From positions 317,798 to 381,797 of the forward strand of contig NZ_JABEKV010000002.1 in the NCBI RefSeq assembly GCF_013283645.1: a DNA stretch of 64,000 nucleotides. The letters are read 5' to 3'. Shown here one piece after another: positions 1 to 64,000 of the stretch. A program made the position numbers and the translations under genes. The notes beneath the pieces were generated by a model, which saw only the letters and a list, made by a program, of their open reading frames with translations, was not told where the DNA came from and searched no databases. The DNA is from Sinorhizobium psoraleae (lineage in GTDB: Bacteria; Pseudomonadota; Alphaproteobacteria; Rhizobiales; Rhizobiaceae). Each line of letters starts with the position of its first letter. Within the stretch, counting starts at the first letter, position 1.

Positions 1-699
1 CGCTCGCCGGTCGCCGTCGTCGGCGGCATTCTCGCCGGTGCGCTTTCCGGTGCCTGGCTCAATCTTGGCGGCGTTTTCACCCAGAGGATCGGGCTTTCTA
101 CGGCTGAGGGCGCGACCCTCCTTGCATCGCTGCTCGCCGGAAGCGCGATCATGCAAATACCGATCGGCCGCGCTTCGGACCGAATGGACCGCCGCATCGT
201 CATGGTCGCCTGCGGCATTGTCGGCGTCATCTCCTGCCTTGCCATGTCGGCTTCGATCGGCAGCAGCCCGGCGATGCTCTATCTCATGGCCGCCTGCATC
301 GGCAGCGTGCTCTTCCCGATCTATGCGCTCAATGTCGCGCATGCCAACGACCTCGCCCGCCCGAACGAATATGTCGAGATCTCGTCGGGCCTGATGATCA
401 CCTACGGGATCGGCACCATCGTGGGGCCGTTAATGGTCGGCCCCGTGATGGACCGCTTCGGTCCTGCGGCGTTGTTCATCGTCCTTGCCGTCTACTTCGC
501 GCTCTACGGTGGCTACGCCGCCTGGCGCATTCTGAGGCGCGAGCAGCACCAAGGGCTCGTCGCCAAGACCGATTTCCAGGCGACCACCGTTATGCCGACG
601 CCGGGTCCCGATGTGACGAGCCCGATCGCCCAACAGGCAGATGCCGATGCGCTCATCAGCGACGACACCGTTCCCCTGTGGGAGCGGTCCTCGGAATAA
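1..699 (+). CDS. MFS transporter, C-terminal part (5' end outside window)
   Basis: The reading frame is open from base 1 to the TAA at 697-699, so the gene begins before the window and 232 residues are visible. The visible part holds about six hydrophobic segments separated by short basic loops. A loop with GRASDRMDRR sits near residue 55; it matches the G-x-x-x-D-R-x-x-R-R loop motif of the major facilitator superfamily, here at the start of the second half. The last about 60 residues are a polar cytoplasmic tail. This is an inner-membrane secondary transporter; the substrate cannot be told from this half. It is convergent with the DMT gene on the other strand, with an 18-base gap. Confidence 0.85.
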   Translation, partial: RSPVAVVGGILAGALSGAWLNLGGVFTQRIGLSTAEGATLLASLLAGSAIMQIPIGRASDRMDRRIVMVACGIVGVISCLAMSASIGSSPAMLYLMAACIGSVLFPIYALNVAHANDLARPNEYVEISSGLMITYGIGTIVGPLMVGPVMDRFGPAALFIVLAVYFALYGGYAAWRILRREQHQGLVAKTDFQATTVMPTPGPDVTSPIAQQADADALISDDTVPLWERSSE

Positions 700-717
700 G
701 GGCTTGGCGAGCAATCG

Positions 718-1656
718 TCACCCTTGCGGCGTCACATGCTTGCGGGCGCCTCTGCGCTCCAATCCCAACTGGTGCTCGCGAAAGATGATGAAGATGCCCG
801 CGCTGACAACGATCGCCGTGCCCGCCAACATGGTTTCCGTCGGTATATCGCCGAAGAAAAAATAGCCGATGGCAATGCCCAGCACGATCGATGTGTACTC
901 GAACGGGGCGATCGTCGACATGTCGGCATGACGGTAGCTTTCCGTCAGCAGGATCTGCGCGACGCCTCCGCAGAAGCCGGCGACCATCAGCAGCAGGAAG
1001 GACGTCCAGGACATTGTCGCCCAGCCGAAGGGCAACGTCGCAAGCGAAAACATCGAGGCCGAGAGGGAGAAATAAAGCACGATCGTGTGCGTTCGCTCGG
1101 TCTTCACCAGCTTGCGCACGAGCACCATCGCGATCGCCCCAAGCGTCGCAGAAAGCAACACGCCGACCGCACCAAGCGCCTCGGACGAACCGAATTCTCC
1201 GTTGCGCAGCAGCGTCAGCCGCGGCCAGGTGATGATCAGCACGCCCATGAGCCCGATCACGACCGCGGACCACCGGTAAAGCCGCACGGTTTCCCGGAGA
1301 AAGACGGCTGCGAAGATCACAGCGAGCAGCGGCATGGCGTAGCCGATCGCAATCGCCTCCGGCAGCGGCAGATGAACGAGCCCGTAGAACCCGCAACTCA
1401 TCGAGAGAATTCCGACGAAGCCGCGCGCTAGATGTCCAGTGATGTCCTTGGTTCTGAACGCGTCGCGCAACTCGCCGCGAAGCGCCAGAAAGCCCAGGAT
1501 GGGCACCATCGCAAAGGCGGAACGGTAGAAGGTGATTTGCCCGGTGGCGATGTCGCTGCCCGCAGCCTTGATGCACGTGGACATGCAAACGAAGATGACG
1601 ACCGAAAGAACCTTGAACAGGATCCCCTTCATCGGGCTTAGGATGTCCGCATCCAT
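718..1656 (-). CDS. DMT superfamily (EamA/RhaT-type) transporter
   Basis: The product is about 312 residues of mostly hydrophobic sequence with roughly ten membrane segments in two homologous halves, the layout of paired EamA domains (PF00892). A short arginine/histidine-rich cytoplasmic tail follows the last helix. Proteins of this family export metabolites or amino acids across the inner membrane; the substrate is not visible. Three starts are possible: GTG at 1665, ATG at 1656 (used here) and ATG at 1632, which would begin MKGILFK just before the first helix. No strong ribosome site separates them. The gene is monocistronic and divergent from pepN. Confidence 0.85.
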   Translation of the reverse strand: MDADILSPMKGILFKVLSVVIFVCMSTCIKAAGSDIATGQITFYRSAFAMVPILGFLALRGELRDAFRTKDITGHLARGFVGILSMSCGFYGLVHLPLPEAIAIGYAMPLLAVIFAAVFLRETVRLYRWSAVVIGLMGVLIITWPRLTLLRNGEFGSSEALGAVGVLLSATLGAIAMVLVRKLVKTERTHTIVLYFSLSASMFSLATLPFGWATMSWTSFLLLMVAGFCGGVAQILLTESYRHADMSTIAPFEYTSIVLGIAIGYFFFGDIPTETMLAGTAIVVSAGIFIIFREHQLGLERRGARKHVTPQG

Positions 1657-2075
1657 CGAACGCACTTTTCAAACGCTGCCGGCCAATGCAGGAAGGATGT
1701 CAGCCGAGGAAGACGCGGCGGAAAAGCCGCAGGAAGATCGCGCTTACTCTAGCGGCGCCATATCGGAATAAGGATCAAATTTCTTGATGGAAAGCATTTT
1801 TTCTTGATGCATTCGCCATCGAATCCGCAGCGTGCCAAGATTCTTTAGCATGCGCGAAAAAATCCTTGCCGATTTAGTTCTTGTTAGTGACGCTTCTGTA
1901 AATCACTGATCGATAAGGGAGCGGGAAGAATACCGGAAGCCACGTCTTCGCCGGAGTGCGGCCACCGGCATCACAATCATGTGGCAAGGCTTCGCTTTTC
2001 GCCCCTTGGGCTTTTCACCATCACAGGCGCCCTCTACAAATCGAATGTACAAGGAAGGCGCAAGCGAGACTGATC
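1657..2075. other. Intergenic region between divergent DMT transporter and pepN
   Basis: This gap of about 420 bases carries both divergent promoters. The part from about 1760 to 1920 is clearly richer in A and T than its surroundings and contains runs of T and A around 1795-1803 and 1856-1862. A long reading frame enters from the left at 1956 in the pepN frame, but its translation there does not resemble an aminopeptidase N terminus, so I treat it as upstream sequence. No other gene is visible. Confidence 0.5.
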
Positions 2076-4724
2076 ATGCGGACAAATACTGGCCAGACCA
2101 TTCGTCTGGAAGACTACCGGCCGACCGACTTCGTCCTTGAGAGAGTGGATCTGACTTTCGAGCTCGACCCCAAGGAAACGAAGGTCGAAGCGCGCCTCAT
2201 TTTCCACCGGCGCGAAGGGGTAAGCCCCGCGGCGCCTCTGGTCCTGGACGGCGACGAACTGCGCATGACCGGCCTGCTGCTCGATCAGGTGGACATACCG
2301 CCAGCGCTCTATGAGGCCACGGACGATACGCTGACGATCCGCGATCTCCCGGAAACGACCCCCTTCGAGATCACGGTAACAACTCTGCTCTCGCCTGAGA
2401 CCAACACCAAGCTGATGGGCCTCTACCGCACCAACAACGTCTATTGCACCCAGTGCGAGGCGGAGGGGTTCCGTCGCATCACTTACTTCCCAGATCGACC
2501 GGATGTGCTTGCCGTTTATACGGTCAACGTCATCGCCGACAAGGCAACATCACCGCTTCTGCTCTCGAACGGCAACTATCTCGGCGGCGCGGAAATGGGC
2601 GACGGTCGTCATTTTGCCGCCTGGTACGATCCACACCCGAAGCCGAGCTATCTTTTCGCACTGGTCGCCGGCGACCTCGGCGTAGTGGAAGACACGTTCA
2701 CGACCGTCTCGGGCCGCACTGTCGCGCTCAGGATCTATGTCGAGCATGGCAAGGAAGCCCGTGCTTCCTACGCCATGGACGCGCTGAAGCGCTCGATGAA
2801 GTGGGACGAGGAGGTTTTCGGCCGCGAATACGATCTCGACATCTTCATGATCGTCGCGGTCTCCGACTTCAACATGGGCGCCATGGAGAACAAGGGGCTC
2901 AACGTCTTCAACGACAAGTACGTGCTCGCGGACCCGGAGACGGCAACGGACGCGGACTACGCCAACATTGAAGCGATCATCGCGCACGAGTATTTCCATA
3001 ACTGGACAGGCAACCGCATCACCTGCCGCGACTGGTTCCAGCTCTGCCTCAAGGAAGGCCTGACCGTCTACCGCGACCACGAATTTTCCGCGGACATGCG
3101 TTCCCGCGCCGTCAAGCGCATCGCCGAGGTGCGCCACCTGAAGTCGGAGCAGTTTCCCGAGGATGCCGGTCCGCTCGCCCATCCGGTGCGCCCGACGACG
3201 TATCGTGAAATCAACAACTTCTATACGACCACCGTCTATGAGAAGGGCTCCGAGGTGACGCGGATGATCGCCACCATCCTCGGGCGCGATCTCTTCAAGA
3301 AGGGCATGGACCTCTATTTCGACCGCCATGACGGCCAGGCGGTGACGATCGAGGATTTCATCGCCTGCTTCGAGGACGCCAGTGGACGCGACCTCAAGCA
3401 ATTCTCGCTCTGGTATCATCAGGCGGGGACACCGCTGGTCACCGCTTCGGGTTCCTACGATGCGGAACGGGAGACCTTTTCGCTTTCGCTGGAGCAGACC
3501 GTGCCTCCCACTCCGGGGCAGAGCATCAAGGAGCCTATGCATATTCCGCTGCGGCTCGGGCTCTTGCTCGAGGATGGCAGCGAAGCGAAAGCTGCAAAGG
3601 TTTCCGGCGCCGACATCACGGACGATGTCGTCCATCTGACCGAACGCAGGCAGACGGTTGTCTTCTCCGGCATTCCCTCCCGTCCCGTCCCGTCCTTGAA
3701 CCGCGGTTTCTCGGCGCCGATCAACCTCCACATGGAGCAGAGCGCAGAGGACCGCGCGCTGATCGCGCGCCACGAGATCGACCTTTTCGCCCGCTGGCAG
3801 GCACTGAATGCCATCGCGCTCGACAATCTGGTCGCGGCAACGGCGCAGGCACGCAGCGGTCAACCGGTCACCTGCGACGGCGCGCTCCTTGATGGCCTTA
3901 TTGCCGCGGCCGCGGATGATCGGCTGGAACCGGCGTTCCGCTCGCAGGCGCTCGCGCTGCCGAGCGAATCCGATATCGCCCGGGAAATCGGCAGCAACAA
4001 CGATCCGGATGCCATTCACGCCGGCCGTCAGCAGATCCTGGCCGGTGTCGCCGCAGCCGGACGGGATACGTTCATCCGACTGACGAATGAAATGGCATCG
4101 CCCGGCCCATTCAGCCCGGATGCCACCAGTGCCGGTCGACGGGCGCTGCGCAACAGCGCCCTTACCTTCCTCGTCTATGGTGACAAGGGACCGGAGAAGG
4201 CGGCGGAGGCGTTCCGTAATGCCAACAACATGACCGACCTCAGCCTCGCGCTGACATTGCTTGCGCATCGCTTCCCGGACACGAAGGAAACGACCTCCGC
4301 ACTCACCGGCTTCAAGCAACGGTTTGCGGACAACGCCCTCGTCATCGACAAATGGTTCGCGATCCAGGCGACAATCCCCGGCCCCGAGACCCTCGATCGC
4401 GTCAAGACACTGATGTCCGATCCGCTTTTCAACGGAAACAATCCTAACCGTGTGCGCTCGCTCGTCGGAACCTTCGCCTTCTCCAACCCGACCGGGTTCA
4501 ATCGGGCCGACGGCGAAGGCTATCGCTTCCTGGCCCGGCAAATTCTCGACATCGATCCGCGCAATCCTCAGCTCGCGGCGCGCATTCTGACCTCGATGCG
4601 TTCATGGCGCTCGCTGGAAGATGTCCGGGCCGATCATGCCCGCAACGCTCTGAACGAGATCGCCGGCGCATCCAACCTCTCCGCGGACGTCAGCGATATC
4701 GTCGACCGCATGCTGAAGGCCTGA
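2076..4724 (+). CDS. pepN: Aminopeptidase N (M1 family zinc metallopeptidase)
   Basis: The 882-residue product matches the bacterial PepN type (E. coli PepN is 870 residues). It removes N-terminal amino acids from peptides in the cytoplasm. The exopeptidase motif GAMEN is at residues 268-272, and the zinc site HEYFH is at 304-308 with the third ligand Glu327, giving HExxH-x18-E. The C-terminal 400 residues form the alpha-helical superhelix typical of the DUF3458 region. The frame is open 40 codons further upstream, but the ATG at 2076 begins MRTNTGQTIRLEDY, the usual N terminus of rhizobial PepN. A strong hairpin follows the stop at 4746-4786. The gene stands alone. Confidence 0.96.
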   Translation: MRTNTGQTIRLEDYRPTDFVLERVDLTFELDPKETKVEARLIFHRREGVSPAAPLVLDGDELRMTGLLLDQVDIPPALYEATDDTLTIRDLPETTPFEITVTTLLSPETNTKLMGLYRTNNVYCTQCEAEGFRRITYFPDRPDVLAVYTVNVIADKATSPLLLSNGNYLGGAEMGDGRHFAAWYDPHPKPSYLFALVAGDLGVVEDTFTTVSGRTVALRIYVEHGKEARASYAMDALKRSMKWDEEVFGREYDLDIFMIVAVSDFNMGAMENKGLNVFNDKYVLADPETATDADYANIEAIIAHEYFHNWTGNRITCRDWFQLCLKEGLTVYRDHEFSADMRSRAVKRIAEVRHLKSEQFPEDAGPLAHPVRPTTYREINNFYTTTVYEKGSEVTRMIATILGRDLFKKGMDLYFDRHDGQAVTIEDFIACFEDASGRDLKQFSLWYHQAGTPLVTASGSYDAERETFSLSLEQTVPPTPGQSIKEPMHIPLRLGLLLEDGSEAKAAKVSGADITDDVVHLTERRQTVVFSGIPSRPVPSLNRGFSAPINLHMEQSAEDRALIARHEIDLFARWQALNAIALDNLVAATAQARSGQPVTCDGALLDGLIAAAADDRLEPAFRSQALALPSESDIAREIGSNNDPDAIHAGRQQILAGVAAAGRDTFIRLTNEMASPGPFSPDATSAGRRALRNSALTFLVYGDKGPEKAAEAFRNANNMTDLSLALTLLAHRFPDTKETTSALTGFKQRFADNALVIDKWFAIQATIPGPETLDRVKTLMSDPLFNGNNPNRVRSLVGTFAFSNPTGFNRADGEGYRFLARQILDIDPRNPQLAARILTSMRSWRSLEDVRADHARNALNEIAGASNLSADVSDIVDRMLKA

Positions 4725-4745
4725 CGGGCCTCCCGCCATCACGAA

Positions 4746-4786
4746 TCACTGCGGCTTCGGCTCGAATCAGGCCAAAGCCGCAGTGA
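4746..4786 (+). terminator. Hairpin downstream of pepN
   Basis: TCACTGCGGCTT (4746-4757) pairs perfectly with AAGCCGCAGTGA (4775-4786), a 12-base-pair stem with a 17-base loop, 21 bases after the pepN stop. There is no clear T run, so it may act as an mRNA 3' end stabiliser or a factor-assisted terminator. Confidence 0.6.
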
Positions 4787-4833
4787 ACGATTCCAATGAT
4801 TAAAGCTCACCTCGCTCGAAGAGCCGTCGCCAC

Positions 4834-4938
4834 CTACAGCGCCGCGCGTCTTCTCAGACGCACAAAAGGTCGCTGTAGCACTTTGAATTGCTGCATGTTT
4901 TTGTCCTTAGATCGGCTCCGATTTAACGACACATGCAG
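4834..4938 (+). repeat. RIME-like palindromic intergenic repeat, copy 1
   Basis: It begins with CTACAGCGCCGCGCGTCTT and ends with ACACATGCAG. The unit contains two palindromic parts: a first arm around the GCGTCT..AGACGC hairpin closed by CTACAGCG/CGCTGTAG, and a second arm around CTGCATGT..ACATGCAG with an inner ATCGG-CTCCGAT hairpin. Related copies occur at 12698, 35458 (inverted), 43301, 44138, 45497 and 59399 (inverted). This fits the Rhizobium-specific intergenic mosaic element (RIME) family; I assign the name from memory of the family, not from a search. Confidence 0.85.
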
Positions 4939-5037
4939 GCGCCATCCGGCCTATGATTTCCCAACGACGAGAATTGGTTAAGAAATCTTTACCATCCCCT
5001 CTGGACAAGGCGAATCGCCCTGTGATTCATTGAGTCA

Positions 5038-5112
5038 GATTCGGGCGAGCGGCGCACCGAATCACTGAGACAACCATCCTCCAGCCGAATGCTGGAGCGG
5101 CTCATGTCTCAG
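5038..5112 (+). other. Two adjacent inverted repeats upstream of a histidine kinase gene
   Basis: GATTCGG (5038-5044) pairs with CCGAATC (5057-5063). Immediately after, CTGAGACA (5065-5072) pairs with TGTCTCAG (5105-5112), and inside that pair CTCCAG (5079-5084) pairs with CTGGAG (5092-5097). The block ends 57 bases before the start of the kinase gene. It could be a structured leader or a palindromic repeat. The rest of the 4725-5169 gap holds the pepN hairpin and RIME-like copy 1, and I see no gene in it. Confidence 0.5.
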
Positions 5113-5169
5113 ATTTAGAGGATCAGGCGTCTTCGGCACATTCACTGCGAATGCGAGGCGCTTTCGAGG

Positions 5170-7512
5170 ATGACAAGATTGGGAAAGATGGCGGACGCGC
5201 GACGGGGAAGCGCAGCCGACGGGCGGTTGCGACTCAAGTTTCCGGGCCTTTCCAGCCTGGAGCGGGAGTTCATCGAGCAGGCAAGGCTGTTTGCCGAGCC
5301 CGCATCTCAGCGGCTCGCGAGCGCCGAACCTATTCTCAAGCGCTCCATTCCCGTCCTGATAATTGCTTTCCTTGTCATCGTGGCCATATCCCGCATGTCG
5401 GGCATCATGGGCGAGCATGCCCGTATGGAGGGCAGTTCCCGCCAAGCCGTCAGTCTCGCAGCGGCCGCGGCCGCTGCAGCCTTCCAAGCCGATGGAGCAC
5501 AGGTTTTCGACGGCGGTCTGCGGTGGGAGGCCGAACAGCGGCTCGGCGAATATCTTCCGGCAGGCACTCTCGACGGCGGCATGTTTCTGCTGACGGTTCG
5601 CAAGGACGGGCGGATATTCGCAAGCACGGCGGACGGCGCTCACTTCATCGGGCGCACGCTGGCCTCGATCGCTCCGGACCTCGCAACGCTGCAGTACTAT
5701 GGCGAAGGATCGAGCGTGGTGAAGACGCCGGTCGGCGACGTCGATCATCTTGTCGCCTTGACGCAGCTCCCGGACGCCGCCGGCGTCATTCTGGCGGCTA
5801 GGCCGATCGCGCAGCTCGAGACGGCGTGGCGCGACGACGTCTCGCTCAACGTCACCCTGTTTGCAGGCATATCGGCCATCCTGCTCGTCGTCCTCTATGC
5901 CTACTACATTCAGGCAAAGCGAGCGCGCGATGCTGACGCGGTTTTCGCGGAGTCGAACCTGCGTGTCGAAACTGCGCTCTCGCGCGGTCGTTGCGGCCTG
6001 TGGGATTTCGATCTTGCCAACCGGCGCCTGTTCTGGTCGCGGTCGATGTACGAGATGCTGGGGATGCCGGGGGACAGCAGTGTGCTGTCTTTCGGCGATG
6101 CCGCGCGGCTGATGCATCCGGAGGACCGGGGCATTTACAGCGTGGCGCGGGCGATCGCCCGCGATAACGCACGCCAGATCGACCAGGTATTCCGCATGCG
6201 CCATGCCGACGGCCACTACGTATGGCTCCGCGCACGCGCGCAAGTCATTCGCACAGTCTCCGGCCGCACGCACCTGATCGGCATCGCCATGGATGTCACC
6301 GAGCAACACCGGCTTGCGCAGCGCTATGCGGAAGCGGACCAGCGTCTCGCCGACGCCATCGAGTGTACGTCGGAGGCTTTCGTGCTCTGGGACAAGCAAG
6401 ACCGCCTGGTCATGTGCAACACCCACTACCAGCAGGCCTATCAATTGCCGGACCATGTCCTCGTGCCCGGCACGGAACGGACAGTCGTGCACGCCGCCGC
6501 GGCACGGCCGGTCGTCGAGCGCCGGGTCGCCGATCCGGATCGCAGCAACCATTCGCAGACGAGCGAGGTGCAACTCGCCGACGAGCGATGGCTCCAGATC
6601 AACGAACGCCGCACCCGCGATGGCGGTCTGGTTTCGGTCGGCACCGACATCACGCTGCTCAAGCGCCACCAGGTGCGCCTGCGCGAATCCGAGCGTCGGC
6701 TCATGGCGACGATCGGCGACCTTTCGGCATCACGCATCACGCTGGAGCAGCAGAAGGCCGAACTGTCCGTCGCCAACTCCAACTATCAGGCGGAGAAGGA
6801 GCGCGCAGAAGCCGCAAACCGCGCCAAGTCCGAATTTCTGGCGAACATGTCGCACGAACTGCGCACGCCGCTGAACGCTATCCTCGGGTTTTCGGAGATC
6901 CTGCAGAACCAGATGTTCGGTCCGCTCGGGTCCGAGAAATACCACGAGTATTCGCGCGATATCCATGAAAGCGGCAAACATCTGCTCAACGTCATCAACG
7001 ACATTCTCGACATGTCGAAGATTGAAGCCGGGCACATGCGCATCACGCGTGAGAAGATCGACCTCGCACCGCTGATCGAAGAGACGCTTCGCTTCACCAC
7101 AATTCCAGCCGAGCAGAAGAATATCCGCGTCGTGCAGCAGATTTCCTCGGGTCTCACCATGGTGGCCGACCGCCGCGCGATGAAGCAGGTGCTGCTGAAC
7201 CTCCTGTCGAACGCGGTCAAGTTCACCAACGAAGGAGGCCGCATCTCGCTCAGGGCGCGCAAGGTCACCGGAGCGGTGACGCTGACGATCGCCGATTCGG
7301 GTATAGGCATCCCGAAGGACGCGCTGCAGAAGATCGGCCAGCCATTCGAGCAGGTGCAAAGCCAGTATGCCAAGAGCAAGGGCGGTTCCGGGCTCGGGCT
7401 TGCAATTTCGCGCTCACTGACGCGCCTTCACGGCGGCACGATGAAGATCCACTCCACCGAAAACGTCGGCACGATCATATCCGTCCGCATCCCCGACCGC
7501 GTCGGCGGCTAA
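5170..7512 (+). CDS. Membrane-bound PAS-domain sensor histidine kinase
   Basis: The 780-residue protein has two membrane helices, about residues 57-78 and 216-238, flanking an extracytoplasmic sensor region of about 140 residues. A long alanine run (residues near 97-106) lies just after the first helix. Two PAS-like regions follow at about 265-385 and 395-500. The DHp H-box is MSHELRTPLNAILGFSE with the phosphorylated His at 562, and the HATPase domain shows N, G1 and G2 boxes (NLLSNAVKFT, DSGIGIP, GGSGLGLAIS). It phosphorylates an unidentified response regulator, since no regulator gene is adjacent. ATG at 5188 is an alternative start. The stimulus is unknown. Confidence 0.93.
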   Translation: MTRLGKMADARRGSAADGRLRLKFPGLSSLEREFIEQARLFAEPASQRLASAEPILKRSIPVLIIAFLVIVAISRMSGIMGEHARMEGSSRQAVSLAAAAAAAAFQADGAQVFDGGLRWEAEQRLGEYLPAGTLDGGMFLLTVRKDGRIFASTADGAHFIGRTLASIAPDLATLQYYGEGSSVVKTPVGDVDHLVALTQLPDAAGVILAARPIAQLETAWRDDVSLNVTLFAGISAILLVVLYAYYIQAKRARDADAVFAESNLRVETALSRGRCGLWDFDLANRRLFWSRSMYEMLGMPGDSSVLSFGDAARLMHPEDRGIYSVARAIARDNARQIDQVFRMRHADGHYVWLRARAQVIRTVSGRTHLIGIAMDVTEQHRLAQRYAEADQRLADAIECTSEAFVLWDKQDRLVMCNTHYQQAYQLPDHVLVPGTERTVVHAAAARPVVERRVADPDRSNHSQTSEVQLADERWLQINERRTRDGGLVSVGTDITLLKRHQVRLRESERRLMATIGDLSASRITLEQQKAELSVANSNYQAEKERAEAANRAKSEFLANMSHELRTPLNAILGFSEILQNQMFGPLGSEKYHEYSRDIHESGKHLLNVINDILDMSKIEAGHMRITREKIDLAPLIEETLRFTTIPAEQKNIRVVQQISSGLTMVADRRAMKQVLLNLLSNAVKFTNEGGRISLRARKVTGAVTLTIADSGIGIPKDALQKIGQPFEQVQSQYAKSKGGSGLGLAISRSLTRLHGGTMKIHSTENVGTIISVRIPDRVGG

Positions 7513-7567
7513 GCAACCGTCCGGGAATTGCGCAGGCTTCAAATCGCGCGACCGCCGACCTCGCAGA

Positions 7568-10525
7568 TCACTCGGCAACAATGGATTGGAAGATCCCGCG
7601 AACCGCCTTGGAGAGGCTTCGAATATCCGCCTCGAGATGCTTCAGATCCGGGTAGTCCCCTGCCCCGCAAACGAGATCGACCAGGCCAGCGGGTGCATCC
7701 TTCGGATCGAAATCCCCGTCGATGCAGAGGCGCACGATCTGCGAGACTTCAGTAAAAAGCGTCAGCGCGTCGACGGCCACGTCCAGATCGTTGGCATTCA
7801 TCATGGATGCGCCCAGGCTCTTCAACGCCTCAAGGGTATGCGTTCCTGCCGGTGGCGGCGTCACCCCTTTTGCCGGAGCAATCAGCGCAAGATATTGCGC
7901 GATGAACTCGAGATCGACGAGACCGCCGGGGATGAGCTTGAAATCCCAAATGGCGTTCGGCGGCTTCTCCTTGTCGATCAGGTCGCGCATCTCCTCCACG
8001 TCCTTGCGGACCTTCTCGATCTTGCGCTTCTCAGAAAGGACCTCGCCGAAAATCGCTTCCGCCTCGCCGACCAGACTTTCATCACCGCAGATGCATCGCG
8101 CGCGTGTGAGCGCCAGATGCTCCCAGGTCCAGGCCTCCGCGCGCTGATATTTGGCAAAGGCGGTGATGCGCGTCGCGACGGGGCCCTTGTTGCCGGACGG
8201 TCGCAGCCGCATGTCGACATCGTAGAGAATACCTTCGGCAGTCGGCGCCGAGAGCGCGGCGATCAGTCGCTGCGTTACCCGGGTGAAATAGCGCACCGGG
8301 TCTAACGGCTTGGGGCCATCGGACTGCACCGCGTCGTCATCATAGTCATAGAGCAAGATGAGATCGACATCGGAGCCCGCCGTCAATTCGTGGCTGCCGA
8401 GCTTGCCCATGCCAACGATGGCGACTCGACCGCCCGGAAAGCGTCCATGCGCCGAGCGAACTTCCTCCAGCACCGCGTCGAGCGCCGCAGCGATGATGAG
8501 GTCAGCAAGATCGGTGAAGGCGCGCCCCGCCTGGATGCCGGAAATGGCGCCGGTCAAAAGCCTAATGCCGATCAGAAAACGCTGTTCGGCAGCGATGATA
8601 CGCAACCGGTCCAACACGTCCTCGTAGTGACGGCCACCGGCAACGAAATTTGCGATCCTCGGTGCCAGATATTCCCGTGTCGGCAGTTCCGCAAGCAGGC
8701 CCGGGTCCAGCATGCCGTCGAAAACATGGGGTCTGGCGGCGATGATGTCCGCCAGCCGCGGCGCCGATGACATGATGTTGACGATCAGAGAAAGGAGCCT
8801 GGGATTGTTGCCGAGCAACGAGAAGAGCTGGATGCCGGCGGGCAGTCCCGAGATGAAATGGTCAAAGCGAAGCAGCGCTTCGTCCGCGCGACGGCTCTCC
8901 CCGAATACCCGCAGGAGTTCTGGCGTCAGCTCGGTCAGACGCTCGCGCGCCTCCACCGACTGCGTCGCCCGATAGCGCCCGTAGTGCCAGGTGCGAATTG
9001 TCCGGGCTATATCGGACGGGCGTTGAAAGCCAAGCTTCTTCAAGGTCTCGAGCGTGTCCGGATCGTCCTGTTGTCCGGTGAAGACCAGATTTCCGGTCTC
9101 GGTCGAGAGCTTTGCCTCCTGCTCGAAAAGCTGCGCATAGCGCCGCTCGACCGTACGCAGCACGCGGGAAAGCTCCGTAGAAAAGGAGGCGGTGTCCTCG
9201 AAGCCGAGCATGTAGGCGATCCGCTTGAGCTCTGCCTCCGTCTCCGGCAGGACGTGCGTCTGTTCATCGCGCACCATCTGGATCCGGTGCTCGACGTCGC
9301 GCAGGAACCAGTAGGCATCGATAAGCTCGTCGGCGGTCGACTGATCGATCCATCCTGCCTTCACGAGCGCGCGCAGCATCGGCTCCGTTGCGCGCAGCCT
9401 AAGCTCTGGCATGCGGCCGCCGGCGATCAGTTGCTGCGTCTGGACGAAAAACTCGATCTCGCGGATGCCGCCGCGACCGAGCTTGATATTGTGTCCCTTC
9501 ACGGCGATTTCGCCATGTCCCTTGTGCGCGTGGATCTGCCGTTTGATCGAATGAATGTCGGCGATTGCCGCGTAGTCGAGGTACTTGCGGAAAACGAAGG
9601 GCGTCAGCTCCTTCAGGAAACGCTCGCCAGCCTCCAGGTCGCCAGCCACCGGCCGCGCCTTGATGAAGGCGGCGCGCTCCCAGTTCTGTCCCCTGCTCTC
9701 GTAATAGAGCATCGCTGCCTCGATCGGGATCGCAAGCGGAGTCGACCCCGGATCGGGGCGCAGACGCAGGTCCGTGCGGAAGACATAACCGTCGCCGGTC
9801 CGTTCCTGCAGGATGCGGATCAGACGCCTGAGCAGACGCGCGAAAACATCGGACGCGTCGTCGCGGTCGATGATGATGCAGGACTGCGGATCGTAGAAGA
9901 TGACGAGGTCGATGTCGGAGGAATAGTTGAGTTCGCAAGCACCGAGTTTGCCCATCCCGAGAGCGACGACCCCGGAACCGATGCTCGGCGCCGACGGATC
10001 CTTCAACCTGAGCTTGCCGCCTTCATGCGCGCCAAGGAGCAGGTGATCGATCGCGGCCGCGACCGCGGCAGCGGCGAAATCGCTCAGCCAACGCGTCGTT
10101 TCCCGGCCGTCGAAGAGCCGAGATAGATCCGCCAGAGCGACGGCAAAGGCAACTTCCCGTTTTGCCTTTCGCAGCCTGGACATGATCTCCGCGTCGGGCA
10201 GTGCGGCCGCTTCCGGCTCCGGCCGCCATGCGGACCGGGCCGCCTCGATCCGGCGCTTGAGGAACTCGCACAAAGGCGTGGTGAGCAGATTCTCGAGGAT
10301 TGCTGGATTGCTGCCTGTCGTATCCCGCAGAAACGGCGAGAGCGCGAGGGCCGAGACGACAAAGTCCTTGATCGGTGTGCTCGAGGCCAGAAGGTCCGCG
10401 ATGCGAGCGTGCCCCTTGCCCACGTCCTTCAAAACGGACAGAGCGGCCTTCGCATCCGCCTGGCTCGTCGGACGGATTGAAACCACTTCGATATCGGACA
10501 GACGCCGCTCATCTGCTTCCAGCAT
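7568..10525 (-). CDS. glnE: Bifunctional glutamine synthetase adenylyltransferase/deadenylyltransferase
   Basis: The product is about 985 residues, the full GlnE length. It adds or removes AMP on glutamine synthetase in response to PII signalling and so sets ammonia assimilation. Two GlnE/nucleotidyltransferase repeats are visible. One has GMGKLGACELNYSSDIDLVI and the other GMGKLGSHELTAGSDVDLIL, each with the G-S-D-x-D type metal site. Helical GlnD-UR-like segments follow both domains. The frame opens at a GTG at 10531, but an excellent Shine-Dalgarno (GGGAGGAA) sits correctly for the ATG at 10525. The neighbouring two-component pair ends 21 bases upstream on the same strand, so co-transcription is possible. 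Confidence 0.97.
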   Translation of the reverse strand: MLEADERRLSDIEVVSIRPTSQADAKAALSVLKDVGKGHARIADLLASSTPIKDFVVSALALSPFLRDTTGSNPAILENLLTTPLCEFLKRRIEAARSAWRPEPEAAALPDAEIMSRLRKAKREVAFAVALADLSRLFDGRETTRWLSDFAAAAVAAAIDHLLLGAHEGGKLRLKDPSAPSIGSGVVALGMGKLGACELNYSSDIDLVIFYDPQSCIIIDRDDASDVFARLLRRLIRILQERTGDGYVFRTDLRLRPDPGSTPLAIPIEAAMLYYESRGQNWERAAFIKARPVAGDLEAGERFLKELTPFVFRKYLDYAAIADIHSIKRQIHAHKGHGEIAVKGHNIKLGRGGIREIEFFVQTQQLIAGGRMPELRLRATEPMLRALVKAGWIDQSTADELIDAYWFLRDVEHRIQMVRDEQTHVLPETEAELKRIAYMLGFEDTASFSTELSRVLRTVERRYAQLFEQEAKLSTETGNLVFTGQQDDPDTLETLKKLGFQRPSDIARTIRTWHYGRYRATQSVEARERLTELTPELLRVFGESRRADEALLRFDHFISGLPAGIQLFSLLGNNPRLLSLIVNIMSSAPRLADIIAARPHVFDGMLDPGLLAELPTREYLAPRIANFVAGGRHYEDVLDRLRIIAAEQRFLIGIRLLTGAISGIQAGRAFTDLADLIIAAALDAVLEEVRSAHGRFPGGRVAIVGMGKLGSHELTAGSDVDLILLYDYDDDAVQSDGPKPLDPVRYFTRVTQRLIAALSAPTAEGILYDVDMRLRPSGNKGPVATRITAFAKYQRAEAWTWEHLALTRARCICGDESLVGEAEAIFGEVLSEKRKIEKVRKDVEEMRDLIDKEKPPNAIWDFKLIPGGLVDLEFIAQYLALIAPAKGVTPPPAGTHTLEALKSLGASMMNANDLDVAVDALTLFTEVSQIVRLCIDGDFDPKDAPAGLVDLVCGAGDYPDLKHLEADIRSLSKAVRGIFQSIVAE

Positions 10526-10551
10526 CGGCACTTCCTCCCAATCTCGGTCTA

Positions 10552-11958
10552 TCAGGTCGCACGAGCCGGGAAAACCATGCGGACGGTCAGTCCCTTGCCA
10601 TCTTTGCGGTCCGGTTCGGTCGCAGTAAGCGTGAGGGATCCGCGATGCATCTCCATCACTGCCTCGACAAGGGAGAGGCCGAGGCCCGTCCCCGGTTTCG
10701 AGCGGCTTTCATCCAGGCGGACAAAACGCTTCAGCACTTCGCGGTACATGTCTTCCGGGATGCCGGGACCATGATCGGCGACGGTCACCACCGCCTCGTT
10801 TCCGCTCTTCGTCATCGCCACCCGGATCAGAGGATTGGTCGATCCCTCGGCATATTTGATCGCATTGTCCATCAGGTTTCCGAGTGCCTGGCCAATCAGT
10901 TCGCGATTTCCGGAGATCACGACGCCCGGGAGGATATCCGCTTCGACCTTCAATGCCTTGTCCTCGGCCGCCGGTTCGTAAAGCTCGACGCAATCGGCAA
11001 CGATCCGGGACAAATCGACGTCGCTCATTTCCGCGGCAGCGGAACCGGCCTCGACACGGGAAATCATCAGCAGCGCATTGAACGTGCGGATCAACTGATC
11101 CGACTCCGCAATGATTTCCTCCAGAGCGCCAGTTTGGCTTCCGTCCTCCTTGCCGGAGAGTGCCGCTTCGGCCTTGTTGCGCAGACGCGTCAACGGCGTC
11201 TTTAGGTCGTGGGCGATGTTGTCGGAAACCTGTCTCAGCCCCTCGTCGAGCTTCTCGATCCGCCCGAGCATCGCGTTGAGCGATTCCGAAAGCCGGTCGA
11301 ATTCGTCTCCCGACCCGCTTGTCGGCAGGCGCTGCGAAAGGTCGCCCGCCATGATTTTCGTGCTGGCCTCGGACATGCGGTCGATGCGCTTCAAGGCATT
11401 GCGACCGATGACGAACCATATGATGAGCGCACCGAGCCCCATCACTCCAAGCGCAACGACCAACGCCTGACGCACGAGCATGCGGAACTTTTCCGGTTCC
11501 TGGAGGTCGTGACCGACGAGAATCCTCAAGCCATTGTCGAGCAGCAGAACCTGGGCCAGCGCCACGTGACTTTCCTCGCGGCTTTCATCGGTGAACCGCC
11601 GGTAGCGGAACGGCTCAGATTTCCAGCCTTCATCGTCAAGCAGGCCCGGCTGCAGGCCGGCGACGTTGCCCGCGAGGATTTCGCCGCTCGGCCCGGCGAT
11701 GACATAGAGATTGGCACCCGGCTGGCGCGCCCGCCGTTCGAGCGAGCGAAGCAGGCCGCTCATGCCGGCGCGCTCGTAGACGGCTTCGATCTGGCTCACT
11801 TCGGTCGTAATTGCGTCGCGCGTCTGCTGCTGCAGCAGGCGTTCGGACATGCCTGTCACGTAAAAGACGAGAAAGATCGCACAGAGGGAAAAGAGAACAA
11901 GATAAAGTGCGGAGAGCCGGACCGCCGTCGTCCTTAACAGAACCCTGAGTTTGCTCAT
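10552..11958 (-). CDS. HAMP-containing sensor histidine kinase
   Basis: The 468-residue protein has membrane helices at about 13-36 and 163-185 around a periplasmic domain of about 125 residues, then a HAMP linker (186-238). The DHp H-box is NIAHDLKTPLTRLR with His250, and the HATPase domain shows NLMDNAIKYA and GTGLGLSLVEAV. Its start ATG overlaps the TGA of the upstream response regulator gene (ATGA at 11955-11958), so the two are translationally coupled and form a cognate pair. The gene lies between glnE and degP. A link to envelope stress is only suggested by the degP neighbour. Confidence 0.93.
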   Translation of the reverse strand: MSKLRVLLRTTAVRLSALYLVLFSLCAIFLVFYVTGMSERLLQQQTRDAITTEVSQIEAVYERAGMSGLLRSLERRARQPGANLYVIAGPSGEILAGNVAGLQPGLLDDEGWKSEPFRYRRFTDESREESHVALAQVLLLDNGLRILVGHDLQEPEKFRMLVRQALVVALGVMGLGALIIWFVIGRNALKRIDRMSEASTKIMAGDLSQRLPTSGSGDEFDRLSESLNAMLGRIEKLDEGLRQVSDNIAHDLKTPLTRLRNKAEAALSGKEDGSQTGALEEIIAESDQLIRTFNALLMISRVEAGSAAAEMSDVDLSRIVADCVELYEPAAEDKALKVEADILPGVVISGNRELIGQALGNLMDNAIKYAEGSTNPLIRVAMTKSGNEAVVTVADHGPGIPEDMYREVLKRFVRLDESRSKPGTGLGLSLVEAVMEMHRGSLTLTATEPDRKDGKGLTVRMVFPARAT

Positions 11959-12641
11959 GTCTCGGTCCGGTCGTCCTTGATCATGTAGCCGGCGCCACGC
12001 ACCGTCCGCAGTAACGGCGTGTCGAAGTCCTTTTCGATTTTCGAGCGCAGGCGCGAGACATGCACGTCAATAACGTTGGTTTGCGGGTCGAAATGGTAAT
12101 CCCACACGTTTTCTAGCAGCATCGTCCTCGTCACGACCTGACCCGCATTCTTCATGAGGTATTCGAGCAGTCGGAATTCGCGCGGTTGCAACGGGATTTC
12201 CTTGCCTTGCCGCCGAACCGAATGGGCGAGCCGGTCGAGTTCGAGGTCGCCGACGCGGTAGACCATATCCTGTTCGGGCGCGCCCTTGCGGCGACCGAGC
12301 ACCTCGACACGCGCCAGAAGCTCGTTGAACGCGTAGGGCTTCGGAAGATAGTCGTCGCCGCCGGCGCGCAGGCCAGTGACGCGGTCGTCCACCTGGCCGA
12401 GCGCCGAGAGAATGAGCACGGGCGTGTGGATATCACGGCGCCTCAGTTCGCTGATCAACGACAAGCCGTCGCGACGCGGCAGCATCCGATCGACCACCAG
12501 CACGTCATAGGCATTCTCGCTTGCCATGAACAGACCGCTTTCGCCATCGCTGGCATGGTCGGAAACGATGCCGGCCTCGCGAAAAGCCTTTGCCAGATAA
12601 GCAGCGGCCTCAAGGTCGTCTTCAACGATCAGAATCTTCAT
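11955..12641 (-). CDS. OmpR/PhoB-family response regulator
   Basis: The 228-residue product has a receiver domain with acidic residues at 8-9, phospho-acceptor Asp51 and the conserved Lys near residue 100. A winged-helix DNA-binding domain follows (VITRTMLLENVWDYHFDP-like recognition region, VDVHVSRLRSKI). ATG at 12641 gives the normal MKILIVEDD start; an upstream in-frame start at 12653 is less likely. It is the partner of the overlapping histidine kinase. It follows degP on the same strand after a 314-base gap with a terminator, so it likely has its own promoter. Confidence 0.94.
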   Translation of the reverse strand: MKILIVEDDLEAAAYLAKAFREAGIVSDHASDGESGLFMASENAYDVLVVDRMLPRRDGLSLISELRRRDIHTPVLILSALGQVDDRVTGLRAGGDDYLPKPYAFNELLARVEVLGRRKGAPEQDMVYRVGDLELDRLAHSVRRQGKEIPLQPREFRLLEYLMKNAGQVVTRTMLLENVWDYHFDPQTNVIDVHVSRLRSKIEKDFDTPLLRTVRGAGYMIKDDRTET

Positions 12642-12697
12642 GCGCGTGACCATAGTCCCGGATCCCTATCTGTCTCAACCGGTTTCGGTTCCGACAC

Positions 12698-12784
12698 CTC
12701 CAGCGCCGCGTCTCTGATGGGACGCGCAAAGGTCGCTGCAGCATTTTGAATTGCTACATGATTTCGATCGAAGCCGTCATGCAG
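12698..12784 (+). repeat. RIME-like palindromic repeat, copy 2 (diverged)
   Basis: This copy keeps the CTCCAGCGCCGCGTCTC start, the AAAGGTCGCTGCAGCA junction and the final CATGCAG. The second arm is shortened and diverged (GATTTCGATCGAAGCCGTC in place of the usual ATCGG-CTCCGAT hairpin). It lies between the degP terminator and the response regulator start. Confidence 0.7.
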
Positions 12785-12822
12785 CAGCGTCGTAGCAACC
12801 ATCGCTTCGGCCCGAATGAAAA

Positions 12823-12853
12823 GCGCCGCGATATCACTCGGATGTCGCGGCGC
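12823..12853 (-). terminator. Rho-independent terminator of degP
   Basis: GCGCCGCGA (12823-12831) pairs perfectly with TCGCGGCGC (12845-12853). On the minus strand the stem is followed by TTTTC, which fits a terminator for degP, whose stop codon is about 100 bases upstream. A further inverted repeat, CGATCCATTC (12883-12892) with GAATGGATCG (12907-12916), lies between the stop and this terminator. The rest of the 12642-12955 gap is RIME-like copy 2. Confidence 0.75.
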
Positions 12854-12955
12854 CTTTGGATCATGGTGATTGCGGATTGTGTCGATCCATTCACCTCGAT
12901 CAATCAGAATGGATCGGAGCGGGCGACCCACTCCAATCCTTCGAGAGTCGCGACA

Positions 12956-14515
12956 TCAGCCCTGATCGATCGGAAGCGCGACAAAGCGGCTGCCGTCCTG
13001 GGTTTCGATCTGGAAGAGCGCCTTGGTCCGCCCATCCTTCTTGGCATTGTTCATCACCTTGACGATGTCGTCCGCCGACTTCACTTCCTGATTGTTGACG
13101 GTGACGATCTTCTCACCTTCCTTGAGGCCACGGTCGCCGGCGTCGGAGTCCGGATCGACGGAAGCGATCGTCACGCCTGTGCCGTCCTCGGAAGGCGTCA
13201 CCGTCACGCCGAGACCGGCAAGCGCTTCATCACTGGCTGTCGGTCCCTGCTCGGACCGCTCGTCCTTCGGCTGCACGGCGTCGCTGGTGTCGCTCGGCAG
13301 ATTGCCGATTTCGAGCTTCACGCTTTCAGACTTACCATTGCGCCACAGGGTCAGGTCGGCAGAAGAGCCCGGACGCAGTGCTGCAACCTTGCGGGCGAGA
13401 TCGCGCGGATCCTTGATCGGCTCACCGTTCAGTGCCGTCACCACATCGCCCTTCTTGATCCCGGCCTTTTCTCCCGGAGAACCGGCCTGCGGTTCGACGA
13501 CCAGAGCGCCGCTTGCCTCGGAGAGGCCGAGCGAATCAGCGATGTCCTTCGTCACGGGCTGGATCTGAACGCCAAGCCAGCCGCGCGAGACGGTGCCGTC
13601 CTTGATCAGATCGTCGACGACGTCCTTGGCAACCGATGCGGGGATCGCGAAGGCGATGCCGACGTTGCCGCCTGCCGGGGCCAGGATCGCGGTGTTGATG
13701 CCGACGACCTCACCCGAAAGATTGAACGTCGGGCCACCGGAGTTGCCGCGGTTCACGGCGGCATCGACCTGCAGGTAATCGTCGTAGGGGCCGGAGCCGA
13801 TGTCGCGGCCGCGAGCCGAGACGATGCCGGCCGTCACCGTTCCGCCGAGGCCGAAGGGGTTACCGACCGCGACGACCCAATCGCCGACACGCACCCTGCT
13901 GTCGTCCGCAAAGGTCACATAGGTGAACTTCCTGTTGTCGTCGACCTTGAGCACCGCGAGATCGGTGCGGCTGTCCTTACCGACCAGCTTGGCATCGAGC
14001 TCCGTGCCATCGTTCAGGATGACCGTGAAGGCGGAGCCATCGGAAACGACGTGGTTGTTCGTGACGAGATAGCCATCTTCGGTGATGAAGAAGCCGGAGC
14101 CCTGGGCGCGCGGACGGAGGCGACCCTCGGCGCGCGGACCACGACGACGGTCTGCACGGTCATCGCCGCCATCGCCACGCGGGCCGCCGAATTCACGGAA
14201 GAAGCGCTTCAGCGGATGATCGTCGGGCAGATCCTCGAAGCCGCGACCGCCGAAGTCGAAGCTGAAGTTGCCGGCCTGTTCGTCGGAAGTGTTCACGCGC
14301 GACTGGACGCGCACGGAAACGACGGCCGGTGAAACCGCATCGACGACGTTTGCGAAGCTCGGGACCGCTGGAGCTTCCGTCTTCACCGCTTCGGCGAAGG
14401 TCTGCGAAATCTCAGTCGGCAGGCCGCTGGTCAGCAGGACGGCCGCGAGACCGGCGACCGTGGAGGTCTTCAGGACCGTCTTCAGGGATGGACGCAGAGT
14501 TTTGATCTTGGACAT
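12956..14515 (-). CDS. degP: DegP/HtrA-type periplasmic serine endoprotease
   Basis: The 519-residue product has an N-terminal signal segment (about residues 12-40), a trypsin-like domain with triad His155, Asp185 and Ser259 (GNSGG), and two PDZ domains (about 290-385 and 410-510). This is the DegP/Do layout: it degrades or refolds damaged periplasmic proteins. An insert of arginine, glycine and aspartate (about 112-137) lies before the catalytic core, in the LA-loop region. ATG at 14515 gives MSKIKTLRPS; upstream in-frame codons look non-coding. The gene follows cycHJKL on the same strand after 331 bases, the order I recall for degP1 in S. meliloti. Confidence 0.95.
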   Translation of the reverse strand: MSKIKTLRPSLKTVLKTSTVAGLAAVLLTSGLPTEISQTFAEAVKTEAPAVPSFANVVDAVSPAVVSVRVQSRVNTSDEQAGNFSFDFGGRGFEDLPDDHPLKRFFREFGGPRGDGGDDRADRRRGPRAEGRLRPRAQGSGFFITEDGYLVTNNHVVSDGSAFTVILNDGTELDAKLVGKDSRTDLAVLKVDDNRKFTYVTFADDSRVRVGDWVVAVGNPFGLGGTVTAGIVSARGRDIGSGPYDDYLQVDAAVNRGNSGGPTFNLSGEVVGINTAILAPAGGNVGIAFAIPASVAKDVVDDLIKDGTVSRGWLGVQIQPVTKDIADSLGLSEASGALVVEPQAGSPGEKAGIKKGDVVTALNGEPIKDPRDLARKVAALRPGSSADLTLWRNGKSESVKLEIGNLPSDTSDAVQPKDERSEQGPTASDEALAGLGVTVTPSEDGTGVTIASVDPDSDAGDRGLKEGEKIVTVNNQEVKSADDIVKVMNNAKKDGRTKALFQIETQDGSRFVALPIDQG

Positions 14516-14846
14516 TCGTTTTGCCTTCTCTCTTCCATGAAGCCCCCGCCAATAGGCAGAAGGCTTCGAAACCTTGACCACGAGCTTGTTCCGAACGTAT
14601 CGGCGTCTGGAACCGCTCGTCTGGCTGTGACTGGAGGAACAGCCGATGATGAAAGGTGTAACGGATGGGACCTTACTGAGTTCTGTCCGGCAGATGAATT
14701 TTTGGTAATGTTCGCGCGGAAGCGGAAGAGCGACTGATCAGCCCCATGCACATCCGTTGCGGAAGAGCGACTGATCAGCCCCATGCACATCCGTTGAACG
14801 TCTTGAATTACCGCGCGAGGTCAAATCGCGACATGGATCCGAGATC
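14516..14846. other. degP-cycL intergenic region
   Basis: The gap of 331 bases carries the degP promoter region. It contains a perfect 37-base tandem duplication at 14723-14796. A minus-strand GGAAC (14588-14592) followed 16-17 bases later by TTTC is only a partial match to an extracytoplasmic-sigma promoter. No gene is visible. Confidence 0.5.
14723..14796. repeat. Perfect 37-bp tandem duplication
   Basis: The 37-base unit beginning CGGAAGAGCGACTGATCAGC and ending CATCCGTTG occurs at 14723-14759 and again at 14760-14796 with no difference. It lies just downstream of cycL and upstream of degP. Identity of the copies suggests a recent event. Confidence 0.95.
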
Positions 14847-14856
14847 CTAGGATCTC
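14841..14856. repeat. 16-bp perfect palindrome over the cycL stop codon
   Basis: GAGATCCTAGGATCTC is a perfect palindrome whose centre is the TAG stop of cycL (14847-14849 on the minus strand). It could form a tight hairpin at the end of the cycHJKL message. It has no T run. Confidence 0.6.
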
Positions 14857-15302
14857 AGGAGCTTGTCCAGCTTTTCCTTTTCCTCGTCGGAAAGCGGCGC
14901 GCCGGGCGTCGTGGCGCTGCGGCGGCGCGCAGCCACGACAAGAGCAGCGCCTCCGCAAAGAAGCAGGATGACCGGCATGCCCCAGAGGATCAGGGTCTTT
15001 GCCTCGAAACGCGGCTTCAACAGGACGAAATCGCCGTAGCGGGAAACGACATAGGCAATCACGGCTTCGTCCGTGTCGCCATTCGCCAGCCGCTCGCGCA
15101 CCAGCACCCGTAGATCCTTGGCGAGTTCGGCATTGGAGTCGTCGATCGACTGGTTCTGGCAGACCATGCAGCGGAGCTTCGCCGAGATCGCCCGTGCGCG
15201 CGCCTCGAGCGCCGGGTCGGCAAGCACTTCGTCCGGATTGACAGCGAAGGCGGGCGCCAAGGAAGAGAGGCAAAGAAAAAGCGCGAGAAGCAGACGGATC
15301 AT
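14847..15302 (-). CDS. cycL: Cytochrome c maturation protein CycL (CcmH)
   Basis: The 151-residue product has a signal peptide ending near residue 20, the apocytochrome thiol-reducing motif LRCMVCQ with Cys45 and Cys48, and one C-terminal membrane helix (about 104-124). It acts on the periplasmic face of the inner membrane, reducing the apocytochrome c heme-binding cysteines and presenting them to the CycK heme lyase. Its ATG at 15302 overlaps the cycK stop (ATGA), so the longer upstream frame is not used. It is last in cycHJKL. Confidence 0.96.
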
Positions 15303-17287
15303 TCGGCGGCTCCCAATGCAATCCGCGGGGCCCTCCTGGCGCGCGCCGGCGCGCCGACCCGCAAGCGGCGGTCGCTCAGGGACACGATGCCGCCAGCCAT
15401 CATGACCAGTGCCCCACCCCATATGCACAGAATCAACGGCTTCCACCAGATGCGCACGACGATCCCGCCATCAGTCATCGGATCGCCGAGGGAAACATAG
15501 AGCTGGCTGAGACCGAAGGTCCGAATTCCCGCTTCCGTCGTCGGCATCCGGCGTGCCGTATAAAGCCGCTTCGACGACCAGATTTCGGTTATCACGACAC
15601 CACCCCGGCTGACCGTGAAATGACCGGTTTCCTCGGTGTAGTTCGGTCCGCGACCCTGGCGTATGCCGTCAAACCGCAGGGCATAGCCGCCGGCGTCCAC
15701 CATCATTCCCGGCTTCATCTCGACGACTGTCTCCGTCTCGAAGGCGGTCACGGCGACGATGCCGATCAGCGTGACGCCGAGCCCCGCATGGGCAAGCGCC
15801 GTTCCGAAGGCAGAGCGCGGCAGGCCCGAAAGCCGCTTCCAGGCAACGTTGGCCGCCACTTTGCCGATACCCGAACGCAGGATCAGATCGGTAAGCGCGC
15901 CAGCGATCAGATAGGCGCCGAGCGCGATGCCGAAGAGGGCGAGTACAGGGCCGCCGTTCATCGCATAATAATAGACCGCACCGGCAAGAAGACCGACCGC
16001 AGCCGCAACGAACAAACGCTGGGCGACACCCGTGAGATCACCGCGCTTCCAGGCAAGCAGCGGGCCGAAGGGAACTGCAAAGAGCAGCGGCAGCATCAAC
16101 AGACCGAAGGTCATGTTGAAGAACGGTGCACCCACAGAGATCTTGTCTCCCGTCAGCGCCTCGAGCACCAGGGGATAGAGCGTGCCGGTGAGCACAGTCG
16201 CGGTCGCCGTCGTCAGGATCAGGTTGTTGAGAACGAGTGCACCTTCGCGCGAGATCGGCGCAAAGAGTCCACCGGACTTGAGGCGGGATGCCCGGAACGC
16301 AAAGAGCGAAAACGCGCCGCCGATGAAGAGGACGAGAATGGCGAGAATGAATATTCCGCGTGTCGGGTCGGTCGCGAAGGCATGGACCGACGTAAGCACA
16401 CCCGAGCGGACGAGGAAGGTACCGAGCAGCGACAGGGAAAAGGTCATGATCGCCAGCAGCACGGTCCAGATCTTCAGCGCCTCACGCTTCTCCATCACCA
16501 GTGCCGAGTGCAAGAGCGCCGTGCCCGCAAGCCACGGCATGAAGGAAGCGTTTTCGACCGGGTCCCAGAACCACCAACCGCCCCAGCCGAGCTCGTAATA
16601 GGCCCAGTAGGAGCCCATGGCGATGCCGGCGGTCAGGAAGGTCCAGGCGGCAAGGGTCCATGGCCGTACCCAGCGCGCCCATGCCGCATCGATGCGACCT
16701 TCGATCAGCGCCGCGATCGCAAAGGAAAAACAGACGGAAAAGCCGACATAGCCGAGGTAGAGCAAAGGCGGATGTATGGCGAGGCCGACGTCCTGAAGTA
16801 CCGGATTCAGGTCCTTGCCCTCTCCCGGCGCCGGAATGAGGCGGGCGAAGGGGTTGGACGTCAGCAGGACGAAGAGCGCAAAGGCAGCCGCGATCCAGGC
16901 CTGTACGGCAAGCACGGTCGCCTTCAACGTTTCCGGCAGGTTGCGGCCGAAAACCGCCACGAGGGCTGAAAAGAAGACGAGGATCAGCAGCCAGAGCAGC
17001 ATCGACCCCTCGTGGTTGCCCCACACGCCGGAGATCTTGTAGATCAAGGGCTTGAGCGAATGCGAATTCTCCCAGACGTTCCGCACCGAGAAATCGGAGG
17101 TCATGTAGGCGAAGGTCAGCACCGCGAAGGAAAAGGCAACGAGCAAGGCGCAGACGAGCGCAGCGCTAGACGCGAGTTCCATCAGTGCGCGGTCGCCACG
17201 CCGCGCTCCAACGATCGGCAGCATTGCCTGGATGAGCGCAGTCGCGAGCGCCAGCACCAGGGCATAATGTCCGAGTTCGATGATCAT
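15299..17287 (-). CDS. cycK: Cytochrome c heme lyase subunit CycK (CcmF)
   Basis: The 662-residue protein has about 15 membrane helices and the periplasmic WWD heme-handling segment ([18 protein letters not shown], about residues 227-244). This is the CcmF family signature. Conserved histidines in flanking loops would ligate heme. It attaches heme to apocytochrome c together with CycH and CycL. The ATG overlaps the cycJ stop and its TGA overlaps the cycL ATG, indicating a translationally coupled operon. Length agrees with the family (about 650). Confidence 0.97.
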
Positions 17288-17736
17288 TGAATGTTTTCCT
17301 TGCCGCCGAGCGTGACGCCCTGGGCCTTCAGGCGGTCTGCGACATCCTTCGGCATATACGTCTCATCGTGCTTGGCGAGCACCGTATCCGCGACGAAGAC
17401 CGGGCTATCTGCAACGAAAGCGCCTTCGGCCACGACGCCCTGTCCCTCGCGGAAAAGGTCCGGCAGGATGCCAGTATAGGTTACCGGCACCGTTCCCAGC
17501 GTGTCGGTGACATTGAAGGTGACTGTCTTACCCTCGCCACGCTTGAGCGATCCGGTCTCCACGAGACCTCCCAGACGGATGCGCGTCCCAGGCGCAAGGC
17601 TCGCCTTTTCGAGATCGCCTGGAACATAGAAGTAGGCGACCGCCTGGCTGAAGGCGAACATGACCAGGAATACGGCGGCAATCAAGAAGCTGACGCCACC
17701 GCCTATGATCGCCAGTCGTTTCTGCTTGCGTGTCAT
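17284..17736 (-). CDS. cycJ: Heme chaperone CycJ (CcmE)
   Basis: The 150-residue protein has a short basic N terminus, one signal anchor (about 8-36) and a periplasmic OB-fold domain. The covalent heme-binding histidine is His123 in [10 protein letters not shown], the CcmE signature. It carries heme in the periplasm and passes it to the CycK complex. ATG at 17736 overlaps the cycH TGA, and the long frame upstream is within cycH and not used. Length matches CcmE (about 150-160). Confidence 0.97.
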
Positions 17737-18878
17737 TTCTCTTCTCCGCCCGCGTCGATTCCGAGTTCGCGGCCGAGAGCCAGCAATTGCCTCCCCTCTT
17801 CTCCGGTCGCTGGGAAGGCCTTGAGCCCTTGCTGTAGAGCGTCGCGTGCCTTGTCTCTTTGATCGAGCACAACGTAGGAGCGGATCAGGCGCATCCATCC
17901 TTCGAAGTTTGCGGGATTTTCCTTCAGTTTACTCGACAGGCTGTCCACCATACCGCGGATCATGGCCTGGCGATCGCCGGCGTTCATTTGCGCGGCCGCC
18001 GCCATATCCTCGGACGTCGGGTTTGCAGGCATCGTGTTGCCGGCGGGTGCCTGACCGGCGGAGAGCTCCGCGATATGCTGGTTCACCAGCGGCAACCAGG
18101 GCGCATCGGCGGGAGAATTACCGGCAAGCTTGCGGAATGCGGCGAGCGCATCCTGCTGCTTACCTTCCTGCTTGAGGCCGAGAGCCAAGTAAAATTCCGA
18201 GCGCGGGTCATTGGGATCGAGGGCAAGCGACTTCTTCAGGGCATCCTGCGCATCGGCCGTCACCAGGCCACCGGACTGCACGATCAACGCCTCCGCATAG
18301 CCGCCGAGTCTGGCGGGCGTCGGTCCGATCAGGCGGATCGCGTGATCGTAGGCGGCAACGGCGTCCTCGACCCGGCCGCTGCGCATGTAGATCGGCGCCA
18401 GCAGGTCCCAGCCCTTGCCATCGTCCGGGTTGACCGCGAGGTGGTTCTCGGCCCTTGCAATCAGGATGTTGATGTCGTCACCGGGATTGGCAAGCCTGGC
18501 CGCAAGCGGCTGCGCCGGGACGCCCGGGCTGCCGGTCACGAGATAGAGGCAAAGCCCAACGGCGGGAAGACAGAGAAGAACGAACAGCTGCGCCACGCGG
18601 TTCGAGCGCAGACGTTTAGGGCCGCTCTCCTGGGCGGGAGCGTCGGCGGCGCTGGCCGCGAGCAGCCGGCGCGCGATCTCGGCCCTGGCGAGTTCTGCGT
18701 TCTCGCTGGTGATCAGGCCAGACTTCTGATCTCGCGTCACTTCTTCGAGTTGATCGCGATAGACCTCGATGTCATGGCTGTGGGGAGACGAAAGCGGCGC
18801 CGCTGCCCGCATCAACGGGAGAACGAGTACGACAGCGACTGCCGCCGTCAAAATAGCGACGAGGATCCAGAACAACAT
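17733..18878 (-). CDS. cycH: Cytochrome c maturation protein CycH (CcmI)
   Basis: The 381-residue protein starts with a membrane helix (2-22), a basic/acidic cytoplasmic region, a second helix (about 96-114), and a periplasmic domain with TPR-like repeats (about 145-300). CcmI proteins chaperone apocytochrome c to the heme lyase. It is the first gene of the cycHJKL operon; an AT-poor upstream region of 150 bases separates it from the preceding lipoprotein gene. Its TGA overlaps the cycJ ATG. Confidence 0.95.
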
Positions 18879-19028
18879 GCAGGGGAAATACTATGAGCCC
18901 CGTGTCATTCCAACTCGAAAACAGGCAATGACGGAGATTTGAGGCGTTTCGCCGCAAGGTGCCCCCGCGTATTTGACTGATTTGGCAGGTCGAAGATGCC
19001 GCGATCCTGCCCGGATGACACCGCTGGC

Positions 19029-19475
19029 TCAGGTCAGCGGCGTCCAGCTGCCATCAGGATTACGGCATGCGGCGCCGCGTGCCGTCGTCTGCTGCCCCTT
19101 GACGGTCACGGTGTGGCTGTATTGGCGGCAATTCTGTGAACCGACCTGATAGGGTGCCGCGGCAACGACGGAACCGCTGACGCCGCGTCCTTCCCAGACG
19201 ACGGGCTGCCCGCCCGGTGCGGCCTCCAGCGCTCGGTACTCGGCCTCTAGCGCCCTCTGCCGATCGGATTTGCCGAGGTCGATACCATCGAGGCGCGCGA
19301 TGACGCCACCCTGCAGAGCGGCGATATAGGACGTCGACGACGCACCCCGCGTCGCGGTCGCAGCAAGGCCCGAGACGGCTCCACGCTGGCCATTAGACGC
19401 AGTGCCGCAACCGGCCAGTGCGACGGCCGACGCGATGACCGCGATCCTACCGCTGGCGACAAAGGTTCGTGTCAT
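19029..19475 (-). CDS. Small outer-membrane-type lipoprotein, surface antigen family
   Basis: The 148-residue product has a lipoprotein signal: basic start, hydrophobic stretch and lipobox ALAGC about residues 18-22. A glycine-rich stretch (about residues 29-37) follows. The C-terminal part with CRQYSHTVTVKGQ and a second Cys near the end resembles the RT0821/Lpp0805 surface-antigen/17 kDa family. Its function is unknown. An alternative ATG at 19493 would add six residues. A short inverted repeat CCGCTG..CAGCGG spans its stop codon (about 19020-19041). It lies between feuQ and cycH. Confidence 0.82.
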   Translation of the reverse strand: MTRTFVASGRIAVIASAVALAGCGTASNGQRGAVSGLAATATRGASSTSYIAALQGGVIARLDGIDLGKSDRQRALEAEYRALEAAPGGQPVVWEGRGVSGSVVAAAPYQVGSQNCRQYSHTVTVKGQQTTARGAACRNPDGSWTPLT

Positions 19476-19647
19476 TACTGCGTGGTTCCTCATGATCCCC
19501 CGACAACTCAACTCACCGCCCTTTCCGCCTTCCGAACATCCGGCGACGGACAGGTGGCACCCTCGTCGATTTTCTTTTTGCACTCCCCGGCGCATCAGGC
19601 AACCATACCCTCTAAAGGCATCGGCATTTTCAGCCCCGGTGTGGCCA

Positions 19648-21033
19648 CTAAACCGCAGCCGGCAAAACGAGCTGGGCGCGCAAGCCGCCTTCGGCGCGCC
19701 GCGAGAGTTCGATCGTGCCCTGATATTCCCCGACAATCTCGTTCACGATCGAAAGTCCAAGCCCCGTGCCGGGCTTGCTTTCATCAAGCCTCTTGCCACG
19801 CTTCATTGCCAAAGCGATCTGGTCCGGGTCGAGCCCGGGACCATCGTCATCGACGTCGAGCACGATCCAGTGCCGGCCCTGATCCTTGCCGCGTACGTCC
19901 TCGGGGGCCGGCCGGACGCTCAACCAAACCTGATCGCGTGCATGCCGCGCGGCGTTTTCGAGCAAATTGCCGACCGTTTCCTCGACGTCCTGCTGTTCCA
20001 TCGCCAAAATCAATCCCTGCGGATTGATCGACAGGCTGAACTGCTTTTCGGGATTGAGTCGCCTCATCACCCGGACAAGCCGCTCAAGCGCAGGCTGGGC
20101 CTCTGTCCGCGCGAGGATCGAGCCCCGTTGCGCGGCGATGCGCGCGCGGCTCAGATAGGTTTGTACCTGGGTCTGCATCGCATCCACCTGCGTCTTCACC
20201 AGATCCCCATGAGGCACCTCTAGCACGCGCGCTTCGTTGAGCAGCACGGCGATCGGCGTCTTAAGGGAATGGGCAAGGTTGCCAACCTGCATGCGCGCCC
20301 GCTCGATGATGCGGCGATTGCTGTCGATCAGAGCGTTAACCTCGTTGGCAAGCGGCTGGATCTCGCGCGGGAACGCGCCGTCCAGGCGCTCGCTCTCGCC
20401 CGCCCGAATCTTTTCGAGCGACCGGCGCACCTGGTCGAGTGGTTTGAGGCCGAACAGAATGGTCAGCGCGTTGACGCCAAGGCCGCCGAGACCGAAGATC
20501 GATAGCGCAATGGTGAGGTTGCGGGTGAAGCGATCGATATCCGCTTCCAGCACGTCGCGATTGCCCGCGACGCGGAAGCGGGCGGCATGCCCCTGAATGT
20601 CGAGCACGACTTCGGTTTCGGCCACCTCGACCTCGTTTCCGAACGGATCCTTGGTCGTATAGAAGCGCTCGTAGCGGATATCGAAGGGAACCTCGTCGAC
20701 ACTGGCGATCGGCAGTTTGGCGGAGCCGAGTGAAGTCGACAGCAGCGGCGGCGTGTCAAATTCGCCGATCGGCTCGACAATCCAGTACCACCCCGTTTGA
20801 GGCTGGGAGAAACGCAGGTCGCCGAGTTGCGGACTTCCGGCCAGAACGGCCTTCTCGTTGACGGAAATCGAGTTGATGACGTTGTAAAGTTGCGCGCGCA
20901 GCAGATCCTGAAAACCGCGCTCCGATCCCTGCCTGTACAGGGCGGAGATAACCACTCCGATCACAACGAGGGCGACGACGGCCCAAACGGTCGAAACCGC
21001 CAGGACGCGGGCCGTGAGCGATCTAATTGCCAT
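19648..21033 (-). CDS. feuQ: Sensor histidine kinase FeuQ
   Basis: The 461-residue protein has membrane helices at about 11-33 and 173-195 around a periplasmic domain of about 140 residues, then a HAMP-like linker. The phospho-acceptor is His255 in NLAHSLKTPIAVL, and the ATPase domain shows GTGLGLSIVNEI. In S. meliloti, FeuQ is the kinase of FeuP and controls cyclic glucan export (ndvA) needed for symbiosis and low-osmolarity growth, and its activity is restrained by FeuN. The gene overlaps feuP by 11 bases. Assignment rests on the FeuN-FeuP-FeuQ order and sequence character. Confidence 0.9.
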   Translation of the reverse strand: MAIRSLTARVLAVSTVWAVVALVVIGVVISALYRQGSERGFQDLLRAQLYNVINSISVNEKAVLAGSPQLGDLRFSQPQTGWYWIVEPIGEFDTPPLLSTSLGSAKLPIASVDEVPFDIRYERFYTTKDPFGNEVEVAETEVVLDIQGHAARFRVAGNRDVLEADIDRFTRNLTIALSIFGLGGLGVNALTILFGLKPLDQVRRSLEKIRAGESERLDGAFPREIQPLANEVNALIDSNRRIIERARMQVGNLAHSLKTPIAVLLNEARVLEVPHGDLVKTQVDAMQTQVQTYLSRARIAAQRGSILARTEAQPALERLVRVMRRLNPEKQFSLSINPQGLILAMEQQDVEETVGNLLENAARHARDQVWLSVRPAPEDVRGKDQGRHWIVLDVDDDGPGLDPDQIALAMKRGKRLDESKPGTGLGLSIVNEIVGEYQGTIELSRRAEGGLRAQLVLPAAV

Positions 21034-21694
21034 TGCCGGGCGCTTGCATGCGATATCCGAGGCCGCGAACCGTTTCGATTAGGTCGTTGCCGATCTTCTT
21101 GCGCAATCGACCGATGAACACTTCGATTGTGTTGGAATCCCGGTCGAAATCCTGATCGTACATGTGCTCGACCAGCTCCGTGCGCGATACCACCTGCCCC
21201 ATGTGGTGCATCAGGTACGAAAGCAGACGGAATTCGTGCGACGTGAGCTTCAGCGGCACGCCACGGACGGTCGCCTTGGAGCCCTTGGTATCGAGCCGCA
21301 CCGGACCGCAGACGATCTCTGAACTCGCATGTCCCGCGGCACGGCGGATCAATGCCCGAATGCGGGCAAGAACTTCCTCCACATGGAAGGGCTTGGCGAC
21401 GTAGTCATCGGCGCCGGCGTCGATACCGGCCACCTTGTCGCTCCAGCGGTCGCGGGCAGTCAGGATCAGGACCGGCATGGTCTTGCCGTCGCCGCGCCAT
21501 TTCTCGAGGACCGTGATACCGTCCATTTCCGGCAGACCGATATCGAGGATCACTGCATCATAAGGTTCTGCATCGCCAAGATAGTGGCCCTCTTCACCGT
21601 CGAAGGCCTGGTCGACGACGTAGCCGGCTTCTTTCAATGCGTCGGCCAGTTGCCTGTTCAGGTTGGCGTCGTCCTCGACTATCAGAATGCGCAT
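21023..21694 (-). CDS. feuP: OmpR-family response regulator FeuP
   Basis: The 223-residue product has a receiver domain with Asp8, Asp9, phospho-acceptor Asp51 and a conserved Lys near 101. The winged-helix DNA-binding domain includes SHEFRLLSYLMHH and DSNTIEVFIGRLRKKI. FeuP is the FeuQ partner and activates genes for cyclic glucan export in S. meliloti. It begins 41 bases after feuN and overlaps feuQ by 11 bases, so the three genes form one operon. Confidence 0.93.
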   Translation of the reverse strand: MRILIVEDDANLNRQLADALKEAGYVVDQAFDGEEGHYLGDAEPYDAVILDIGLPEMDGITVLEKWRGDGKTMPVLILTARDRWSDKVAGIDAGADDYVAKPFHVEEVLARIRALIRRAAGHASSEIVCGPVRLDTKGSKATVRGVPLKLTSHEFRLLSYLMHHMGQVVSRTELVEHMYDQDFDRDSNTIEVFIGRLRKKIGNDLIETVRGLGYRMQAPGNGN

Positions 21695-21735
21695 CTGCGT
21701 TCATTTCCCTTGCTCGTAGGTCACCCGCAAGCGGC

Positions 21736-21987
21736 CTACATCGGCACTTTCACCGTTACCTTCTTCGGCCGCCCACCGTTACCCGGGATGAGCACCGTGA
21801 TCACGCACTGACCGTCGGATGTCGGCTGGGCGGAGAGCAGTTCTCCACCCGTCTCGGCAACCACTTGCGCGGCGGCGGCACTGCAATCGCCAGCCGCGCG
21901 GACAACAGCCGAAGGCATGTTGATGACGGGCGGCGAGAAGCCCGCGAGACCTGCGGCAAGCGCGGCGATGATCACTGGTGAAGACAT
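21736..21987 (-). CDS. feuN: FeuN, small periplasmic modulator of FeuQ (PepSY-like)
   Basis: This 83-residue protein has an N-terminal signal segment (about 1-17). The mature part has two cysteines (CSAAAAQVVAETGGELLSA and QCVITV) and a C-terminal beta-rich stretch ending KVTVKVPM, a PepSY-like layout. In S. meliloti a protein of this size encoded just upstream of feuP, FeuN, acts in the periplasm as a negative modulator of FeuQ, and its loss is detrimental unless feuP or feuQ is inactive. Position as first gene of feuNPQ and size support the name. The cysteines could form one disulfide. Confidence 0.88.
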   Translation of the reverse strand: MSSPVIIAALAAGLAGFSPPVINMPSAVVRAAGDCSAAAAQVVAETGGELLSAQPTSDGQCVITVLIPGNGGRPKKVTVKVPM

Positions 21988-22567
21988 GAACGCACTTTCG
22001 ACTTGGGAAGCATCATGGCAAAATCATTAACCGATACAGGCTGAATGGCAAATGAATGTCGGATCCTGAGGCCGTGCAGCATATACCAGAAAAACGACCA
22101 TAGATTGCAACGATTCCTCCGGCCGCGAAAGATTGCCCGGCGTGACCGGCGCCGCTTGTCGCCGATTGTCACATCAAGTGGTTTGCCAGCGACTGAACGT
22201 AGCCACCTCATTGAAAGGGCAGGAACGCTGCGCTTTAGCCGCCGTGGATTCGCGATTCTTCCGAGTCGCTTACGATCGTTTTTTCACGAATTGAGTCCGA
22301 TCTTTCAGAAGTTGCGTCAGCGAATTTTGAATGCGAGTTCGTGTCTTCGCCGAGGGACCGGAAAAGCGTCATTTCCCCATGCCCACGACCAGCTTTGATC
22401 CGGCGATTCTTCGTCGAAGGCCGGCAGGACAAATTTGTGGATCAGCCGGAGATTAATCGATTTAAAGATTTTTCAATCGTTTAAGTGATTTAAACCACTG
22501 ATTTACATCGCATTTATGATGTGAAATGGTTTTGCATCCTTGAACCGTAACGAACCAGGAGAAACGG
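21988..22567. other. Intergenic region upstream of feuN and of a small gene
   Basis: This gap of 580 bases separates the divergent feuN operon and a 46-residue gene. The segment from about 22440 to 22545 is strongly AT-rich (many TTTAAA-type words) and is the likely promoter of the small gene. The remaining frames across the gap have no ribosome site or family resemblance. I see no repeat here. Confidence 0.5.
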
Positions 22568-22708
22568 ATGCAGACGTTCGCGAACAAACAGCCCGCACCA
22601 CCGCAATCCAGGATTCCGCAATCGCTTCTAGATCGCTTCGAGAACGAGTGGCGCGAGATGCGCACGGTTGGCGAACCTGCACCAAAGCCCGTTACGCCTG
22701 CAGAATGA
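22568..22708 (+). CDS. Small conserved-type hypothetical protein, 46 residues
   Basis: An ATG at 22568 is preceded by AGGAGAAACGG (an AGGAG core eight bases before the start) and an AT-rich promoter-like region. The frame encodes 46 residues, begins MQTFANKQPAPPQSRIPQS, and contains an amphipathic segment LLDRFENEWREMRT before a proline-rich tail and the TGA at 22706. It has no membrane segment or signal peptide. The proline-flanked helix suggests a small interaction protein, but no family is recognised. Confidence 0.6.
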   Translation: MQTFANKQPAPPQSRIPQSLLDRFENEWREMRTVGEPAPKPVTPAE

Positions 22709-22847
22709 TACCCTGCACCGCTGAGGCGAATGCCGTTCGTCCAGCGGTGCCACACTTTGAAAAACGGCGGCGGAACGCTTCCTGGCGTCGACGACAGGGC
22801 CGTCGCGGCCTTTTTGTCAATCCGCAATTCCATGCTACTCTTCCACC

Positions 22848-23183
22848 ATGCTGACCGAAGAGATCGAAAAGCTGGCGCTCAGTCTGCCGGGAACGCAAGA
22901 GAATGCCCATTTCGGAACGCGGGATTTTCGCGTGGGCAAGCGGATTTTCATGACCCTGCCGGAGGCGGGCCGCGCGGTCTTCAAGTTCACGCCCGATCAG
23001 CAGCGCATGTTATTGGAAATGGAGCCCGGAGTTTGCGCCGCGGTCCCCGGCGGCTGGGGAGCGCGCGGCTGGACGTCGTTCTATTTCGTCGACGCTGACG
23101 AAGAGCTTATCCGGCAGTCCATGGAAACCGCGTGGCGCAACGTCGCACCGAAGAGCCTCGTGAAGAAAAACGGCGGCGTTTGA
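22848..23183 (+). CDS. MmcQ/YjbR family protein
   Basis: The 111-residue product contains the YjbR/CyaY-like fold signatures: a leading helix, LPGTQENAHFGTRDFRVGKRIF, a central KFTPDQQRMLLE segment and GWGARGWTSFYF. MmcQ/YjbR proteins have a double-wing DNA-binding-like fold; no biochemical role is established for most of them. Length matches the family (about 115). It stands alone between the small gene at 22568 and a convergent UPF0260 gene. Confidence 0.9.
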   Translation: MLTEEIEKLALSLPGTQENAHFGTRDFRVGKRIFMTLPEAGRAVFKFTPDQQRMLLEMEPGVCAAVPGGWGARGWTSFYFVDADEELIRQSMETAWRNVAPKSLVKKNGGV

Positions 23184-23237
23184 CGGGACCGCATTCTGCG
23201 CCGCCCCTCCACCTGAGCAACAACTCTTAGCGCCAAC

Positions 23238-23705
23238 TCAGCGGGCGGTTTCCAATCCCACTTCCAGCGGCCAGGTAACCAGGTAGTCTTCGTAATCTTC
23301 AACATCGATGCCGTCTTCCGCGACAGTGCGTCCGCGTACCGATATTCCTGCCGCATGGACGGTTTCCGGGTCGCCGGAAACGAGCGGATGCCACCAGTAG
23401 AGATCCCTCCCCTCGCCGATCAGTCGATAGGCGCAGGTCGGCGGCAGCCATGAGATCTCATGCACAACCTTCGGTGTCAGCTGGATGCAATCCGGTACGG
23501 TCGCCTGCCGGTTGTCGTAATCCTTGCAACGACAGCTTCCACCATCGAGCAGCGTGCACCGGATCGACGTCCAGGCGATCTCGCCCGTATCCCAATCCTC
23601 GAGCTTGTTCAGGCAACAGAGCCCGCAGCCGTCGCAGAGGCTTTCCCACTCGGCATTGCTCATTTCTTCAAGGCTTTTGGTTTTCCAGAAAGGCATTTCG
23701 CCCAT
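23238..23705 (-). CDS. YcgN/UPF0260 family cysteine-cluster protein
   Basis: The product of about 155 residues has the UPF0260 cysteine pattern: [19 protein letters not shown] near the N terminus, then CRCKDY, PDC and PTCAYR. This arrangement suggests a metal or iron-sulfur site, but no activity is established. The WWHPLVSGD segment is also typical. Several starts are close together: ATG at 23708, 23705 and 23696. Family N termini (M-x-E-M-P-F-W) favour 23705. It is convergent with the YjbR gene and divergent from the penicillin-binding protein gene. Confidence 0.9.
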
Positions 23706-23739
23706 CATGTCACACTTTCGTCTGTTCCCATGCCGACAT

Positions 23740-23765
23740 GGAACATTTACAGAAAATTGCCGGTT
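23740..23765 (+). promoter_or_regulatory. Candidate extracytoplasmic-sigma (RpoE2/EcfG-like) promoter of the PBP gene
   Basis: GGAAC at 23740-23744 is followed after exactly 17 bases by GGTT at 23762-23765. The RpoE2/EcfG consensus is GGAAC-N16-17-CGTT, so one base differs. The expected start point is near 23772, fifteen bases before the ATG at 23787. Confidence 0.4.
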
Positions 23766-23786
23766 TTTTAAGGCCGGCAGCACGAT

Positions 23787-26066
23787 ATGCAAGTAGATTG
23801 GAAATTCGCCCCGTGCAAATATCGTTGTGGGGCAGTCAACCTTCGGGACAAGAACGCCGTGCGGGAACCGAGGAAAGAGGACAACCGGCCGAAGAGGCGA
23901 CACACCTTTCTCAGAATCGATTCCTGGATCGACTCGACGGTGTGGAATGCCGGATTCCGGCTGGCCGAATGGTGGGAAGAGACGACCATCTTCTTCCGGC
24001 GCTTTCGCATGCGCGGCTGGAAAAGGGCACTTTTCGAAGTGCTTGGAGAAACGGCGACGTGGGGGACGGCGGGTTCCGTGCTGATGCTGGCCTTGGCCTT
24101 GCCCGCTTTCGAGGAAACCAAAGGCAATTGGCGCGCCCAAAGCGACTTTGCCGTTACCTTCCTCGACCGCTACGGCAGTGAGATCGGCCACCGCGGCATC
24201 ATCCATGAGGACTCCGTTCCGATCGACGAACTGCCGGATCATCTTATCAAGGCCGTTCTCGCCACCGAGGATCGGCGTTTCTTCGATCACTGGGGCATCG
24301 ATTTTCTGGGCCTGGCACGAGCCATGACCGAGAACGCCCGAGCAGGCGGCGTGGTCCAGGGCGGCTCGACGCTTACCCAGCAGCTTGCCAAGAACCTGTT
24401 CCTGTCGAACGAACGCACGATCGAGCGCAAGATCAAGGAGGCCTTCCTCGCCGTGTGGCTGGAATGCAACCTTTCAAAGAAGGAAATCCTGCGCCTCTAC
24501 CTCGACCGCGCCTATATGGGCGGCGGCACCTTCGGAGCAGCGGCGGCCGCGCAGTTCTATTTCGGCAAGGCGATCACCGATGTCAATCTCGCCGAATCCG
24601 CCATGCTTGCCGGTCTCTTCAAGGCGCCGGCCCGCTATGCGCCGCATGTGAACCTGCCGGCAGCACGCGGGCGCGCCAACGAGGTTCTCACCAACATGGT
24701 CCAGGGCGGCCTGATGACCGAGGGCCAAGTGATTGCCGCCCGCCTCACGCCTGCAACGGTGATCGACCGCGCCCAGGTGAAGGCTCCCGACTTCTTCCTC
24801 GACTGGGCTTTTGACGAAGTGCAGCGCATTGCCGCGCCCTTCGCGCAGCACTCGCTTATCGTGCGCACGACGATCGACATGGGTCTGCAACACGCAGCCG
24901 AGGATTCGGTCGAGTCGAGCCTTCGGCAGTATGGCGAAAGCTACAATGTGAAGCAGGGCGCCCTCGTCATGGTGGAAAACGGCGGTGCCGTACGTGCCAT
25001 GGTCGGCGGCCGCGACTATGGCGAAAGCCAGTTCAATCGCGCAACCCGGGCACTGCGGCAGCCGGGCTCCTCCTTCAAGGTCTATACCTACGCTGCGGCG
25101 ATGGAAAAGGGTATGACGCCGGAGACGGTGGTCGTCGACGCGCCAATCACGTGGCGCGGCTGGTCACCGCAGAACTACGCCCGCAAGTATGCCGGCCGCG
25201 TCACCTTGATGAATGCGCTGGCGAGATCAATCAACACCGTGCCTGTCCGTCTGGCCAAGGACAAGCTCGGCACCGAGATCATCGCCGCCACCGCGAAGAG
25301 GATGGGTGTCGAAACACCTATCCGCACCGACAAGACCATGCCGCTCGGCACCTCGGAGGTGACCGTGCTCGACCAGGCGACCGCCTACGCTGTCTTTCCT
25401 GCGGGCGGCCTGCAGTCGCGACGTCACGGCATCAGCCAGATTCTCAACTATGACGGCGACATTCTTTATGATTTCGGCCGCGATGCACCGCCGGCGCGAC
25501 GGGTCTTGAGTGAGCAAGCGGTCTCATCGATGAATCGCATTCTCACCCAGATTCCAGTGATAGGGACAGCACGGCGGGCGGCCCTCGACAACGGCATCGT
25601 TACCGGCGGAAAAACCGGGACCACGCAGGCCTACCGCGATGCCTGGTTCATCGGTTTCACCGGCGACTACACGACCGCTGTCTGGTTCGGCAATGACGAC
25701 TATACGTCGACCGACGAGATGACGGGCGGCTCCCTGCCGGCGATGACCTTCAAACGGCTGATGGATTATGCCGAACAGGGCATCGAGCATCGCGCGATCC
25801 CCGGCATCGACAACCCGCTTCCCGACGCGACCAAGGAGCCGGAAGCCGTGGCGGATGCCAAGCCCGATGAAAATGCACTTCCGCCGCTTGTTCGCCCTCG
25901 CTCTCTCTCCGCCGAGGTGACCAGGCTATTGAAAGCGATCGGCGCAACGTTCGAAAAAGCCTCCCCGCTCAAAGCACCCGACAAGAGCTCCGGCAGGGTC
26001 GCAGTCCTCGATACGCCGACGGACAATCCCCCGAACCGCGTTACGACGAGTGCCACAAGCAATTGA
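23787..26066 (+). CDS. Class A penicillin-binding protein (transglycosylase/transpeptidase)
   Basis: The 759-residue protein has a basic cytoplasmic N terminus, one membrane anchor (about 94-107), a GT51 glycosyltransferase domain with the catalytic [10 protein letters not shown] (Glu161) and [13 protein letters not shown] (192-204), and a transpeptidase domain. The transpeptidase shows SxxK at Ser428-Lys431 (PGSSFK), a SIN motif (ARSINTVPV) and KTGT at 609-612. It polymerises and crosslinks peptidoglycan. The C-terminal 110 residues are low-complexity and polar. GTG at 23859 is an alternative start. An extracytoplasmic-sigma-like promoter sits just upstream, which may tie it to stress. Confidence 0.95.
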
Positions 26067-26155
26067 CTTTGCGGCTATAAATTCGTTCCTTGACGAATGA
26101 AGATCATGCCGCATGGCTTTCGCAAACTGCCAGGCAAACGAGATAGAGCCGCTCC

Positions 26156-26743
26156 TTGTTTCGCATCCCCCTCCTTGTCGCTCTTGCTCTGATCGTCGCC
26201 TTCGGCGGCGGAATCACCTCGGCTGTCTGGGCGCTGAAGGCGACCGTCGGCTTCGGCTCGATTGCGATCGGTCCCTGGGTCGCGTTCCCCGAGGCGCAGA
26301 CCGCCTCGGCGGACCCCTACGCAAAGGCGCACCGCGCCCGGGCCGGCGAGTTGCTCTTTGGCGGCGCAGAAGGGCTGATCTTCACGGCTGCAACCGACGA
26401 CAGCGGTGCCCGCCTGTCGGCCAACTGCTCCTACGATATCTCGGGCATCACGCCGCCTGCCCGTTTTTGGAGCCTCTATGCGACGACCTCCGAAGGGGCA
26501 ACCTTGCGGCCCGGCCCGGATCTGCCGTCGGCAGTAAACTCCTGGACTGTGCTGCGCGCTGAAGACAGCAGTTTCGTCGTTCACGTTTCGCCGGTCGCTC
26601 ACCCGGAAAATTGGCTCGCGATCCGCCACCGCGGCAGCTTTAAACTCGTGCTGACCCTCCTCGATACACCGACGGCCGGCTCGTCCGGGTTGATCGATCT
26701 TGCAATGCCGAAAATCGTCAAGACGGGATGTGAAAATGCGTAG
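26156..26743 (+). CDS. DUF1214 domain protein
   Basis: The 195-residue product begins at a TTG (26156) followed by one hydrophobic segment (about 3-24), a signal anchor or signal peptide. The remainder is a beta-rich domain with FPEAQTASADPYAKAHRARAG, ANCSYDISG and ENWLAIRHRG, which resembles DUF1214 (PF06742). In many bacteria DUF1254 and DUF1214 lie in one polypeptide; here they are split into two genes. The end overlaps the DUF1254 gene by eight bases. No activity is known. Confidence 0.82.
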   Translation: MFRIPLLVALALIVAFGGGITSAVWALKATVGFGSIAIGPWVAFPEAQTASADPYAKAHRARAGELLFGGAEGLIFTAATDDSGARLSANCSYDISGITPPARFWSLYATTSEGATLRPGPDLPSAVNSWTVLRAEDSSFVVHVSPVAHPENWLAIRHRGSFKLVLTLLDTPTAGSSGLIDLAMPKIVKTGCENA

Positions 26744-27281
26744 CACGCTGTTCGCCATTCTCGTCGGACTGTTTGGTGCGGCGCTGCTGCATATCGTCAT
26801 CGTGCTCGCGCTGCCGCAATTCACCGGCCGGGACGCCTATACGCGCGTGCTCGGCCTCCTGGAGATGGACAGCTTCTTTCCATTGACGGCGGAACCGGGG
26901 ATAACTGGCCTCGACAACAGTGATCCGTATCTGCGGACTGCCGTCTGCAGCTTTTCGATCGCGGAGGCGCCGGCGCGTTTCATCGCCCGCGGCACGGTGC
27001 CGTTCTGGTCGCTCTCGGTCTTCGACAGCAGCTCGAACGAGGTGTTCAGCATGAACGATCATACCGCCGTCAACGGCAGTCTGGATCTGGTCGTCGCCAC
27101 ACCTATCCAGCTTGTCGAATTGCGCAAGTCGCCGCCGGAGACGCTGGCTCAATCTATCATGATCGAGATGAAGGATGACGAAGGCTATGCTGTTCTGCGA
27201 GCCTTGGCCCCGCTCGAGAGCTTCGAGGAACAGGTACGCAATTTCCTGACAGAGTCGAGCTGCGAGCCGTTCCGGCGCTAG
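26736..27281 (+). CDS. DUF1254 domain protein
   Basis: The 181-residue product starts at ATG 26736, inside the last codons of the DUF1214 gene, with GGGATGTGAAA as ribosome site. It has one N-terminal hydrophobic segment (about 4-27) and a soluble part with FSIAEAPARFIARGTVPFWS and FDSSSNEVFSMNDH, consistent with a DUF1254-type (PF06863) domain. The tight overlap implies a stable partner relation with the preceding protein, both anchored in or exported across the inner membrane. Confidence 0.82.
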   Translation: MRSTLFAILVGLFGAALLHIVIVLALPQFTGRDAYTRVLGLLEMDSFFPLTAEPGITGLDNSDPYLRTAVCSFSIAEAPARFIARGTVPFWSLSVFDSSSNEVFSMNDHTAVNGSLDLVVATPIQLVELRKSPPETLAQSIMIEMKDDEGYAVLRALAPLESFEEQVRNFLTESSCEPFRR

Positions 27282-27293
27282 TGCCAGCAAAAG

Positions 27294-27336
27294 TGTGTAA
27301 CGGTTTGTCCAGAATTGCGTATTTTCAAGGCGTTAG
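27294..27336 (+). repeat. Second interspersed repeat family, copy 1
   Basis: CCAGCAAAAGTGTGTAACGG and the following GTTTGTCCAGAATTGCGT..TTCAAGGCGTTAG match the sequence at 57174-57226 with a few differences. It lies 13 bases after the DUF1254 stop. The inverted repeat is imperfect in this copy. Confidence 0.7.
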
Positions 27337-27538
27337 ATCATCTCACTGTCCACTGAAAGCAATAAGACAATCTAACGAACTCCGCAAAGCCGGAGCGTCC
27401 GGCGCCGATCCGACGCTTTTCGGATCGCAGTATCGTATGATGGTTGGTGGAGGTGCCCGGCATACCGGGTATTGAAGTGACGACTTTGCTCACGCGGCCG
27501 CATTCCGCGCGGGCGGCAATGCCGCACGCCGCAATGAA

Positions 27539-27709
27539 CTACTGCTTCTTGATCCGCCGTCCTGCCGGTGCGTTGGGCTGTGGTCCGCGACCGTCGAGAC
27601 GCTCGTAGCGGATACCTGTAAACAACAGCACAGTGGCGCTGCCCGACTTCACGGGCGGCCTTCGCGGCCTTTGGACCTTGCGATCCTGCATTCTGATTAC
27701 GTCTGCCAT
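27539..27709 (-). CDS. Small basic conserved-type hypothetical protein, 56 residues
   Basis: The ATG at 27709 has a good ribosome site (GGAG, seven bases upstream). The 56-residue product has MADVIRMQDRKVQRPRRPP, a short hydrophobic strand (SATVLLFTGIRYER) and a basic tail ending RRIKKQ. The frame is open 39 codons further upstream, but that part is intergenic in character. No function is recognised. A perfect CtrA-type box lies about 210 bases upstream (27921-27935). Confidence 0.7.
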   Translation of the reverse strand: MADVIRMQDRKVQRPRRPPVKSGSATVLLFTGIRYERLDGRGPQPNAPAGRRIKKQ

Positions 27710-28040
27710 GCTCGTCTCCGTATTTCCATGAGACGGATGAACTACCGTACCGATTTCACCCTGCCCGCCGTGGGGCTGACGCATTTTCCAAAGGCTGAGC
27801 TCCCTGGACAGACGCGCCCTTCTCATCTGCTCCTTCTTCCGGTTACCCGGACGTTGTTTCGGTTCATATCAGATGCCGGACCGATGATAGCCGGTCCATC
27901 CCGATTGAGCCATAGCCTAGTTAACACTATCTTAAACTCATCGTGCTTCCCCCCTTTTTGGTGCTCTATTCCTCTGACGGCACACGTGCCCCGTGCCGAT
28001 AGTTCATTCGACTTGCATACGGGCATGTCTGGAATTGTGG
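27710..28040. other. Intergenic region upstream of the 56-residue gene
   Basis: The 331-base gap lies between two minus-strand genes. It contains the CtrA-type box at 27921-27935 and an AT-richer stretch around 27910-27970. I see no gene or repeat in it. Confidence 0.5.
27921..27935 (-). promoter_or_regulatory. Perfect CtrA-type box TTAA-N7-TTAA
   Basis: TTAA (27921-27924), seven bases CACTATC, then TTAA (27932-27935) fits the alphaproteobacterial CtrA consensus exactly. It is upstream of the minus-strand 56-residue gene and downstream of the DUF883-like gene, so the former is the only clear target. Confidence 0.5.
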
Positions 28041-28325
28041 TCAGCGCCTCGCAAGCACTCCGAACAGGAAGGCAACACCCGCGACTGTCAGCAGGGTTGA
28101 AATCGGTTCCTCGCGGACGCGTTCCCGTACCCGCTCCGTCATCAACTCGGCTTCTCCCTGCACGACCGCCCTAGCACCGGTGCCGATTGCCGATACCGTC
28201 TCTGTCAGCCGGGCAATCTCGGTTCTGAGGTCTGCGATCTGCGCCTCCAGTTCCGCCTGCGCACCCGCAGTACGCGTTTCAGCATCCGCTTCCGCCCCGA
28301 CGGCTGCCAACTTCTTCTCCGCCAT
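28041..28325 (-). CDS. ElaB/YqjD/DUF883-like membrane-anchored stress protein
   Basis: The 94-residue product is a long acidic helix (about 1-72, heptad-like, rich in Ala, Glu and Arg) followed by one C-terminal hydrophobic segment (ISTLLTVAGVAFLFGVLARR). This is the layout of ElaB/YqjD proteins, tail-anchored inner-membrane proteins associated with stationary phase and ribosomes in E. coli. The start at 28325 has AAGGAG eight bases upstream. A near-ideal GGAAC-N17-CGTT promoter lies 30-55 bases upstream, in keeping with a general-stress gene. Confidence 0.8.
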   Translation of the reverse strand: MAEKKLAAVGAEADAETRTAGAQAELEAQIADLRTEIARLTETVSAIGTGARAVVQGEAELMTERVRERVREEPISTLLTVAGVAFLFGVLARR

Positions 28326-28354
28326 TTCATCGCTCCTTATCTTCGCGCGATGTC

Positions 28355-28380
28355 AACGCGCCGAAACTGGATTTGGTTCC
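28355..28380 (-). promoter_or_regulatory. RpoE2/EcfG-type promoter of the DUF883-like gene
   Basis: On the minus strand GGAAC (28380-28376) is followed after exactly 17 bases by CGTT (28358-28355), the extracytoplasmic sigma RpoE2/EcfG consensus. Transcription would begin near 28348, 23 bases before the ATG at 28325. Confidence 0.65.
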
Positions 28381-28526
28381 CGCCGAGGCAACGCAAATAG
28401 AGCGAACAAAAAAGGGCCGAGCGGCAGTTGCCGCCCGCCCCTTCAAATCGTGTCAGACCTTCTCTCTATCAGCGTGTCGCGCCCGACTTCCGGCGGTACC
28501 CGCGATCGCCAGGAGGGCTGCGCACT

Positions 28527-29171
28527 TCAGTCGTTCTCACACGAGACGTCGTTGAAGTCACACTCCGGAACCCTTCTGATTTCATCACGTCCGGCGTCGC
28601 GCAGTTGGCGCTCGTCCTCGCGCCTGCGGATGCCTCGATAATTCGCATCGAACTCGTCCCATTGCGCATCGTCGCGGTCGCGATACCATTCCCGGCGCTC
28701 CTCGCTCACCTGCCTGCGTTCCCACTCACGACGCTGCCAGTCTCGCCGGTCCCTTTCCTCGGCCCAATCGGGACCACGGCGCCAGCGATCACGGTCACGA
28801 TAGAAGTCGCGGCCCCGGTAATTGCGATCCCAATAGCGATCGAATTGGAAGACGACCGTCGGGATCCCGAGGGGGCGATAATATTCCGGCTCCAGATAAA
28901 CCCTGTTGCTGCGGTAGACGGCCTGTACATATCGGCCGGCAACCCACCCACGCCCGCCGTAGAACGAAACATCGCACCAGGGCAGGTCCGCCAGGCAGCC
29001 GTGGATTTCCACCGATTCGCCCGCGGGAATGACGGTCACGGCCGGATAGCGCGTGCTCGGCCCGGATCGCATGTTGACGTTGGCGGTGGCAAAGCCTCCC
29101 GCAGCTTCGGCAACCGCGGGGAAGAGGAAGAGCGCACAAACAGCCGCCGCCCGAAAAAACGCATTTTTCAC
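28527..29171 (-). CDS. Secreted SH3-domain protein with charged repeat-like tail
   Basis: The protein (214 residues from the GTG at 29171) has a clear signal peptide (AAAVCALFLFPAVAEA), a bacterial SH3 domain at about 20-85 (ANVNMRSGPSTRYPAVTVIP, GWVAGRYV), and a C-terminal tail of about 100 residues packed with Arg, Asp, Glu, Trp and Tyr. SH3b domains bind cell-wall or other periplasmic targets. ATG at 29186 is the longest start, but GGGAG lies eight bases before the in-frame GTG, which removes five residues and gives a better signal peptide. Confidence 0.85.
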   Translation of the reverse strand: MKNAFFRAAAVCALFLFPAVAEAAGGFATANVNMRSGPSTRYPAVTVIPAGESVEIHGCLADLPWCDVSFYGGRGWVAGRYVQAVYRSNRVYLEPEYYRPLGIPTVVFQFDRYWDRNYRGRDFYRDRDRWRRGPDWAEERDRRDWQRREWERRQVSEERREWYRDRDDAQWDEFDANYRGIRRREDERQLRDAGRDEIRRVPECDFNDVSCEND

Positions 29172-29369
29172 AAATCTATCTCCCATACGAGGCCATCTTC
29201 GGACCCTTCGGCGGGCACCAGCCCTTCACCGATCTGCGGATCAGATAGAAGAGCATGTGGAGTTTTTAAGGCTGAATGCGGCCCCCGGAATGCCACCTCT
29301 GTGGATCGAGCAAAATTCCGCGTCGCCACGACAGCGCCGCAAGCCTGAATAAAGCCCCAACGTCCATAG

Positions 29370-29385
29370 TTAATGCTACGCTAAC
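29370..29385 (+). promoter_or_regulatory. CtrA-like box upstream of the DUF2336 gene
   Basis: TTAA-TGCTACG-CTAAC at 29370-29385 fits TTAA-N7-TTAAC with one mismatch. It lies about 80 bases upstream of the GTG start at 29466. Confidence 0.3.
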
Positions 29386-29465
29386 GTTTTAGATCTATTT
29401 TGAATGACGTGTGCCGTTACGGGCCATCGGCGATGGCGATCGTGTTTTGCGTGCAAGGATCAATT

Positions 29466-30518
29466 GTGACGAACCGGTTTCGTGAGTTGGAAAGGCCGCA
29501 GACGGGGCGGCTGAAGGACGTCGTGCTGATGGCGACCGTCACCGGCTTCGAGAGCCTTCGCATCCCGCGCAAGTCGGACATGAAGCAGTTTGCCGAGTTG
29601 TTCGAACCGCTGTTCCTTGCCTCCAGCAACGAGGCCCGTCGTCAGGCGGCCGCCGCGCTTTCACAGTGTGCGCATGTGCCCGAACCTGTCGCCCTGCTGA
29701 TCGGCAGCATGCCGATTTCCATCGCGGCTACCTTCCTGACCCGGTCCAAGGCAATTTCCGATCGGGTGCTGATTTCCATCATCCGCCGGCAAGGACCGGC
29801 CCACGCCGGCGCAATCGCGCGCCGGGAAAGTCTTTCGACCTCCGTGGTCGATGCCCTGGTCGAGCATCATCAGGCGGGGCATCCGAGCGAGGAGTCCGGC
29901 ACGAGTGCGAATCAGTCGGAAACAAGCGTTGCAGTTGCATCGGCACCGGCCGAGGAGAGCTCCTTCTCCGATCGCATCGCCCGCGAAGACAAGCTGCGCG
30001 AGGAAATCAAGGCATTGGTGCGGGCCGAGCCGCGGGAGGCCACGTCCCTCATTCGGCCGATCGACGAACTCCATCAGGCGTTGCTCATGCGATTTGCCCG
30101 CAGCGGCGAAGCGGTTCTCTTCGCGAATGCTCTCGCCGACGCACTGCAGGCGAGCCGCGCGCTTGCCGAGCGGATCCTCTTGGACGTTTCCGGCCAGCAG
30201 CTCGCCGCGACCCTTTCTGCGCTCGACTTCCCAGCCGGTGAAATGGGTGCTCTCCTCGAGGCGCTCTATCCCGACCTTTCCGAAAGGCTCGGTGGCGGCA
30301 CGCGCGCCACAGCCTTGATTGGGACCGTTGCGAGGAAAGCCAGCATCGAACGGGTGGAGTCCTGGCTGCGTGCGGATAGTCATGGCGGCGCCGAGCGGGT
30401 GCGCCATGAGGCCCATCTCGCCGACAACCGTGTCTCCGACCCTCGTCAGCAAGACGCTCGTCCGGTCGTCGGCAATCGCAGCACCGCCCAGTCCATGAGA
30501 GGCTTCGGCCTACGGTAA
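29466..30518 (+). CDS. DUF2336 domain protein
   Basis: The GTG at 29466 is preceded by AAGGA at a six-base spacing and gives a 350-residue protein beginning MTNRFRELERPQTGRLKDVV. It is a soluble, mostly helical protein with repeats of about 35-45 residues, seen in the family DUF2336 (PF10098). An acidic/serine linker (about 170-190) separates two helical halves. DUF2336 proteins have no established function. A CtrA-like box upstream hints at cell-cycle control. The longest frame, from 29400, has no ribosome site. Confidence 0.83.
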   Translation: MTNRFRELERPQTGRLKDVVLMATVTGFESLRIPRKSDMKQFAELFEPLFLASSNEARRQAAAALSQCAHVPEPVALLIGSMPISIAATFLTRSKAISDRVLISIIRRQGPAHAGAIARRESLSTSVVDALVEHHQAGHPSEESGTSANQSETSVAVASAPAEESSFSDRIAREDKLREEIKALVRAEPREATSLIRPIDELHQALLMRFARSGEAVLFANALADALQASRALAERILLDVSGQQLAATLSALDFPAGEMGALLEALYPDLSERLGGGTRATALIGTVARKASIERVESWLRADSHGGAERVRHEAHLADNRVSDPRQQDARPVVGNRSTAQSMRGFGLR

Positions 30519-30548
30519 GTGATGGAACTCTGCTGACAGGCGGCGACG

Positions 30549-30908
30549 TTATCGCCGGGGGTCGACGTGGTTGGCCACGATCTCGAACAGGCCATCGCAA
30601 TCGTCCAGTTCGATCTCTACGATCCAGCAATCAGGATCGAAGCGGATCTCCGAGGAAAGCGCACTGTCGACGCGTCCCGCATCGGCATTCTGCAGCCGCA
30701 TCTCGAACTTGCGGCCCGGATTGGCTTCCTCCTCGAAGAAGTTCTGCGGCGCGGGCGCGTAGAGGGTCTCCAGCCCAAGCCGCGAGCGCTGACGGATAAA
30801 GATTGCACCGGCCTCTTGCGCGCCCTTGCGCAGCACGGCGGCATAGCCACCGAGCGCAAAGACGCGGCGCAGCAGGGAGGATACGAAGATATCGGATTTC
30901 AGGCGCAT
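30549..30908 (-). CDS. DUF1491 family protein
   Basis: The 119-residue soluble protein has MRLKSDIFVSSLLRRVF at its start, GAIFIRQRSRLGLETLYAPAP in the middle and a WIVEIELDD segment near the C terminus. These are features of DUF1491 (PF07372), a small alphaproteobacterial family of unknown function. It is convergent with the DUF2336 gene and followed upstream by the PG-binding gene on the same strand, with a gap of 92 bases. Confidence 0.85.
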   Translation of the reverse strand: MRLKSDIFVSSLLRRVFALGGYAAVLRKGAQEAGAIFIRQRSRLGLETLYAPAPQNFFEEEANPGRKFEMRLQNADAGRVDSALSSEIRFDPDCWIVEIELDDCDGLFEIVANHVDPRR

Positions 30909-31000
30909 TCAAGGCTGATACACGCGAGATCACCCGCATGCAATTGGCCGGCAAATCGCCGGCAGCCGATAGAAGTCACGATTTTAGACGTCGATGCAGC

Positions 31001-31936
31001 TCAAAGGGCGCCGATTTCCTTTAGTTTCTTGAGAACCTTCGCATTGGGTTCACCCGTCTGCGGCAGGCGGTAGTGCTTTTCGAAATGCCGGATGGCAGCG
31101 CGCGTTTGATCGCCAGCGACGCCATCGACCACGATGTCGGCATAGGCAAGATTGCTGAGCCCCTTCTGAATGCTCACCACCAGTTCGCTCGAGACCGGAA
31201 TCTCGGCCCGAGGAAGGAGCGTCTTGTCCTCTTCGGCGGTACGGATCGCCGCGGCGACGGGATCGACCTCGGCGGGCGCGGTCTTGGGATCCGAATAAGG
31301 ACGATCGGCAGGGGTGACGACAGCGCGCTCCGAATTGTCCGCCGCACGCAGCGCCTGCAACAGATCGCCGCTCGCTTCGCCGGTTTGCATGCGCCCGGCC
31401 TGCTTTTCAAAACGGAGGATCGCGGCTGACGTCTTCGGGCCGCTCCGCCCATCCGGCGCTCCCTCATAAAGACCGAGGCGCGCCAACTCTCTCTGAATGT
31501 CCGCGGTAAGGGTCGAGGCGGACGCATGCGCCGGCGACGCCGTTTCCACCAGCCCGCGCTGCCGTTCGGTCTGTTCGCCCTGAGCAGCTGCCGCGCCTTC
31601 ACGTTCGATGACGAAGGTCGTTACGTTGCGCGGCTCGACCGGCTCACCATTGGCAGCCGCCAGACGCTCGGCAACTTCAGGGCCGACCAGCGGGACGCGC
31701 GTGCGCAGGAGCGGCGACGGGTGCGCGCCATGCTGATACCACATGGCGTTCGCCGCAACGAAGCTGAAGATGACGATGAAGGCAGCCGATCCACCGGCGC
31801 CAACAGGATGGCGCGCCATCATTCTGCCGGCAAACGCAAGCCCGCGAGCAGCAGCGGCCAGGCCGCGCAACGCGAGACCCGGTCGAGTTTGTGCCGCCCT
31901 CTTCCGCTCAGGCTGTTTGCGCTTGCGCGGAGCCAT
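31001..31936 (-). CDS. Membrane-anchored peptidoglycan-binding domain protein
   Basis: The 311-residue protein has a very basic cytoplasmic N terminus (MAPRKRKQPERKRAAQ), one membrane helix (about 45-66) and two PG_binding_1 domains at about 145-195 (LARLGLYEGAPDGRSGPKT) and 255-308 (GLSNLAYADIVVDGVAGDQT). It probably holds the cell wall from the periplasmic side. Its start overlaps the end of the DivJ-like kinase gene by 29 bases, so they are co-transcribed and coupled. No catalytic domain is visible. Confidence 0.9.
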   Translation of the reverse strand: MAPRKRKQPERKRAAQTRPGLALRGLAAAARGLAFAGRMMARHPVGAGGSAAFIVIFSFVAANAMWYQHGAHPSPLLRTRVPLVGPEVAERLAAANGEPVEPRNVTTFVIEREGAAAAQGEQTERQRGLVETASPAHASASTLTADIQRELARLGLYEGAPDGRSGPKTSAAILRFEKQAGRMQTGEASGDLLQALRAADNSERAVVTPADRPYSDPKTAPAEVDPVAAAIRTAEEDKTLLPRAEIPVSSELVVSIQKGLSNLAYADIVVDGVAGDQTRAAIRHFEKHYRLPQTGEPNAKVLKKLKEIGAL

Positions 31937-33494
31937 GTCCCCGGTCCTTGTTCATTCCCTCGCCTTGAAGATCGATATCCCGCAGACGCGTCGTCCCTTC
32001 GCCGCGCTCTTTAAGCCGCGGCGGGAATTCCACCGTGACGGGAATGCTCGCCTGCTCCCGTTCGCCGTTCGCAATGCCGGATCCGTCACGCGGGATCGAA
32101 ACGACGATGACCGTCCCCTCGCCTTCGGAACTGCGGATCGAAACATTGCCCCCGTGCAGTGTGACCAACCCCTTCACCAAAGACAATCCGAGCCCCGTAC
32201 CCTCATAACGGCGTGTATAGTCATTCTGAATCTGGACGAAAGGTTGGCCGAGCATCTGCAGTTTGTCTTCGGCAATGCCTATCCCCGTGTCGCTCACGGT
32301 GAGCTTCAGCATTGCACCCTCGGTTTCGGCATCGATGGTGACCAGTCCCCCCTGATCGGTAAATTTGATCGCGTTGCCGACGAGGTTGATCATAATTTGC
32401 TGAAACGCGCGTTGATCGGCATTGATTTCGCCAACCGCACGCGTGACGCGGCTTGCCAGCCTTACGCCCTTTTCGCGCGCCTGATGGGAAAGCATCGCCT
32501 CGCAAGCGGCAACGGCATCGGCCACGCGGAAGGGCTCCGGAATAAGCTCGTAGCGGCCGGCCTCTATCTTGCTCATGTCAAGCATCGTGTTGACGACGGA
32601 CAGGAGGTGGGCGCCGGACTTGTGGATCAGCGAGACATATTCGCGCTGCCTGTCGTTCTCCAGTTTCCCGAAATATTCGCCGGCGAGAACATCCGAAAAG
32701 CCGAGGATGGCGTTGAGCGGAGTGCGCAACTCGTGGCTGACAGCCGCGAGAAAACGAGTTTTCGCATCATTTGCCGATTCGGCATACGCTGCCTTGGCGG
32801 CCGCCTCCTCCCGCAGCCGGGCCTCCTCGGAGACGTCCCGGGATTGGACGACGATGGCCGTCAGCCGATCCTCGGCATCCCGAACCGGGGTCATCTCGCA
32901 ACGCATGTGCACAAACTGTGCTCCCTCGGCGGGCGCCGACAGCCGCTCAAGGCGGATATCGACCGCCGATCTCTCGCCATTCTGGCGCAGCGCATCGATT
33001 GCGCGCAGAAAGGTAATCCGATCGGAGACGTGGATCTGCTCGATGAACCCGCGACCGCAAGGATCGCGCATCAGAGTCAGATACTCAGCAGCATCGCGAC
33101 CGTGAACGGAGAGCACGTTGCCGCGCAGGTCATGAACCGTGACGAGACCGGAGAAGAGATCGTAAGCCGCTGAAAGATCGGCAGGCGCCATGGTGATCTT
33201 GGGCTGTCCACCACCATATGACTCCAACGAGCGGTCCCCCCCAATGGCAGCGGCCGAGGCCAACAGCGATGCCGAAGCCCAGAGCGCGGTTCCCACCGGC
33301 AAGGCGGCGGAAACCGGCAGCACAACCATCAGCGCCAGCGGCACGACCGGCAGAGCCGTCAGAGAGACGGCCGCGACCGCACGTAGACGCTTGAAGTCAC
33401 GGTGCGGCAGCCACGCGGCGGCGGCAGCTTCATCCACACGGGATGCCCATCTGCCAGCCATGTCACGCAATACACTCACGCTTTGCCCTGCCAC
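31908..33494 (-). CDS. divJ: PAS sensor histidine kinase, likely DivJ
   Basis: The 528-residue product has two close membrane helices (about 40-62 and 64-84), a PAS domain (about 107-225), a DHp domain with AVSHELRTPLNAILGFSDV (His254) and an HATPase domain (INLVGNAIKFTDQ, DTGIGI, GTGLGLSLVKG). DivJ phosphorylates DivK and through it controls CtrA and cell division in S. meliloti. The domain order and DHp sequence fit DivJ/PleC-family kinases, and in my recollection divJ lies in the same chromosomal neighbourhood as feuPQ. The symbol is tentative; PdhS- or CbrA-type kinases are alternatives. The start at 33494 is a GTG. Confidence 0.75.
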   Translation of the reverse strand: MAGQSVSVLRDMAGRWASRVDEAAAAAWLPHRDFKRLRAVAAVSLTALPVVPLALMVVLPVSAALPVGTALWASASLLASAAAIGGDRSLESYGGGQPKITMAPADLSAAYDLFSGLVTVHDLRGNVLSVHGRDAAEYLTLMRDPCGRGFIEQIHVSDRITFLRAIDALRQNGERSAVDIRLERLSAPAEGAQFVHMRCEMTPVRDAEDRLTAIVVQSRDVSEEARLREEAAAKAAYAESANDAKTRFLAAVSHELRTPLNAILGFSDVLAGEYFGKLENDRQREYVSLIHKSGAHLLSVVNTMLDMSKIEAGRYELIPEPFRVADAVAACEAMLSHQAREKGVRLASRVTRAVGEINADQRAFQQIMINLVGNAIKFTDQGGLVTIDAETEGAMLKLTVSDTGIGIAEDKLQMLGQPFVQIQNDYTRRYEGTGLGLSLVKGLVTLHGGNVSIRSSEGEGTVIVVSIPRDGSGIANGEREQASIPVTVEFPPRLKERGEGTTRLRDIDLQGEGMNKDRGHGSAQAQTA

Positions 33495-34091
33495 CTTTGT
33501 TGTTTCTTTCGAGCCGATCCGGAACGCCTGTTACGCTTTCGCAGGAGGTTTGGCCGGGCTGTCTCGTGATGGTCCGAATCTCGCATCCCCGACTTAATGA
33601 AAGAATAAACCGGCCACCGGCGAGCGGCCGCCAAACGAGCGAAAAATCCTGTTTTGGAGCAATTCCGGTGAGCTTCGTTCCTTGTGGTTAACAGGGCGTA
33701 AGCGTCGGATTTCTGTAGATTTTCCGGTTCCCATTAACAATTTGGGCGGGGCATCGAAGGCCCATCGCCCGCGCCACGGGCGGTCGGTGCCGCGAGCCTT
33801 GCCACGAACCTTAACGGTATTCGCTAAAATTTGATGTAAATGCAGTCTCGGATACCGAAATCGCGCATTTCATTAAAATTCGAGACAAATTCCACTAATT
33901 TTGGAAAAGCGCCCTTGTGATTCCCACTCTAAAGTCTGTGTCAACACACGGAGGAGCCGGACGGTGACGGTTCCGAACGTGAAGCAGATGCAAGCGGGCG
34001 CGTGTAGATACTTGGCGTCCAGGACTGCCGATAAGCCAAGACCGGCTAAAAGACCGGAAACTGCGGCAGCCGAACGAAGGATGGGCAGAAC
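33495..34091. other. Intergenic region upstream of divJ and of the DUF5330 gene
   Basis: The 597-base gap carries the two divergent promoters. The segment 33700-33900 is AT-rich. A TTAA at 33688 followed by TAAG resembles a CtrA half site, but the spacing is not right. No convincing gene or repeat is present. Confidence 0.45.
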
Positions 34092-34523
34092 ATGTGGTTT
34101 CTCGTCAAGGCAGCATTCTGGTTTTCTCTGGTTCTCGTCCTCCTGCCGTTCCTCGATCCCTCGAGCACGGAGACGCTGCAGCACGGACCGAAGGTGGAGA
34201 TCGGCGACACCTTCTCCGCGGCCAACGAGGCGTTCCAATATATCAGCGCCATCTGCGTCCAGAAGCCCGACGTTTGCGAGAAAGGCGCCGAGACTTTCGT
34301 TGCGCTCGGCCATCGTGCCCGTGAGGGCGCGCGCATCGCTTACGAATTCCTCGACACGCAGTTCGCGGAAACCGGTTCCGGCGCGCCCGACGCCAAGATC
34401 ATGACGGGAACGGTCGCCCCTGCGGACAATTTGCATGAAGAAGCGATCGAGGGCGCGCCGACCTTCAAGCGCACGCCGGTTCCGGAGAAGCGTCTCGATC
34501 CCGACGCCGCTCTGGCCCAATAA
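34092..34523 (+). CDS. DUF5330 family protein
   Basis: The 143-residue product begins with a membrane or signal segment (MWFLVKAAFWFSLVLVLLPF), followed by a soluble, mildly acidic region with one CVQKPDVC pair that could form a disulfide. The C-terminal 60 residues are proline- and charge-rich. The length and pattern fit DUF5330, a rhizobial family without known function. A strong terminator follows at 34587-34621. Confidence 0.8.
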   Translation: MWFLVKAAFWFSLVLVLLPFLDPSSTETLQHGPKVEIGDTFSAANEAFQYISAICVQKPDVCEKGAETFVALGHRAREGARIAYEFLDTQFAETGSGAPDAKIMTGTVAPADNLHEEAIEGAPTFKRTPVPEKRLDPDAALAQ

Positions 34524-34883
34524 CAGCAGCTTCGACAGTCGCATACCGTGAAGTTCCAACTGCCTGATTAGCCGTCCCGTTTCGGCCGCCGCGAGGGGTT
34601 CATCCTTCGCGGCGTTTCTTTATGAACGGAATGGGACGAAAGTCGTCAGTTCCCGATGTCCGTGCGGCGCGCCGTCCTGGCCCCTTATCAGCCCTGCGCT
34701 TCCCATCGCGGAAGATGGCGTTGTTCACGCCCGAAATGCTATTGGATGTTCTCTTTGCCCCCTGCATCTCCTATATGAAGGGGTGAAAGAGACCCGATGA
34801 CCCGGAGGGCACGGGACCAAGCAAGGCGCGACTCTCGCGCGGCGACAGCCGGCCGCGAAAGGGTGCCGAGAATCGGACGGACC
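34524..34883. other. Intergenic region before sufE
   Basis: The 360-base gap contains the DUF5330 terminator near its start. A frame enters sufE from 34797, but its first 29 codons do not look like SufE and are treated as upstream sequence. No other gene is seen. Confidence 0.5.
34587..34621 (+). terminator. Rho-independent terminator of the DUF5330 gene
   Basis: CGCCGCGA (34587-34594) pairs perfectly with TCGCGGCG (34607-34614), followed by TTTCTTT (34615-34621). Confidence 0.85.
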
Positions 34884-35306
34884 ATGACTTCACTTGACCA
34901 GATCATCGACGACTTTTCCTTCCTCGACGAGTGGGAGGACCGCTACCGCTATGTGATCGAACTGGGCAAGAGCCTGCCGGAGATGCCGGAGGCGCTGCGA
35001 ACGAGCGAGAACAAGGTGCAGGGCTGTGCGAGCCAGGTGTGGCTTGTGACGCACACGGCCGGTGATCCGGGGAACCCCGTCCTCACCTTTGAGGGGGAAT
35101 CCGACGCCCATATCGTCCGGGGCCTGGTGGCGATCGCTCTCGCCATCTATTCTGGCAAGCATGCCTCCGAAATCGCGCAGCTCGACGCCCTCGAGGTCTT
35201 CGGCAAAATCGGCCTTATCGAACATCTGTCGGCGCAGCGCGCCAATGGCCTGCGTTCGATGGTCCGGCGGATCAAGAGCGAGGCGGAGGTCCGGCTCGCA
35301 GCCTGA
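34884..35306 (+). CDS. sufE: SufE family sulfur-acceptor protein
   Basis: The 140-residue product shows SufE features: an N-terminal helix region DDFSFLDEWEDRYRYVIELG, the sulfur-accepting cysteine in KVQGCASQVW (Cys53), and the C-terminal SAQRANGLRSMVRRIK. SufE takes sulfane sulfur from the SufS cysteine desulfurase for iron-sulfur cluster assembly. The suf operon itself is not here. A bidirectional-type hairpin follows at 35342-35374. The family length (about 138) supports ATG 34884. Confidence 0.94.
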   Translation: MTSLDQIIDDFSFLDEWEDRYRYVIELGKSLPEMPEALRTSENKVQGCASQVWLVTHTAGDPGNPVLTFEGESDAHIVRGLVAIALAIYSGKHASEIAQLDALEVFGKIGLIEHLSAQRANGLRSMVRRIKSEAEVRLAA

Positions 35307-35341
35307 GACCGCTCGGTGTCGCTCAGTCAGAGGCCGTAACG

Positions 35342-35374
35342 AAAAAGGCCGGGCTCGTTCAGCCCGACCCTTTC
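35342..35374 (+). terminator. Terminator between sufE and mucR (possibly bidirectional)
   Basis: CGGGCT (35350-35355) pairs with AGCCCG (35361-35366) around a five-base loop. The stem is flanked by GAAAAAGG on the left and CCCTTTC on the right, so it can act in both directions between the convergent sufE and mucR genes. Confidence 0.6.
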
Positions 35375-35457
35375 CCGAGATGAAATCCGCGCATTCGTCC
35401 ATACGCAATTCCGGACGGAAAACGGTTACGCACTCATTCTGGGATTGCTTCTACCGC

Positions 35458-35539
35458 GTGCTTCCTTAAATCGGAATCGATTTAAGGACAAAGTGCTACA
35501 GCGACCCTTGCGCGTCCGATTGGACGCGCGGCGCCGTGA
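35458..35539 (-). repeat. RIME-like palindromic repeat, copy 3 (inverted, internally deleted)
   Basis: Read on the minus strand it begins near the CGGCGCCGCGCGTC arm and keeps GTCGCTGTAGCACTTTG. The central piece that other copies carry (AATTGCTGCATGTTTT) is missing, so CACTTTG runs directly into TCCTTAAATCG. The final hairpin TTAAATCG..CGATTTAA is intact. It lies between sufE and mucR. Confidence 0.8.
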
Positions 35540-35546
35540 CAGGGCT

Positions 35547-35978
35547 TCACTTGCCGCGCCGCTTGCGACGCTGTCCGAGGCCCATCTCCTTCGCGAGGCG
35601 CGAACGGGCTTCCGCATAGGCGGGTGCAACCATCGGGTAGTCCGCGGGCAGGTCCCACTTTTCGCGATACTCTTCCGGCGAAAGATTGTGATGGGTCATC
35701 AGATGGCGCTTCAGCGACTTGAACGTGCCGCCGCATTCGAGGCAGGTGATCTGATCATCCTGAACCGACTTGCGCACGGAAACGGCAGGCTTCGGCTTCT
35801 CGACCGGAACCACCACCGGAGCAGGAGCCGTCGTGTTGTTGAGCGCCGAATGAACATCGGCAATGAGCGTCGGAAGCTCGGCAACGGGAACCACGTGATT
35901 GCTTACATAGGCGGCAACGATTTCCGCCGTCAACTCAACCAGGAGTTCATGGCTCGCGCCGGGCGTGGTTTCTATCAT
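35547..35978 (-). CDS. mucR: MucR/Ros-family zinc-finger global regulator
   Basis: The 143-residue product has the MucR N-terminal oligomerisation region ([19 protein letters not shown]) and a Ros-type zinc finger [19 protein letters not shown]: Cys79, Cys82, His92 and His96/97. The basic tail ends GQRRKRRGK. MucR represses or activates exopolysaccharide, motility and quorum genes in S. meliloti and binds AT-rich DNA. The ribosome site AGGAG is well placed. An 8-base-pair inverted repeat 31 bases upstream (36009-36027) is a candidate operator, and MucR is known to repress its own gene. It is next to a pha2-type operon, as I recall for S. meliloti mucR. Confidence 0.92.
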
Positions 35979-36384
35979 TTCTTTCTCCTATCGGAATCCA
36001 GCAACAAATCTGAAACAATGTTTCAGAGGGAGGAATTCGCGAAAATGCCGCCGAACAGCGTCGGCTGCCTTGGAATTGACCGATAACTGCACGGCGAGGA
36101 CCAATGTTCTGCCGCAACATCAAGGCTCGAATTGGGATAGCGAAACCCGTCACCAAGGCATCCAGACAACCGACACCTCAAAGCAACGGATAATATTCAC
36201 AACTCAAGCTGGAATTTCAGTTCAAAGTATTTTCCACGACGACACTTTGCATTTACTGCATTAACACTGATCGTCGAAAAGTCCAAACATAATTTTATGG
36301 TACCGCAGCAACTTAATTCCGAACTGCTAAAATTGTCACCGCGCATGGTATTGTTCTGAAATACAGACACAGCAACGATGCCGA
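35979..36384. other. Intergenic region between mucR start and mrpG stop
   Basis: The 406-base gap is the mucR promoter region. It is markedly AT-rich from about 36185 to 36375, which suits MucR-type AT-rich binding. It holds an inverted repeat TCTGAAAC (36009-36016) with GTTTCAGA (36020-36027). I see no gene in it. Confidence 0.5.
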
Positions 36385-36744
36385 TCAAAGCCGCCGCGCC
36401 TCTTCCTTTTGCGGAAGCTGATCTATCACCGACAGTTTCGTCAGTCTGTAACCCGCCTGGTGCGCGGCCTTGGCCAAAAGATGGGCGGAGATCGGCGCCG
36501 TCAGAATGAAGAACACAAAACCGGCAAGCGCACGCACGAAAATCGCGCCGTCAAGGGAATGCAACCCAGCGGCAAGTAGCAGCAGGCCGGAACCGATGGT
36601 ACCCGCCTTCGACGCCGCATGCATGCGCGTGTAGAGATCAGGAAACCGAACGATCCCCAATGCCGCCAGCAGAGAGAAGGCGGCACCGACGACGACGATC
36701 AGCGCGACGACGAGAGCGACTGCCGCATTGACTTGCGCTTCCAT
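36385..36744 (-). CDS. mrpG: Mrp/Pha cation:proton antiporter subunit G
   Basis: The product of about 119 residues has three membrane helices (about 10-32, 42-64 and 68-90) with [16 protein letters not shown], the MnhG/PhaG signature, and a polar C-terminal tail. MrpG is needed for assembly of the multi-subunit Na+/H+ or K+/H+ antiporter in the inner membrane. The ATG at 36744 overlaps the mrpF stop (TGATG). It is the last gene of the operon. Confidence 0.92.
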
Positions 36745-37121
36745 CAACGTGTTCCTCGGCGTTTGCGGCGTGGCGCCTGGACGGCCTTGCCGCGCTTCGG
36801 GGACCCCTTGGCAGACGCGCCCTCCGCGGCCTGTTCCGGCGCGAGTCCGCGCGCCAGAACGAAACGGGCAAAGGCGACGGTCGCGAGAAAGCCGACCAGA
36901 CCCAAGGCGATTGCGATGTCGATGTAGAGGCTGAAGCCAGTCTTGATGGCGATCACTGCGATGAAGCCGATCGCGATCGCCACGAGCATATCGAGCCCGA
37001 GAACGCGGTCCGGCAAGGCGGGGCCCCTAACGATGCGCAACACCGTCATCAGCAGCGCGACGGACAGGAGCACCAGCGCGAAGTCGATCGCTACGGAAAG
37101 CACAGCATCGGGCGTCACCAT
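36744..37121 (-). CDS. mrpF: Mrp/Pha antiporter subunit F
   Basis: The 125-residue protein has three membrane segments: about 8-28, 39-60 and 63-84. The loop [18 protein letters not shown] is the MnhF/PhaF hallmark. A basic tail rich in Arg and Lys (about 100-125) is longer than in most MrpF proteins. It overlaps mrpE by seven bases and abuts mrpG. Confidence 0.93.
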
Positions 37122-37591
37122 CCGAAGGCCTCCCGGATACGGCGCTCGAAGCCACGCGCGATGTCCTGCCGAAGAGCGCCGGGGTCGGCGCAGTCAAGCG
37201 CATGGACGTAAAGGGTCTTGCGATCGTCGGAAACGTCGACCGAAAGGGTTCCCGGCGTCAGAGTGATGAGATTGGCGAGCAGGGTGATCTCGAAATCGCT
37301 TTTCAGCATCAGCGGATAGGCGAAGATGCCGGGCTTCAGCACCATCTTCGGCTGCATGACGAGAATGGCGACCTTGGTCGCGGAAACGGCAAGCTCCTTG
37401 AAGAAGAGCAGCATGAGGAGCAGCACCCGCAGAGGTCTTATCGGATACGTGACAGGCTGCAACTCACGGCGGATGAGCGCGAGCGACAGCGCGCCGGCCA
37501 GAAAGCCGAGCATGAGATTTGCGGGGCTGAAGCTCGAGCTGATGGCGCCCCAGACGATGGTGAAGATCAGGTTGATCGCAAGAAACTTCAT
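37115..37591 (-). CDS. mrpE: Mrp/Pha antiporter subunit E
   Basis: The 158-residue protein has three N-terminal hydrophobic stretches and a cytoplasmic domain with [20 protein letters not shown] and [14 protein letters not shown], typical of MnhE/PhaE. Its ATG overlaps the mrpD stop (ATGA). Confidence 0.93.
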
Positions 37592-39147
37592 TGCAGGCCT
37601 CCCGCGGGAAAGACCGAATTCAGATAGGCAGAGGGCTCCGCAAGCCCGGCGGCGGCACTCTGGATCGTCGCCAGCAGCGGCTCCGGGTAGAGGCCGATCC
37701 CGAGCGTGAGAAGGGAGAGTGCCGCAAGCGGCGCCAACAAGGTCGAGGGCAGTCGCACAGCCTCGACCACCGGACCGGCTTCGTCACGCCAGTAGGCGAG
37801 CAGGAACAGCCGCCCGGTCGCAATCAGCGTGCAGAAACCGGCGAAAAGGAGCGCCGCTGCAAGCCACCAGGCGCCGATGTCGAGCGCCGCCTTGACGAGC
37901 ATGACCTTCGGCCAGAAGCCGGAAAAGGGTGGCAGCCCGGAAACGGCGAAGCACAACATCAAGGTCAGCGCGGCAAATCCCACGTTCTTTCGATAGAGGC
38001 CCGACAGGGTCGCGATGGAAGAGCCCCCGCCGAGCCGCGCGGCGATCCCGGCGGCGAAGTAGAGGCCCGTCATCACCAGCATCGAATGCAGTGCGTAGAA
38101 GATCGCGCCGCCGATGCCGCCAGGGCCGCCGATGGCAATCCCCGCCAACATCGATCCGATTCCTGATACGACGAGATAGCCGAGGATGCGGCGGAAGTCC
38201 GTCTGCGCCAGAGCGCCGATTACGCCGACGATCATCGTCAATGCTCCGGCAAGCGCCATGACGAAGCTCCACTCTTCTCTTTCCACCGGGAAAAGCATCA
38301 CCATCACACGGATCAGCGCGTAAATACCGACCTTGGTGAGCAGGCCGGCAAAAAGCGCCGACACGACGACACGCGGCGTATGGTAGGAGGCAGGCAACCA
38401 AAAATTCACGGGAAAAGCCGCGGCTTTCATGCCGAAGGCCAGCACGTAGAGCGCCGTCAGCGTCATCAGCGGCGCGCTGCCCCGTAATCCTTCCGCCTTG
38501 CGCGCGATGTCGGCCATGTTCAGCGTCCCGAACACGGCATAAAGATATCCCGTCGCAACCAGGAACAGCGTCGTTGCCACGAGATTCAGGAAGCCATACT
38601 TCACGGTGCCGTCGATCTGCTCGGGCTCCGAACCGAGAACCAGAAGACCGAAGGACGAGATCAGCAGAACCTCGAACCAGACGTAGAGATTGAACACGTC
38701 CCCTGTCAGGAAGGCTCCGGAAACACCCGCCATCAGCAACATCAGGAACGGATAGAAGCCATAACGCCGGCCACTGTCGTTGATATCGGCGAGCGAGAAG
38801 ATACCGCCAGCGAGCGCGACGATCGCGGCGACCAGAGCAAAGAGCGCTCCCGTTAGATCGACCGTGAAGGCAATGCCGAAGGGCGGCAACCATCGGCCCA
38901 TCACCATGGTCACCGGCCCGGCCGTCGCCACATGCCCAAGCAGGAGGCCATCGATCAGCACAAGTCCCCCAAGCCCGGCGATCGCCATGATCGGGTGGAG
39001 GTTGACCGCGCGGCGCAGCATGACCAGCAATGCACCGACGGCGAAGCACCAGGCAACCGGCAGGATCACCAGCCAATCGGCAACAGTCGCCGGTCCGAGA
39101 ACGAGCGCGGCGGAAAGATCGACGGATGATGAGGTCGGGACAGCCAT
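37588..39147 (-). CDS. mrpD: Mrp/Pha antiporter subunit D (NuoN-like)
   Basis: The protein of about 519 residues has around 14 membrane helices and belongs to the proton-translocating NADH-quinone oxidoreductase subunit family. Charged residues inside helices (Lys and Glu in the central helices) are expected to carry protons. The ATG at 39147 begins MAVPTSSSV; a TTG at 39159 would restore a direct overlap with mrpC. It is one of the two large subunits, with mrpA. Confidence 0.93.
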   Translation of the reverse strand: MAVPTSSSVDLSAALVLGPATVADWLVILPVAWCFAVGALLVMLRRAVNLHPIMAIAGLGGLVLIDGLLLGHVATAGPVTMVMGRWLPPFGIAFTVDLTGALFALVAAIVALAGGIFSLADINDSGRRYGFYPFLMLLMAGVSGAFLTGDVFNLYVWFEVLLISSFGLLVLGSEPEQIDGTVKYGFLNLVATTLFLVATGYLYAVFGTLNMADIARKAEGLRGSAPLMTLTALYVLAFGMKAAAFPVNFWLPASYHTPRVVVSALFAGLLTKVGIYALIRVMVMLFPVEREEWSFVMALAGALTMIVGVIGALAQTDFRRILGYLVVSGIGSMLAGIAIGGPGGIGGAIFYALHSMLVMTGLYFAAGIAARLGGGSSIATLSGLYRKNVGFAALTLMLCFAVSGLPPFSGFWPKVMLVKAALDIGAWWLAAALLFAGFCTLIATGRLFLLAYWRDEAGPVVEAVRLPSTLLAPLAALSLLTLGIGLYPEPLLATIQSAAAGLAEPSAYLNSVFPAGGLQ

Positions 39148-39155
39148 GAGATCGA

Positions 39156-39533
39156 TCAATATCCAAGCGGCGGCATCGGTTCCTTCACCGGTTCCGCCAC
39201 ACGCATCTCGTCCGTGTTATCGGTCGAGAGATCCTCATAGGCGCGCCAGGCGAGAACCAGCAGGAAGGCGAAGAAGGAAAAGGAGATGACGATCGCGGTC
39301 AGGATCAGCGCCTGCGGCAACGCATTGGCCGCAGGGCCGTCAAGCGCATCGGCACCGGCGGTTATGACCGGCGGAACATCGCGCGTCAGCCGGCCACCGG
39401 TGAAGATCAGCAGGTTGACGGCGTTGCCGAGGACCGCCACGCCAAGGAGCACGCGGATGATGAACTTCGACAGCATCAGGTATACCGCGACGGTGAAGAA
39501 GATACCGACGAGCAAGGCAAACCAGGCTTCCAT
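39156..39533 (-). CDS. mrpC: Mrp/Pha antiporter subunit C (NuoK-like)
   Basis: The protein of about 125 residues has three membrane helices and GVAVLGNAVNLLIFTGG, the MnhC/NuoK signature, and ALPQALILTAIVISFSFFAF. A C-terminal acidic tail follows. The ATG at 39533 overlaps the mrpB stop (TGATG). Confidence 0.94.
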   Translation of the reverse strand: MEAWFALLVGIFFTVAVYLMLSKFIIRVLLGVAVLGNAVNLLIFTGGRLTRDVPPVITAGADALDGPAANALPQALILTAIVISFSFFAFLLVLAWRAYEDLSTDNTDEMRVAEPVKEPMPPLGY

Positions 39534-39952
39534 CACTCACCTCCCCGTTCTTCAAGCGAGAGCGCGACCGAACTGATCGCCCCTACGACGACGAGATAAA
39601 CGCCGGTATCGAACAGCATGACGGTCGAGAGCGGGATCTCGACACCAAAGAGGGACGGGTAGACCCACAGGCCGGTCATGAAGGGTACGCGCGCAAAGAC
39701 CGAAATCAGACCGGCGACGGTCGCGGCAAAGAGCCCTGCGCCCGCGATTGCCATCGGATGGAAATAGATCGCCCGTCTTACGGTCTCGACGCCGTGGGCG
39801 ATGCCGTAGATCGCGAGCGCCGAGACGGCGATCAATCCGCCGATGAATCCGCCGCCCGGTTCGTTGTGGCCCCGCAACAGGACGAAAATCGAGAACAGCA
39901 TCATCAGGCTGGTCAGGAACGGCGCGACCGTGCGGAAAATAACCGATTTCAT
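39533..39952 (-). CDS. mrpB: Mrp/Pha antiporter subunit B
   Basis: The 139-residue protein has four membrane helices and the MnhB features [14 protein letters not shown] and LLFDTG-like [14 protein letters not shown]. It is separate from mrpA, so this is the seven-gene Mrp form. S. meliloti also has a form in which A and B are fused. Its ATG overlaps the mrpA stop (ATGA). Confidence 0.94.
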
Positions 39953-42306
39953 ACGCGCTCCTCCGCAGCCGATCGATCGGCGCCACGCTTGAGCGAGCCC
40001 GGCCTCAGCCGTACCAGCGAGAGGATGGCAAGGCCGGTGATCATCACGACGGCAATTTCACCGAGCGTGTCTGTGCCGCGGAAATCGACGATGATGACGT
40101 TGACGACATTGGCCCCATGCGCGATCGATTTCGAATAGAGATTGTAGAAATCGGTCAGCGTCGCATCGAAAGGCGCCCCCGTGGCCCGAAGCAGGAAGAG
40201 GCCGAAACCGAGCCCACAGGCGAGCGCTATCATCGAATCGGAAAACTTCTGGCGCAGCGGTCGGTGATCCGAAGGCGAAAGCCTGAGCCGGGTCATCACC
40301 AGCGCCAGCACTACCACCGACAGCGTCTCGATCATGAACTGGGTAAAGGAGAGGTCCGGCGCCCCATAGAGCAAGAAGATAACGGCGACCGCGAAACCCT
40401 GAATGCCGAGCGAGACGATCGCCGTCAGTCGATCGGCCGCCAGCACCACGGCAAAGAGGCCCGCGACAGCAATGGCCATGATCGCAAGCTCATGGGCTGG
40501 AACGTCCGCGGCAAAGAACGGCGCGCGCGGCAGTTCGCCATAGCGGACGGGAGTTGCGAGAAGGACGACCGCGATCAGCACGAAGACGACGGTCATGTAG
40601 ACATCGAGCCTGCCGCTCTGCAGCCGGCGAGTGATGGCCACGGCGAGCCGCAAAAGCCCGCGGATGAACTGATCGAAACCCCGATCCGGCCCCCAGCCTA
40701 TGTCCGCAAGGATGAGCGCCATGACCGCGCGGAGACGATCAAGATTGAGATAGAAGGCGACACCGACGAGCAGCGTGACAGCCGAAAGGACCAGCGGTAC
40801 GCCGATATGCGGCACAAGCGAGACCACCACCGTTCGCGGTTCGCCCGCAATGGCGGAAGACATCGGCGAAGAAATCACCCGATGGGCAAGGCCGGACATC
40901 AGCGCAACCGACAGACCCATCAGTGCCAGGATCGCCGGACCGAGCCAGAGGAGAACCGGCGCCTCGTGAGCATGCCTCGGCGTCTCCACCTTTGGCCCGA
41001 GGAACGGTTTCAAGGCTATCGCGAAGGCGACCGCAAACATCAGGGCGTTACCGAGAACGGTAAGCCCCGCAAAAACCATCGAGCGCCGATCGAAATTCGA
41101 TAGGCCCTCGTAGATTTCCTCCTTTGCGAGGAAGCCGAAAAAGGGTGGCAAGCCGCCCATCGAAAGCGCAGCGGCAAGGGCGACCGCGAAGGTCAGCGGC
41201 ATCGCCGAGCGCAGGCCGCCAAGCCTTGTCAGATCGCGCGAGCCCGTCTCGTGGTCGATGATGCCCGCAACCATGAACAAGGCGCCCTTGAACAGCGCGT
41301 GCGCCACGAGATAGAGCGCTGCCGCTTCGACCGCGTGCGGCGAACCGAGGCCCGTCAACAAGACCAGAAGTCCGAGCGAGGCCATCGTCGTATAGGCAAG
41401 CATCAGCTTGAGGTCCGTTTGGCGCACTGCCAGCGCTGCACCGCTCACGAGCGTCGCAGCCCCGAACAGTGGCAGCAGGAACTGCCATTCAGGCGTACCC
41501 CCGAGCACCGGATTGAGCCGCATCAGCAGGTAGACGCCCGCCTTCACCATCGTCGCCGAATGAAGATAGGCAGAAACCGGCGTCGGCGCCTCCATGGCAT
41601 TTGGCAGCCAGAAATGGAACGGAAACTGCGCAGACTTTGTGAAGGCTCCGCCCAGCACGAGAAGAAGTGCCGCCAGATAGAACGGGCTCTCCCTCAACTC
41701 CGTGCCGAAAGAAAGGAGCAACGAAAACTGGGCGATGCCACTCACGTTCCAGAGGATGAGAAGGCCGGCGAGCAGCGACAGGCCGCCTCCCCCCGTGACG
41801 ACCAATGCCTGCAGCGCCGCACGGCGCGCGGCCTCGCGACCATGATCGAAGCCGATCAGCAGGAAGGAAGTAATCGACGTCAGTTCCCAGAAGACGAAGA
41901 GCATCAGGAAGCTGTCCGAAAGGACGAGACCCTGCATGGAGCCCATGAACATCAGGATGAACGAAATGAACCGACCCTGATGCGGATGACCTTTGAGATA
42001 ACCGCCCGAATAGAGCACGATCAGCGTGCCGATGCCGGAAATCAAAAGTGCGAAGGTGAGCGACAGACCATCGATCAGCCACGAGAAGCTGACATTGAAG
42101 GAAGGGATCCAGGCATAGCCGCCGGTGACTACTTCGCCGGCAGCAATTTCCGGAACGAAGCCGAGGAAATGCACGAAGATCGCAACAGGCGCGAGAGCCA
42201 GGAGCCAAGCGGCATTGTGACCCAGAAATCGGGTCAGGACCGGCGCCACGAGCGCCGCGACGAAGGGGAGACTGAGGGCCAGAAATGTCAGGGCCGCGAC
42301 ATCCAT
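39949..42306 (-). CDS. mrpA: Mrp/Pha antiporter subunit A (NuoL-like)
   Basis: The 785-residue product (start ATG 42306, [15 protein letters not shown], with AAGGAG 12 bases upstream) has about 20 membrane helices. The first two thirds resemble the proton-translocating NuoL family ([30 protein letters not shown]). The C-terminal part carries the MbhE/DUF4040-type segment [14 protein letters not shown]. MrpA with MrpD forms the antiporter core. The operon order is mrpABCDEFG on the minus strand, with overlaps at every junction, so the subunits are made together. It is probably the pha2-type locus of Sinorhizobium, used for Na+ and pH tolerance. Confidence 0.94.
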
Positions 42307-42552
42307 CGTCTTGGCAAGCTCCTTTGTCGTTTTGACCATTCGATCAAACTGTCGCCGGACATAAAAGAAGGCCCGTTCCGCCTCAAGAGTGAATCGGCAC
42401 GAATCGTAGTTGCGCGACAGTAATACAATGCAAAGTGCAGGCAAATCTTGGCCTGTCGAGTGTGCCAGCCGCTATCGCCATCCAGGCAAGCGCTATTTGC
42501 GGGCGCGCCGTCCGAATCCTATATAATCGCCGCGACCGAATGGAGATCGACG

Positions 42553-42627
42553 ATGGCCGATGCCGCTTCTCCGAAAGTGAAGAGGACAAACGAGGAATGG
42601 CGGGAACTATTGACGGCACGGCGATGA
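42553..42627 (+). pseudogene. Short msrB-like N-terminal fragment
   Basis: An ATG at 42553 with GGAG seven bases upstream and TATAAT at 42522 region opens a 24-residue frame: MADAASPKVKRTNEEWREL followed by LTARR and TGA. It resembles the N terminus of methionine-R-sulfoxide reductase B (KVxRTxxEWRxxLT). No MsrB sequence continues in any frame after 42627, and the cysteine motifs are absent. I read it as the remnant of an msrB copy, or a chance short ORF. Confidence 0.4.
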
Positions 42628-42799
42628 CTTTCGAAGAGGATTGACAGCGCGAGGCGGAAGCGGTGCCATGAGCGTGAGCGCTTGCTTTTCGCGTTGTGTT
42701 GAACGCGCGGCGCTCCGGCTGTTCCAGCAGAAACAGCAAGGGCTTCGGGGGCCGGGCTACGAGGAGCGGCAGATCGAAGCAAGCCGAAAGGATGCCCGC

Positions 42800-43300
42800 A
42801 TGCGCCGTGCTTTCTTCGCCTTCGCCCTCTTTTGGGGGCTCGCGCTCCCCGCAGCCGCGGAGGACGACTGGCACCCCTACGCCAATCCTCGCTTCGGCTA
42901 TACGGTCGACATCCCGCCGGGTTTCGAGATGCGCCAAGGGGCTGCCGATGATGGAGACGGCGCAAGCTTCCACGCGGACGACAATGGAGCGACGCTTGCC
43001 GTCTTCGGAAGTCATCCGCCGGACGGTGATTTCGAGACCGATGTTGCCGACCATATCAGCCTTGAGACGCAGAACGACTGGAGAATGCTGTTCTCACGCG
43101 TTACACCCGCCTGGGCGAGCTTCTCCGGTGCCCGCAACGGCGAAGTCTTTTATGCCCGCGCGATCGCCCTATGCGACGGCAGTGCCGCGTATTTCCGGCT
43201 GCAATATCGCAAGAATCCGCTGACGAGTTTCGATGGCATTATCTCGCGCATGGCCGAGGCACTCAGGCCGTCCGACGGCTGTCAGCTTGCGCCGGAATGA
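42800..43300 (+). CDS. Exported protein of unknown function, 166 residues
   Basis: ATG 42800 has AAGGA eight bases upstream and gives MRRAFFAFALFWGLALPAAA, a clean signal peptide cut near AAA-ED. The mature part is a compact domain with YANPRFGYTVDIPPGFEM and VSRTP-like FSRVTPAWASFSG segments and a C-terminal YFRLQYRKNPLTSFDGI. The pattern resembles rhizobial periplasmic proteins of unknown function. A longer frame from 42641 is not needed. Two cysteines (in ALCDGS and DGCQL) could pair. Confidence 0.75.
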   Translation: MRRAFFAFALFWGLALPAAAEDDWHPYANPRFGYTVDIPPGFEMRQGAADDGDGASFHADDNGATLAVFGSHPPDGDFETDVADHISLETQNDWRMLFSRVTPAWASFSGARNGEVFYARAIALCDGSAAYFRLQYRKNPLTSFDGIISRMAEALRPSDGCQLAPE

Positions 43301-43399
43301 CTACAACGCCGTGTCTCTTGAGACGCGCAATGGCTGCTGCAGCACTTTGACTGCTGCTGTTTTTGTCCTCAAATCGGTTCCGATTCAAGGAAACATACA
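43301..43399 (+). repeat. RIME-like palindromic repeat, copy 4
   Basis: Starts CTACAACGCCGTGTCTCTTG directly after the stop of the gene at 42800-43300 and ends AACATACAG. Diverged by about one base in ten from copy 1, but both arms are present. Confidence 0.8.
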
Positions 43400-43419
43400 G
43401 TTCCTCAGCACGAGAGAAA

Positions 43420-44082
43420 TCAGGATATCGTGGTGCCGCTGAAACAGGTTACGACCGCCGAATAGTGTACTGCCGAGCCAGCAACGACGAAGCCGTGCCA
43501 TATTGCGTTCTGGAACCGCAGGCGTTCCCAGACGTGGAAGATAACTCCCGCCGAGTAGATGATGCCACCGATCAGGATCAACACCAGCGTTGTCGCCGTC
43601 AGCATTGACTGAAGCGACCGGGCGGCAAGCACGCCGCTCCAGCCCATCGCAAGGTAGAGCAGGATTGCAAGTCGGTCGAAACGTCCGGCGAAGAGGCACT
43701 TCATCACCACCCCCAGGATGGCAATAGCCCAGATGCCGATCAGCATCTTGAAAAGGAACGGGTTGTCCCAGCCGCGCTGGAGAAACGGCGTATAGGTTGC
43801 CGCGATCAAGACGAAGATCGAGGAATGATCGAACCGACGCAGAAGCCATTTCATCCTGCAAATCGGGAAGAGATTGTAAAGGAAGGAAACCGAGAGGGTG
43901 GTAACGAGCCCGATGCCGTAAATCCAGGCTGCCGCAAGCTGGCCGGACGTACTCCAAAGCGTTGCATAGAAAATCAGCGCCGTAACACCGCAGAGCGCTG
44001 CAGCAAGACCGATGCCGTGAACGATGCCATCCGCAATCAATTCGGACCGGTCATAGGTCCACTTGACGCCGTTGATCTCCAC
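43420..44082 (-). CDS. Hemolysin III (TrhA/PAQR) family membrane protein
   Basis: The 220-residue product has seven membrane helices and the PAQR-like motifs DGIVHGIGLAAA near the start, RFDHSSIFVLIAATYTPF in the middle and the C-terminal AIWHGFVVAGSAVHYSAV. The conserved His/Asp residues form a metal site in the PAQR family. The name hemolysin III is historical; a toxin role is not implied. The start is a GTG at 44082 with GGGAGG upstream. Confidence 0.92.
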   Translation of the reverse strand: MEINGVKWTYDRSELIADGIVHGIGLAAALCGVTALIFYATLWSTSGQLAAAWIYGIGLVTTLSVSFLYNLFPICRMKWLLRRFDHSSIFVLIAATYTPFLQRGWDNPFLFKMLIGIWAIAILGVVMKCLFAGRFDRLAILLYLAMGWSGVLAARSLQSMLTATTLVLILIGGIIYSAGVIFHVWERLRFQNAIWHGFVVAGSAVHYSAVVTCFSGTTIS

Positions 44083-44626
44083 GCGATCCCTCCCCTCGAC
44101 GCTGCATCCTTCGGACGCACAAAGGGCCCGCTCATTCCTACGGCGCCGTGCTTCTTATCAGACGCGCAAAGGTCGCTGTAGCACTTTGAATTGCTGCATG
44201 TTTTTGCCCTTGAATCGGCTCCGACCAGGAAACATGCAACAGGTCCGCGCACCACCCGGAAATCGATCCCGACTTCCCCATCGGCGGCTGGCGTTCGGTC
44301 CGCGCAGGCACGTGTTTACCCGTTTAACGTGCCACAGCAAACGGCCGCAGAAAAGAGGTGCCGGGACTGCGAAAGGATCAATTTTTGCAACCTATTACAA
44401 CAGTCGGCTAACGTCGTGCAAAACGGACGCGATTGCCGCAGCCCGAGCTGCTGCTTGAAGGAAGCGATTGAAGGCAGCCTGCGGAGTGCCCAATCTCGAT
44501 CGTTATCATGCTACCCATCACGGTGATTACGCCGTATGGACAGCAACGGCGGCCCTCGACGGTCGAACGCTTCAGCCGTCAAGTGCACCGAGAACCGCCG
44601 CGCCGCCGAAAATGCATGAGTCCAGC
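44083..44626. other. Intergenic region between DksA-like and hemolysin III genes
   Basis: The 544-base gap holds RIME-like copy 5 (44138-44239) and about 390 further bases without a convincing gene. It carries the promoter of the GTG-start hemolysin III family gene. Confidence 0.45.
44138..44239 (+). repeat. RIME-like palindromic repeat, copy 5
   Basis: Begins CTACGGCGCCGTGCTTCTTA and ends AACATGCAAC. The junction AAAGGTCGCTGTAGCACTTT is identical with copy 1. The inner ATCGG-CTCCGA arm is partly decayed (CCGACCAGG). Confidence 0.8.
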
Positions 44627-44968
44627 CTATCTTGCGCGTGCTACTTCCGCTGCGCAGGTCTGGCAGAGCGGTGCGTGCGGCACCGCGTGCAGTCGTTCCG
44701 GCGAAATCTGTTCGCCGCAGCGCACACAGGTGCCGAAGGTTCCGGACTCAATTCGGTCCAGGGCAGCGTCGATGGCGCGGATTTCACCCTGGCCCGCGAG
44801 GCCGAGGCCCTCCAATACTTCGTCGCCTTCTCGTTCGGTGACACGATCGGGCACGTCGGCATTCATCGGTTGATCGAGGTCCTCCTCGATCTTCACCAGC
44901 CGACCATAAAGTTCGCGTTTGCGGCGGAGAAGCTGTTCGCGAAAGTCTTCAAGCGCGTACTGATCCAT
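44627..44968 (-). CDS. TraR/DksA-family zinc-finger protein
   Basis: The 113-residue protein has an N-terminal coiled-coil helix and a C-terminal four-cysteine zinc finger CVRC-x17-CQTC (residues about 83-107), the DksA pattern. Such proteins bind RNA polymerase through the secondary channel. Short length and no long DksA coiled-coil tip suggest a DksA-like or TraR-like regulator. It follows the universal-stress gene on the same strand with a 54-base gap, so they likely form one operon. Confidence 0.92.
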   Translation of the reverse strand: MDQYALEDFREQLLRRKRELYGRLVKIEEDLDQPMNADVPDRVTEREGDEVLEGLGLAGQGEIRAIDAALDRIESGTFGTCVRCGEQISPERLHAVPHAPLCQTCAAEVARAR

Positions 44969-45022
44969 TGCAGGGCTCCTTGGTCGCGGCGTGGTTCGAC
45001 AACGCCGCCTTCTTGTTCATTT

Positions 45023-45445
45023 TTAGCGGTCGACGAGAACCGCGCATGGGCAATGGCTAACGACACGGCTGGCGGTCGAGCCGATAAAGTAGTCAATCAA
45101 ACCCGGCCGGTGCGAAGCAATAATCACGAGGTCCGCGTTCTCTTCCTTCGCAAGAGCGTTGATCGTGCCGGCCGCTCCGCCGGTGCGGATTTCGATGCGC
45201 CCCCTGATCCCATGCTTGGCCTTCAATGCTTCCAATGTCTTGACCGCATGCCTGCGCGACTCCTCGATCATCTCGAGCGGAAAATCGACGATCATATATC
45301 CTTGTGCATAGGCATTCAGGTCCTCTACGACGTTGAGCAGGACGATTTCCCCCTCGTCGTCGATCAGCTTCTCTGCGATGCCGAGGACGGATTCGCCGTG
45401 CTCCAGCTGATCCATGGCGATCGGAACGATGATTTTCTTGTACAT
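45023..45445 (-). CDS. Universal stress protein (UspA family)
   Basis: The 140-residue protein has the Usp fold: a basic beta strand at the start (MYKKIIVPIAMD), an acidic region, and the ATP-binding signature ADLVIIASHRPGLIDYFIGSTASRVVSHCPCAVLVDR. The G-x2-G-x9-G-S/T variant is present in part as GLIDYFIGSTAS, so it may bind ATP. It is first of a usp-dksA-like pair. A perfect FNR/FixK box lies about 240 bases upstream, across RIME-like copy 6. Confidence 0.93.
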   Translation of the reverse strand: MYKKIIVPIAMDQLEHGESVLGIAEKLIDDEGEIVLLNVVEDLNAYAQGYMIVDFPLEMIEESRRHAVKTLEALKAKHGIRGRIEIRTGGAAGTINALAKEENADLVIIASHRPGLIDYFIGSTASRVVSHCPCAVLVDR

Positions 45446-45496
45446 GCTGCACTCCTTCTCTTGCGTTCCCCGGTCGCCATGCGGCGAGGCCAGCCC

Positions 45497-45599
45497 CTAC
45501 AGCGCCACGCGTCTCATGAGACGCGCAAAGATCGCCGTAGCACCTTGAATAGCTGCATGCTTTTGTCCTTGAATCGGGCTCCGATCGAGGAACACGCAG
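45497..45599 (+). repeat. RIME-like palindromic repeat, copy 6
   Basis: Begins CTACAGCGCCACGCGTCTCA and ends AACACGCAG. Both arms are present. It separates the FNR/FixK box from the Usp start codon. Confidence 0.8.
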
Positions 45600-45684
45600 C
45601 AAGCGCGGGTCGAGGGGTAAAACCGGTCTTCACTTCCCCCCGTCCCGCGCCAACATGAAATTGCGCGGAGGCGATGTTCCAGCA

Positions 45685-45698
45685 TTGATTGAAATCAA
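45685..45698. promoter_or_regulatory. Perfect FNR/FixK box TTGAT-N4-ATCAA
   Basis: TTGAT (45685-45689), TGAA, ATCAA (45694-45698) is an exact anaerobox. It could serve the Usp-DksA-like pair to the left or the VOC gene to the right. FixK-type control of usp genes is known in rhizobia in general. Confidence 0.6.
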
Positions 45699-45895
45699 AT
45701 CGGCCGCCACCGTCGTATTAGCATCACTGAAAGATCAGGTAGCGCGGTGGTCATGGCTGTCAACGCTCATCGAACACAACATCAAGTAATATAATAGCTT
45801 TCCTGAACGCGGTCACGAGCCCATATTAAGACAAGTTTCAAGAAACTGCGATCGGCGGCCAACGGGGCGCCGGACTGGCCTGAAAGGCTATTGCA

Positions 45896-46786
45896 ATGCA
45901 AGATTCAACCCTTTCGCGCTCGACACAGAGCATGCCCGCGGACCATGCCGTCGCGATGCCGGCCTTTGTCGACCGGTCCCATCTCGTCGTTCAGGATCTG
46001 CCCATGGTATCCGCCTGGTACCAGAGGATTATGGGCCTGACGCCGATCGAAACCGGTGCCAACGGCGAGACGCTTGGCGTCGCCGGCCGGCCTCTGCTGA
46101 CGCTGACGACCGAAAGCGACGCGGCAAGGGCACCGCGCAACGCGCCGGGCCTGTTTCACACGGCTTTTCTCGTTCCCGATCGGCGCGAACTCGGCCACTG
46201 GCTTGCCCATGCGGCGCGCAACAACATCCGCCTTCAGGGCGCATCCGACCACCTGGTCAGTGAGGCGATCTATCTCGCCGACCCGGAAGGCAACGGCATC
46301 GAGATCTATCGTGACCGCTCCCGCAGCGAATGGAACTACCAGCCGGACGGCATGGTAGCGATGAGCACGCTACCGCTCGACCTGCAGGCCCTCTACGACG
46401 AAGCGCCGAAAGGTGATTGGAACAGTCTCGCGGAAGGCACGACGATCGGCCATATCCATCTGCAGGTTTCCGACATCCCCCAGGCGGACGCATTTTTTCG
46501 CGACGTGCTCGGACTGGACCTGATGGCGCGCTACCCGGGTGCGAGCTTCTTTGCTTCGGGCAAGTATCATCATCACGTGGCGGCCAACATCTGGAATTCT
46601 CGGGGCGCTCCCAAACGTCAGCACAACATGACAGGCCTGGCGGATTACACGATCCGCTTCAGCGATGCCGCGAAGCTCGCAACGGCGCTAGCCAAGCTGG
46701 ACGAGCTGGAAATGACGGTAACCAGGCAAGGTGACGTCCACAGCCTCGTCGATCCGTGGGGCATCGGCCTCAAACTCTCCACCTGA
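45896..46786 (+). CDS. VOC family protein (catechol 2,3-dioxygenase-like)
   Basis: The 296-residue protein contains two glyoxalase/VOC halves, each with a beta-alpha-beta-beta-beta pattern: HLVVQDLPMVSAWYQRIMGL (first) and HIHLQVSDIPQADAFFRDVL (second). Metal-ligand positions include His29 region, the glutamate in GNGIEIYRD (first half), and His in the second half with KYHHHVAAN. This resembles CatE-type extradiol dioxygenases or thiol-dependent isomerases. The start at 45896 has a weak ribosome site; ATG 45932 and later ones are alternatives. Confidence 0.88.
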   Translation: MQDSTLSRSTQSMPADHAVAMPAFVDRSHLVVQDLPMVSAWYQRIMGLTPIETGANGETLGVAGRPLLTLTTESDAARAPRNAPGLFHTAFLVPDRRELGHWLAHAARNNIRLQGASDHLVSEAIYLADPEGNGIEIYRDRSRSEWNYQPDGMVAMSTLPLDLQALYDEAPKGDWNSLAEGTTIGHIHLQVSDIPQADAFFRDVLGLDLMARYPGASFFASGKYHHHVAANIWNSRGAPKRQHNMTGLADYTIRFSDAAKLATALAKLDELEMTVTRQGDVHSLVDPWGIGLKLST

Positions 46787-46932
46787 CAAGCAGTCGCCGA
46801 GCCCTGCAGCGGTCGCACCAGCGTGCCGTCCTGGCGGCGAACCGGCGGGTTCGAGCAGGAAAGTTCTCCTATTTGGCAACATTCCGCCTTTTATTTGGTT
46901 TTCGTAATAAACCTGATCTTAGGGAGGCGAGA

Positions 46933-47772
46933 ATGCCGGGGAAAATTCTGGTTCTTGGCGCCACCGGCACCGTTGGCAGCAAAGTGATACAGACGCTTGT
47001 CGCCAGGGGCGAGCGCACCAAGGCTGCATGCCGCAAATCAATTTCGATACCGGGTGTCGACGCAGTTGCTTTCGACTATCTCCATGCTTCGACCTATGGC
47101 TGCGCGCTCGAGGGGGTCGATCGCATCTTCGTTATCACGCCGACCGGGTGCCTCGACCCCGTCAGGCTCCTGACGCCAATCATCCAGGCGGCGGCCGCGC
47201 GCGGTATCAAGATCGTGCTGATGACCATGCTCGGCGTCGACACCGGCGGCAGCAATTCCTACCGGACGGTGGAGCTGTTCCTCGAAGAGACCTGCGCGCC
47301 ATTCGTCATCGTCCGGCCCAACTGGTTCGCCGACAACTTCCACAGCTACTGGCTCGACGGCATCCGCCGCGGCGTGATTGCGGTGCCTGCGGCAGACGGA
47401 AAGACGAGTTTCATCGACACGCGCGACATCGCCGAGAGCATTGCATGCACGCTCACGAGCGATGCGTTCAACGGACAGGCCTTCGATCTCACCGGTCCCG
47501 AGGCCTTGAGCTATGCCGAAGCGGCGGCGATACTTTCTCGCGCCATCGGCAGGACCATCGCGTACACGCCTGTCGATGACGGGATCTTCATCGGCCTGCT
47601 AACCGAAGCAGGTATTTCCGCGACCTACGCCCATCTCCTTGCCGAACTATTCCGGCCGGTGCGCGAGGGGCGGATGGCCGCGCTCAGCAATGGCGTCGAG
47701 ACCCTGACCGGCAAGGCGCCGCGTTCGCTCGATACTTATGCGAAGGACAATATCGCCGCGCTGACGGCGTGA
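46933..47772 (+). CDS. NmrA-like/SDR NAD(P)-binding protein
   Basis: The 279-residue protein starts MPGKILVLGATGTVGSKVI, a Rossmann GxxGxxG motif for NAD(P). Later RPNWFADNF and DLTGPEALSYAEAA resemble the NmrA/QOR2 type of atypical short-chain dehydrogenase. The catalytic Tyr-Lys pair is not obvious, so it could be a reductase or a redox-sensing regulator. ATG 46933 has GGGAGG six bases before it. It is likely transcribed independently or after the VOC gene (146 bases away). Confidence 0.88.
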   Translation: MPGKILVLGATGTVGSKVIQTLVARGERTKAACRKSISIPGVDAVAFDYLHASTYGCALEGVDRIFVITPTGCLDPVRLLTPIIQAAAARGIKIVLMTMLGVDTGGSNSYRTVELFLEETCAPFVIVRPNWFADNFHSYWLDGIRRGVIAVPAADGKTSFIDTRDIAESIACTLTSDAFNGQAFDLTGPEALSYAEAAAILSRAIGRTIAYTPVDDGIFIGLLTEAGISATYAHLLAELFRPVREGRMAALSNGVETLTGKAPRSLDTYAKDNIAALTA

Positions 47773-47934
47773 ACTCCGCAAGGCACAACACCCTCTCGTC
47801 AGCTCGCATCCGCGCCCAACCACCGCCGCCAGAGAAGCATTGATTGAAACGAACGGGCTCCGGTCTTTCCGCTTGATCGGTGCGATGGCGCTCTCTATCT
47901 CATGATCTCCCACCGAACAGATCGGAGACACGCC

Positions 47935-50043
47935 TTGTCCGCTTTCAACAATCTGCCCGCCGCCCCCGTCGCTCCGAAGAAACCGGTTACCGATACGCGT
48001 CACGGCATTACCCGGACCGATGACTATGCCTGGCTCCGCGCGGACAATTGGCAGGCCATGTTCAGGGAACCCTCGATCCTCGATCCGGAGATCCGCAAGC
48101 ATCTCGAGGCGGAAAACGCCTACATGAGCGCCGCCATGGCGGACACCAAGGAATTGCAGAAAACCCTGTTTGCCGAGATGCGCGGCCGCATCAAGGAGGA
48201 CGATTCTTCCGTTCCGATGAAGGACGGCGCTTTCGCTTACGGCACCTTTTACGTGACCGGCGGCGAACAGCCGCGTTATTTCCGCATTCCGCGCGAAGGC
48301 AACACTAAGGACGAGACGATCCGCCACGTGCTGCTCGACGGCGACAGGGAAGCCGAAGGCAAGGCCTATTTCCGCCTCGCCGGCATCGACCATTCAAGCG
48401 ACCATTCCCGCGGCGTCTGGGGCTATGACGACAAGGGGTCGGAATATTTCACGCTGAAAGTGCGCGATCTTTCGACCGGCGAGGATTTGCCCGATCTGAT
48501 CGAGAATACGGGCGGCGGCGGTGCATGGGCACCGGACGGCAAGAGCTTCTTCTACACCGTTCTTGACGAGAACCATCGGCCGTCGAAGATCTTTCACCAC
48601 GTCATCGGCACAGCACAGAAGGACGACCGGCTCGTCTACGAGGAAAAAGACCCTGGCTTCTTCATGTCGGTCGGCGGGTCGCTGCTCGACGACTTCATCT
48701 ACATCGATATCCATGACCACGAAACCAGCGAGTACCGGCTGCTCACGACCAAGGACCTGACGGCAGAGCCGCAGCTCGTGGCGGAGCGCGTGACTGGTCT
48801 CGAATACTCGATGACGGAAGGCGGTGATGTTTTCTACATCCTGACCAATGCCGACGGCGCCAAGGATTTCAAGATCATGGAAGCGCCTGTGGAAGCGCCG
48901 CAGAAGCAAAACTGGCGCGAGGTCGTCCCGCACCGGCCGGGCACGCTGATCCTCAATCACATGGCCTATGCCCGCCATCTGGTCTGGCTGCAGCGTCGCG
49001 AGGGGCTGCCGGAAATCGTTATTCGTGACCGCAAGACCGGCGAGGAGCATGCGATCGCCTTTGCAGAGGAAGCCTATTCGTTGGGGCTCTCGGGTGCTGC
49101 CGAATACGACACCGACGTCATCCGCTTTTCCTACTCGTCGATGACGACGCCCTCGCAGCTCTTCGACTACGACATGGCAACGCGTCGACGCACGCTCTTG
49201 AAGACCCAGGAAGTGCCCTCCGGCCACAATCCGGACGATTACGTCACCCGTCGCGTCTTCGCGCCGTCATGGGATGGTGTCGAGGTACCGATCACACTGC
49301 TCTATCGCAAGGATACGCCGCTCGACGGTTCCGCCCCCTGCCTGCTCTACGGTTACGGCGCCTACGGCATCACCATTCCGGCTGGCTTCAACACCAACTG
49401 CCTCTCGCTCGTCGACCGCGGCTTCGTCTATGCCATCGCGCATATCCGCGGCGGCAAGGACAAGGGCTTCCAATGGTACGAAGACGGCAAGATGGCGAAG
49501 AAGACCAATACCTTCAAAGACTTCATCGCTGCCGCTGACTATTTGAATCAGGAGAAGTTCACGTCCTATGCCAACATCATCGCCGAGGGCGGTTCGGCGG
49601 GCGGCATGCTGATGGGAGCGGTCTCCAATATGGCACCGGAGAAGTTCAAGGGCATCATTGCCGCCGTTCCCTTCGTCGACGTCTTGAACACGATGCTCGA
49701 CGACACGCTGCCTCTGACCCCGCCGGAATGGCCGGAATGGGGCAATCCGATCGAGAGCGCCGAGTTCTACAACATCATTGCTGGTTACTCCCCCTACGAC
49801 AACGTGGATGCGAAATCCTATCCGGCGATCCTGGCGCTCGGAGGCCTGACCGATCCTCGCGTGACCTATTGGGAGCCGGCAAAGTGGGTGGCGAGGCTCC
49901 GGGAGAATACCACCGGCGCCGCGCCGATCCTGATGAAGACCAATATGGATGCCGGCCACGCCGGCGCATCCGGGCGGTTCCAGCGGCTGGAGGAAATCGC
50001 CTTCGAATACGCCTTCGCCATCAAGGTCGCGGGAAAGATGTAA
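47935..50043 (+). CDS. ptrB: Oligopeptidase B (S9 prolyl oligopeptidase family)
   Basis: The 702-residue protein has an N-terminal beta-propeller (about 60-400) and a C-terminal alpha/beta hydrolase. The nucleophile is Ser554 in GGSAGG, with Asp640 (GGLTDPRV) and His675 (DAGHAGASGR) completing the triad. It cleaves small peptides after basic residues in the cytoplasm. The start is TTG 47935 with GGAGA six bases upstream; the ATG at 47902 lacks a good site. DUF1697 follows 17 bases downstream. Confidence 0.95.
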   Translation: MSAFNNLPAAPVAPKKPVTDTRHGITRTDDYAWLRADNWQAMFREPSILDPEIRKHLEAENAYMSAAMADTKELQKTLFAEMRGRIKEDDSSVPMKDGAFAYGTFYVTGGEQPRYFRIPREGNTKDETIRHVLLDGDREAEGKAYFRLAGIDHSSDHSRGVWGYDDKGSEYFTLKVRDLSTGEDLPDLIENTGGGGAWAPDGKSFFYTVLDENHRPSKIFHHVIGTAQKDDRLVYEEKDPGFFMSVGGSLLDDFIYIDIHDHETSEYRLLTTKDLTAEPQLVAERVTGLEYSMTEGGDVFYILTNADGAKDFKIMEAPVEAPQKQNWREVVPHRPGTLILNHMAYARHLVWLQRREGLPEIVIRDRKTGEEHAIAFAEEAYSLGLSGAAEYDTDVIRFSYSSMTTPSQLFDYDMATRRRTLLKTQEVPSGHNPDDYVTRRVFAPSWDGVEVPITLLYRKDTPLDGSAPCLLYGYGAYGITIPAGFNTNCLSLVDRGFVYAIAHIRGGKDKGFQWYEDGKMAKKTNTFKDFIAAADYLNQEKFTSYANIIAEGGSAGGMLMGAVSNMAPEKFKGIIAAVPFVDVLNTMLDDTLPLTPPEWPEWGNPIESAEFYNIIAGYSPYDNVDAKSYPAILALGGLTDPRVTYWEPAKWVARLRENTTGAAPILMKTNMDAGHAGASGRFQRLEEIAFEYAFAIKVAGKM

Positions 50044-50060
50044 CGGGCTGGAGGAGGCGA

Positions 50061-50588
50061 ATGCCGGTCTATGTCGCACTGCTGCGGGCGATCAATGTCG
50101 GAGGGACCGGCACGCTTCCGATGGCGGAGCTGAAGGCTATTTGCGAGAGCCTCGGCTTCACCGACGTGAAGACTTATATCCAGAGCGGCAATGTGCTCTT
50201 TCGTTCCGACCTTTCCGAAGCCAAGGTACAGAAAGGGCTCGAAGATGTTTTGGCGGAACGGATGGGCAAGGCGCCCGGCGTCATCTTGCGCAGCCGCGGC
50301 GAACTCCACAAGATCGTCGACGAGGCGCCGTTCGCGGACGCCAAGCCGAATTTTCTGCTGGTGACCTTCCTGCCTGAGCCGCCGCCGGCCGATGCGCTTG
50401 ACAAGCTCGTCGCGCCGGACGGCGAAGAGGTGCAGATCAGCGGCAGGGAGATCTATATCCATTTTCCCAACGGCTCGGGAAAGTCAAAGCTCAAATTGCC
50501 CGCCCTCAAACCGGGTACGGCCCGCAATCTCAATACTGTGCGGAAACTCGCCGAACTTGCAGCCGAGCTCGAAGATAGTCGGGCCTGA
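50061..50588 (+). CDS. DUF1697 domain protein
   Basis: The 175-residue product begins MPVYVALLRAINVGGTGTLPM, a common DUF1697 (PF08002) start, and has SGNVLFRSDLSEAKVQ. DUF1697 has no established function. GAGGAGG lies eight bases upstream of ATG 50061. The 17-base gap from ptrB suggests co-transcription. The convergent TetR gene ends six bases beyond its stop. Confidence 0.9.
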   Translation: MPVYVALLRAINVGGTGTLPMAELKAICESLGFTDVKTYIQSGNVLFRSDLSEAKVQKGLEDVLAERMGKAPGVILRSRGELHKIVDEAPFADAKPNFLLVTFLPEPPPADALDKLVAPDGEEVQISGREIYIHFPNGSGKSKLKLPALKPGTARNLNTVRKLAELAAELEDSRA

Positions 50589-50594
50589 ACGCCA

Positions 50595-51218
50595 TCAGGC
50601 CTGCGCGATTGGCTGGAACAGCAGCCGCACGAAGGTGCGGAAGACCAGCAACTGGTCGGGCAGGCTCTTCGGCTCCTTCAACGCCTTTGAAAGTACGATG
50701 CCGCCTTCGAGCACGGTCGAAACCATGTCGGCGAGTTGGTCGGCGTCGAGCGCTTCGCGCGGGCGGTAGTGGCGCATGATATCGCGGAACATCGCCCCGA
50801 ACCGCCGACGCCACATCAGCGCCGCCTGCCGGTTGATCTCCTGGATCTCTCGGTCGAAGGCACGCTCCTGCGTACACATCGTTGCGACCAGACACCCGGG
50901 ATGGCCGTTCGGCAGGTCCGAGAGCAATTCCGACAGCAGCTTCAGGCCGAGCAGGAAAGCCTGCAGCGGGTCGTCCGCGAGATCGTGCGCCCGGCCGAAG
51001 ATCTCGTCGTAGATCCGTTCGTCGTTCTCGATGTAGCGTTCCAGGAGTGCCTTGGCGAGTTCATTCTTGTCGCGGAAATGGTAGAAAAACCCGCTCTTGG
51101 TGATACCGGTTTCGGCAATCAGTTCGTCGATCGAGGTTGCCCCAAATCCCTTCGCCAGCACGGCGGCTTCGGCGACGTCGAGGATCCTCGTCCGCGTTTC
51201 CTCACCTTTTCGCATCAT
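50595..51218 (-). CDS. TetR/AcrR-family transcriptional regulator
   Basis: The 207-residue protein has an N-terminal helix-turn-helix (TRTRILDVAEAAVLAKGFGA, ITKSGFFYHFRDKNELA) and a helical ligand-binding C terminus with three cysteines (GCLVATMCTQ region). Ligand is unknown. It is divergent from the homocysteine S-methyltransferase gene, 226 bases away, and a short palindrome GTACC-N3-GGTAC (51227-51239) lies eight bases upstream of its start. Confidence 0.92.
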   Translation of the reverse strand: MMRKGEETRTRILDVAEAAVLAKGFGATSIDELIAETGITKSGFFYHFRDKNELAKALLERYIENDERIYDEIFGRAHDLADDPLQAFLLGLKLLSELLSDLPNGHPGCLVATMCTQERAFDREIQEINRQAALMWRRRFGAMFRDIMRHYRPREALDADQLADMVSTVLEGGIVLSKALKEPKSLPDQLLVFRTFVRLLFQPIAQA

Positions 51219-51226
51219 CCGCTCCT

Positions 51227-51239
51227 GTACCGCCGGTAC
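51227..51239. promoter_or_regulatory. Candidate TetR operator palindrome
   Basis: GTACC GCC GGTAC is a perfect inverted repeat immediately upstream of the TetR ribosome site, a usual place for autoregulation. The dyad is short (5 base pairs), so it could be chance. Confidence 0.3.
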
Positions 51240-51444
51240 GGTTTTCGGCTCTGAAAACGCCCATCACGTCCTCCGCCGCAACCGAAACAACACGGCAAGC
51301 GTTTGTTTTCACATCGATATCAGGATATTCCGCAAGTAGTATACCGCAACTCCTCTAGTTTAGCAGATGATAAAACGGCAGAAATTCATCCGATGCCCTA
51401 CGTGGGACACCCCGCGGAAAGGGTGGAAAAGGGTGGAGCAACAC

Positions 51445-52401
51445 ATGGCCAAGTACAGATACGACTTGCCGCTGCTAAACGGAGGCACATTCCTTAGCGA
51501 TGGCGGCATGGAGACGACGCTGATTTTTCACGACGGCGCCGAGCTTCCGCATTTCGCTTCCTTCGTGCTGTTGTCGTCGGCCGAAGGCCGCCGGAAGCTT
51601 CTGCAGTACTACACGCACTATCTCGACGTCGCCCGGCGTCACGATACCGGCTTCGTCCTCGACACTGCCACCTGGCGAGCCAATGCCGATTGGGGCGAGA
51701 AACTCGGCTACGACGCGGACGCATTGGCGGCAGCCAACCGCGACGCCGTCGATCTGCTGACCGGGCTCCGGGCCGAATACGAGCGGCCGCAAGCACCCAT
51801 CGTCCTCAATGGCGCGATCGGCCCGCGCGGCGACGGTTACAAAGCCGGCAGGATGAGTGCTGACGAGGCTGAGGAATACCATGCGGCGCAGATTGCCACC
51901 TTCGCCGCAAGCGAAGCCGATATGGTATCAGGTGTTACCTTGAACAATGTCGACGAGGGTATCGGTGTTGCTCGCGCGGCCAGAACGCATGGCATGCCCT
52001 GCGCGATCTCCTTCACGGTCGAGACCGATGGCAGGCTGGTGACCGGCCGTTCGCTACAGGATGCAATCGAGAGCGTGGATGCGGCAACCGATGGCTATCC
52101 GCACTACTACATGATCAACTGCGCCCATCCGAGCCATTTCGATGGCGCGCTCGAACAGGGCCAATCCTGGGTCAAGCGTATCGGCGGCATTCGCGCCAAC
52201 GCTTCGATGATGAGCCATGCCGAACTCGACGAGAGCGAGACGCTCGATGCGGGCGATCCGGCAGATCTCGCCCGGCGCTATCGGTCGCTGACCGGCCGCA
52301 TGCCGCATCTGCGTGTGCTCGGCGGCTGCTGCGGCACCGACCACCGCCACATCGCCGCGATATGCGAAGTGTGCCTTCCTCGCGCAGCGCTCAGCGCCTG
52401 A
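51445..52401 (+). CDS. Homocysteine S-methyltransferase family protein
   Basis: The 318-residue protein has the Hcy-binding barrel start LSDGGMETTLIFHDGAE and the zinc cysteines: Cys in INCAHP and the pair in LGGCCGTDHRH. It probably transfers a methyl group to homocysteine or a related thiol from S-methylmethionine or a betaine. ATG 51445 has GGAG eight bases upstream. A TetR gene is divergent upstream and may control it. Confidence 0.92.
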   Translation: MAKYRYDLPLLNGGTFLSDGGMETTLIFHDGAELPHFASFVLLSSAEGRRKLLQYYTHYLDVARRHDTGFVLDTATWRANADWGEKLGYDADALAAANRDAVDLLTGLRAEYERPQAPIVLNGAIGPRGDGYKAGRMSADEAEEYHAAQIATFAASEADMVSGVTLNNVDEGIGVARAARTHGMPCAISFTVETDGRLVTGRSLQDAIESVDAATDGYPHYYMINCAHPSHFDGALEQGQSWVKRIGGIRANASMMSHAELDESETLDAGDPADLARRYRSLTGRMPHLRVLGGCCGTDHRHIAAICEVCLPRAALSA

Positions 52402-52419
52402 CGAAGACAACCGTCGTTC

Positions 52420-52450
52420 CTGCCCTCCGGCGGTACCTACCGGAGGGCAG
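52420..52450 (+). terminator. Strong hairpin after the homocysteine methyltransferase gene
   Basis: CTGCCCTCCGG (52420-52430) pairs perfectly with CCGGAGGGCAG (52440-52450), an 11-base-pair stem with a nine-base loop, 19 bases after the stop. No T run follows. Confidence 0.7.
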
Positions 52451-52552
52451 GTGGATAAAGTCTCGGCCTCGCGGAACTATCGGCGCTCGTGTAGACTTGT
52501 CCCGATAGCAGTGACCCGTCGGCACTGCCCGGCGCGCGCAACGGGACAGAGA

Positions 52553-54061
52553 ATGATGAACTACGTGCCCCCGCAACTGGCCTCCGAGACGGCCCCCTTC
52601 CCCTTCGACAACAGCTATGCGCGGTTGCCGGCGAACTTCTACGCCCGTGTCGAGCCGACGCCGGTTGCGGAGCCGTGGCTGATCAAGTTCAACCGAAAGC
52701 TCGCCGAAGAACTTGGCCTCGAGGCGGAAGCGCTCGAACGCGACGGCGCGGCGATCTTTTCGGGCAACAAGATCCCCCCTGGCGCGGAGCCGCTTGCCAT
52801 GGCCTATGCCGGACACCAGTTCGGCACATTCGTCCCGCAACTCGGCGACGGTCGCGCCATCCTGCTTGGCGAAGTGATCGACCGCAGTGGAAAGCGACGC
52901 GACATCCAACTTAAGGGATCGGGGCAGACGCCCTATTCCCGCCGCGGCGACGGGCGGGCGGCACTCGGTCCGGTGCTGCGGGAATATATCATCAGCGAGG
53001 CGATGCACGCGCTCGGCATACCGACGACCCGCGCGCTCGCCGCCACCGTCACCGGCCAGCCGGTTTATCGGGAGCAAATCCTCCCCGGTGCTGTCTTCAC
53101 CCGCGTCGCCGCCAGCCATATCCGTGTGGGGACGTTTCAATTCTTCGCCGCCCGCGGCGACATGGAATCGGTCAAAACGTTGGCCGATTACGTGATCGAA
53201 CGCCATTATCCCGAGTTGAAGGACAGCGAAAAACCCTATTTCTCACTGTTCAAGGCAGTCGCCGCGCGCCAGGCGGAGTTGATTGCGCGCTGGCTCCACG
53301 TCGGCTTCATCCATGGCGTGATGAACACCGACAACATGACGGTGTCCGGCGAGACGATCGATTTCGGCCCTTGCGCCTTCATGGATGCCTATGACCCGAA
53401 GAAGGTGTTCAGCTCGATCGACCAGTTTGGCCGCTATGCCTATGCCAATCAGCCGGCCATCGGCCAGTGGAACCTCGCTCGGCTCGCCGAAACACTGGTG
53501 CCGTTGTTCGATCCGGTCGCCGACACTGCCGTCAATCTCGCCAACGATGCGCTTACCGAATACGGCTCGATCTTCCAGAAACATTGGCTCGACGGCATGC
53601 GACGCAAGATCGGACTCGCGACCGAAGAGGATGGCGATCTCGATCTGATCCAATCGCTCCTCACACTGATGCATGAGGGCAATGCCGATTTTACGCTTGT
53701 CTTCCGACGCCTCGCGGCATCCGCCGAAGATAACGGCGCCGATCCGGCACTCGTCGAACTTTTTGAGAAGCCGGGTACAGTTTCGCCCTGGCTTGGCGAC
53801 TGGCGCGAGCGCCTGACCCGCGAAACACTCGACACCAGTGCGCGCGCCGCTGCGATGCGCACCGCAAACCCGGCTTTCATTCCTCGCAATCACCGCGTGG
53901 AACAGGCGATCGACGCGGCCACACGGGATGCAGATTTCTCGCTGTTCGAAGCACTGCTCGATGTCACGTCCAGACCCTATGAGGACCGACCCGAGCACGA
54001 AGCCTACGCCGCACCGCCGCAGGCTGGCGAAGAAGTGCTGCAGACCTTCTGCGGTACCTAA
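52553..54061 (+). CDS. selO: Protein adenylyltransferase SelO (UPF0061/YdiU)
   Basis: The 502-residue protein carries the SelO signatures GHQFGTFVPQLGDGRAILLG, KGSGQTPYSRRGDGRAALGP and the active-site region HGVMNTDNMTVSGETIDFGP. SelO is a pseudokinase that transfers AMP from ATP to protein Ser, Thr or Tyr. Its ATP nucleotide is bound in an inverted orientation. The usual C-terminal Cys-x-x-U/C is present as QTFCGT near the end with one Cys only, so the redox pair seen in some homologs is absent. Start ATG 52553 or 52556. Confidence 0.95.
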   Translation: MMNYVPPQLASETAPFPFDNSYARLPANFYARVEPTPVAEPWLIKFNRKLAEELGLEAEALERDGAAIFSGNKIPPGAEPLAMAYAGHQFGTFVPQLGDGRAILLGEVIDRSGKRRDIQLKGSGQTPYSRRGDGRAALGPVLREYIISEAMHALGIPTTRALAATVTGQPVYREQILPGAVFTRVAASHIRVGTFQFFAARGDMESVKTLADYVIERHYPELKDSEKPYFSLFKAVAARQAELIARWLHVGFIHGVMNTDNMTVSGETIDFGPCAFMDAYDPKKVFSSIDQFGRYAYANQPAIGQWNLARLAETLVPLFDPVADTAVNLANDALTEYGSIFQKHWLDGMRRKIGLATEEDGDLDLIQSLLTLMHEGNADFTLVFRRLAASAEDNGADPALVELFEKPGTVSPWLGDWRERLTRETLDTSARAAAMRTANPAFIPRNHRVEQAIDAATRDADFSLFEALLDVTSRPYEDRPEHEAYAAPPQAGEEVLQTFCGT

Positions 54062-54159
54062 GCGGCAGCCCCCGACCGGTCATAAACCTTCGCGACTCGT
54101 TGCGACCTCCGTATTCTTGCAACTCCGCAGAGTGGGGCCATTGAAAGGCACGCTCCATG

Positions 54160-54242
54160 CGTTAGCTCCTCAGGTGGAGTCGTCCGATGGCGGTTGACTG
54201 CGATCAAGACGACCGCCTTCGGGCTGCTCGGGTCCGCCCGCA
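54160..54242 (+). other. Structured leader of gcd: three consecutive hairpins
   Basis: CTCC (54166-54169) pairs with GGAG (54176-54179), GGCGGT (54189-54194) with ACCGCC (54212-54217), and CGGGC (54220-54224) with GCCCG (54236-54240). The three stems end 30 bases before the gcd start, leaving the GGGGA ribosome site free. I do not recognise a riboswitch class. The whole selO-gcd gap of 208 bases appears to be leader sequence. Confidence 0.4.
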
Positions 54243-54269
54243 AGATCTTTAATTCGGGGATTTGAACAC

Positions 54270-56606
54270 ATGCTCATCGTGCTGACGGCCATTCTCTTCG
54301 CCCTGATCGGTCTTGCGGTCGGTGCCGGAGGAATCAGGCTGCTGATGCTGGGCGGCAGCCCCTACTACCTGCTTGCGGGCCTGGGTTTCCTGCTGACCGC
54401 GTTTTTGCTTTTCCGCCGGCAGGCCGCCGCTCTCTGGGTCTATGCACTCGTCGTCGTGGGCTCTCTCGCCTGGGCCGTCTGGGAGGTCGGCTTCGACTGG
54501 TGGCAACTCGGCCCTCGCGGCGGCATCATCATCCTGCTCGGTCTCTGGCTGCTTACTCCCTGGATCCGACGCCCCCTCGGCTTCGTCAGTCCCTCCGGCG
54601 CGCACTACAGCGCTACGGCATGGCCGCTCGCCGTCGCCAGCCTCGTTTCCATCGGCGTCGCCATATTCGCGATGACGCAGGATCCGCACGATATCCGCGG
54701 CGAGTTGCCGAGCGACGCGGTCGCGGCAAACGCCAACCTCGGCGGAAATGTGCCTCCAGGCGAGTGGCACCAGTACGGCCGCACGCCCTTTGGCCAGCGA
54801 TACTCGCCGCTCGACCAGATCAATGCGGAAAATGTCGCCAACCTCAGGGTCGCATGGCAATACCAGACGGGCGACGTGAAGCGACCAGATGACGTCGGCG
54901 AGACCACCTATCAGGTCACGCCGCTCAAGGTGAAGGACACGCTTTACCTCTGCACGCCGCACAACTGGGCGATCGCGCTCGACGCGGCCACCGGACAGGA
55001 AAAGTGGAAATACGATTCCAACTCCGGCATGAACCCCGACCGCCAGCACCAGACCTGCCGCGGCGTCACCTATTGGGCCGATCCGGCGGCCGCTCCCGGC
55101 GGCCCCTGCGCCGAGCGCGTCTACCTGCCGACCTCCGATGCGCGCCTGATTGCGCTCGACGCCGCAAACGGCGAGGTCTGCACCAGCTTTGCCGACAATG
55201 GCGTCCTGCATCTGGAACAGGGAATGCGGTACAATCCGGCCGGCTATTACTACTCGACGTCGCCGCCGGTCGCGGTCGCCGGCAAGATCATCGTCGGCGG
55301 TGCCGTCAACGACAATTACTCGACGCAGGAGCAATCCGGCGTCATCCGCGCCTTCGACATCAACAGCGGCGCGCTGCTGTGGAACTGGGACAGCGGCAAC
55401 CCCGACCAGACGGCGCCCCTGCCAGCCGGTCAGTTCTACACGACGAATTCCCCGAACAGCTGGTCGGTTTCCTCGGTCGACGAAGGTCTTGGCCTGATCT
55501 ATGTGCCGCTTGGCAACCAGGTGCCGGACCAGCTCGGCATGGGCCGAAGCGAGCATGTCGAGAAATATTCCTCCTCGATCGTCGCCCTCGACATCAACAC
55601 GGGTGCGATGCGCTGGGTACGCCAGACGGTCCACCATGACCTGTGGGACATGGACGTGCCTGCGCAGCCGTCGCTCATCGACATCACCAAGGAGGATGGC
55701 ACGGTCGTGCCGGCGCTCGTCGGGCCGACCAAGCAGGGCGACCTCTATGTACTCGACCGGCGAAGCGGCGAGCCGATCATTCCGGTCGAGGAAGTGGCCG
55801 CACCCGGCGGCGCAATTCCGGAGGACTTCACCGCTCCAACGCAGCCGGTATCCGGCCTCACCTTCATGCCCGCTCCGCTCGAAGAGCACGACATGTGGGG
55901 CATCACCATGTTCGACCAGCTCGCCTGCCGCATCGCCTTCCGGTCGCTGAAATACGAGGGCCGGTATACGCCGCCTTCGCTCGAGGGGACGCTGGTCTAT
56001 CCCGGCAATTTCGGCACCTTCAACTGGGGTTCGGTCGCGGTCGACCCGGAGCGGCAGGTGCTGTTCGGCATGCCGACCTATCTCGCCTTCACGTCCCGGC
56101 TCGTGCCGCGCGACCAGATCCCGCCGAAGCAGGAGGGCGAAACGGGCAGCGAACAGGGCCTGAACCGCAATGAAGGTGCGCCCTATGGGGTCTACATGGG
56201 CCCGTTCCTCGGTCCGCTGCAGATCCCCTGCCAGGCTCCTCCATGGGGCTATGTCGCGGGCGCCGATCTCAGAACCGGCAAGATCGCCTACAAGCACAAG
56301 AACGGCACCGTCTATGACATGACGCCGCTACCGATCCCCTTCAAGCTAGGTGTGCCGGGCATCGGCGGACCGATCATCACCAAGGGCGGCGTTGCCTTCC
56401 TGGGTGCTGCGGTCGACAACTATCTGAGGGCATACGACGTCACCACAGGAAGCCAGCTCTGGGAGACACGGCTGCCGGCAGGCGGGCAGTCGACGCCAAT
56501 GACCTACACCGTCGGCGACAAACAATACGTGCTGATGGTCGCAGGCGGGCACGGTTCGGTCGGCACCAAGCCGGGCGACTACGTCATTGCCTACACCCTG
56601 CCCTGA
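54270..56606 (+). CDS. gcd: Membrane-bound PQQ-dependent glucose dehydrogenase
   Basis: The 778-residue protein begins with five membrane helices (about residues 1-135) and continues as an eight-bladed quinoprotein propeller in the periplasm. Features include GEWHQYGRTPFGQRYSPLDQ, the repeated W motifs and GGVAFLGAAVDNYLRAYDV. It oxidises aldoses to lactones with electrons to ubiquinone. The cofactor PQQ is not made by genes in this window. ATG 54270 has GGGGA nine bases upstream. The gene has a hairpin-rich leader. Confidence 0.96.
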   Translation: MLIVLTAILFALIGLAVGAGGIRLLMLGGSPYYLLAGLGFLLTAFLLFRRQAAALWVYALVVVGSLAWAVWEVGFDWWQLGPRGGIIILLGLWLLTPWIRRPLGFVSPSGAHYSATAWPLAVASLVSIGVAIFAMTQDPHDIRGELPSDAVAANANLGGNVPPGEWHQYGRTPFGQRYSPLDQINAENVANLRVAWQYQTGDVKRPDDVGETTYQVTPLKVKDTLYLCTPHNWAIALDAATGQEKWKYDSNSGMNPDRQHQTCRGVTYWADPAAAPGGPCAERVYLPTSDARLIALDAANGEVCTSFADNGVLHLEQGMRYNPAGYYYSTSPPVAVAGKIIVGGAVNDNYSTQEQSGVIRAFDINSGALLWNWDSGNPDQTAPLPAGQFYTTNSPNSWSVSSVDEGLGLIYVPLGNQVPDQLGMGRSEHVEKYSSSIVALDINTGAMRWVRQTVHHDLWDMDVPAQPSLIDITKEDGTVVPALVGPTKQGDLYVLDRRSGEPIIPVEEVAAPGGAIPEDFTAPTQPVSGLTFMPAPLEEHDMWGITMFDQLACRIAFRSLKYEGRYTPPSLEGTLVYPGNFGTFNWGSVAVDPERQVLFGMPTYLAFTSRLVPRDQIPPKQEGETGSEQGLNRNEGAPYGVYMGPFLGPLQIPCQAPPWGYVAGADLRTGKIAYKHKNGTVYDMTPLPIPFKLGVPGIGGPIITKGGVAFLGAAVDNYLRAYDVTTGSQLWETRLPAGGQSTPMTYTVGDKQYVLMVAGGHGSVGTKPGDYVIAYTLP

Positions 56607-56687
56607 CCTCGCCGGGTGGTTGCATCGAAAGGCTCGCGCAAGCCACCGTAGACAGGCTCCCTCGGAACATTAGATCCGGGAATTCCC

Positions 56688-57149
56688 ATGAAAATCGAAG
56701 GCAGCCTTTCCAACTACTACCTTTCGCAGCGCCGCCCCGTCGCAAGCAACCTTCCCCCGCTCGAAGAAACCGGCGGTGATCAAGCGCAGCGTCGTTCGCC
56801 ACCCACCATTGCACCCGCCTCGCCTTCCGCCTCGCTTTCAAGCGCACTCTGGCTATCGCTCGCCACCGACGAAACGGCCGCTTCCTCGATCACCGAGGGC
56901 AAGTCGCCGTTCGGCTCGAGCGTTGCCGACGAGTTTCTCGAATGGTCGAAAAAGTCGTTAGCCGAAAAAATCCGGGCGCAGTATCTCGAAGCACATGGGT
57001 TGACGGAGGAGAGCCTGGAAACGATGCCGTCCGAGGAACGCGCAGCTATCGAGGAAGAAATCCGCAAGGCGGTCGCTGAAAGCCTCGGCATCGAGGAACA
57101 GGCGAGCGACACTGCATCGGACATCGCCGAAAACGCTGCCGAAGCCTGA
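56688..57149 (+). CDS. Hypothetical acidic protein, 153 residues
   Basis: A soluble acidic protein: the N-terminal half is rich in Ser, Pro and Ala and predicted disordered, and the C-terminal half is helical (LEWSKKSLAEKIRAQYLEA, EERAAIEEEIRKAVAESL). No family is recognised with confidence; similar proteins occur in rhizobia. ATG 56688 follows GGGAATTCCC. It lies downstream of gcd with an 81-base gap and is followed by an interspersed repeat. Confidence 0.7.
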   Translation: MKIEGSLSNYYLSQRRPVASNLPPLEETGGDQAQRRSPPTIAPASPSASLSSALWLSLATDETAASSITEGKSPFGSSVADEFLEWSKKSLAEKIRAQYLEAHGLTEESLETMPSEERAAIEEEIRKAVAESLGIEEQASDTASDIAENAAEA

Positions 57150-57173
57150 CTATCCCGGATGCCGTCGGTTATT

Positions 57174-57226
57174 CCAGGAAAAGTGTGCAACGGTTTTCCT
57201 GGAATTGTGTAGCTTCAAAGGGTTAG
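57174..57226 (+). repeat. Second interspersed repeat family, copy 2
   Basis: CCAGGAAAA (57174-57182) pairs perfectly with TTTTCCTGG (57194-57202), with AAGTGTGCAACGG between them, followed by AATTGTGTAGCTTCAAAGGG and TTAG. It ends two bases before the beta-lactamase stop codon and can act as a hairpin for both flanking genes. Confidence 0.75.
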
Positions 57227-57227
57227 C

Positions 57228-58118
57228 TCAAACCATTCCTGCAACAATCTCTCCGACTTCGGCGAAGACGGGATTCAGTTCCTTCACTGGCGCCTTCGCC
57301 TCGGCAATGTAGACCGTTATCAGGATCGGCCCGCGATCCTTTGGCCAGACGACGGCGATGTCCGATGCCGCGCCGGTCGCGCTCGTCCCGGTCTTGTCGC
57401 CGATACGCCAATCCTTCGGCATGCCGGCACGAAGGCGGGCGTCACCGGTCTTGTTGGCGACCATCCAGTCGATGAACTGCATGCGGGAAGTCTCCGACAA
57501 AACCGGGTCGAGCGTCAGGCCGCCGAGGGTTTCAAGCATGGCACCCGGCGTCGTCGTGTCGCGCGGGTCTCCCGGCTTCGCCTCGTTGAGCTCGGGCTCG
57601 GTACGATCAAGCCGGGTCGTCTGATCGTTGATCGATCGCAGCCAGGTCGTCAGCCCTGCCGGTCCACCGAAACTTTCGAGCAGCAGGTTACCTGCGGCGT
57701 TGTCGCTGATCGTAATCGCCGCCTCGCAGAGCTCGGCGACCGTCATGCCATCGCCTCCCACGTACTTCTCCGTTACCGGCGAATAGGGGACCAGTGCGTC
57801 CTTGCCGAATTTGATTCGCCGGTCGAGCTTTTCCTCCCCTCGATCCACACGGGCCAACACACAGGCCGCGGCCAACGCCTTGAAGGTCGAGCACATGGCA
57901 AAGCGCTCGCTTTCCCTGTGGCCGAAGGAGATGTTCGTTTCCGTGTCGAGCACCGCAACGCCGAGGCGGCCGCCGGTGCGCTTTTCGAGTTCGCCGAGCT
58001 GCTTAGAAACATCGTCATTCGTTCCGGCAACGGCGCGCGCCGTGCTCGCCAGAACGAGCGCCGGATAGAGCATCGCAGAGCCGACCAGCATGGTGCGGCG
58101 ATTGATGAAACAGGGCAC
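57228..58118 (-). CDS. Class A beta-lactamase
   Basis: The 296-residue product (GTG at 58118, preceded by GGAGGAAGAAC) has a twin-arginine-type signal (NRRTMLVGS with a hydrophobic run to about residue 30). All active-site motifs are present: Ser77-Thr-Phe-Lys80, Ser138-Asp-Asn140, Glu174-x-x-Leu-Asn178 and Lys242-Thr-Gly244. It hydrolyses penicillin-type drugs in the periplasm. It is chromosomal and has rhizobial base composition, so it looks like a resident gene. No LysR regulator is adjacent. Confidence 0.95.
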   Translation of the reverse strand: MPCFINRRTMLVGSAMLYPALVLASTARAVAGTNDDVSKQLGELEKRTGGRLGVAVLDTETNISFGHRESERFAMCSTFKALAAACVLARVDRGEEKLDRRIKFGKDALVPYSPVTEKYVGGDGMTVAELCEAAITISDNAAGNLLLESFGGPAGLTTWLRSINDQTTRLDRTEPELNEAKPGDPRDTTTPGAMLETLGGLTLDPVLSETSRMQFIDWMVANKTGDARLRAGMPKDWRIGDKTGTSATGAASDIAVVWPKDRGPILITVYIAEAKAPVKELNPVFAEVGEIVAGMV

Positions 58119-58510
58119 GTTCTTCCTCCGTATTGGGCGTGCGGCTTTCGCCACGCACACCTCTAAATTATTGATAGTGAATATGTATTCCCGCCGAGCC
58201 GGCCACGACAAGCGGCGGTTGCGAAGCAAGTCGCTAAGCGGCAAATATGGCGGCCTTGTGCTCGCCCCTGTCGGGACCGCCCCCGCCGTCCGGTTGCGGG
58301 GCGTCGAAAGAAAATGCTATGGCGAAGCCGTTGAAGTTGAAGGACGAGATCCGTGCGCCTCATCCGTTAGCGACGTTAACTGGCAAATCCGAACCGCCGC
58401 TGTACGCGCCCCGCCTCGCGGGCGCTTTCGTGCGGCTGCTTCTGCCAGACCGCGCTAAGGTGCACAAACAAGGACGTGGGCCCCCGGCGGTCGCTTCAAG
58501 GATCAAATTC
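58119..58510. other. Intergenic region between beta-lactamase and alpha/beta hydrolase genes
   Basis: The gap of 392 bases contains the two divergent promoters. AT-rich DNA at 58160-58190 is just upstream of the beta-lactamase start. A frame in phase with the hydrolase is open from 58247, with an in-frame ATG at 58319, but the first part has no hydrolase resemblance. I see no other gene. Confidence 0.45.
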
Positions 58511-59380
58511 ATGACAATCGACAACGGATATTCTTCCGAGGCGGGGCATCTTCATTCCGGTCCCTTCGACCTCGGCTACAAGATCGAAGGCAGCGGTCCG
58601 ACGCTGCTCATCATCGGCAGCGCCGTCTATTATCCAAGGACGTTTTCACAGTCGCTTCGGCGTCACCTGCGGCTCGTCTTTGCCGACCATCGCGGTTTCG
58701 CGCCCTCTCAAGGTAACCTGTCGACGGTCGATGCCAGCTTCGAGGCCGTCATCGAGGACATCGAACGCATGAGGGAGCATCTCGGGCTTGAGCGCTTCGC
58801 TATCCTCGGCCATTCCGGGCATGGCTACATGGCGCTCGAATATGCGAAGCGTCATCCGGACCGCGTCAGCCATGTTGTCATGGTCGCCACCGGTCCGAGC
58901 CATTCGCCACGGCACATGGCCGCCGCGGATCGGCTCTGGGCGGAGACGGTAGCGCCTGAGCGCAAGGCCATTTTCGACCGCGAGATGGCCATCCTCGGCA
59001 GCGACATTGCCGAAAAGCCGGAAGAGCGGTTCAAATCGCTGCTGATCAGGCTTGGTGCGAAAAGCTGGTACGATGCGGCTTTCGACGCCCGACCGCTCTG
59101 GGAGGGCGTCACGGTCAACAAGCTCGTCTTCGATCATCTATGGGGCGAGGTCTTCCGCGATATCGACTTAAGGCAGGGGCTCGATCGACTGAAAATACCG
59201 ATCATGCTTGCACTCGGCCGCTTCGACTATCTCGTTGCACCCGCGAGCACCTGGGACGAATACCGCGCGGATGTCTCCGATCTGACCATCCGCCTTTTCG
59301 AAAAGAGCGGTCACACGCCGCAACTGGAGCAGAGCGCGGCTTTCGACGACGCACTTCTCGAATTTCTGGGACGCCGTTGA
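58511..59380 (+). CDS. Alpha/beta hydrolase
   Basis: The 289-residue protein has the alpha/beta hydrolase fold. The nucleophile elbow is GHSGHG with Ser102. An Asp in FDYLVAPAS and the His of GHTPQLEQ complete the triad. FADHRGFAPSQ supplies the oxyanion-hole region. The substrate is unknown; similar proteins are proline iminopeptidase-like esterases. ATG 58511 has AAGGA eight bases upstream. A longer frame upstream is probably not translated. Confidence 0.9.
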   Translation: MTIDNGYSSEAGHLHSGPFDLGYKIEGSGPTLLIIGSAVYYPRTFSQSLRRHLRLVFADHRGFAPSQGNLSTVDASFEAVIEDIERMREHLGLERFAILGHSGHGYMALEYAKRHPDRVSHVVMVATGPSHSPRHMAAADRLWAETVAPERKAIFDREMAILGSDIAEKPEERFKSLLIRLGAKSWYDAAFDARPLWEGVTVNKLVFDHLWGEVFRDIDLRQGLDRLKIPIMLALGRFDYLVAPASTWDEYRADVSDLTIRLFEKSGHTPQLEQSAAFDDALLEFLGRR

Positions 59381-59398
59381 GAAGCAGGGAGGCCTCCA

Positions 59399-59502
59399 CT
59401 GCATGTTTCCTTAAGTCGCTGCCGATTTAAGGACAAAAACATGCAGCACTTCAAAGTGCTACAGCGTCATTTGCGCGTCTGATGAGACGCGCGGCGCTGT
59501 AG
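59399..59502 (-). repeat. RIME-like palindromic repeat, copy 7 (inverted)
   Basis: Read on the minus strand it begins CTACAGCGCCGCGCGTCTCA and ends AAACATGCAG. Both arms are complete, with CTGCATGTTTCC..ACATGCAG and CGCGTCT..AGACGCG. It is one of the least decayed copies and sits between the hydrolase and merR genes. Confidence 0.85.
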
Positions 59503-59518
59503 GCCCCTCCCCGCTCTA

Positions 59519-59566
59519 TTGCTGGGAGAATGCCGCCGCCCTATCTAGATACTCCAGCGACTATAG
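59519..59566 (+). promoter_or_regulatory. merR promoter with metal-sensor-like operator
   Basis: TTGCTG (59519-59524), 17 bases, then TATCTA (59542-59547) is a likely promoter. On the minus strand CTATAGTCGCTGGAGT (59566-59551) matches the PbrR/CadR-type operator pattern CTATAGT-N2-CT-N-GAG. The operator covers the predicted start point, suggesting autoregulation of the adjacent merR gene. Confidence 0.4.
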
Positions 59567-59581
59567 ATATGAGGCGACAGC

Positions 59582-59995
59582 ATGTATTCGATCGGCGACC
59601 TCTCCCGCCGCACCGGAGTCAAAATCCCGACCATCCGCTATTACGAACAGATGGGATTGCTCGAGGCACCTGAGCGCTCGGAAGGCAACCAGCGGCGTTA
59701 TGAAAAACGCGAGCTCGAACGACTGGCGTTCATCCGTCATGCGCGCGACCTGGGCCTCTCGATCGAGGCGATCCGCGATCTTCTGGCACTCAGCCAGCAT
59801 CCGGAACGCCCTTGCGGCGAGGCGGACCGCATCGCCACCGAACACCTTGCCTCGGTACGCGAAAAGATCGCCAGACTGCGGAGGCTGGAAAGTGAACTGG
59901 AGCGCATCGTCGCCTGCCATGGCGACCATACGATTGGCGACTGCTACGTGATCCGGGCACTGGCCGACCATTCAATGTGCGGCACCGACCACTGA
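59582..59995 (+). CDS. MerR-family metal-sensor-like regulator
   Basis: The 137-residue protein has the MerR winged helix (IGDLSRRTGVKIPTIRYYEQ), a dimerisation helix and cysteines at 78, 112, 121 and 133. Cys78, Cys112 and Cys121 match in spacing the metal-binding cysteines of PbrR/CadR (Pb/Cd) regulators. No efflux pump gene is next to it, so its target lies elsewhere. A likely operator precedes it. It stands upstream of the attenuated GNAT operon. Confidence 0.9.
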   Translation: MYSIGDLSRRTGVKIPTIRYYEQMGLLEAPERSEGNQRRYEKRELERLAFIRHARDLGLSIEAIRDLLALSQHPERPCGEADRIATEHLASVREKIARLRRLESELERIVACHGDHTIGDCYVIRALADHSMCGTDH

Positions 59996-60025
59996 GATCA
60001 GATCCGCAGGTGCGAGAAATCCCCG

Positions 60026-60054
60026 TTGACAAAATCGCGGAAATGGCGAATCTA
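60026..60054 (+). promoter_or_regulatory. Promoter of the attenuator leader
   Basis: TTGACA (60026-60031) is the perfect -35 consensus; 17 bases follow and AATCTA (60049-60054) is the -10. The start point should fall near 60060-60062, on the AUG of the leader ORF, so the transcript is probably leaderless. Confidence 0.75.
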
Positions 60055-60059
60055 CGCGC

Positions 60060-60110
60060 ATGATCAAGAACGCACCCATCTCCCGCGTGTATTTTTGGCT
60101 GTTCCGATAG
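60060..60110 (+). CDS. Leader peptide of an aromatic-amino-acid attenuator
   Basis: The ATG at 60060 lies at the predicted transcript start and no Shine-Dalgarno site precedes it, so translation would be leaderless. S. meliloti trpL is a known leaderless leader peptide of this kind. The frame is 16 residues: MIKNAPISRVYFWLFR, then TAG at 60108-60110. Tyr11, Phe12, Trp13, Leu14 and Phe15 form a run of codons that would stall ribosomes when charged aromatic tRNAs are scarce. The peptide itself probably has no other role. Confidence 0.7.
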   Translation: MIKNAPISRVYFWLFR

Positions 60111-60164
60111 GAGCGGCCTGCTGATCATATTCAACAAGGCCGCCATCAGGCGGCTTTTGTTTTT
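60061..60164 (+). promoter_or_regulatory. Ribosome-mediated attenuator (leader RNA with alternative stems)
   Basis: GCGGCCT (60113-60119) can pair perfectly with AGGCCGC (60137-60143) to form an antiterminator. That pairing excludes the terminator stem GCCGCC (60139-60144) with GGCGGC (60149-60154). The leader start ATGATCA (60060-60066) can pair with TGATCAT (60121-60127), which would sequester part of the antiterminator when the leader is not translated. A ribosome at the stop codon (60108) would mask 60113-60119 and favour termination, the classic design. It precedes the GNAT and DJ-1/PfpI genes by 39 bases. Confidence 0.7.
60139..60164 (+). terminator. Attenuator terminator
   Basis: GCCGCC (60139-60144), loop ATCA, GGCGGC (60149-60154) and TTTTGTTTTT (60155-60164): a textbook Rho-independent terminator. 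Confidence 0.88.
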
Positions 60165-60202
60165 CACGGCACCTGATGGCGGCAGAACCATAGGAGCCGA
60201 GA

Positions 60203-60706
60203 ATGCTGCAGACCGCCGTCCCTTCCCTTCCTCCCATACCAACGACACGTCCACCGATGGTGACGATCCGTTGCGCCAAACCGCGCGATCTTCCCGAGTT
60301 GCACGAAATGATTGTCGAGCTCGCCGCGCATCACGGTGACGCCGCGCCGATCACGCCGGAACGGCTTGAACGCGACCTCTTCGGCCGCGCCCCCTGGATC
60401 ACGGCGCTTGTCGCCGAAGCCGGCAACCGGTTGATCGGCTACGCCATTCTCGTCCCGACCTACCGGGCGGCCGAGGGCGTACGGGGCATGGAACTGCACC
60501 ACCTCTTCGTCCGGCCCGGCCATCGTGGCACGGGCATCGGCCGCCACCTCGTTGCGAAGGCACGCGAACAGGCGCGCATGGCCGGCTGCGACTATCTTTC
60601 GGTCAGCGCGGCCACCGGCAATTTCCAGGCGCATCGCTTCTACGAATCCGAACGCTTCGTACCTCGACCTGTCACCGGCATGCGCTATATGCAGAAACTT
60701 GGCTGA
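60203..60706 (+). CDS. GNAT-family N-acetyltransferase
   Basis: The 167-residue protein has the GNAT acetyl-CoA motif in LFVRPGHRGTGIGRHLVAKA (residues about 99-118), a preceding beta-4 strand GVRGMELHH and a C-terminal ATGNFQAHRFYESERF. It transfers acetyl groups to an amine, possibly an amino acid or small molecule. The AGGAG at 60192 is six bases upstream of the ATG at 60203. An aromatic-type attenuator precedes it, so the substrate could be linked to aromatic amino acids; that is an inference. It is 12 bases upstream of the DJ-1/PfpI gene. Confidence 0.92.
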   Translation: MLQTAVPSLPPIPTTRPPMVTIRCAKPRDLPELHEMIVELAAHHGDAAPITPERLERDLFGRAPWITALVAEAGNRLIGYAILVPTYRAAEGVRGMELHHLFVRPGHRGTGIGRHLVAKAREQARMAGCDYLSVSAATGNFQAHRFYESERFVPRPVTGMRYMQKLG

Positions 60707-60718
60707 ACGGGAGGGCTC

Positions 60719-61300
60719 ATGCGCCTCGCAATCGTTCTGACAGAAGGCTTTGCCGACTGGGAATGCGCGCTGCTGATGGCTACGGCGCGCACCGAGCTCG
60801 GTCTCGACGTGCTGATCGCCACGCCCGGTGGCACAGTGGTGACGTCGATGGGCGGCCTTCACATCACGCCGCACCTGCCGACGAAAACCCTGGCGCCGGC
60901 GGAGTTCGACGCTCTCGTGCTCTGTGGTGGTTCAACCTGGGAAACCGCCGCCGCCCCCAATCTCACCGCGACGATCCGCGCCTTCCATGCGGAAGACCGC
61001 GTCGTCGCGGGGATTTGCGGCGCAACGCTTGCGCTTGCCGCCAGCGGCATTCTCAACGAGGCGGACCATACGGGCAACTCGGCGGAAAGCCTTTCGGCGG
61101 TGGCCGGCTATCACGGGCACGAGCACTATCGCGAGCAGCCGCAGGCAGTTCGAAGCGGCCGGCTGGTGACGGCTGCGGGCACTGCCCCGATCAGCTTTAC
61201 GGCCGAGATTTTTCACGCCCTCGGTGTCGGCTCCGAGGCGCTTGACGAATATCTCTCCCTCTACGGCAAGGAGCACGCGGCCGTTCAAGCCGCACGATAG
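60719..61300 (+). CDS. DJ-1/PfpI family protein
   Basis: The 193-residue protein has the DJ-1/PfpI fold: the nucleophile elbow GICGATLAL with Cys100, a conserved Glu15 (ADWECALLM) and the nearby His (GYHGHEHY). Such proteins can be glutamine amidotransferase-like hydrolases, chaperones or transcription-linked enzymes; this one resembles a small hydrolase or amidase. GGGAGGG is well placed before ATG 60719. It shares an operon with the GNAT gene and is convergent with the cytochrome gene. Confidence 0.93.
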   Translation: MRLAIVLTEGFADWECALLMATARTELGLDVLIATPGGTVVTSMGGLHITPHLPTKTLAPAEFDALVLCGGSTWETAAAPNLTATIRAFHAEDRVVAGICGATLALAASGILNEADHTGNSAESLSAVAGYHGHEHYREQPQAVRSGRLVTAAGTAPISFTAEIFHALGVGSEALDEYLSLYGKEHAAVQAAR

Positions 61301-61316
61301 TGCCGTTCCAGAGCCT

Positions 61317-62231
61317 TCAAAGCGCCGGGATGGCCTTCAGGTAGGCGGCAATAGCCTCGCGGTCGGAGGGCGAAAGCTTCGCCAGGTTCTTCTGTACATC
61401 GACCATCGAACCGCCGACCGTATCGAATTCCGGCGTGAAGCCGGTCTCCAGATAGGAGGCAATGTCGGATGCACTCCAACTGCCGATGCTCCTCGAGCCC
61501 GGCGTGATGTCGGGAATACGACCTTCCCCTTCGGGATTCGGCGCGCCGGCCAACCATCTATCCGGCTCGAACCCGCCGAGCGCGTTGCGCGGCGTGTGGC
61601 ACTCGCCGCAGTGGCCGGGCCCTTCGACGAGATACTGCCCGCGGGCGAGCTTCGCGTCAGCCGTATTCACCTCGGCGCGCGGTTCGTCGGTTAAGAACAG
61701 CAGCTTCCAGGCGCCGAGCGCCATGCGGACATTATAAGGGAACGGCAAGTCATGCGGCGGCGCCACGTTGCTGCTCTTCGGCAGCGTCTGCAGATATCCC
61801 CAGAGATCGTTGATGTCCTTGGCGGTCATGCGCGCATAGGAGCCGTAAGGGAATGATGGGTAAAGGTGCTCGCCATTTTTTCCGACGCCGCGCGTCATGG
61901 CGTTGCCGAACTCCGCAAGCGTCCAGTCACCGATGCCGGCGCTTTCATCGGGCGAAATGTTCGGAATATTGAAAGTACCGAAAGGACTTTTCAGCGCCCG
62001 ACCGCCAGCAAGCACGAGCCGGGCATCATCCTTCGCTCCCGGCGCGGCGTGACAACTGACGCAGCCGCCGGCCCAGAAGACCTGCTCGCCATTGGCGAGA
62101 TCCGGTTCGCCAAGTCCTTGCCAATGGGCTTCGTCCCACGGCGCAGGTTTCGTCAGCCACCAAAAAACGCCGGCGCCGGCAAGCGCCAGCACGACCAGAC
62201 CGGATAGCAGTTTCGTTGTTCGCCGGCCCAT
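61317..62231 (-). CDS. Diheme c-type cytochrome
   Basis: The 304-residue protein has a signal anchor (about 8-28), one heme motif CVSCH (Cys57, Cys60, His61) and a second CGECH near residue 205 with GHCGECHTPRNALGGFEPD. The axial Met ligands are probably in NIPNISPDESAGIGDWT-type loops; one typical Met segment is MTRGVGKNGEHLYPSFPYGS. It carries electrons in the periplasm, perhaps for a dehydrogenase or a terminal acceptor. ATG 62231 has GGGAGG four bases upstream. It is downstream of a cytochrome c'-type gene. Confidence 0.93.
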   Translation of the reverse strand: MGRRTTKLLSGLVVLALAGAGVFWWLTKPAPWDEAHWQGLGEPDLANGEQVFWAGGCVSCHAAPGAKDDARLVLAGGRALKSPFGTFNIPNISPDESAGIGDWTLAEFGNAMTRGVGKNGEHLYPSFPYGSYARMTAKDINDLWGYLQTLPKSSNVAPPHDLPFPYNVRMALGAWKLLFLTDEPRAEVNTADAKLARGQYLVEGPGHCGECHTPRNALGGFEPDRWLAGAPNPEGEGRIPDITPGSRSIGSWSASDIASYLETGFTPEFDTVGGSMVDVQKNLAKLSPSDREAIAAYLKAIPAL

Positions 62232-62261
62232 CAGGCCTCCCGATGCTGGAAAGACAGACAG

Positions 62262-62286
62262 GATGCGCCGGCAGAGCCGGCGCATC
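62262..62286 (-). terminator. Strong hairpin between two cytochrome genes
   Basis: GATGCGCCGGC (62262-62272), loop AGA, GCCGGCGCATC (62276-62286): an 11-base-pair perfect stem. It sits between the cyt c' stop (62316) and the diheme cytochrome start (62231). It could terminate, or partly attenuate, transcription, or protect the upstream message. Confidence 0.65.
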
Positions 62287-62315
62287 GCAACCGATCAGAA
62301 TGAAGGAACGGCGTC

Positions 62316-62762
62316 TCAGTCCTTTTTCAGCCGGTAGCTCTCATGACAGCTGGAACAGTCCTTGCCGAGGATGCCAAGGGCGGCGCCAACACCGGCCTGG
62401 TCGGAAGGAAGCTGGGCAAGCAGCGTGCTCGCGTCAGTTCCAAGCTTGGCGGCCTTGGCCTTGAAATCATCCATGTTTTCCCAGATCTTCGGGCTGGCTT
62501 CGGTTTCCAGACCGGTTTCCGAGCCCGCCGGGAAATGATTCGGGAAGACCTTCACGGTCTCGCTGATCGTCGTCAGCGATGCCTTTACGATTTCCGCATC
62601 GTAGGGTTTTTCACCCTTGGCAATGCCGTTCAACGCACCGGCAGCTTGCCCTACCTTCTTCATCAGCTGCTGGCGCACTGCCTGCGGCTCGTCCGCCGCA
62701 GTGACGGCAGTGACACCCAATCCCGCGAGGGCCGCAGCAAGCATAAGTGCTCGTATCTTCAT
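62316..62762 (-). CDS. Cytochrome c', class II
   Basis: The 148-residue product has a signal peptide (MKIRALMLAAALAGLGVTAV and further) and a four-helix-bundle domain with the heme motif CSSCH (Cys136, Cys139, His140) near the C terminus, the cytochrome c' pattern. It carries an NO- or electron-related heme in the periplasm. ATG 62762 or 62765 (GGGAG upstream favours 62762). Together with the diheme gene downstream it may form a small cytochrome operon, separated by a strong hairpin. Confidence 0.92.
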   Translation of the reverse strand: MKIRALMLAAALAGLGVTAVTAADEPQAVRQQLMKKVGQAAGALNGIAKGEKPYDAEIVKASLTTISETVKVFPNHFPAGSETGLETEASPKIWENMDDFKAKAAKLGTDASTLLAQLPSDQAGVGAALGILGKDCSSCHESYRLKKD

Positions 62763-62984
62763 CATGATCTCCCGGTCATTCGAACCCGCATCTGCGGCGT
62801 CCTGTTGAGGCGCGGGCATGATGGCATTTTGGTCTTTCGACGGAAGTAACATTTTTTTGATGTTCTTGTCATTCCAGCATAATTTGGCTCCAACACCGCA
62901 TTACCGCCGTCTGTCGCGTGCCGGAAGACAGCGTGAACACGACAGCCATGTTTTAATACTTGGGAGCGATCTGCCGCCGGCGTC

Positions 62985-63623
62985 CTACCGGGCACCTGCC
63001 CAACCCTGCCATACGGTCAAGACCGCAACTATGACCAGCACGACGCCGGCAGCCCGTCCGATCGCCACTGTTGCGCCCGGACTGCCGACAAGCAGGTCAC
63101 GGCCGCGCCCGGCGGCAAGGGCTAGCCCGCCATAGACGGCAAGCTGCGTAAACGCGATCATCAGCGCCATGACGGCCGCTTGCGACCAGACCGGACCGAA
63201 TTGCGGCTTCAGGAACTGCGGATAGACAGCCAGCATGAAGAGATAGGCCTTGGGATTCATCAGGCTTGTCAGCGCGCCCTGGCGAAAGCTCGCCCAGCGC
63301 GACAGGTGCACAGCCTTTTCGATGCCGCCGATCGTGATCGAACTGCGTAAAAGCGAGAAGCCGATCCAGGCGATGTAAAGGGCACCGGCGACAAGCAGTA
63401 CGTTGAAGAGCTGCGGCACCAGATGCAGGACGACGCTGACGCCGAGCGCGGCATAGAGCGTATGCAGCACGCCGCCGGCCATGATGCCGGCCGTTGCCGA
63501 CAGGCCGGACGCCCGTCCGCCGGTCAACGAATTGGCCAGGACGAAGACCATGTCCATGCCGGGCACGATGATGATGCCGAAGAGAAGGGTGAAGAAAAGC
63601 CAGAGGTTTTCCGTGTAGCTCAT
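62985..63623 (-). CDS. LysE/RhtB-family amino-acid exporter
   Basis: The product of about 212 residues has six membrane helices with the LysE/RhtB signature PGMDMVFVLANSLTGGRASGL (shortened view) and NPKAYLFMLAVYPQFL in the middle. It exports amino acids or related compounds across the inner membrane. ATG 63623 begins MSYTENLWLFF; a longer start at 63647 is possible. It is divergent from the regulator at 63755, which may control it. Confidence 0.9.
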   Translation of the reverse strand: MSYTENLWLFFTLLFGIIIVPGMDMVFVLANSLTGGRASGLSATAGIMAGGVLHTLYAALGVSVVLHLVPQLFNVLLVAGALYIAWIGFSLLRSSITIGGIEKAVHLSRWASFRQGALTSLMNPKAYLFMLAVYPQFLKPQFGPVWSQAAVMALMIAFTQLAVYGGLALAAGRGRDLLVGSPGATVAIGRAAGVVLVIVAVLTVWQGWAGAR

Positions 63624-63754
63624 GTCAGTTGTCCGTGAGATTTCCATGTGACGGGTGGGCGGATTGTCGATTCTTCAATCCGTTGACACGTGTTATACCG
63701 CCCTACAACTGACAGGGATTTGTCAGGAGGCTTTGAGGCGACGGAGGTTTTTTC

Positions 63755-64000
63755 GTGCGCAAGGCATCGCGCCTCTTTGAAATCATCCAGATCCTGCGGC
63801 TCGCCAGGAAGCCGGTGACGGCTGCGGAAATTGCCGAAGCGCTGGAGGTTACGCCCCGCTCGATCTACCGCGATATCGCGGCCCTTCAGGCAATGCGGGT
63901 GCCGATCGAGGGCGAACGCGGCATCGGCTATATCTTGAGGCCAGGCTTCGATCTGCCTCCTTTGATGTTCTCCATCGAAGAGACGGAGGCGATCGTGCTC
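63755..64000 (+). CDS. YafY/WYL-family transcriptional regulator (3' end outside window)
   Basis: GTG 63755 opens a frame that runs to the window edge; 82 residues are visible. They contain an HTH_11 helix-turn-helix (LFEIIQILRLARKPVTAAEI, EVTPRSIYRDIAALQAMRVP) and the start of a WYL-type linker (IEGERGIGYILRPGFDLPPL). WYL regulators often sense nucleotide-like or stress signals. It is divergent from the LysE gene, and the TGACA-rich gap of about 130 bases may hold its operator. Confidence 0.88.
   Translation, partial: MRKASRLFEIIQILRLARKPVTAAEIAEALEVTPRSIYRDIAALQAMRVPIEGERGIGYILRPGFDLPPLMFSIEETEAIVL

Follow-up and report, generated by a model that had tools for sequence, protein, structure and literature searches.

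The gene at 60203–60706 (+) of the window, by which we mean the whole 64,000-nt stretch of Sinorhizobium psoraleae DNA that was analysed, encodes a GNAT N-acetyltransferase (PF00583) and is preceded by a short open reading frame with consecutive aromatic codons, an arrangement that raises the question of what this leader senses and how the signal might reach the acetyltransferase gene. Overall, our analysis makes it probable that the N-acetyltransferase is controlled by a leaderless, ribosome-mediated attenuator for charged tRNA-Tyr, tRNA-Phe, and tRNA-Trp that carries a second, translational lock. Specifically, comparison of related leaders renders it very likely that the element is an attenuator sensing aromatic tRNA, and we favour, with less assurance, a second lock with kinetic release that would act in vivo. 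What the data support directly is the anatomy of the leader, the conservation of its sensor codons, the covariation of the competing helices, and a correspondence between the codons of a leader and the gene behind it.

With respect to anatomy, direct reading places a −35 box, TTGACA, at 60026–60031 (+) and, after a 17-nt spacer, a −10 box, AATCTA, at 60049–60054 (+), the latter being largely conserved in the genus alignment. A pattern scanner listed no promoter at the leader; for the sixth position of the −10 hexamer it demands a T, which AATCTA does not have. The ATG at 60060 is also the predicted transcript start, and the open reading frame that it opens (MIKNAPISRVYFWLFR; 60060–60110, +, with its TAG stop at 60108–60110) is predicted to be leaderless. 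A distance of 34–36 nt from TTGAC to the ATG, as found in 133/139 GNAT loci, fits a leaderless start. The sensor codons UAU (60090), UUU (60093), and UGG (60096), encoding Tyr, Phe, and Trp, span 60090–60098 (+) and are followed by CUG, UUC, and CGA before the UAG at 60108. The run Tyr-Phe-Trp-Leu-Phe named in the original prediction is present, with the minor qualification that an Arg codon (CGA) intervenes between the last Phe and the stop. At the other end of the leader, AGGAG (60192–60196) lies six nt 5′ of the GNAT ATG at 60203. Direct reading bore out the location of every element originally listed (TTGACA, the 17-nt spacer, AATCTA, the ATG, the open reading frame, the stems, and AGGAG).

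Several mutually competing helices can be drawn through this region. The helix P0, which closes off the AUG, joins 60060–60066 (+) to 60122–60128 (+), as seen in structure strings, the predicted fold, and the swap test described below. The fold and the swap test likewise support segment 1 (60097–60105, +), which overlaps the Trp-Leu-Phe codons. Segment 2 (60110–60119, +) has two partners: 60110–60118 can pair with segment 1, and GCGGCCT at 60113–60119 with segment 3, AGGCCGC (60137–60143, +; direct reading, fold, swap test). An intrinsic terminator formed by segments 3 and 4 occupies 60136–60164 (+; scanner, fold, swap test), with the hairpin called by the pattern scanner at 60136–60157 and the U-run extending to about 60164, so that the predicted terminated RNA (60060–60164) is ~105 nt. 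The left arm and loop of this terminator (60139–60150, +) share 12 bp of complementarity with segment 5 (CCTGATGGCGGC; 60172–60183, +; aligned-pair count, swap test, fold), which we regard as the switch strand. Finally, an anti-Shine-Dalgarno arm (CGGC.CCT.ATGG; 60167–60179, +; swap test 0/10000, fold) faces segment 6 (CCAT AGG A GCCG; 60188–60199, +; swap test, fold), which includes the GNAT Shine-Dalgarno sequence; this is the 5:6 helix.

The leader is strongly conserved. The predicted fold of 60061–60202 has z = −3.56, and 0/200 shuffles were as low. Within the genus, a strong GNAT match (E 8.3e-94 or better) was obtained in 33/33 genomes, the source genome included, and the leader was present 5′ of the gene in all 30 of the loci returned from that 33-genome search. 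Codons 11–16 and the stop, which contain the sensor codons, are invariant at 21/21 alignment columns in these 30 loci, as are 49/54 columns across 60111–60164, compared with only 19/167 third-codon positions of the GNAT gene itself (28 genus loci); this conservation rules out the leader as a chance feature. The source genome yielded no further strong copy, its next match having an E of 0.224 over 24 bases.

Beyond the genus, the leader was found in 80/80 GTDB loci (the best 80 of 110 relatives), those named including Ensifer/Sinorhizobium, Rhizobium, Pararhizobium, Agrobacterium, and Peteryoungia. A covariance model (R1) built from 40 of these 80 GNAT leaders gave 108 matches at E ≤ 3e-5 in 394 Rhizobiaceae genomes, weaker matches there mostly covering just the terminator. 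When the GNAT protein was searched for independently in these 394 genomes, 101 of them had it (E ≤ 1e-30), and all 101 orthologues have the leader, 100 of them within 120 nt and one (G335) at 122 nt. For codon counts we used 139 GNAT leaders, a set in which some genomes are counted from two collections and from which the 30 genus loci were left out. Tyr, Phe, and Trp all occur in 138/139, and Tyr-Phe starts exactly six codons 5′ of the stop, again in 138/139. In 137 leaders Trp adjoins Tyr-Phe, either as YFW (112) or as WYF (25, exemplified by Pararhizobium MIRTANIARWYFTLLP). Only L188, without Trp, and L189, with WFYY, depart from this. A Trp that shifts between YFW and WYF preserves the codon set and not the RNA position, which would make sense if it is the codons that matter. 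The N-terminal half of the leader peptide is, meanwhile, highly variable.

The helices were assessed with a swap test, in which each arm was paired with its own or with other leaders' partners over 10000 permutations. The 31 leaders used (36 minus 5 near-duplicates, at an 86 percent similarity cut-off over the part 3′ of the leader stop) comprised 21 window-type GNAT, 4 distant GNAT, 3 tyrS, 1 tyrA-like, 1 trpS, and 1 S4 leader. For every helix tested, 0/10000 permutations were as low as the observed value, with z-scores of −4.7 (P0), −7.9 (1:2), −4.9 (2:3), −4.9 (3:4), −7.1 (loop:5), and −8.2 (5:6), values that are corrected for relatedness between leaders in part only. The leader's own pair was better than the median swap in 21/31 (P0), 29/31 (1:2), 19/31 (2:3), 22/31 (3:4), 29/31 (loop:5), and 28/31 (anti-Shine-Dalgarno with Shine-Dalgarno) cases. 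P0 was weaker, with 147/5000 permutations as low, in a set of 24 leaders (154 leaders minus 24 with uncertain gene starts or ends, giving 130, dereplicated at 86 percent to 24). Antiterminator 2:3 and terminator 3:4 are thus both covarying and mutually exclusive, and the earlier proposal that the pairing GCGGCCT/AGGCCGC (60113–60119 with 60137–60143) excludes the terminator is borne out. The conservation in relatives that had been put forward as a check likewise holds, in that the sensor codons are conserved and the alternative stems covary.

Counts at fixed alignment positions gave a more mixed picture. For the 3:5 pairing in 40 aligned sequences (alignment A2), with 9 of the 12 pairs counted, 359/359 cells were paired, and sliding the alignment by 1–3 columns left at most 53.2 percent paired. 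Two-sided changes were seen at 2 pairs, a number matched by 6/500 shuffles, and the further pair types in 3:5 were equalled in 500/500 shuffles. The fixed-register count for 1:2 gave 80 percent paired with no excess over shuffles, which we put down to clades with different registers. Changes in the two arms of 5:6 can be read from the sequences, the window having CGGCaCCT opposite AGGaGCCG, the R. tropici group GCGTCCT opposite AGGACGC, Peteryoungia ACTTTCCC opposite GGGAAAGT, and the family of G980 CCTCCGG opposite CCGGAGG.

Predicted folding of the window RNA was then considered state by state. With no ribosome, 1:2 has a probability of 1.0 and 3:4 of 0.96. Masking of segment 1 before segment 4 has been made gives 2:3 a probability of 0.95. 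At equilibrium, 2:3 reaches 0.35–0.36 and 3:4 reaches 0.67 if the ribosome is stalled at UAU or UUU; the values become 0.05 and 0.92, respectively, if it is stalled at UGG. Antitermination would therefore need co-transcriptional order. A similar consideration applies downstream. With 2:3 formed and the Shine-Dalgarno sequence not yet made, loop:5 has a probability of 1.0. In the read-through RNA the 5:6 stems have probabilities of 0.95, 0.93, and 0.83, and once the Shine-Dalgarno sequence is present 5:6 prevails in the window RNA whether or not 2:3 has formed (with 2:3, stems of 1.0, 0.98, and 0.87), so that release in the window and its genus could only be kinetic. Across the 31 leaders, taking 2:3 as formed raised mean modelled Shine-Dalgarno accessibility from 0.22 to 0.44, with an increase of more than 0.02 in 22, a change within 0.02 in 7, and a decrease in 2.

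We infer the starvation response, the folding order, and the translational release as follows. With aromatic tRNAs charged, translation would proceed to the leader stop, leaving the ribosome over segment 2, or 1:2 would form in untranslated RNA; in either case terminator 3:4 would then form, and any read-through transcripts that leak past it would have their Shine-Dalgarno sequence closed by 5:6. A ribosome stalled at UAU, UUU, or UGG would instead cover segment 1, so that 2:3 could form ahead of the synthesis of segment 4 and read-through by RNA polymerase would follow. The terminator loop freed in this way would capture segment 5 during its synthesis, 5:6 would be delayed or prevented, and the Shine-Dalgarno sequence would be left open. 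One stalled ribosome could, on this arrangement of sequences, gate both termination and translation.

A simpler explanation, which retains a real if minority share of the probability, is that the element is a transcription attenuator only, with segment 5 and the Shine-Dalgarno hairpin serving to stabilise or insulate the mRNA and with no switch between them. Classical trp attenuators need no second lock, all modelled read-through states of the window RNA keep the 5:6 hairpin closed at equilibrium, and some loop:5 pairing also arises with shuffled sequence (a shuffled segment 5 gives a mean of 6.6 pairs, against an observed median of 9.2). Against this stand the strong swap-test scores of both loop:5 and 5:6, two helices that compete with each other, and the joint change of terminator-loop bases with segment 5. 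It is improbable, by comparison, that the leader acts mainly as a trans-acting small RNA or peptide in the manner of rnTrpL/peTrpL, with control of the GNAT in cis being secondary. The predicted ~105-nt RNA would begin with ATG, as S. meliloti rnTrpL does according to PMC7298713 and PMC10117765, but the element stays with the GNAT at 101/101 orthologues, and its 3′ helices extend into the GNAT Shine-Dalgarno sequence, which a trans-acting RNA would not need.

Building on the preferred reading of a dual attenuator, we turn to related leaders that precede other genes. The 7 of the 108 Rhizobiaceae R1 matches that do not belong to GNAT orthologues represent a second leader type, with Tyr-Tyr in all 6 sequences inspected. 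Six of the 7 precede tyrS (in one case in two frames and in another shortened) and at the seventh the gene is lost, G364 being judged by coordinates only. The tyrS in question is an extra copy, as another tyrS occurs in every genome of that Rhizobiaceae set, and in 13/13 genomes checked, the source genome among them, the 350 nt 5′ of the housekeeping tyrS contain no leader ORF with an aromatic dipeptide. Leaders of second tyrS copies read YY or YFYY. TTGAC is absent 5′ of 7/11 tyrS leaders, so that the leaderless layout may not hold for the tyrS type. We also observed that L179 (G126) has no tyrS after its Tyr-Tyr leader, that in L176 (G428) the copy is split into two frames, and that in L181 (G019) just its first part is left; this copy therefore looks dispensable.

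Outside Rhizobiaceae, a search of the order (297 genomes, E ≤ 1e-3) gave 8 full-length matches, 5 before tyrS and 3 before prephenate-dehydrogenase-like (tyrA-like) genes, the latter with Tyr-Tyr leaders. A class-wide search (385 genomes, E ≤ 0.002) added 7 full-length matches: a tyrS behind a Tyr-Phe leader (L279), four diverged GNATs, of a group with WYF leaders, at 27–38 percent identity to the window GNAT (L280, L282, L283, and L284), a free-standing S4-like ORF whose leader reads Trp-Tyr-Phe (L281), and a trpS whose leader reads Trp-Trp (L287), in a genome with two trpS genes of which the lower-scoring one has the leader. In L281 (oriented 1501 onward) the small ORF weakly matches S4 and the TyrRS C-terminal domain, neither match attaining the Pfam cut-off. 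Relatives of G980 yielded 28 full-length matches, 24 of which were examined here, with L283 treated separately. A WYF leader lies 5′ of an ORF resembling the L283 GNAT in 23 of these 24, and in the remaining one (L315) no WYF leader with a GNAT-like ORF was shown. A plasmid search with the distant GNAT gave no match.

Taken as a group, the leader codons appear largely to track the regulated gene, with Tyr-Tyr before Tyr genes, Trp-Trp before trpS, and the Tyr-Phe-Trp mix before GNATs, the exceptions being L279 (tyrS, Tyr-Phe) and L281 (S4-like ORF, Trp-Tyr-Phe). In most of the tyrS, tyrA-like, and trpS relatives the gene serves the leader amino acid, and such tracking would be as in ribosome-mediated attenuation. 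The presence of related leaders before tyrS, tyrA-like, and trpS genes thereby strengthens the interpretation as an aromatic aminoacyl-tRNA attenuator, which had been proposed originally and which the conserved codons and covarying stems also support; what the original account missed was the second covarying, translational lock (loop:5 versus 5:6). Related elements before second TyrRS and TrpRS copies further suggest an undescribed aromatic-charging stress regulon in Alphaproteobacteria.

In terms of known systems, enterobacterial Trp/Phe-type attenuators combine tandem cognate codons with mutually exclusive stems, features shared by the present element, which has a cognate codon cluster near the leader stop in 138/139 GNAT leaders. 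It differs from the enterobacterial type, in which the leader ORF is equipped with a ribosome binding site and the target is a biosynthetic or synthetase gene. Another counterpart is the leaderless attenuator trpL of S. meliloti (PMC7298713 and PMC10117765), whose arrangement before trpE(G) (rnTrpL/peTrpL) is described in PMC7298713 as a leaderless short ORF with cognate codons near the stop and an antiterminator/terminator pair. As a positive control, we recovered the known trpL leader 5′ of trpE(G) in the relative L275. Unlike the window leader, with its Tyr-Phe-Trp codons, no Trp run, and a GNAT target, trpL has Trp codons only and a biosynthetic target; the covarying Shine-Dalgarno lock is a further feature of the present element, for which the trpE(G) leaders were compared by eye only. 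A precedent for such a lock is provided by tlrB (yxjB) of Bacillus subtilis, where, according to PMC6851288, stalling on one leader peptide releases a terminator as well as a hairpin that sequesters the Shine-Dalgarno sequence, as is proposed here, and a hairpin of the latter kind is found in our read-through RNA by predicted fold and swap test. In tlrB, however, the stall is induced by tylosin at RYR, PMC6851288 describes no antiterminator that overlaps, and it is the stalled ribosome that keeps the structures from forming, whereas here a chain of alternative helices would act.

That our leaders respond instead to drug- or nascent-peptide-induced stalling, as erm or tlrB leaders do, with the GNAT as a drug resistance enzyme, is very unlikely: the documented dual transcription/translation leader, B. 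subtilis tlrB (PMC6851288), is indeed drug-induced and GNATs include antibiotic acetyltransferases (the NCBIfam matches here being weak and below cut-off), but the R/K-X-R/K arrest motif occurs in 5/139 GNAT leaders and within the last four residues in 0/139, on which ground macrolide-type arrest was rejected, the N-terminal residues of the leader vary widely, and the tyrS, tyrA-like, and trpS leaders mostly carry matching amino acid codons, fitting tRNA sensing.

No Rfam family reached its gathering score across 59400–61400, the best hits overlapping the leader scoring 16.4 and 18.5 bits against cut-offs of 50 and 55, and Rfam searches of L177, L190, L283, L103, and L086 returned only a cobalamin riboswitch elsewhere in L086. 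A search of the open-access literature, outside which most subscription papers lie, found no description of such an element, and no paper under the Atu gene names was found there. The element is real, conventional in principle, and, as far as these searches reach, new in design and distribution. If the mechanism is as proposed, an attenuator would read three aromatic tRNAs at once and employ a covarying RNA relay from transcription to translation. More tentatively, it may typify a class-wide alphaproteobacterial RNA family in which a stall is relayed via four alternative helices (2:3, 3:4, loop:5, and 5:6) to termination and translation. The genes guarded would be ones that safeguard the charging of aromatic tRNAs, namely extra TyrRS and TrpRS copies, tyrA-like enzymes, and a GNAT that inactivates toxic analogues of aromatic amino acids or synthetase inhibitors.

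With respect to the genes controlled, the claim of a GNAT-DJ-1/PfpI operon stands for the GNAT, the constant partner of the leader at 101/101 orthologues, and not for DJ-1 as a constant part. The DJ-1/PfpI gene (PF01965; 60719–61300, +) is a variably present second gene, found in the ~3-kb flank of only 40/80 GTDB loci (best 80 of 110; in L096 not adjacent) and not annotated next to the GNAT in S. meliloti Ak57; its candidacy as the regulated core was rejected on the 40/80 count. As originally noted, no biosynthetic gene follows; the operon contains no aromatic pathway gene, a point that weighs against the attenuator reading, and the original conjecture was that it may acetylate or degrade aromatic compounds. 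The closest solved structures to the GNAT by sequence are 2fe7, 12jc, and 2bei, of the SSAT/thialysine N-acetyltransferase group, and the best fold match is 2fe7 (TM 0.77; model pLDDT 87.8). This group is nearest in both sequence and fold, yet identity over the seven best fold matches is only 26–33 percent, and NCBIfam gave matches below cut-off only. Thialysine/diamine acetyltransferases acetylate small amines, among them one toxic amino acid analogue. The window enzyme might, though we hold this loosely, serve in detoxification by acetylating a small amine; toxic analogues of aromatic amino acids, or inhibitors of a synthetase, would be candidates. Given that related switches also precede second synthetase copies, protecting the charging of aromatic tRNAs would be the simplest theme common to these copies and the GNAT, a conjecture of similarly modest standing. 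For a constant partner whose substrate is a matter of conjecture, the logic of the leader would point to the stress to apply and the compounds to try.

Several neighbours of the leader are also worth recording. A MerR-family regulator gene lies 5′ of it (59582–59995, +) and occurs in the flank of 63/80 GTDB loci (best 80 of 110). The intergenic stretch 5′ of this MerR gene (59401–59530, +) is palindromic, with a weak Rfam match to BASRCI27 (24.9 bits against a gathering score of 59.8). An ORF at 62985–63647 (−) corresponds by position to a LysE family translocator annotated in S. meliloti Ak57, a possible amino acid exporter near the GNAT. The gene at 54270–56606 (+) is, by position, the counterpart of a glucose/quinate/shikimate PQQ dehydrogenase annotated in the same strain, shikimate being an aromatic precursor, and a class A beta-lactamase gene (NCBIfam NF033103) is located at 57228–58244 (−).
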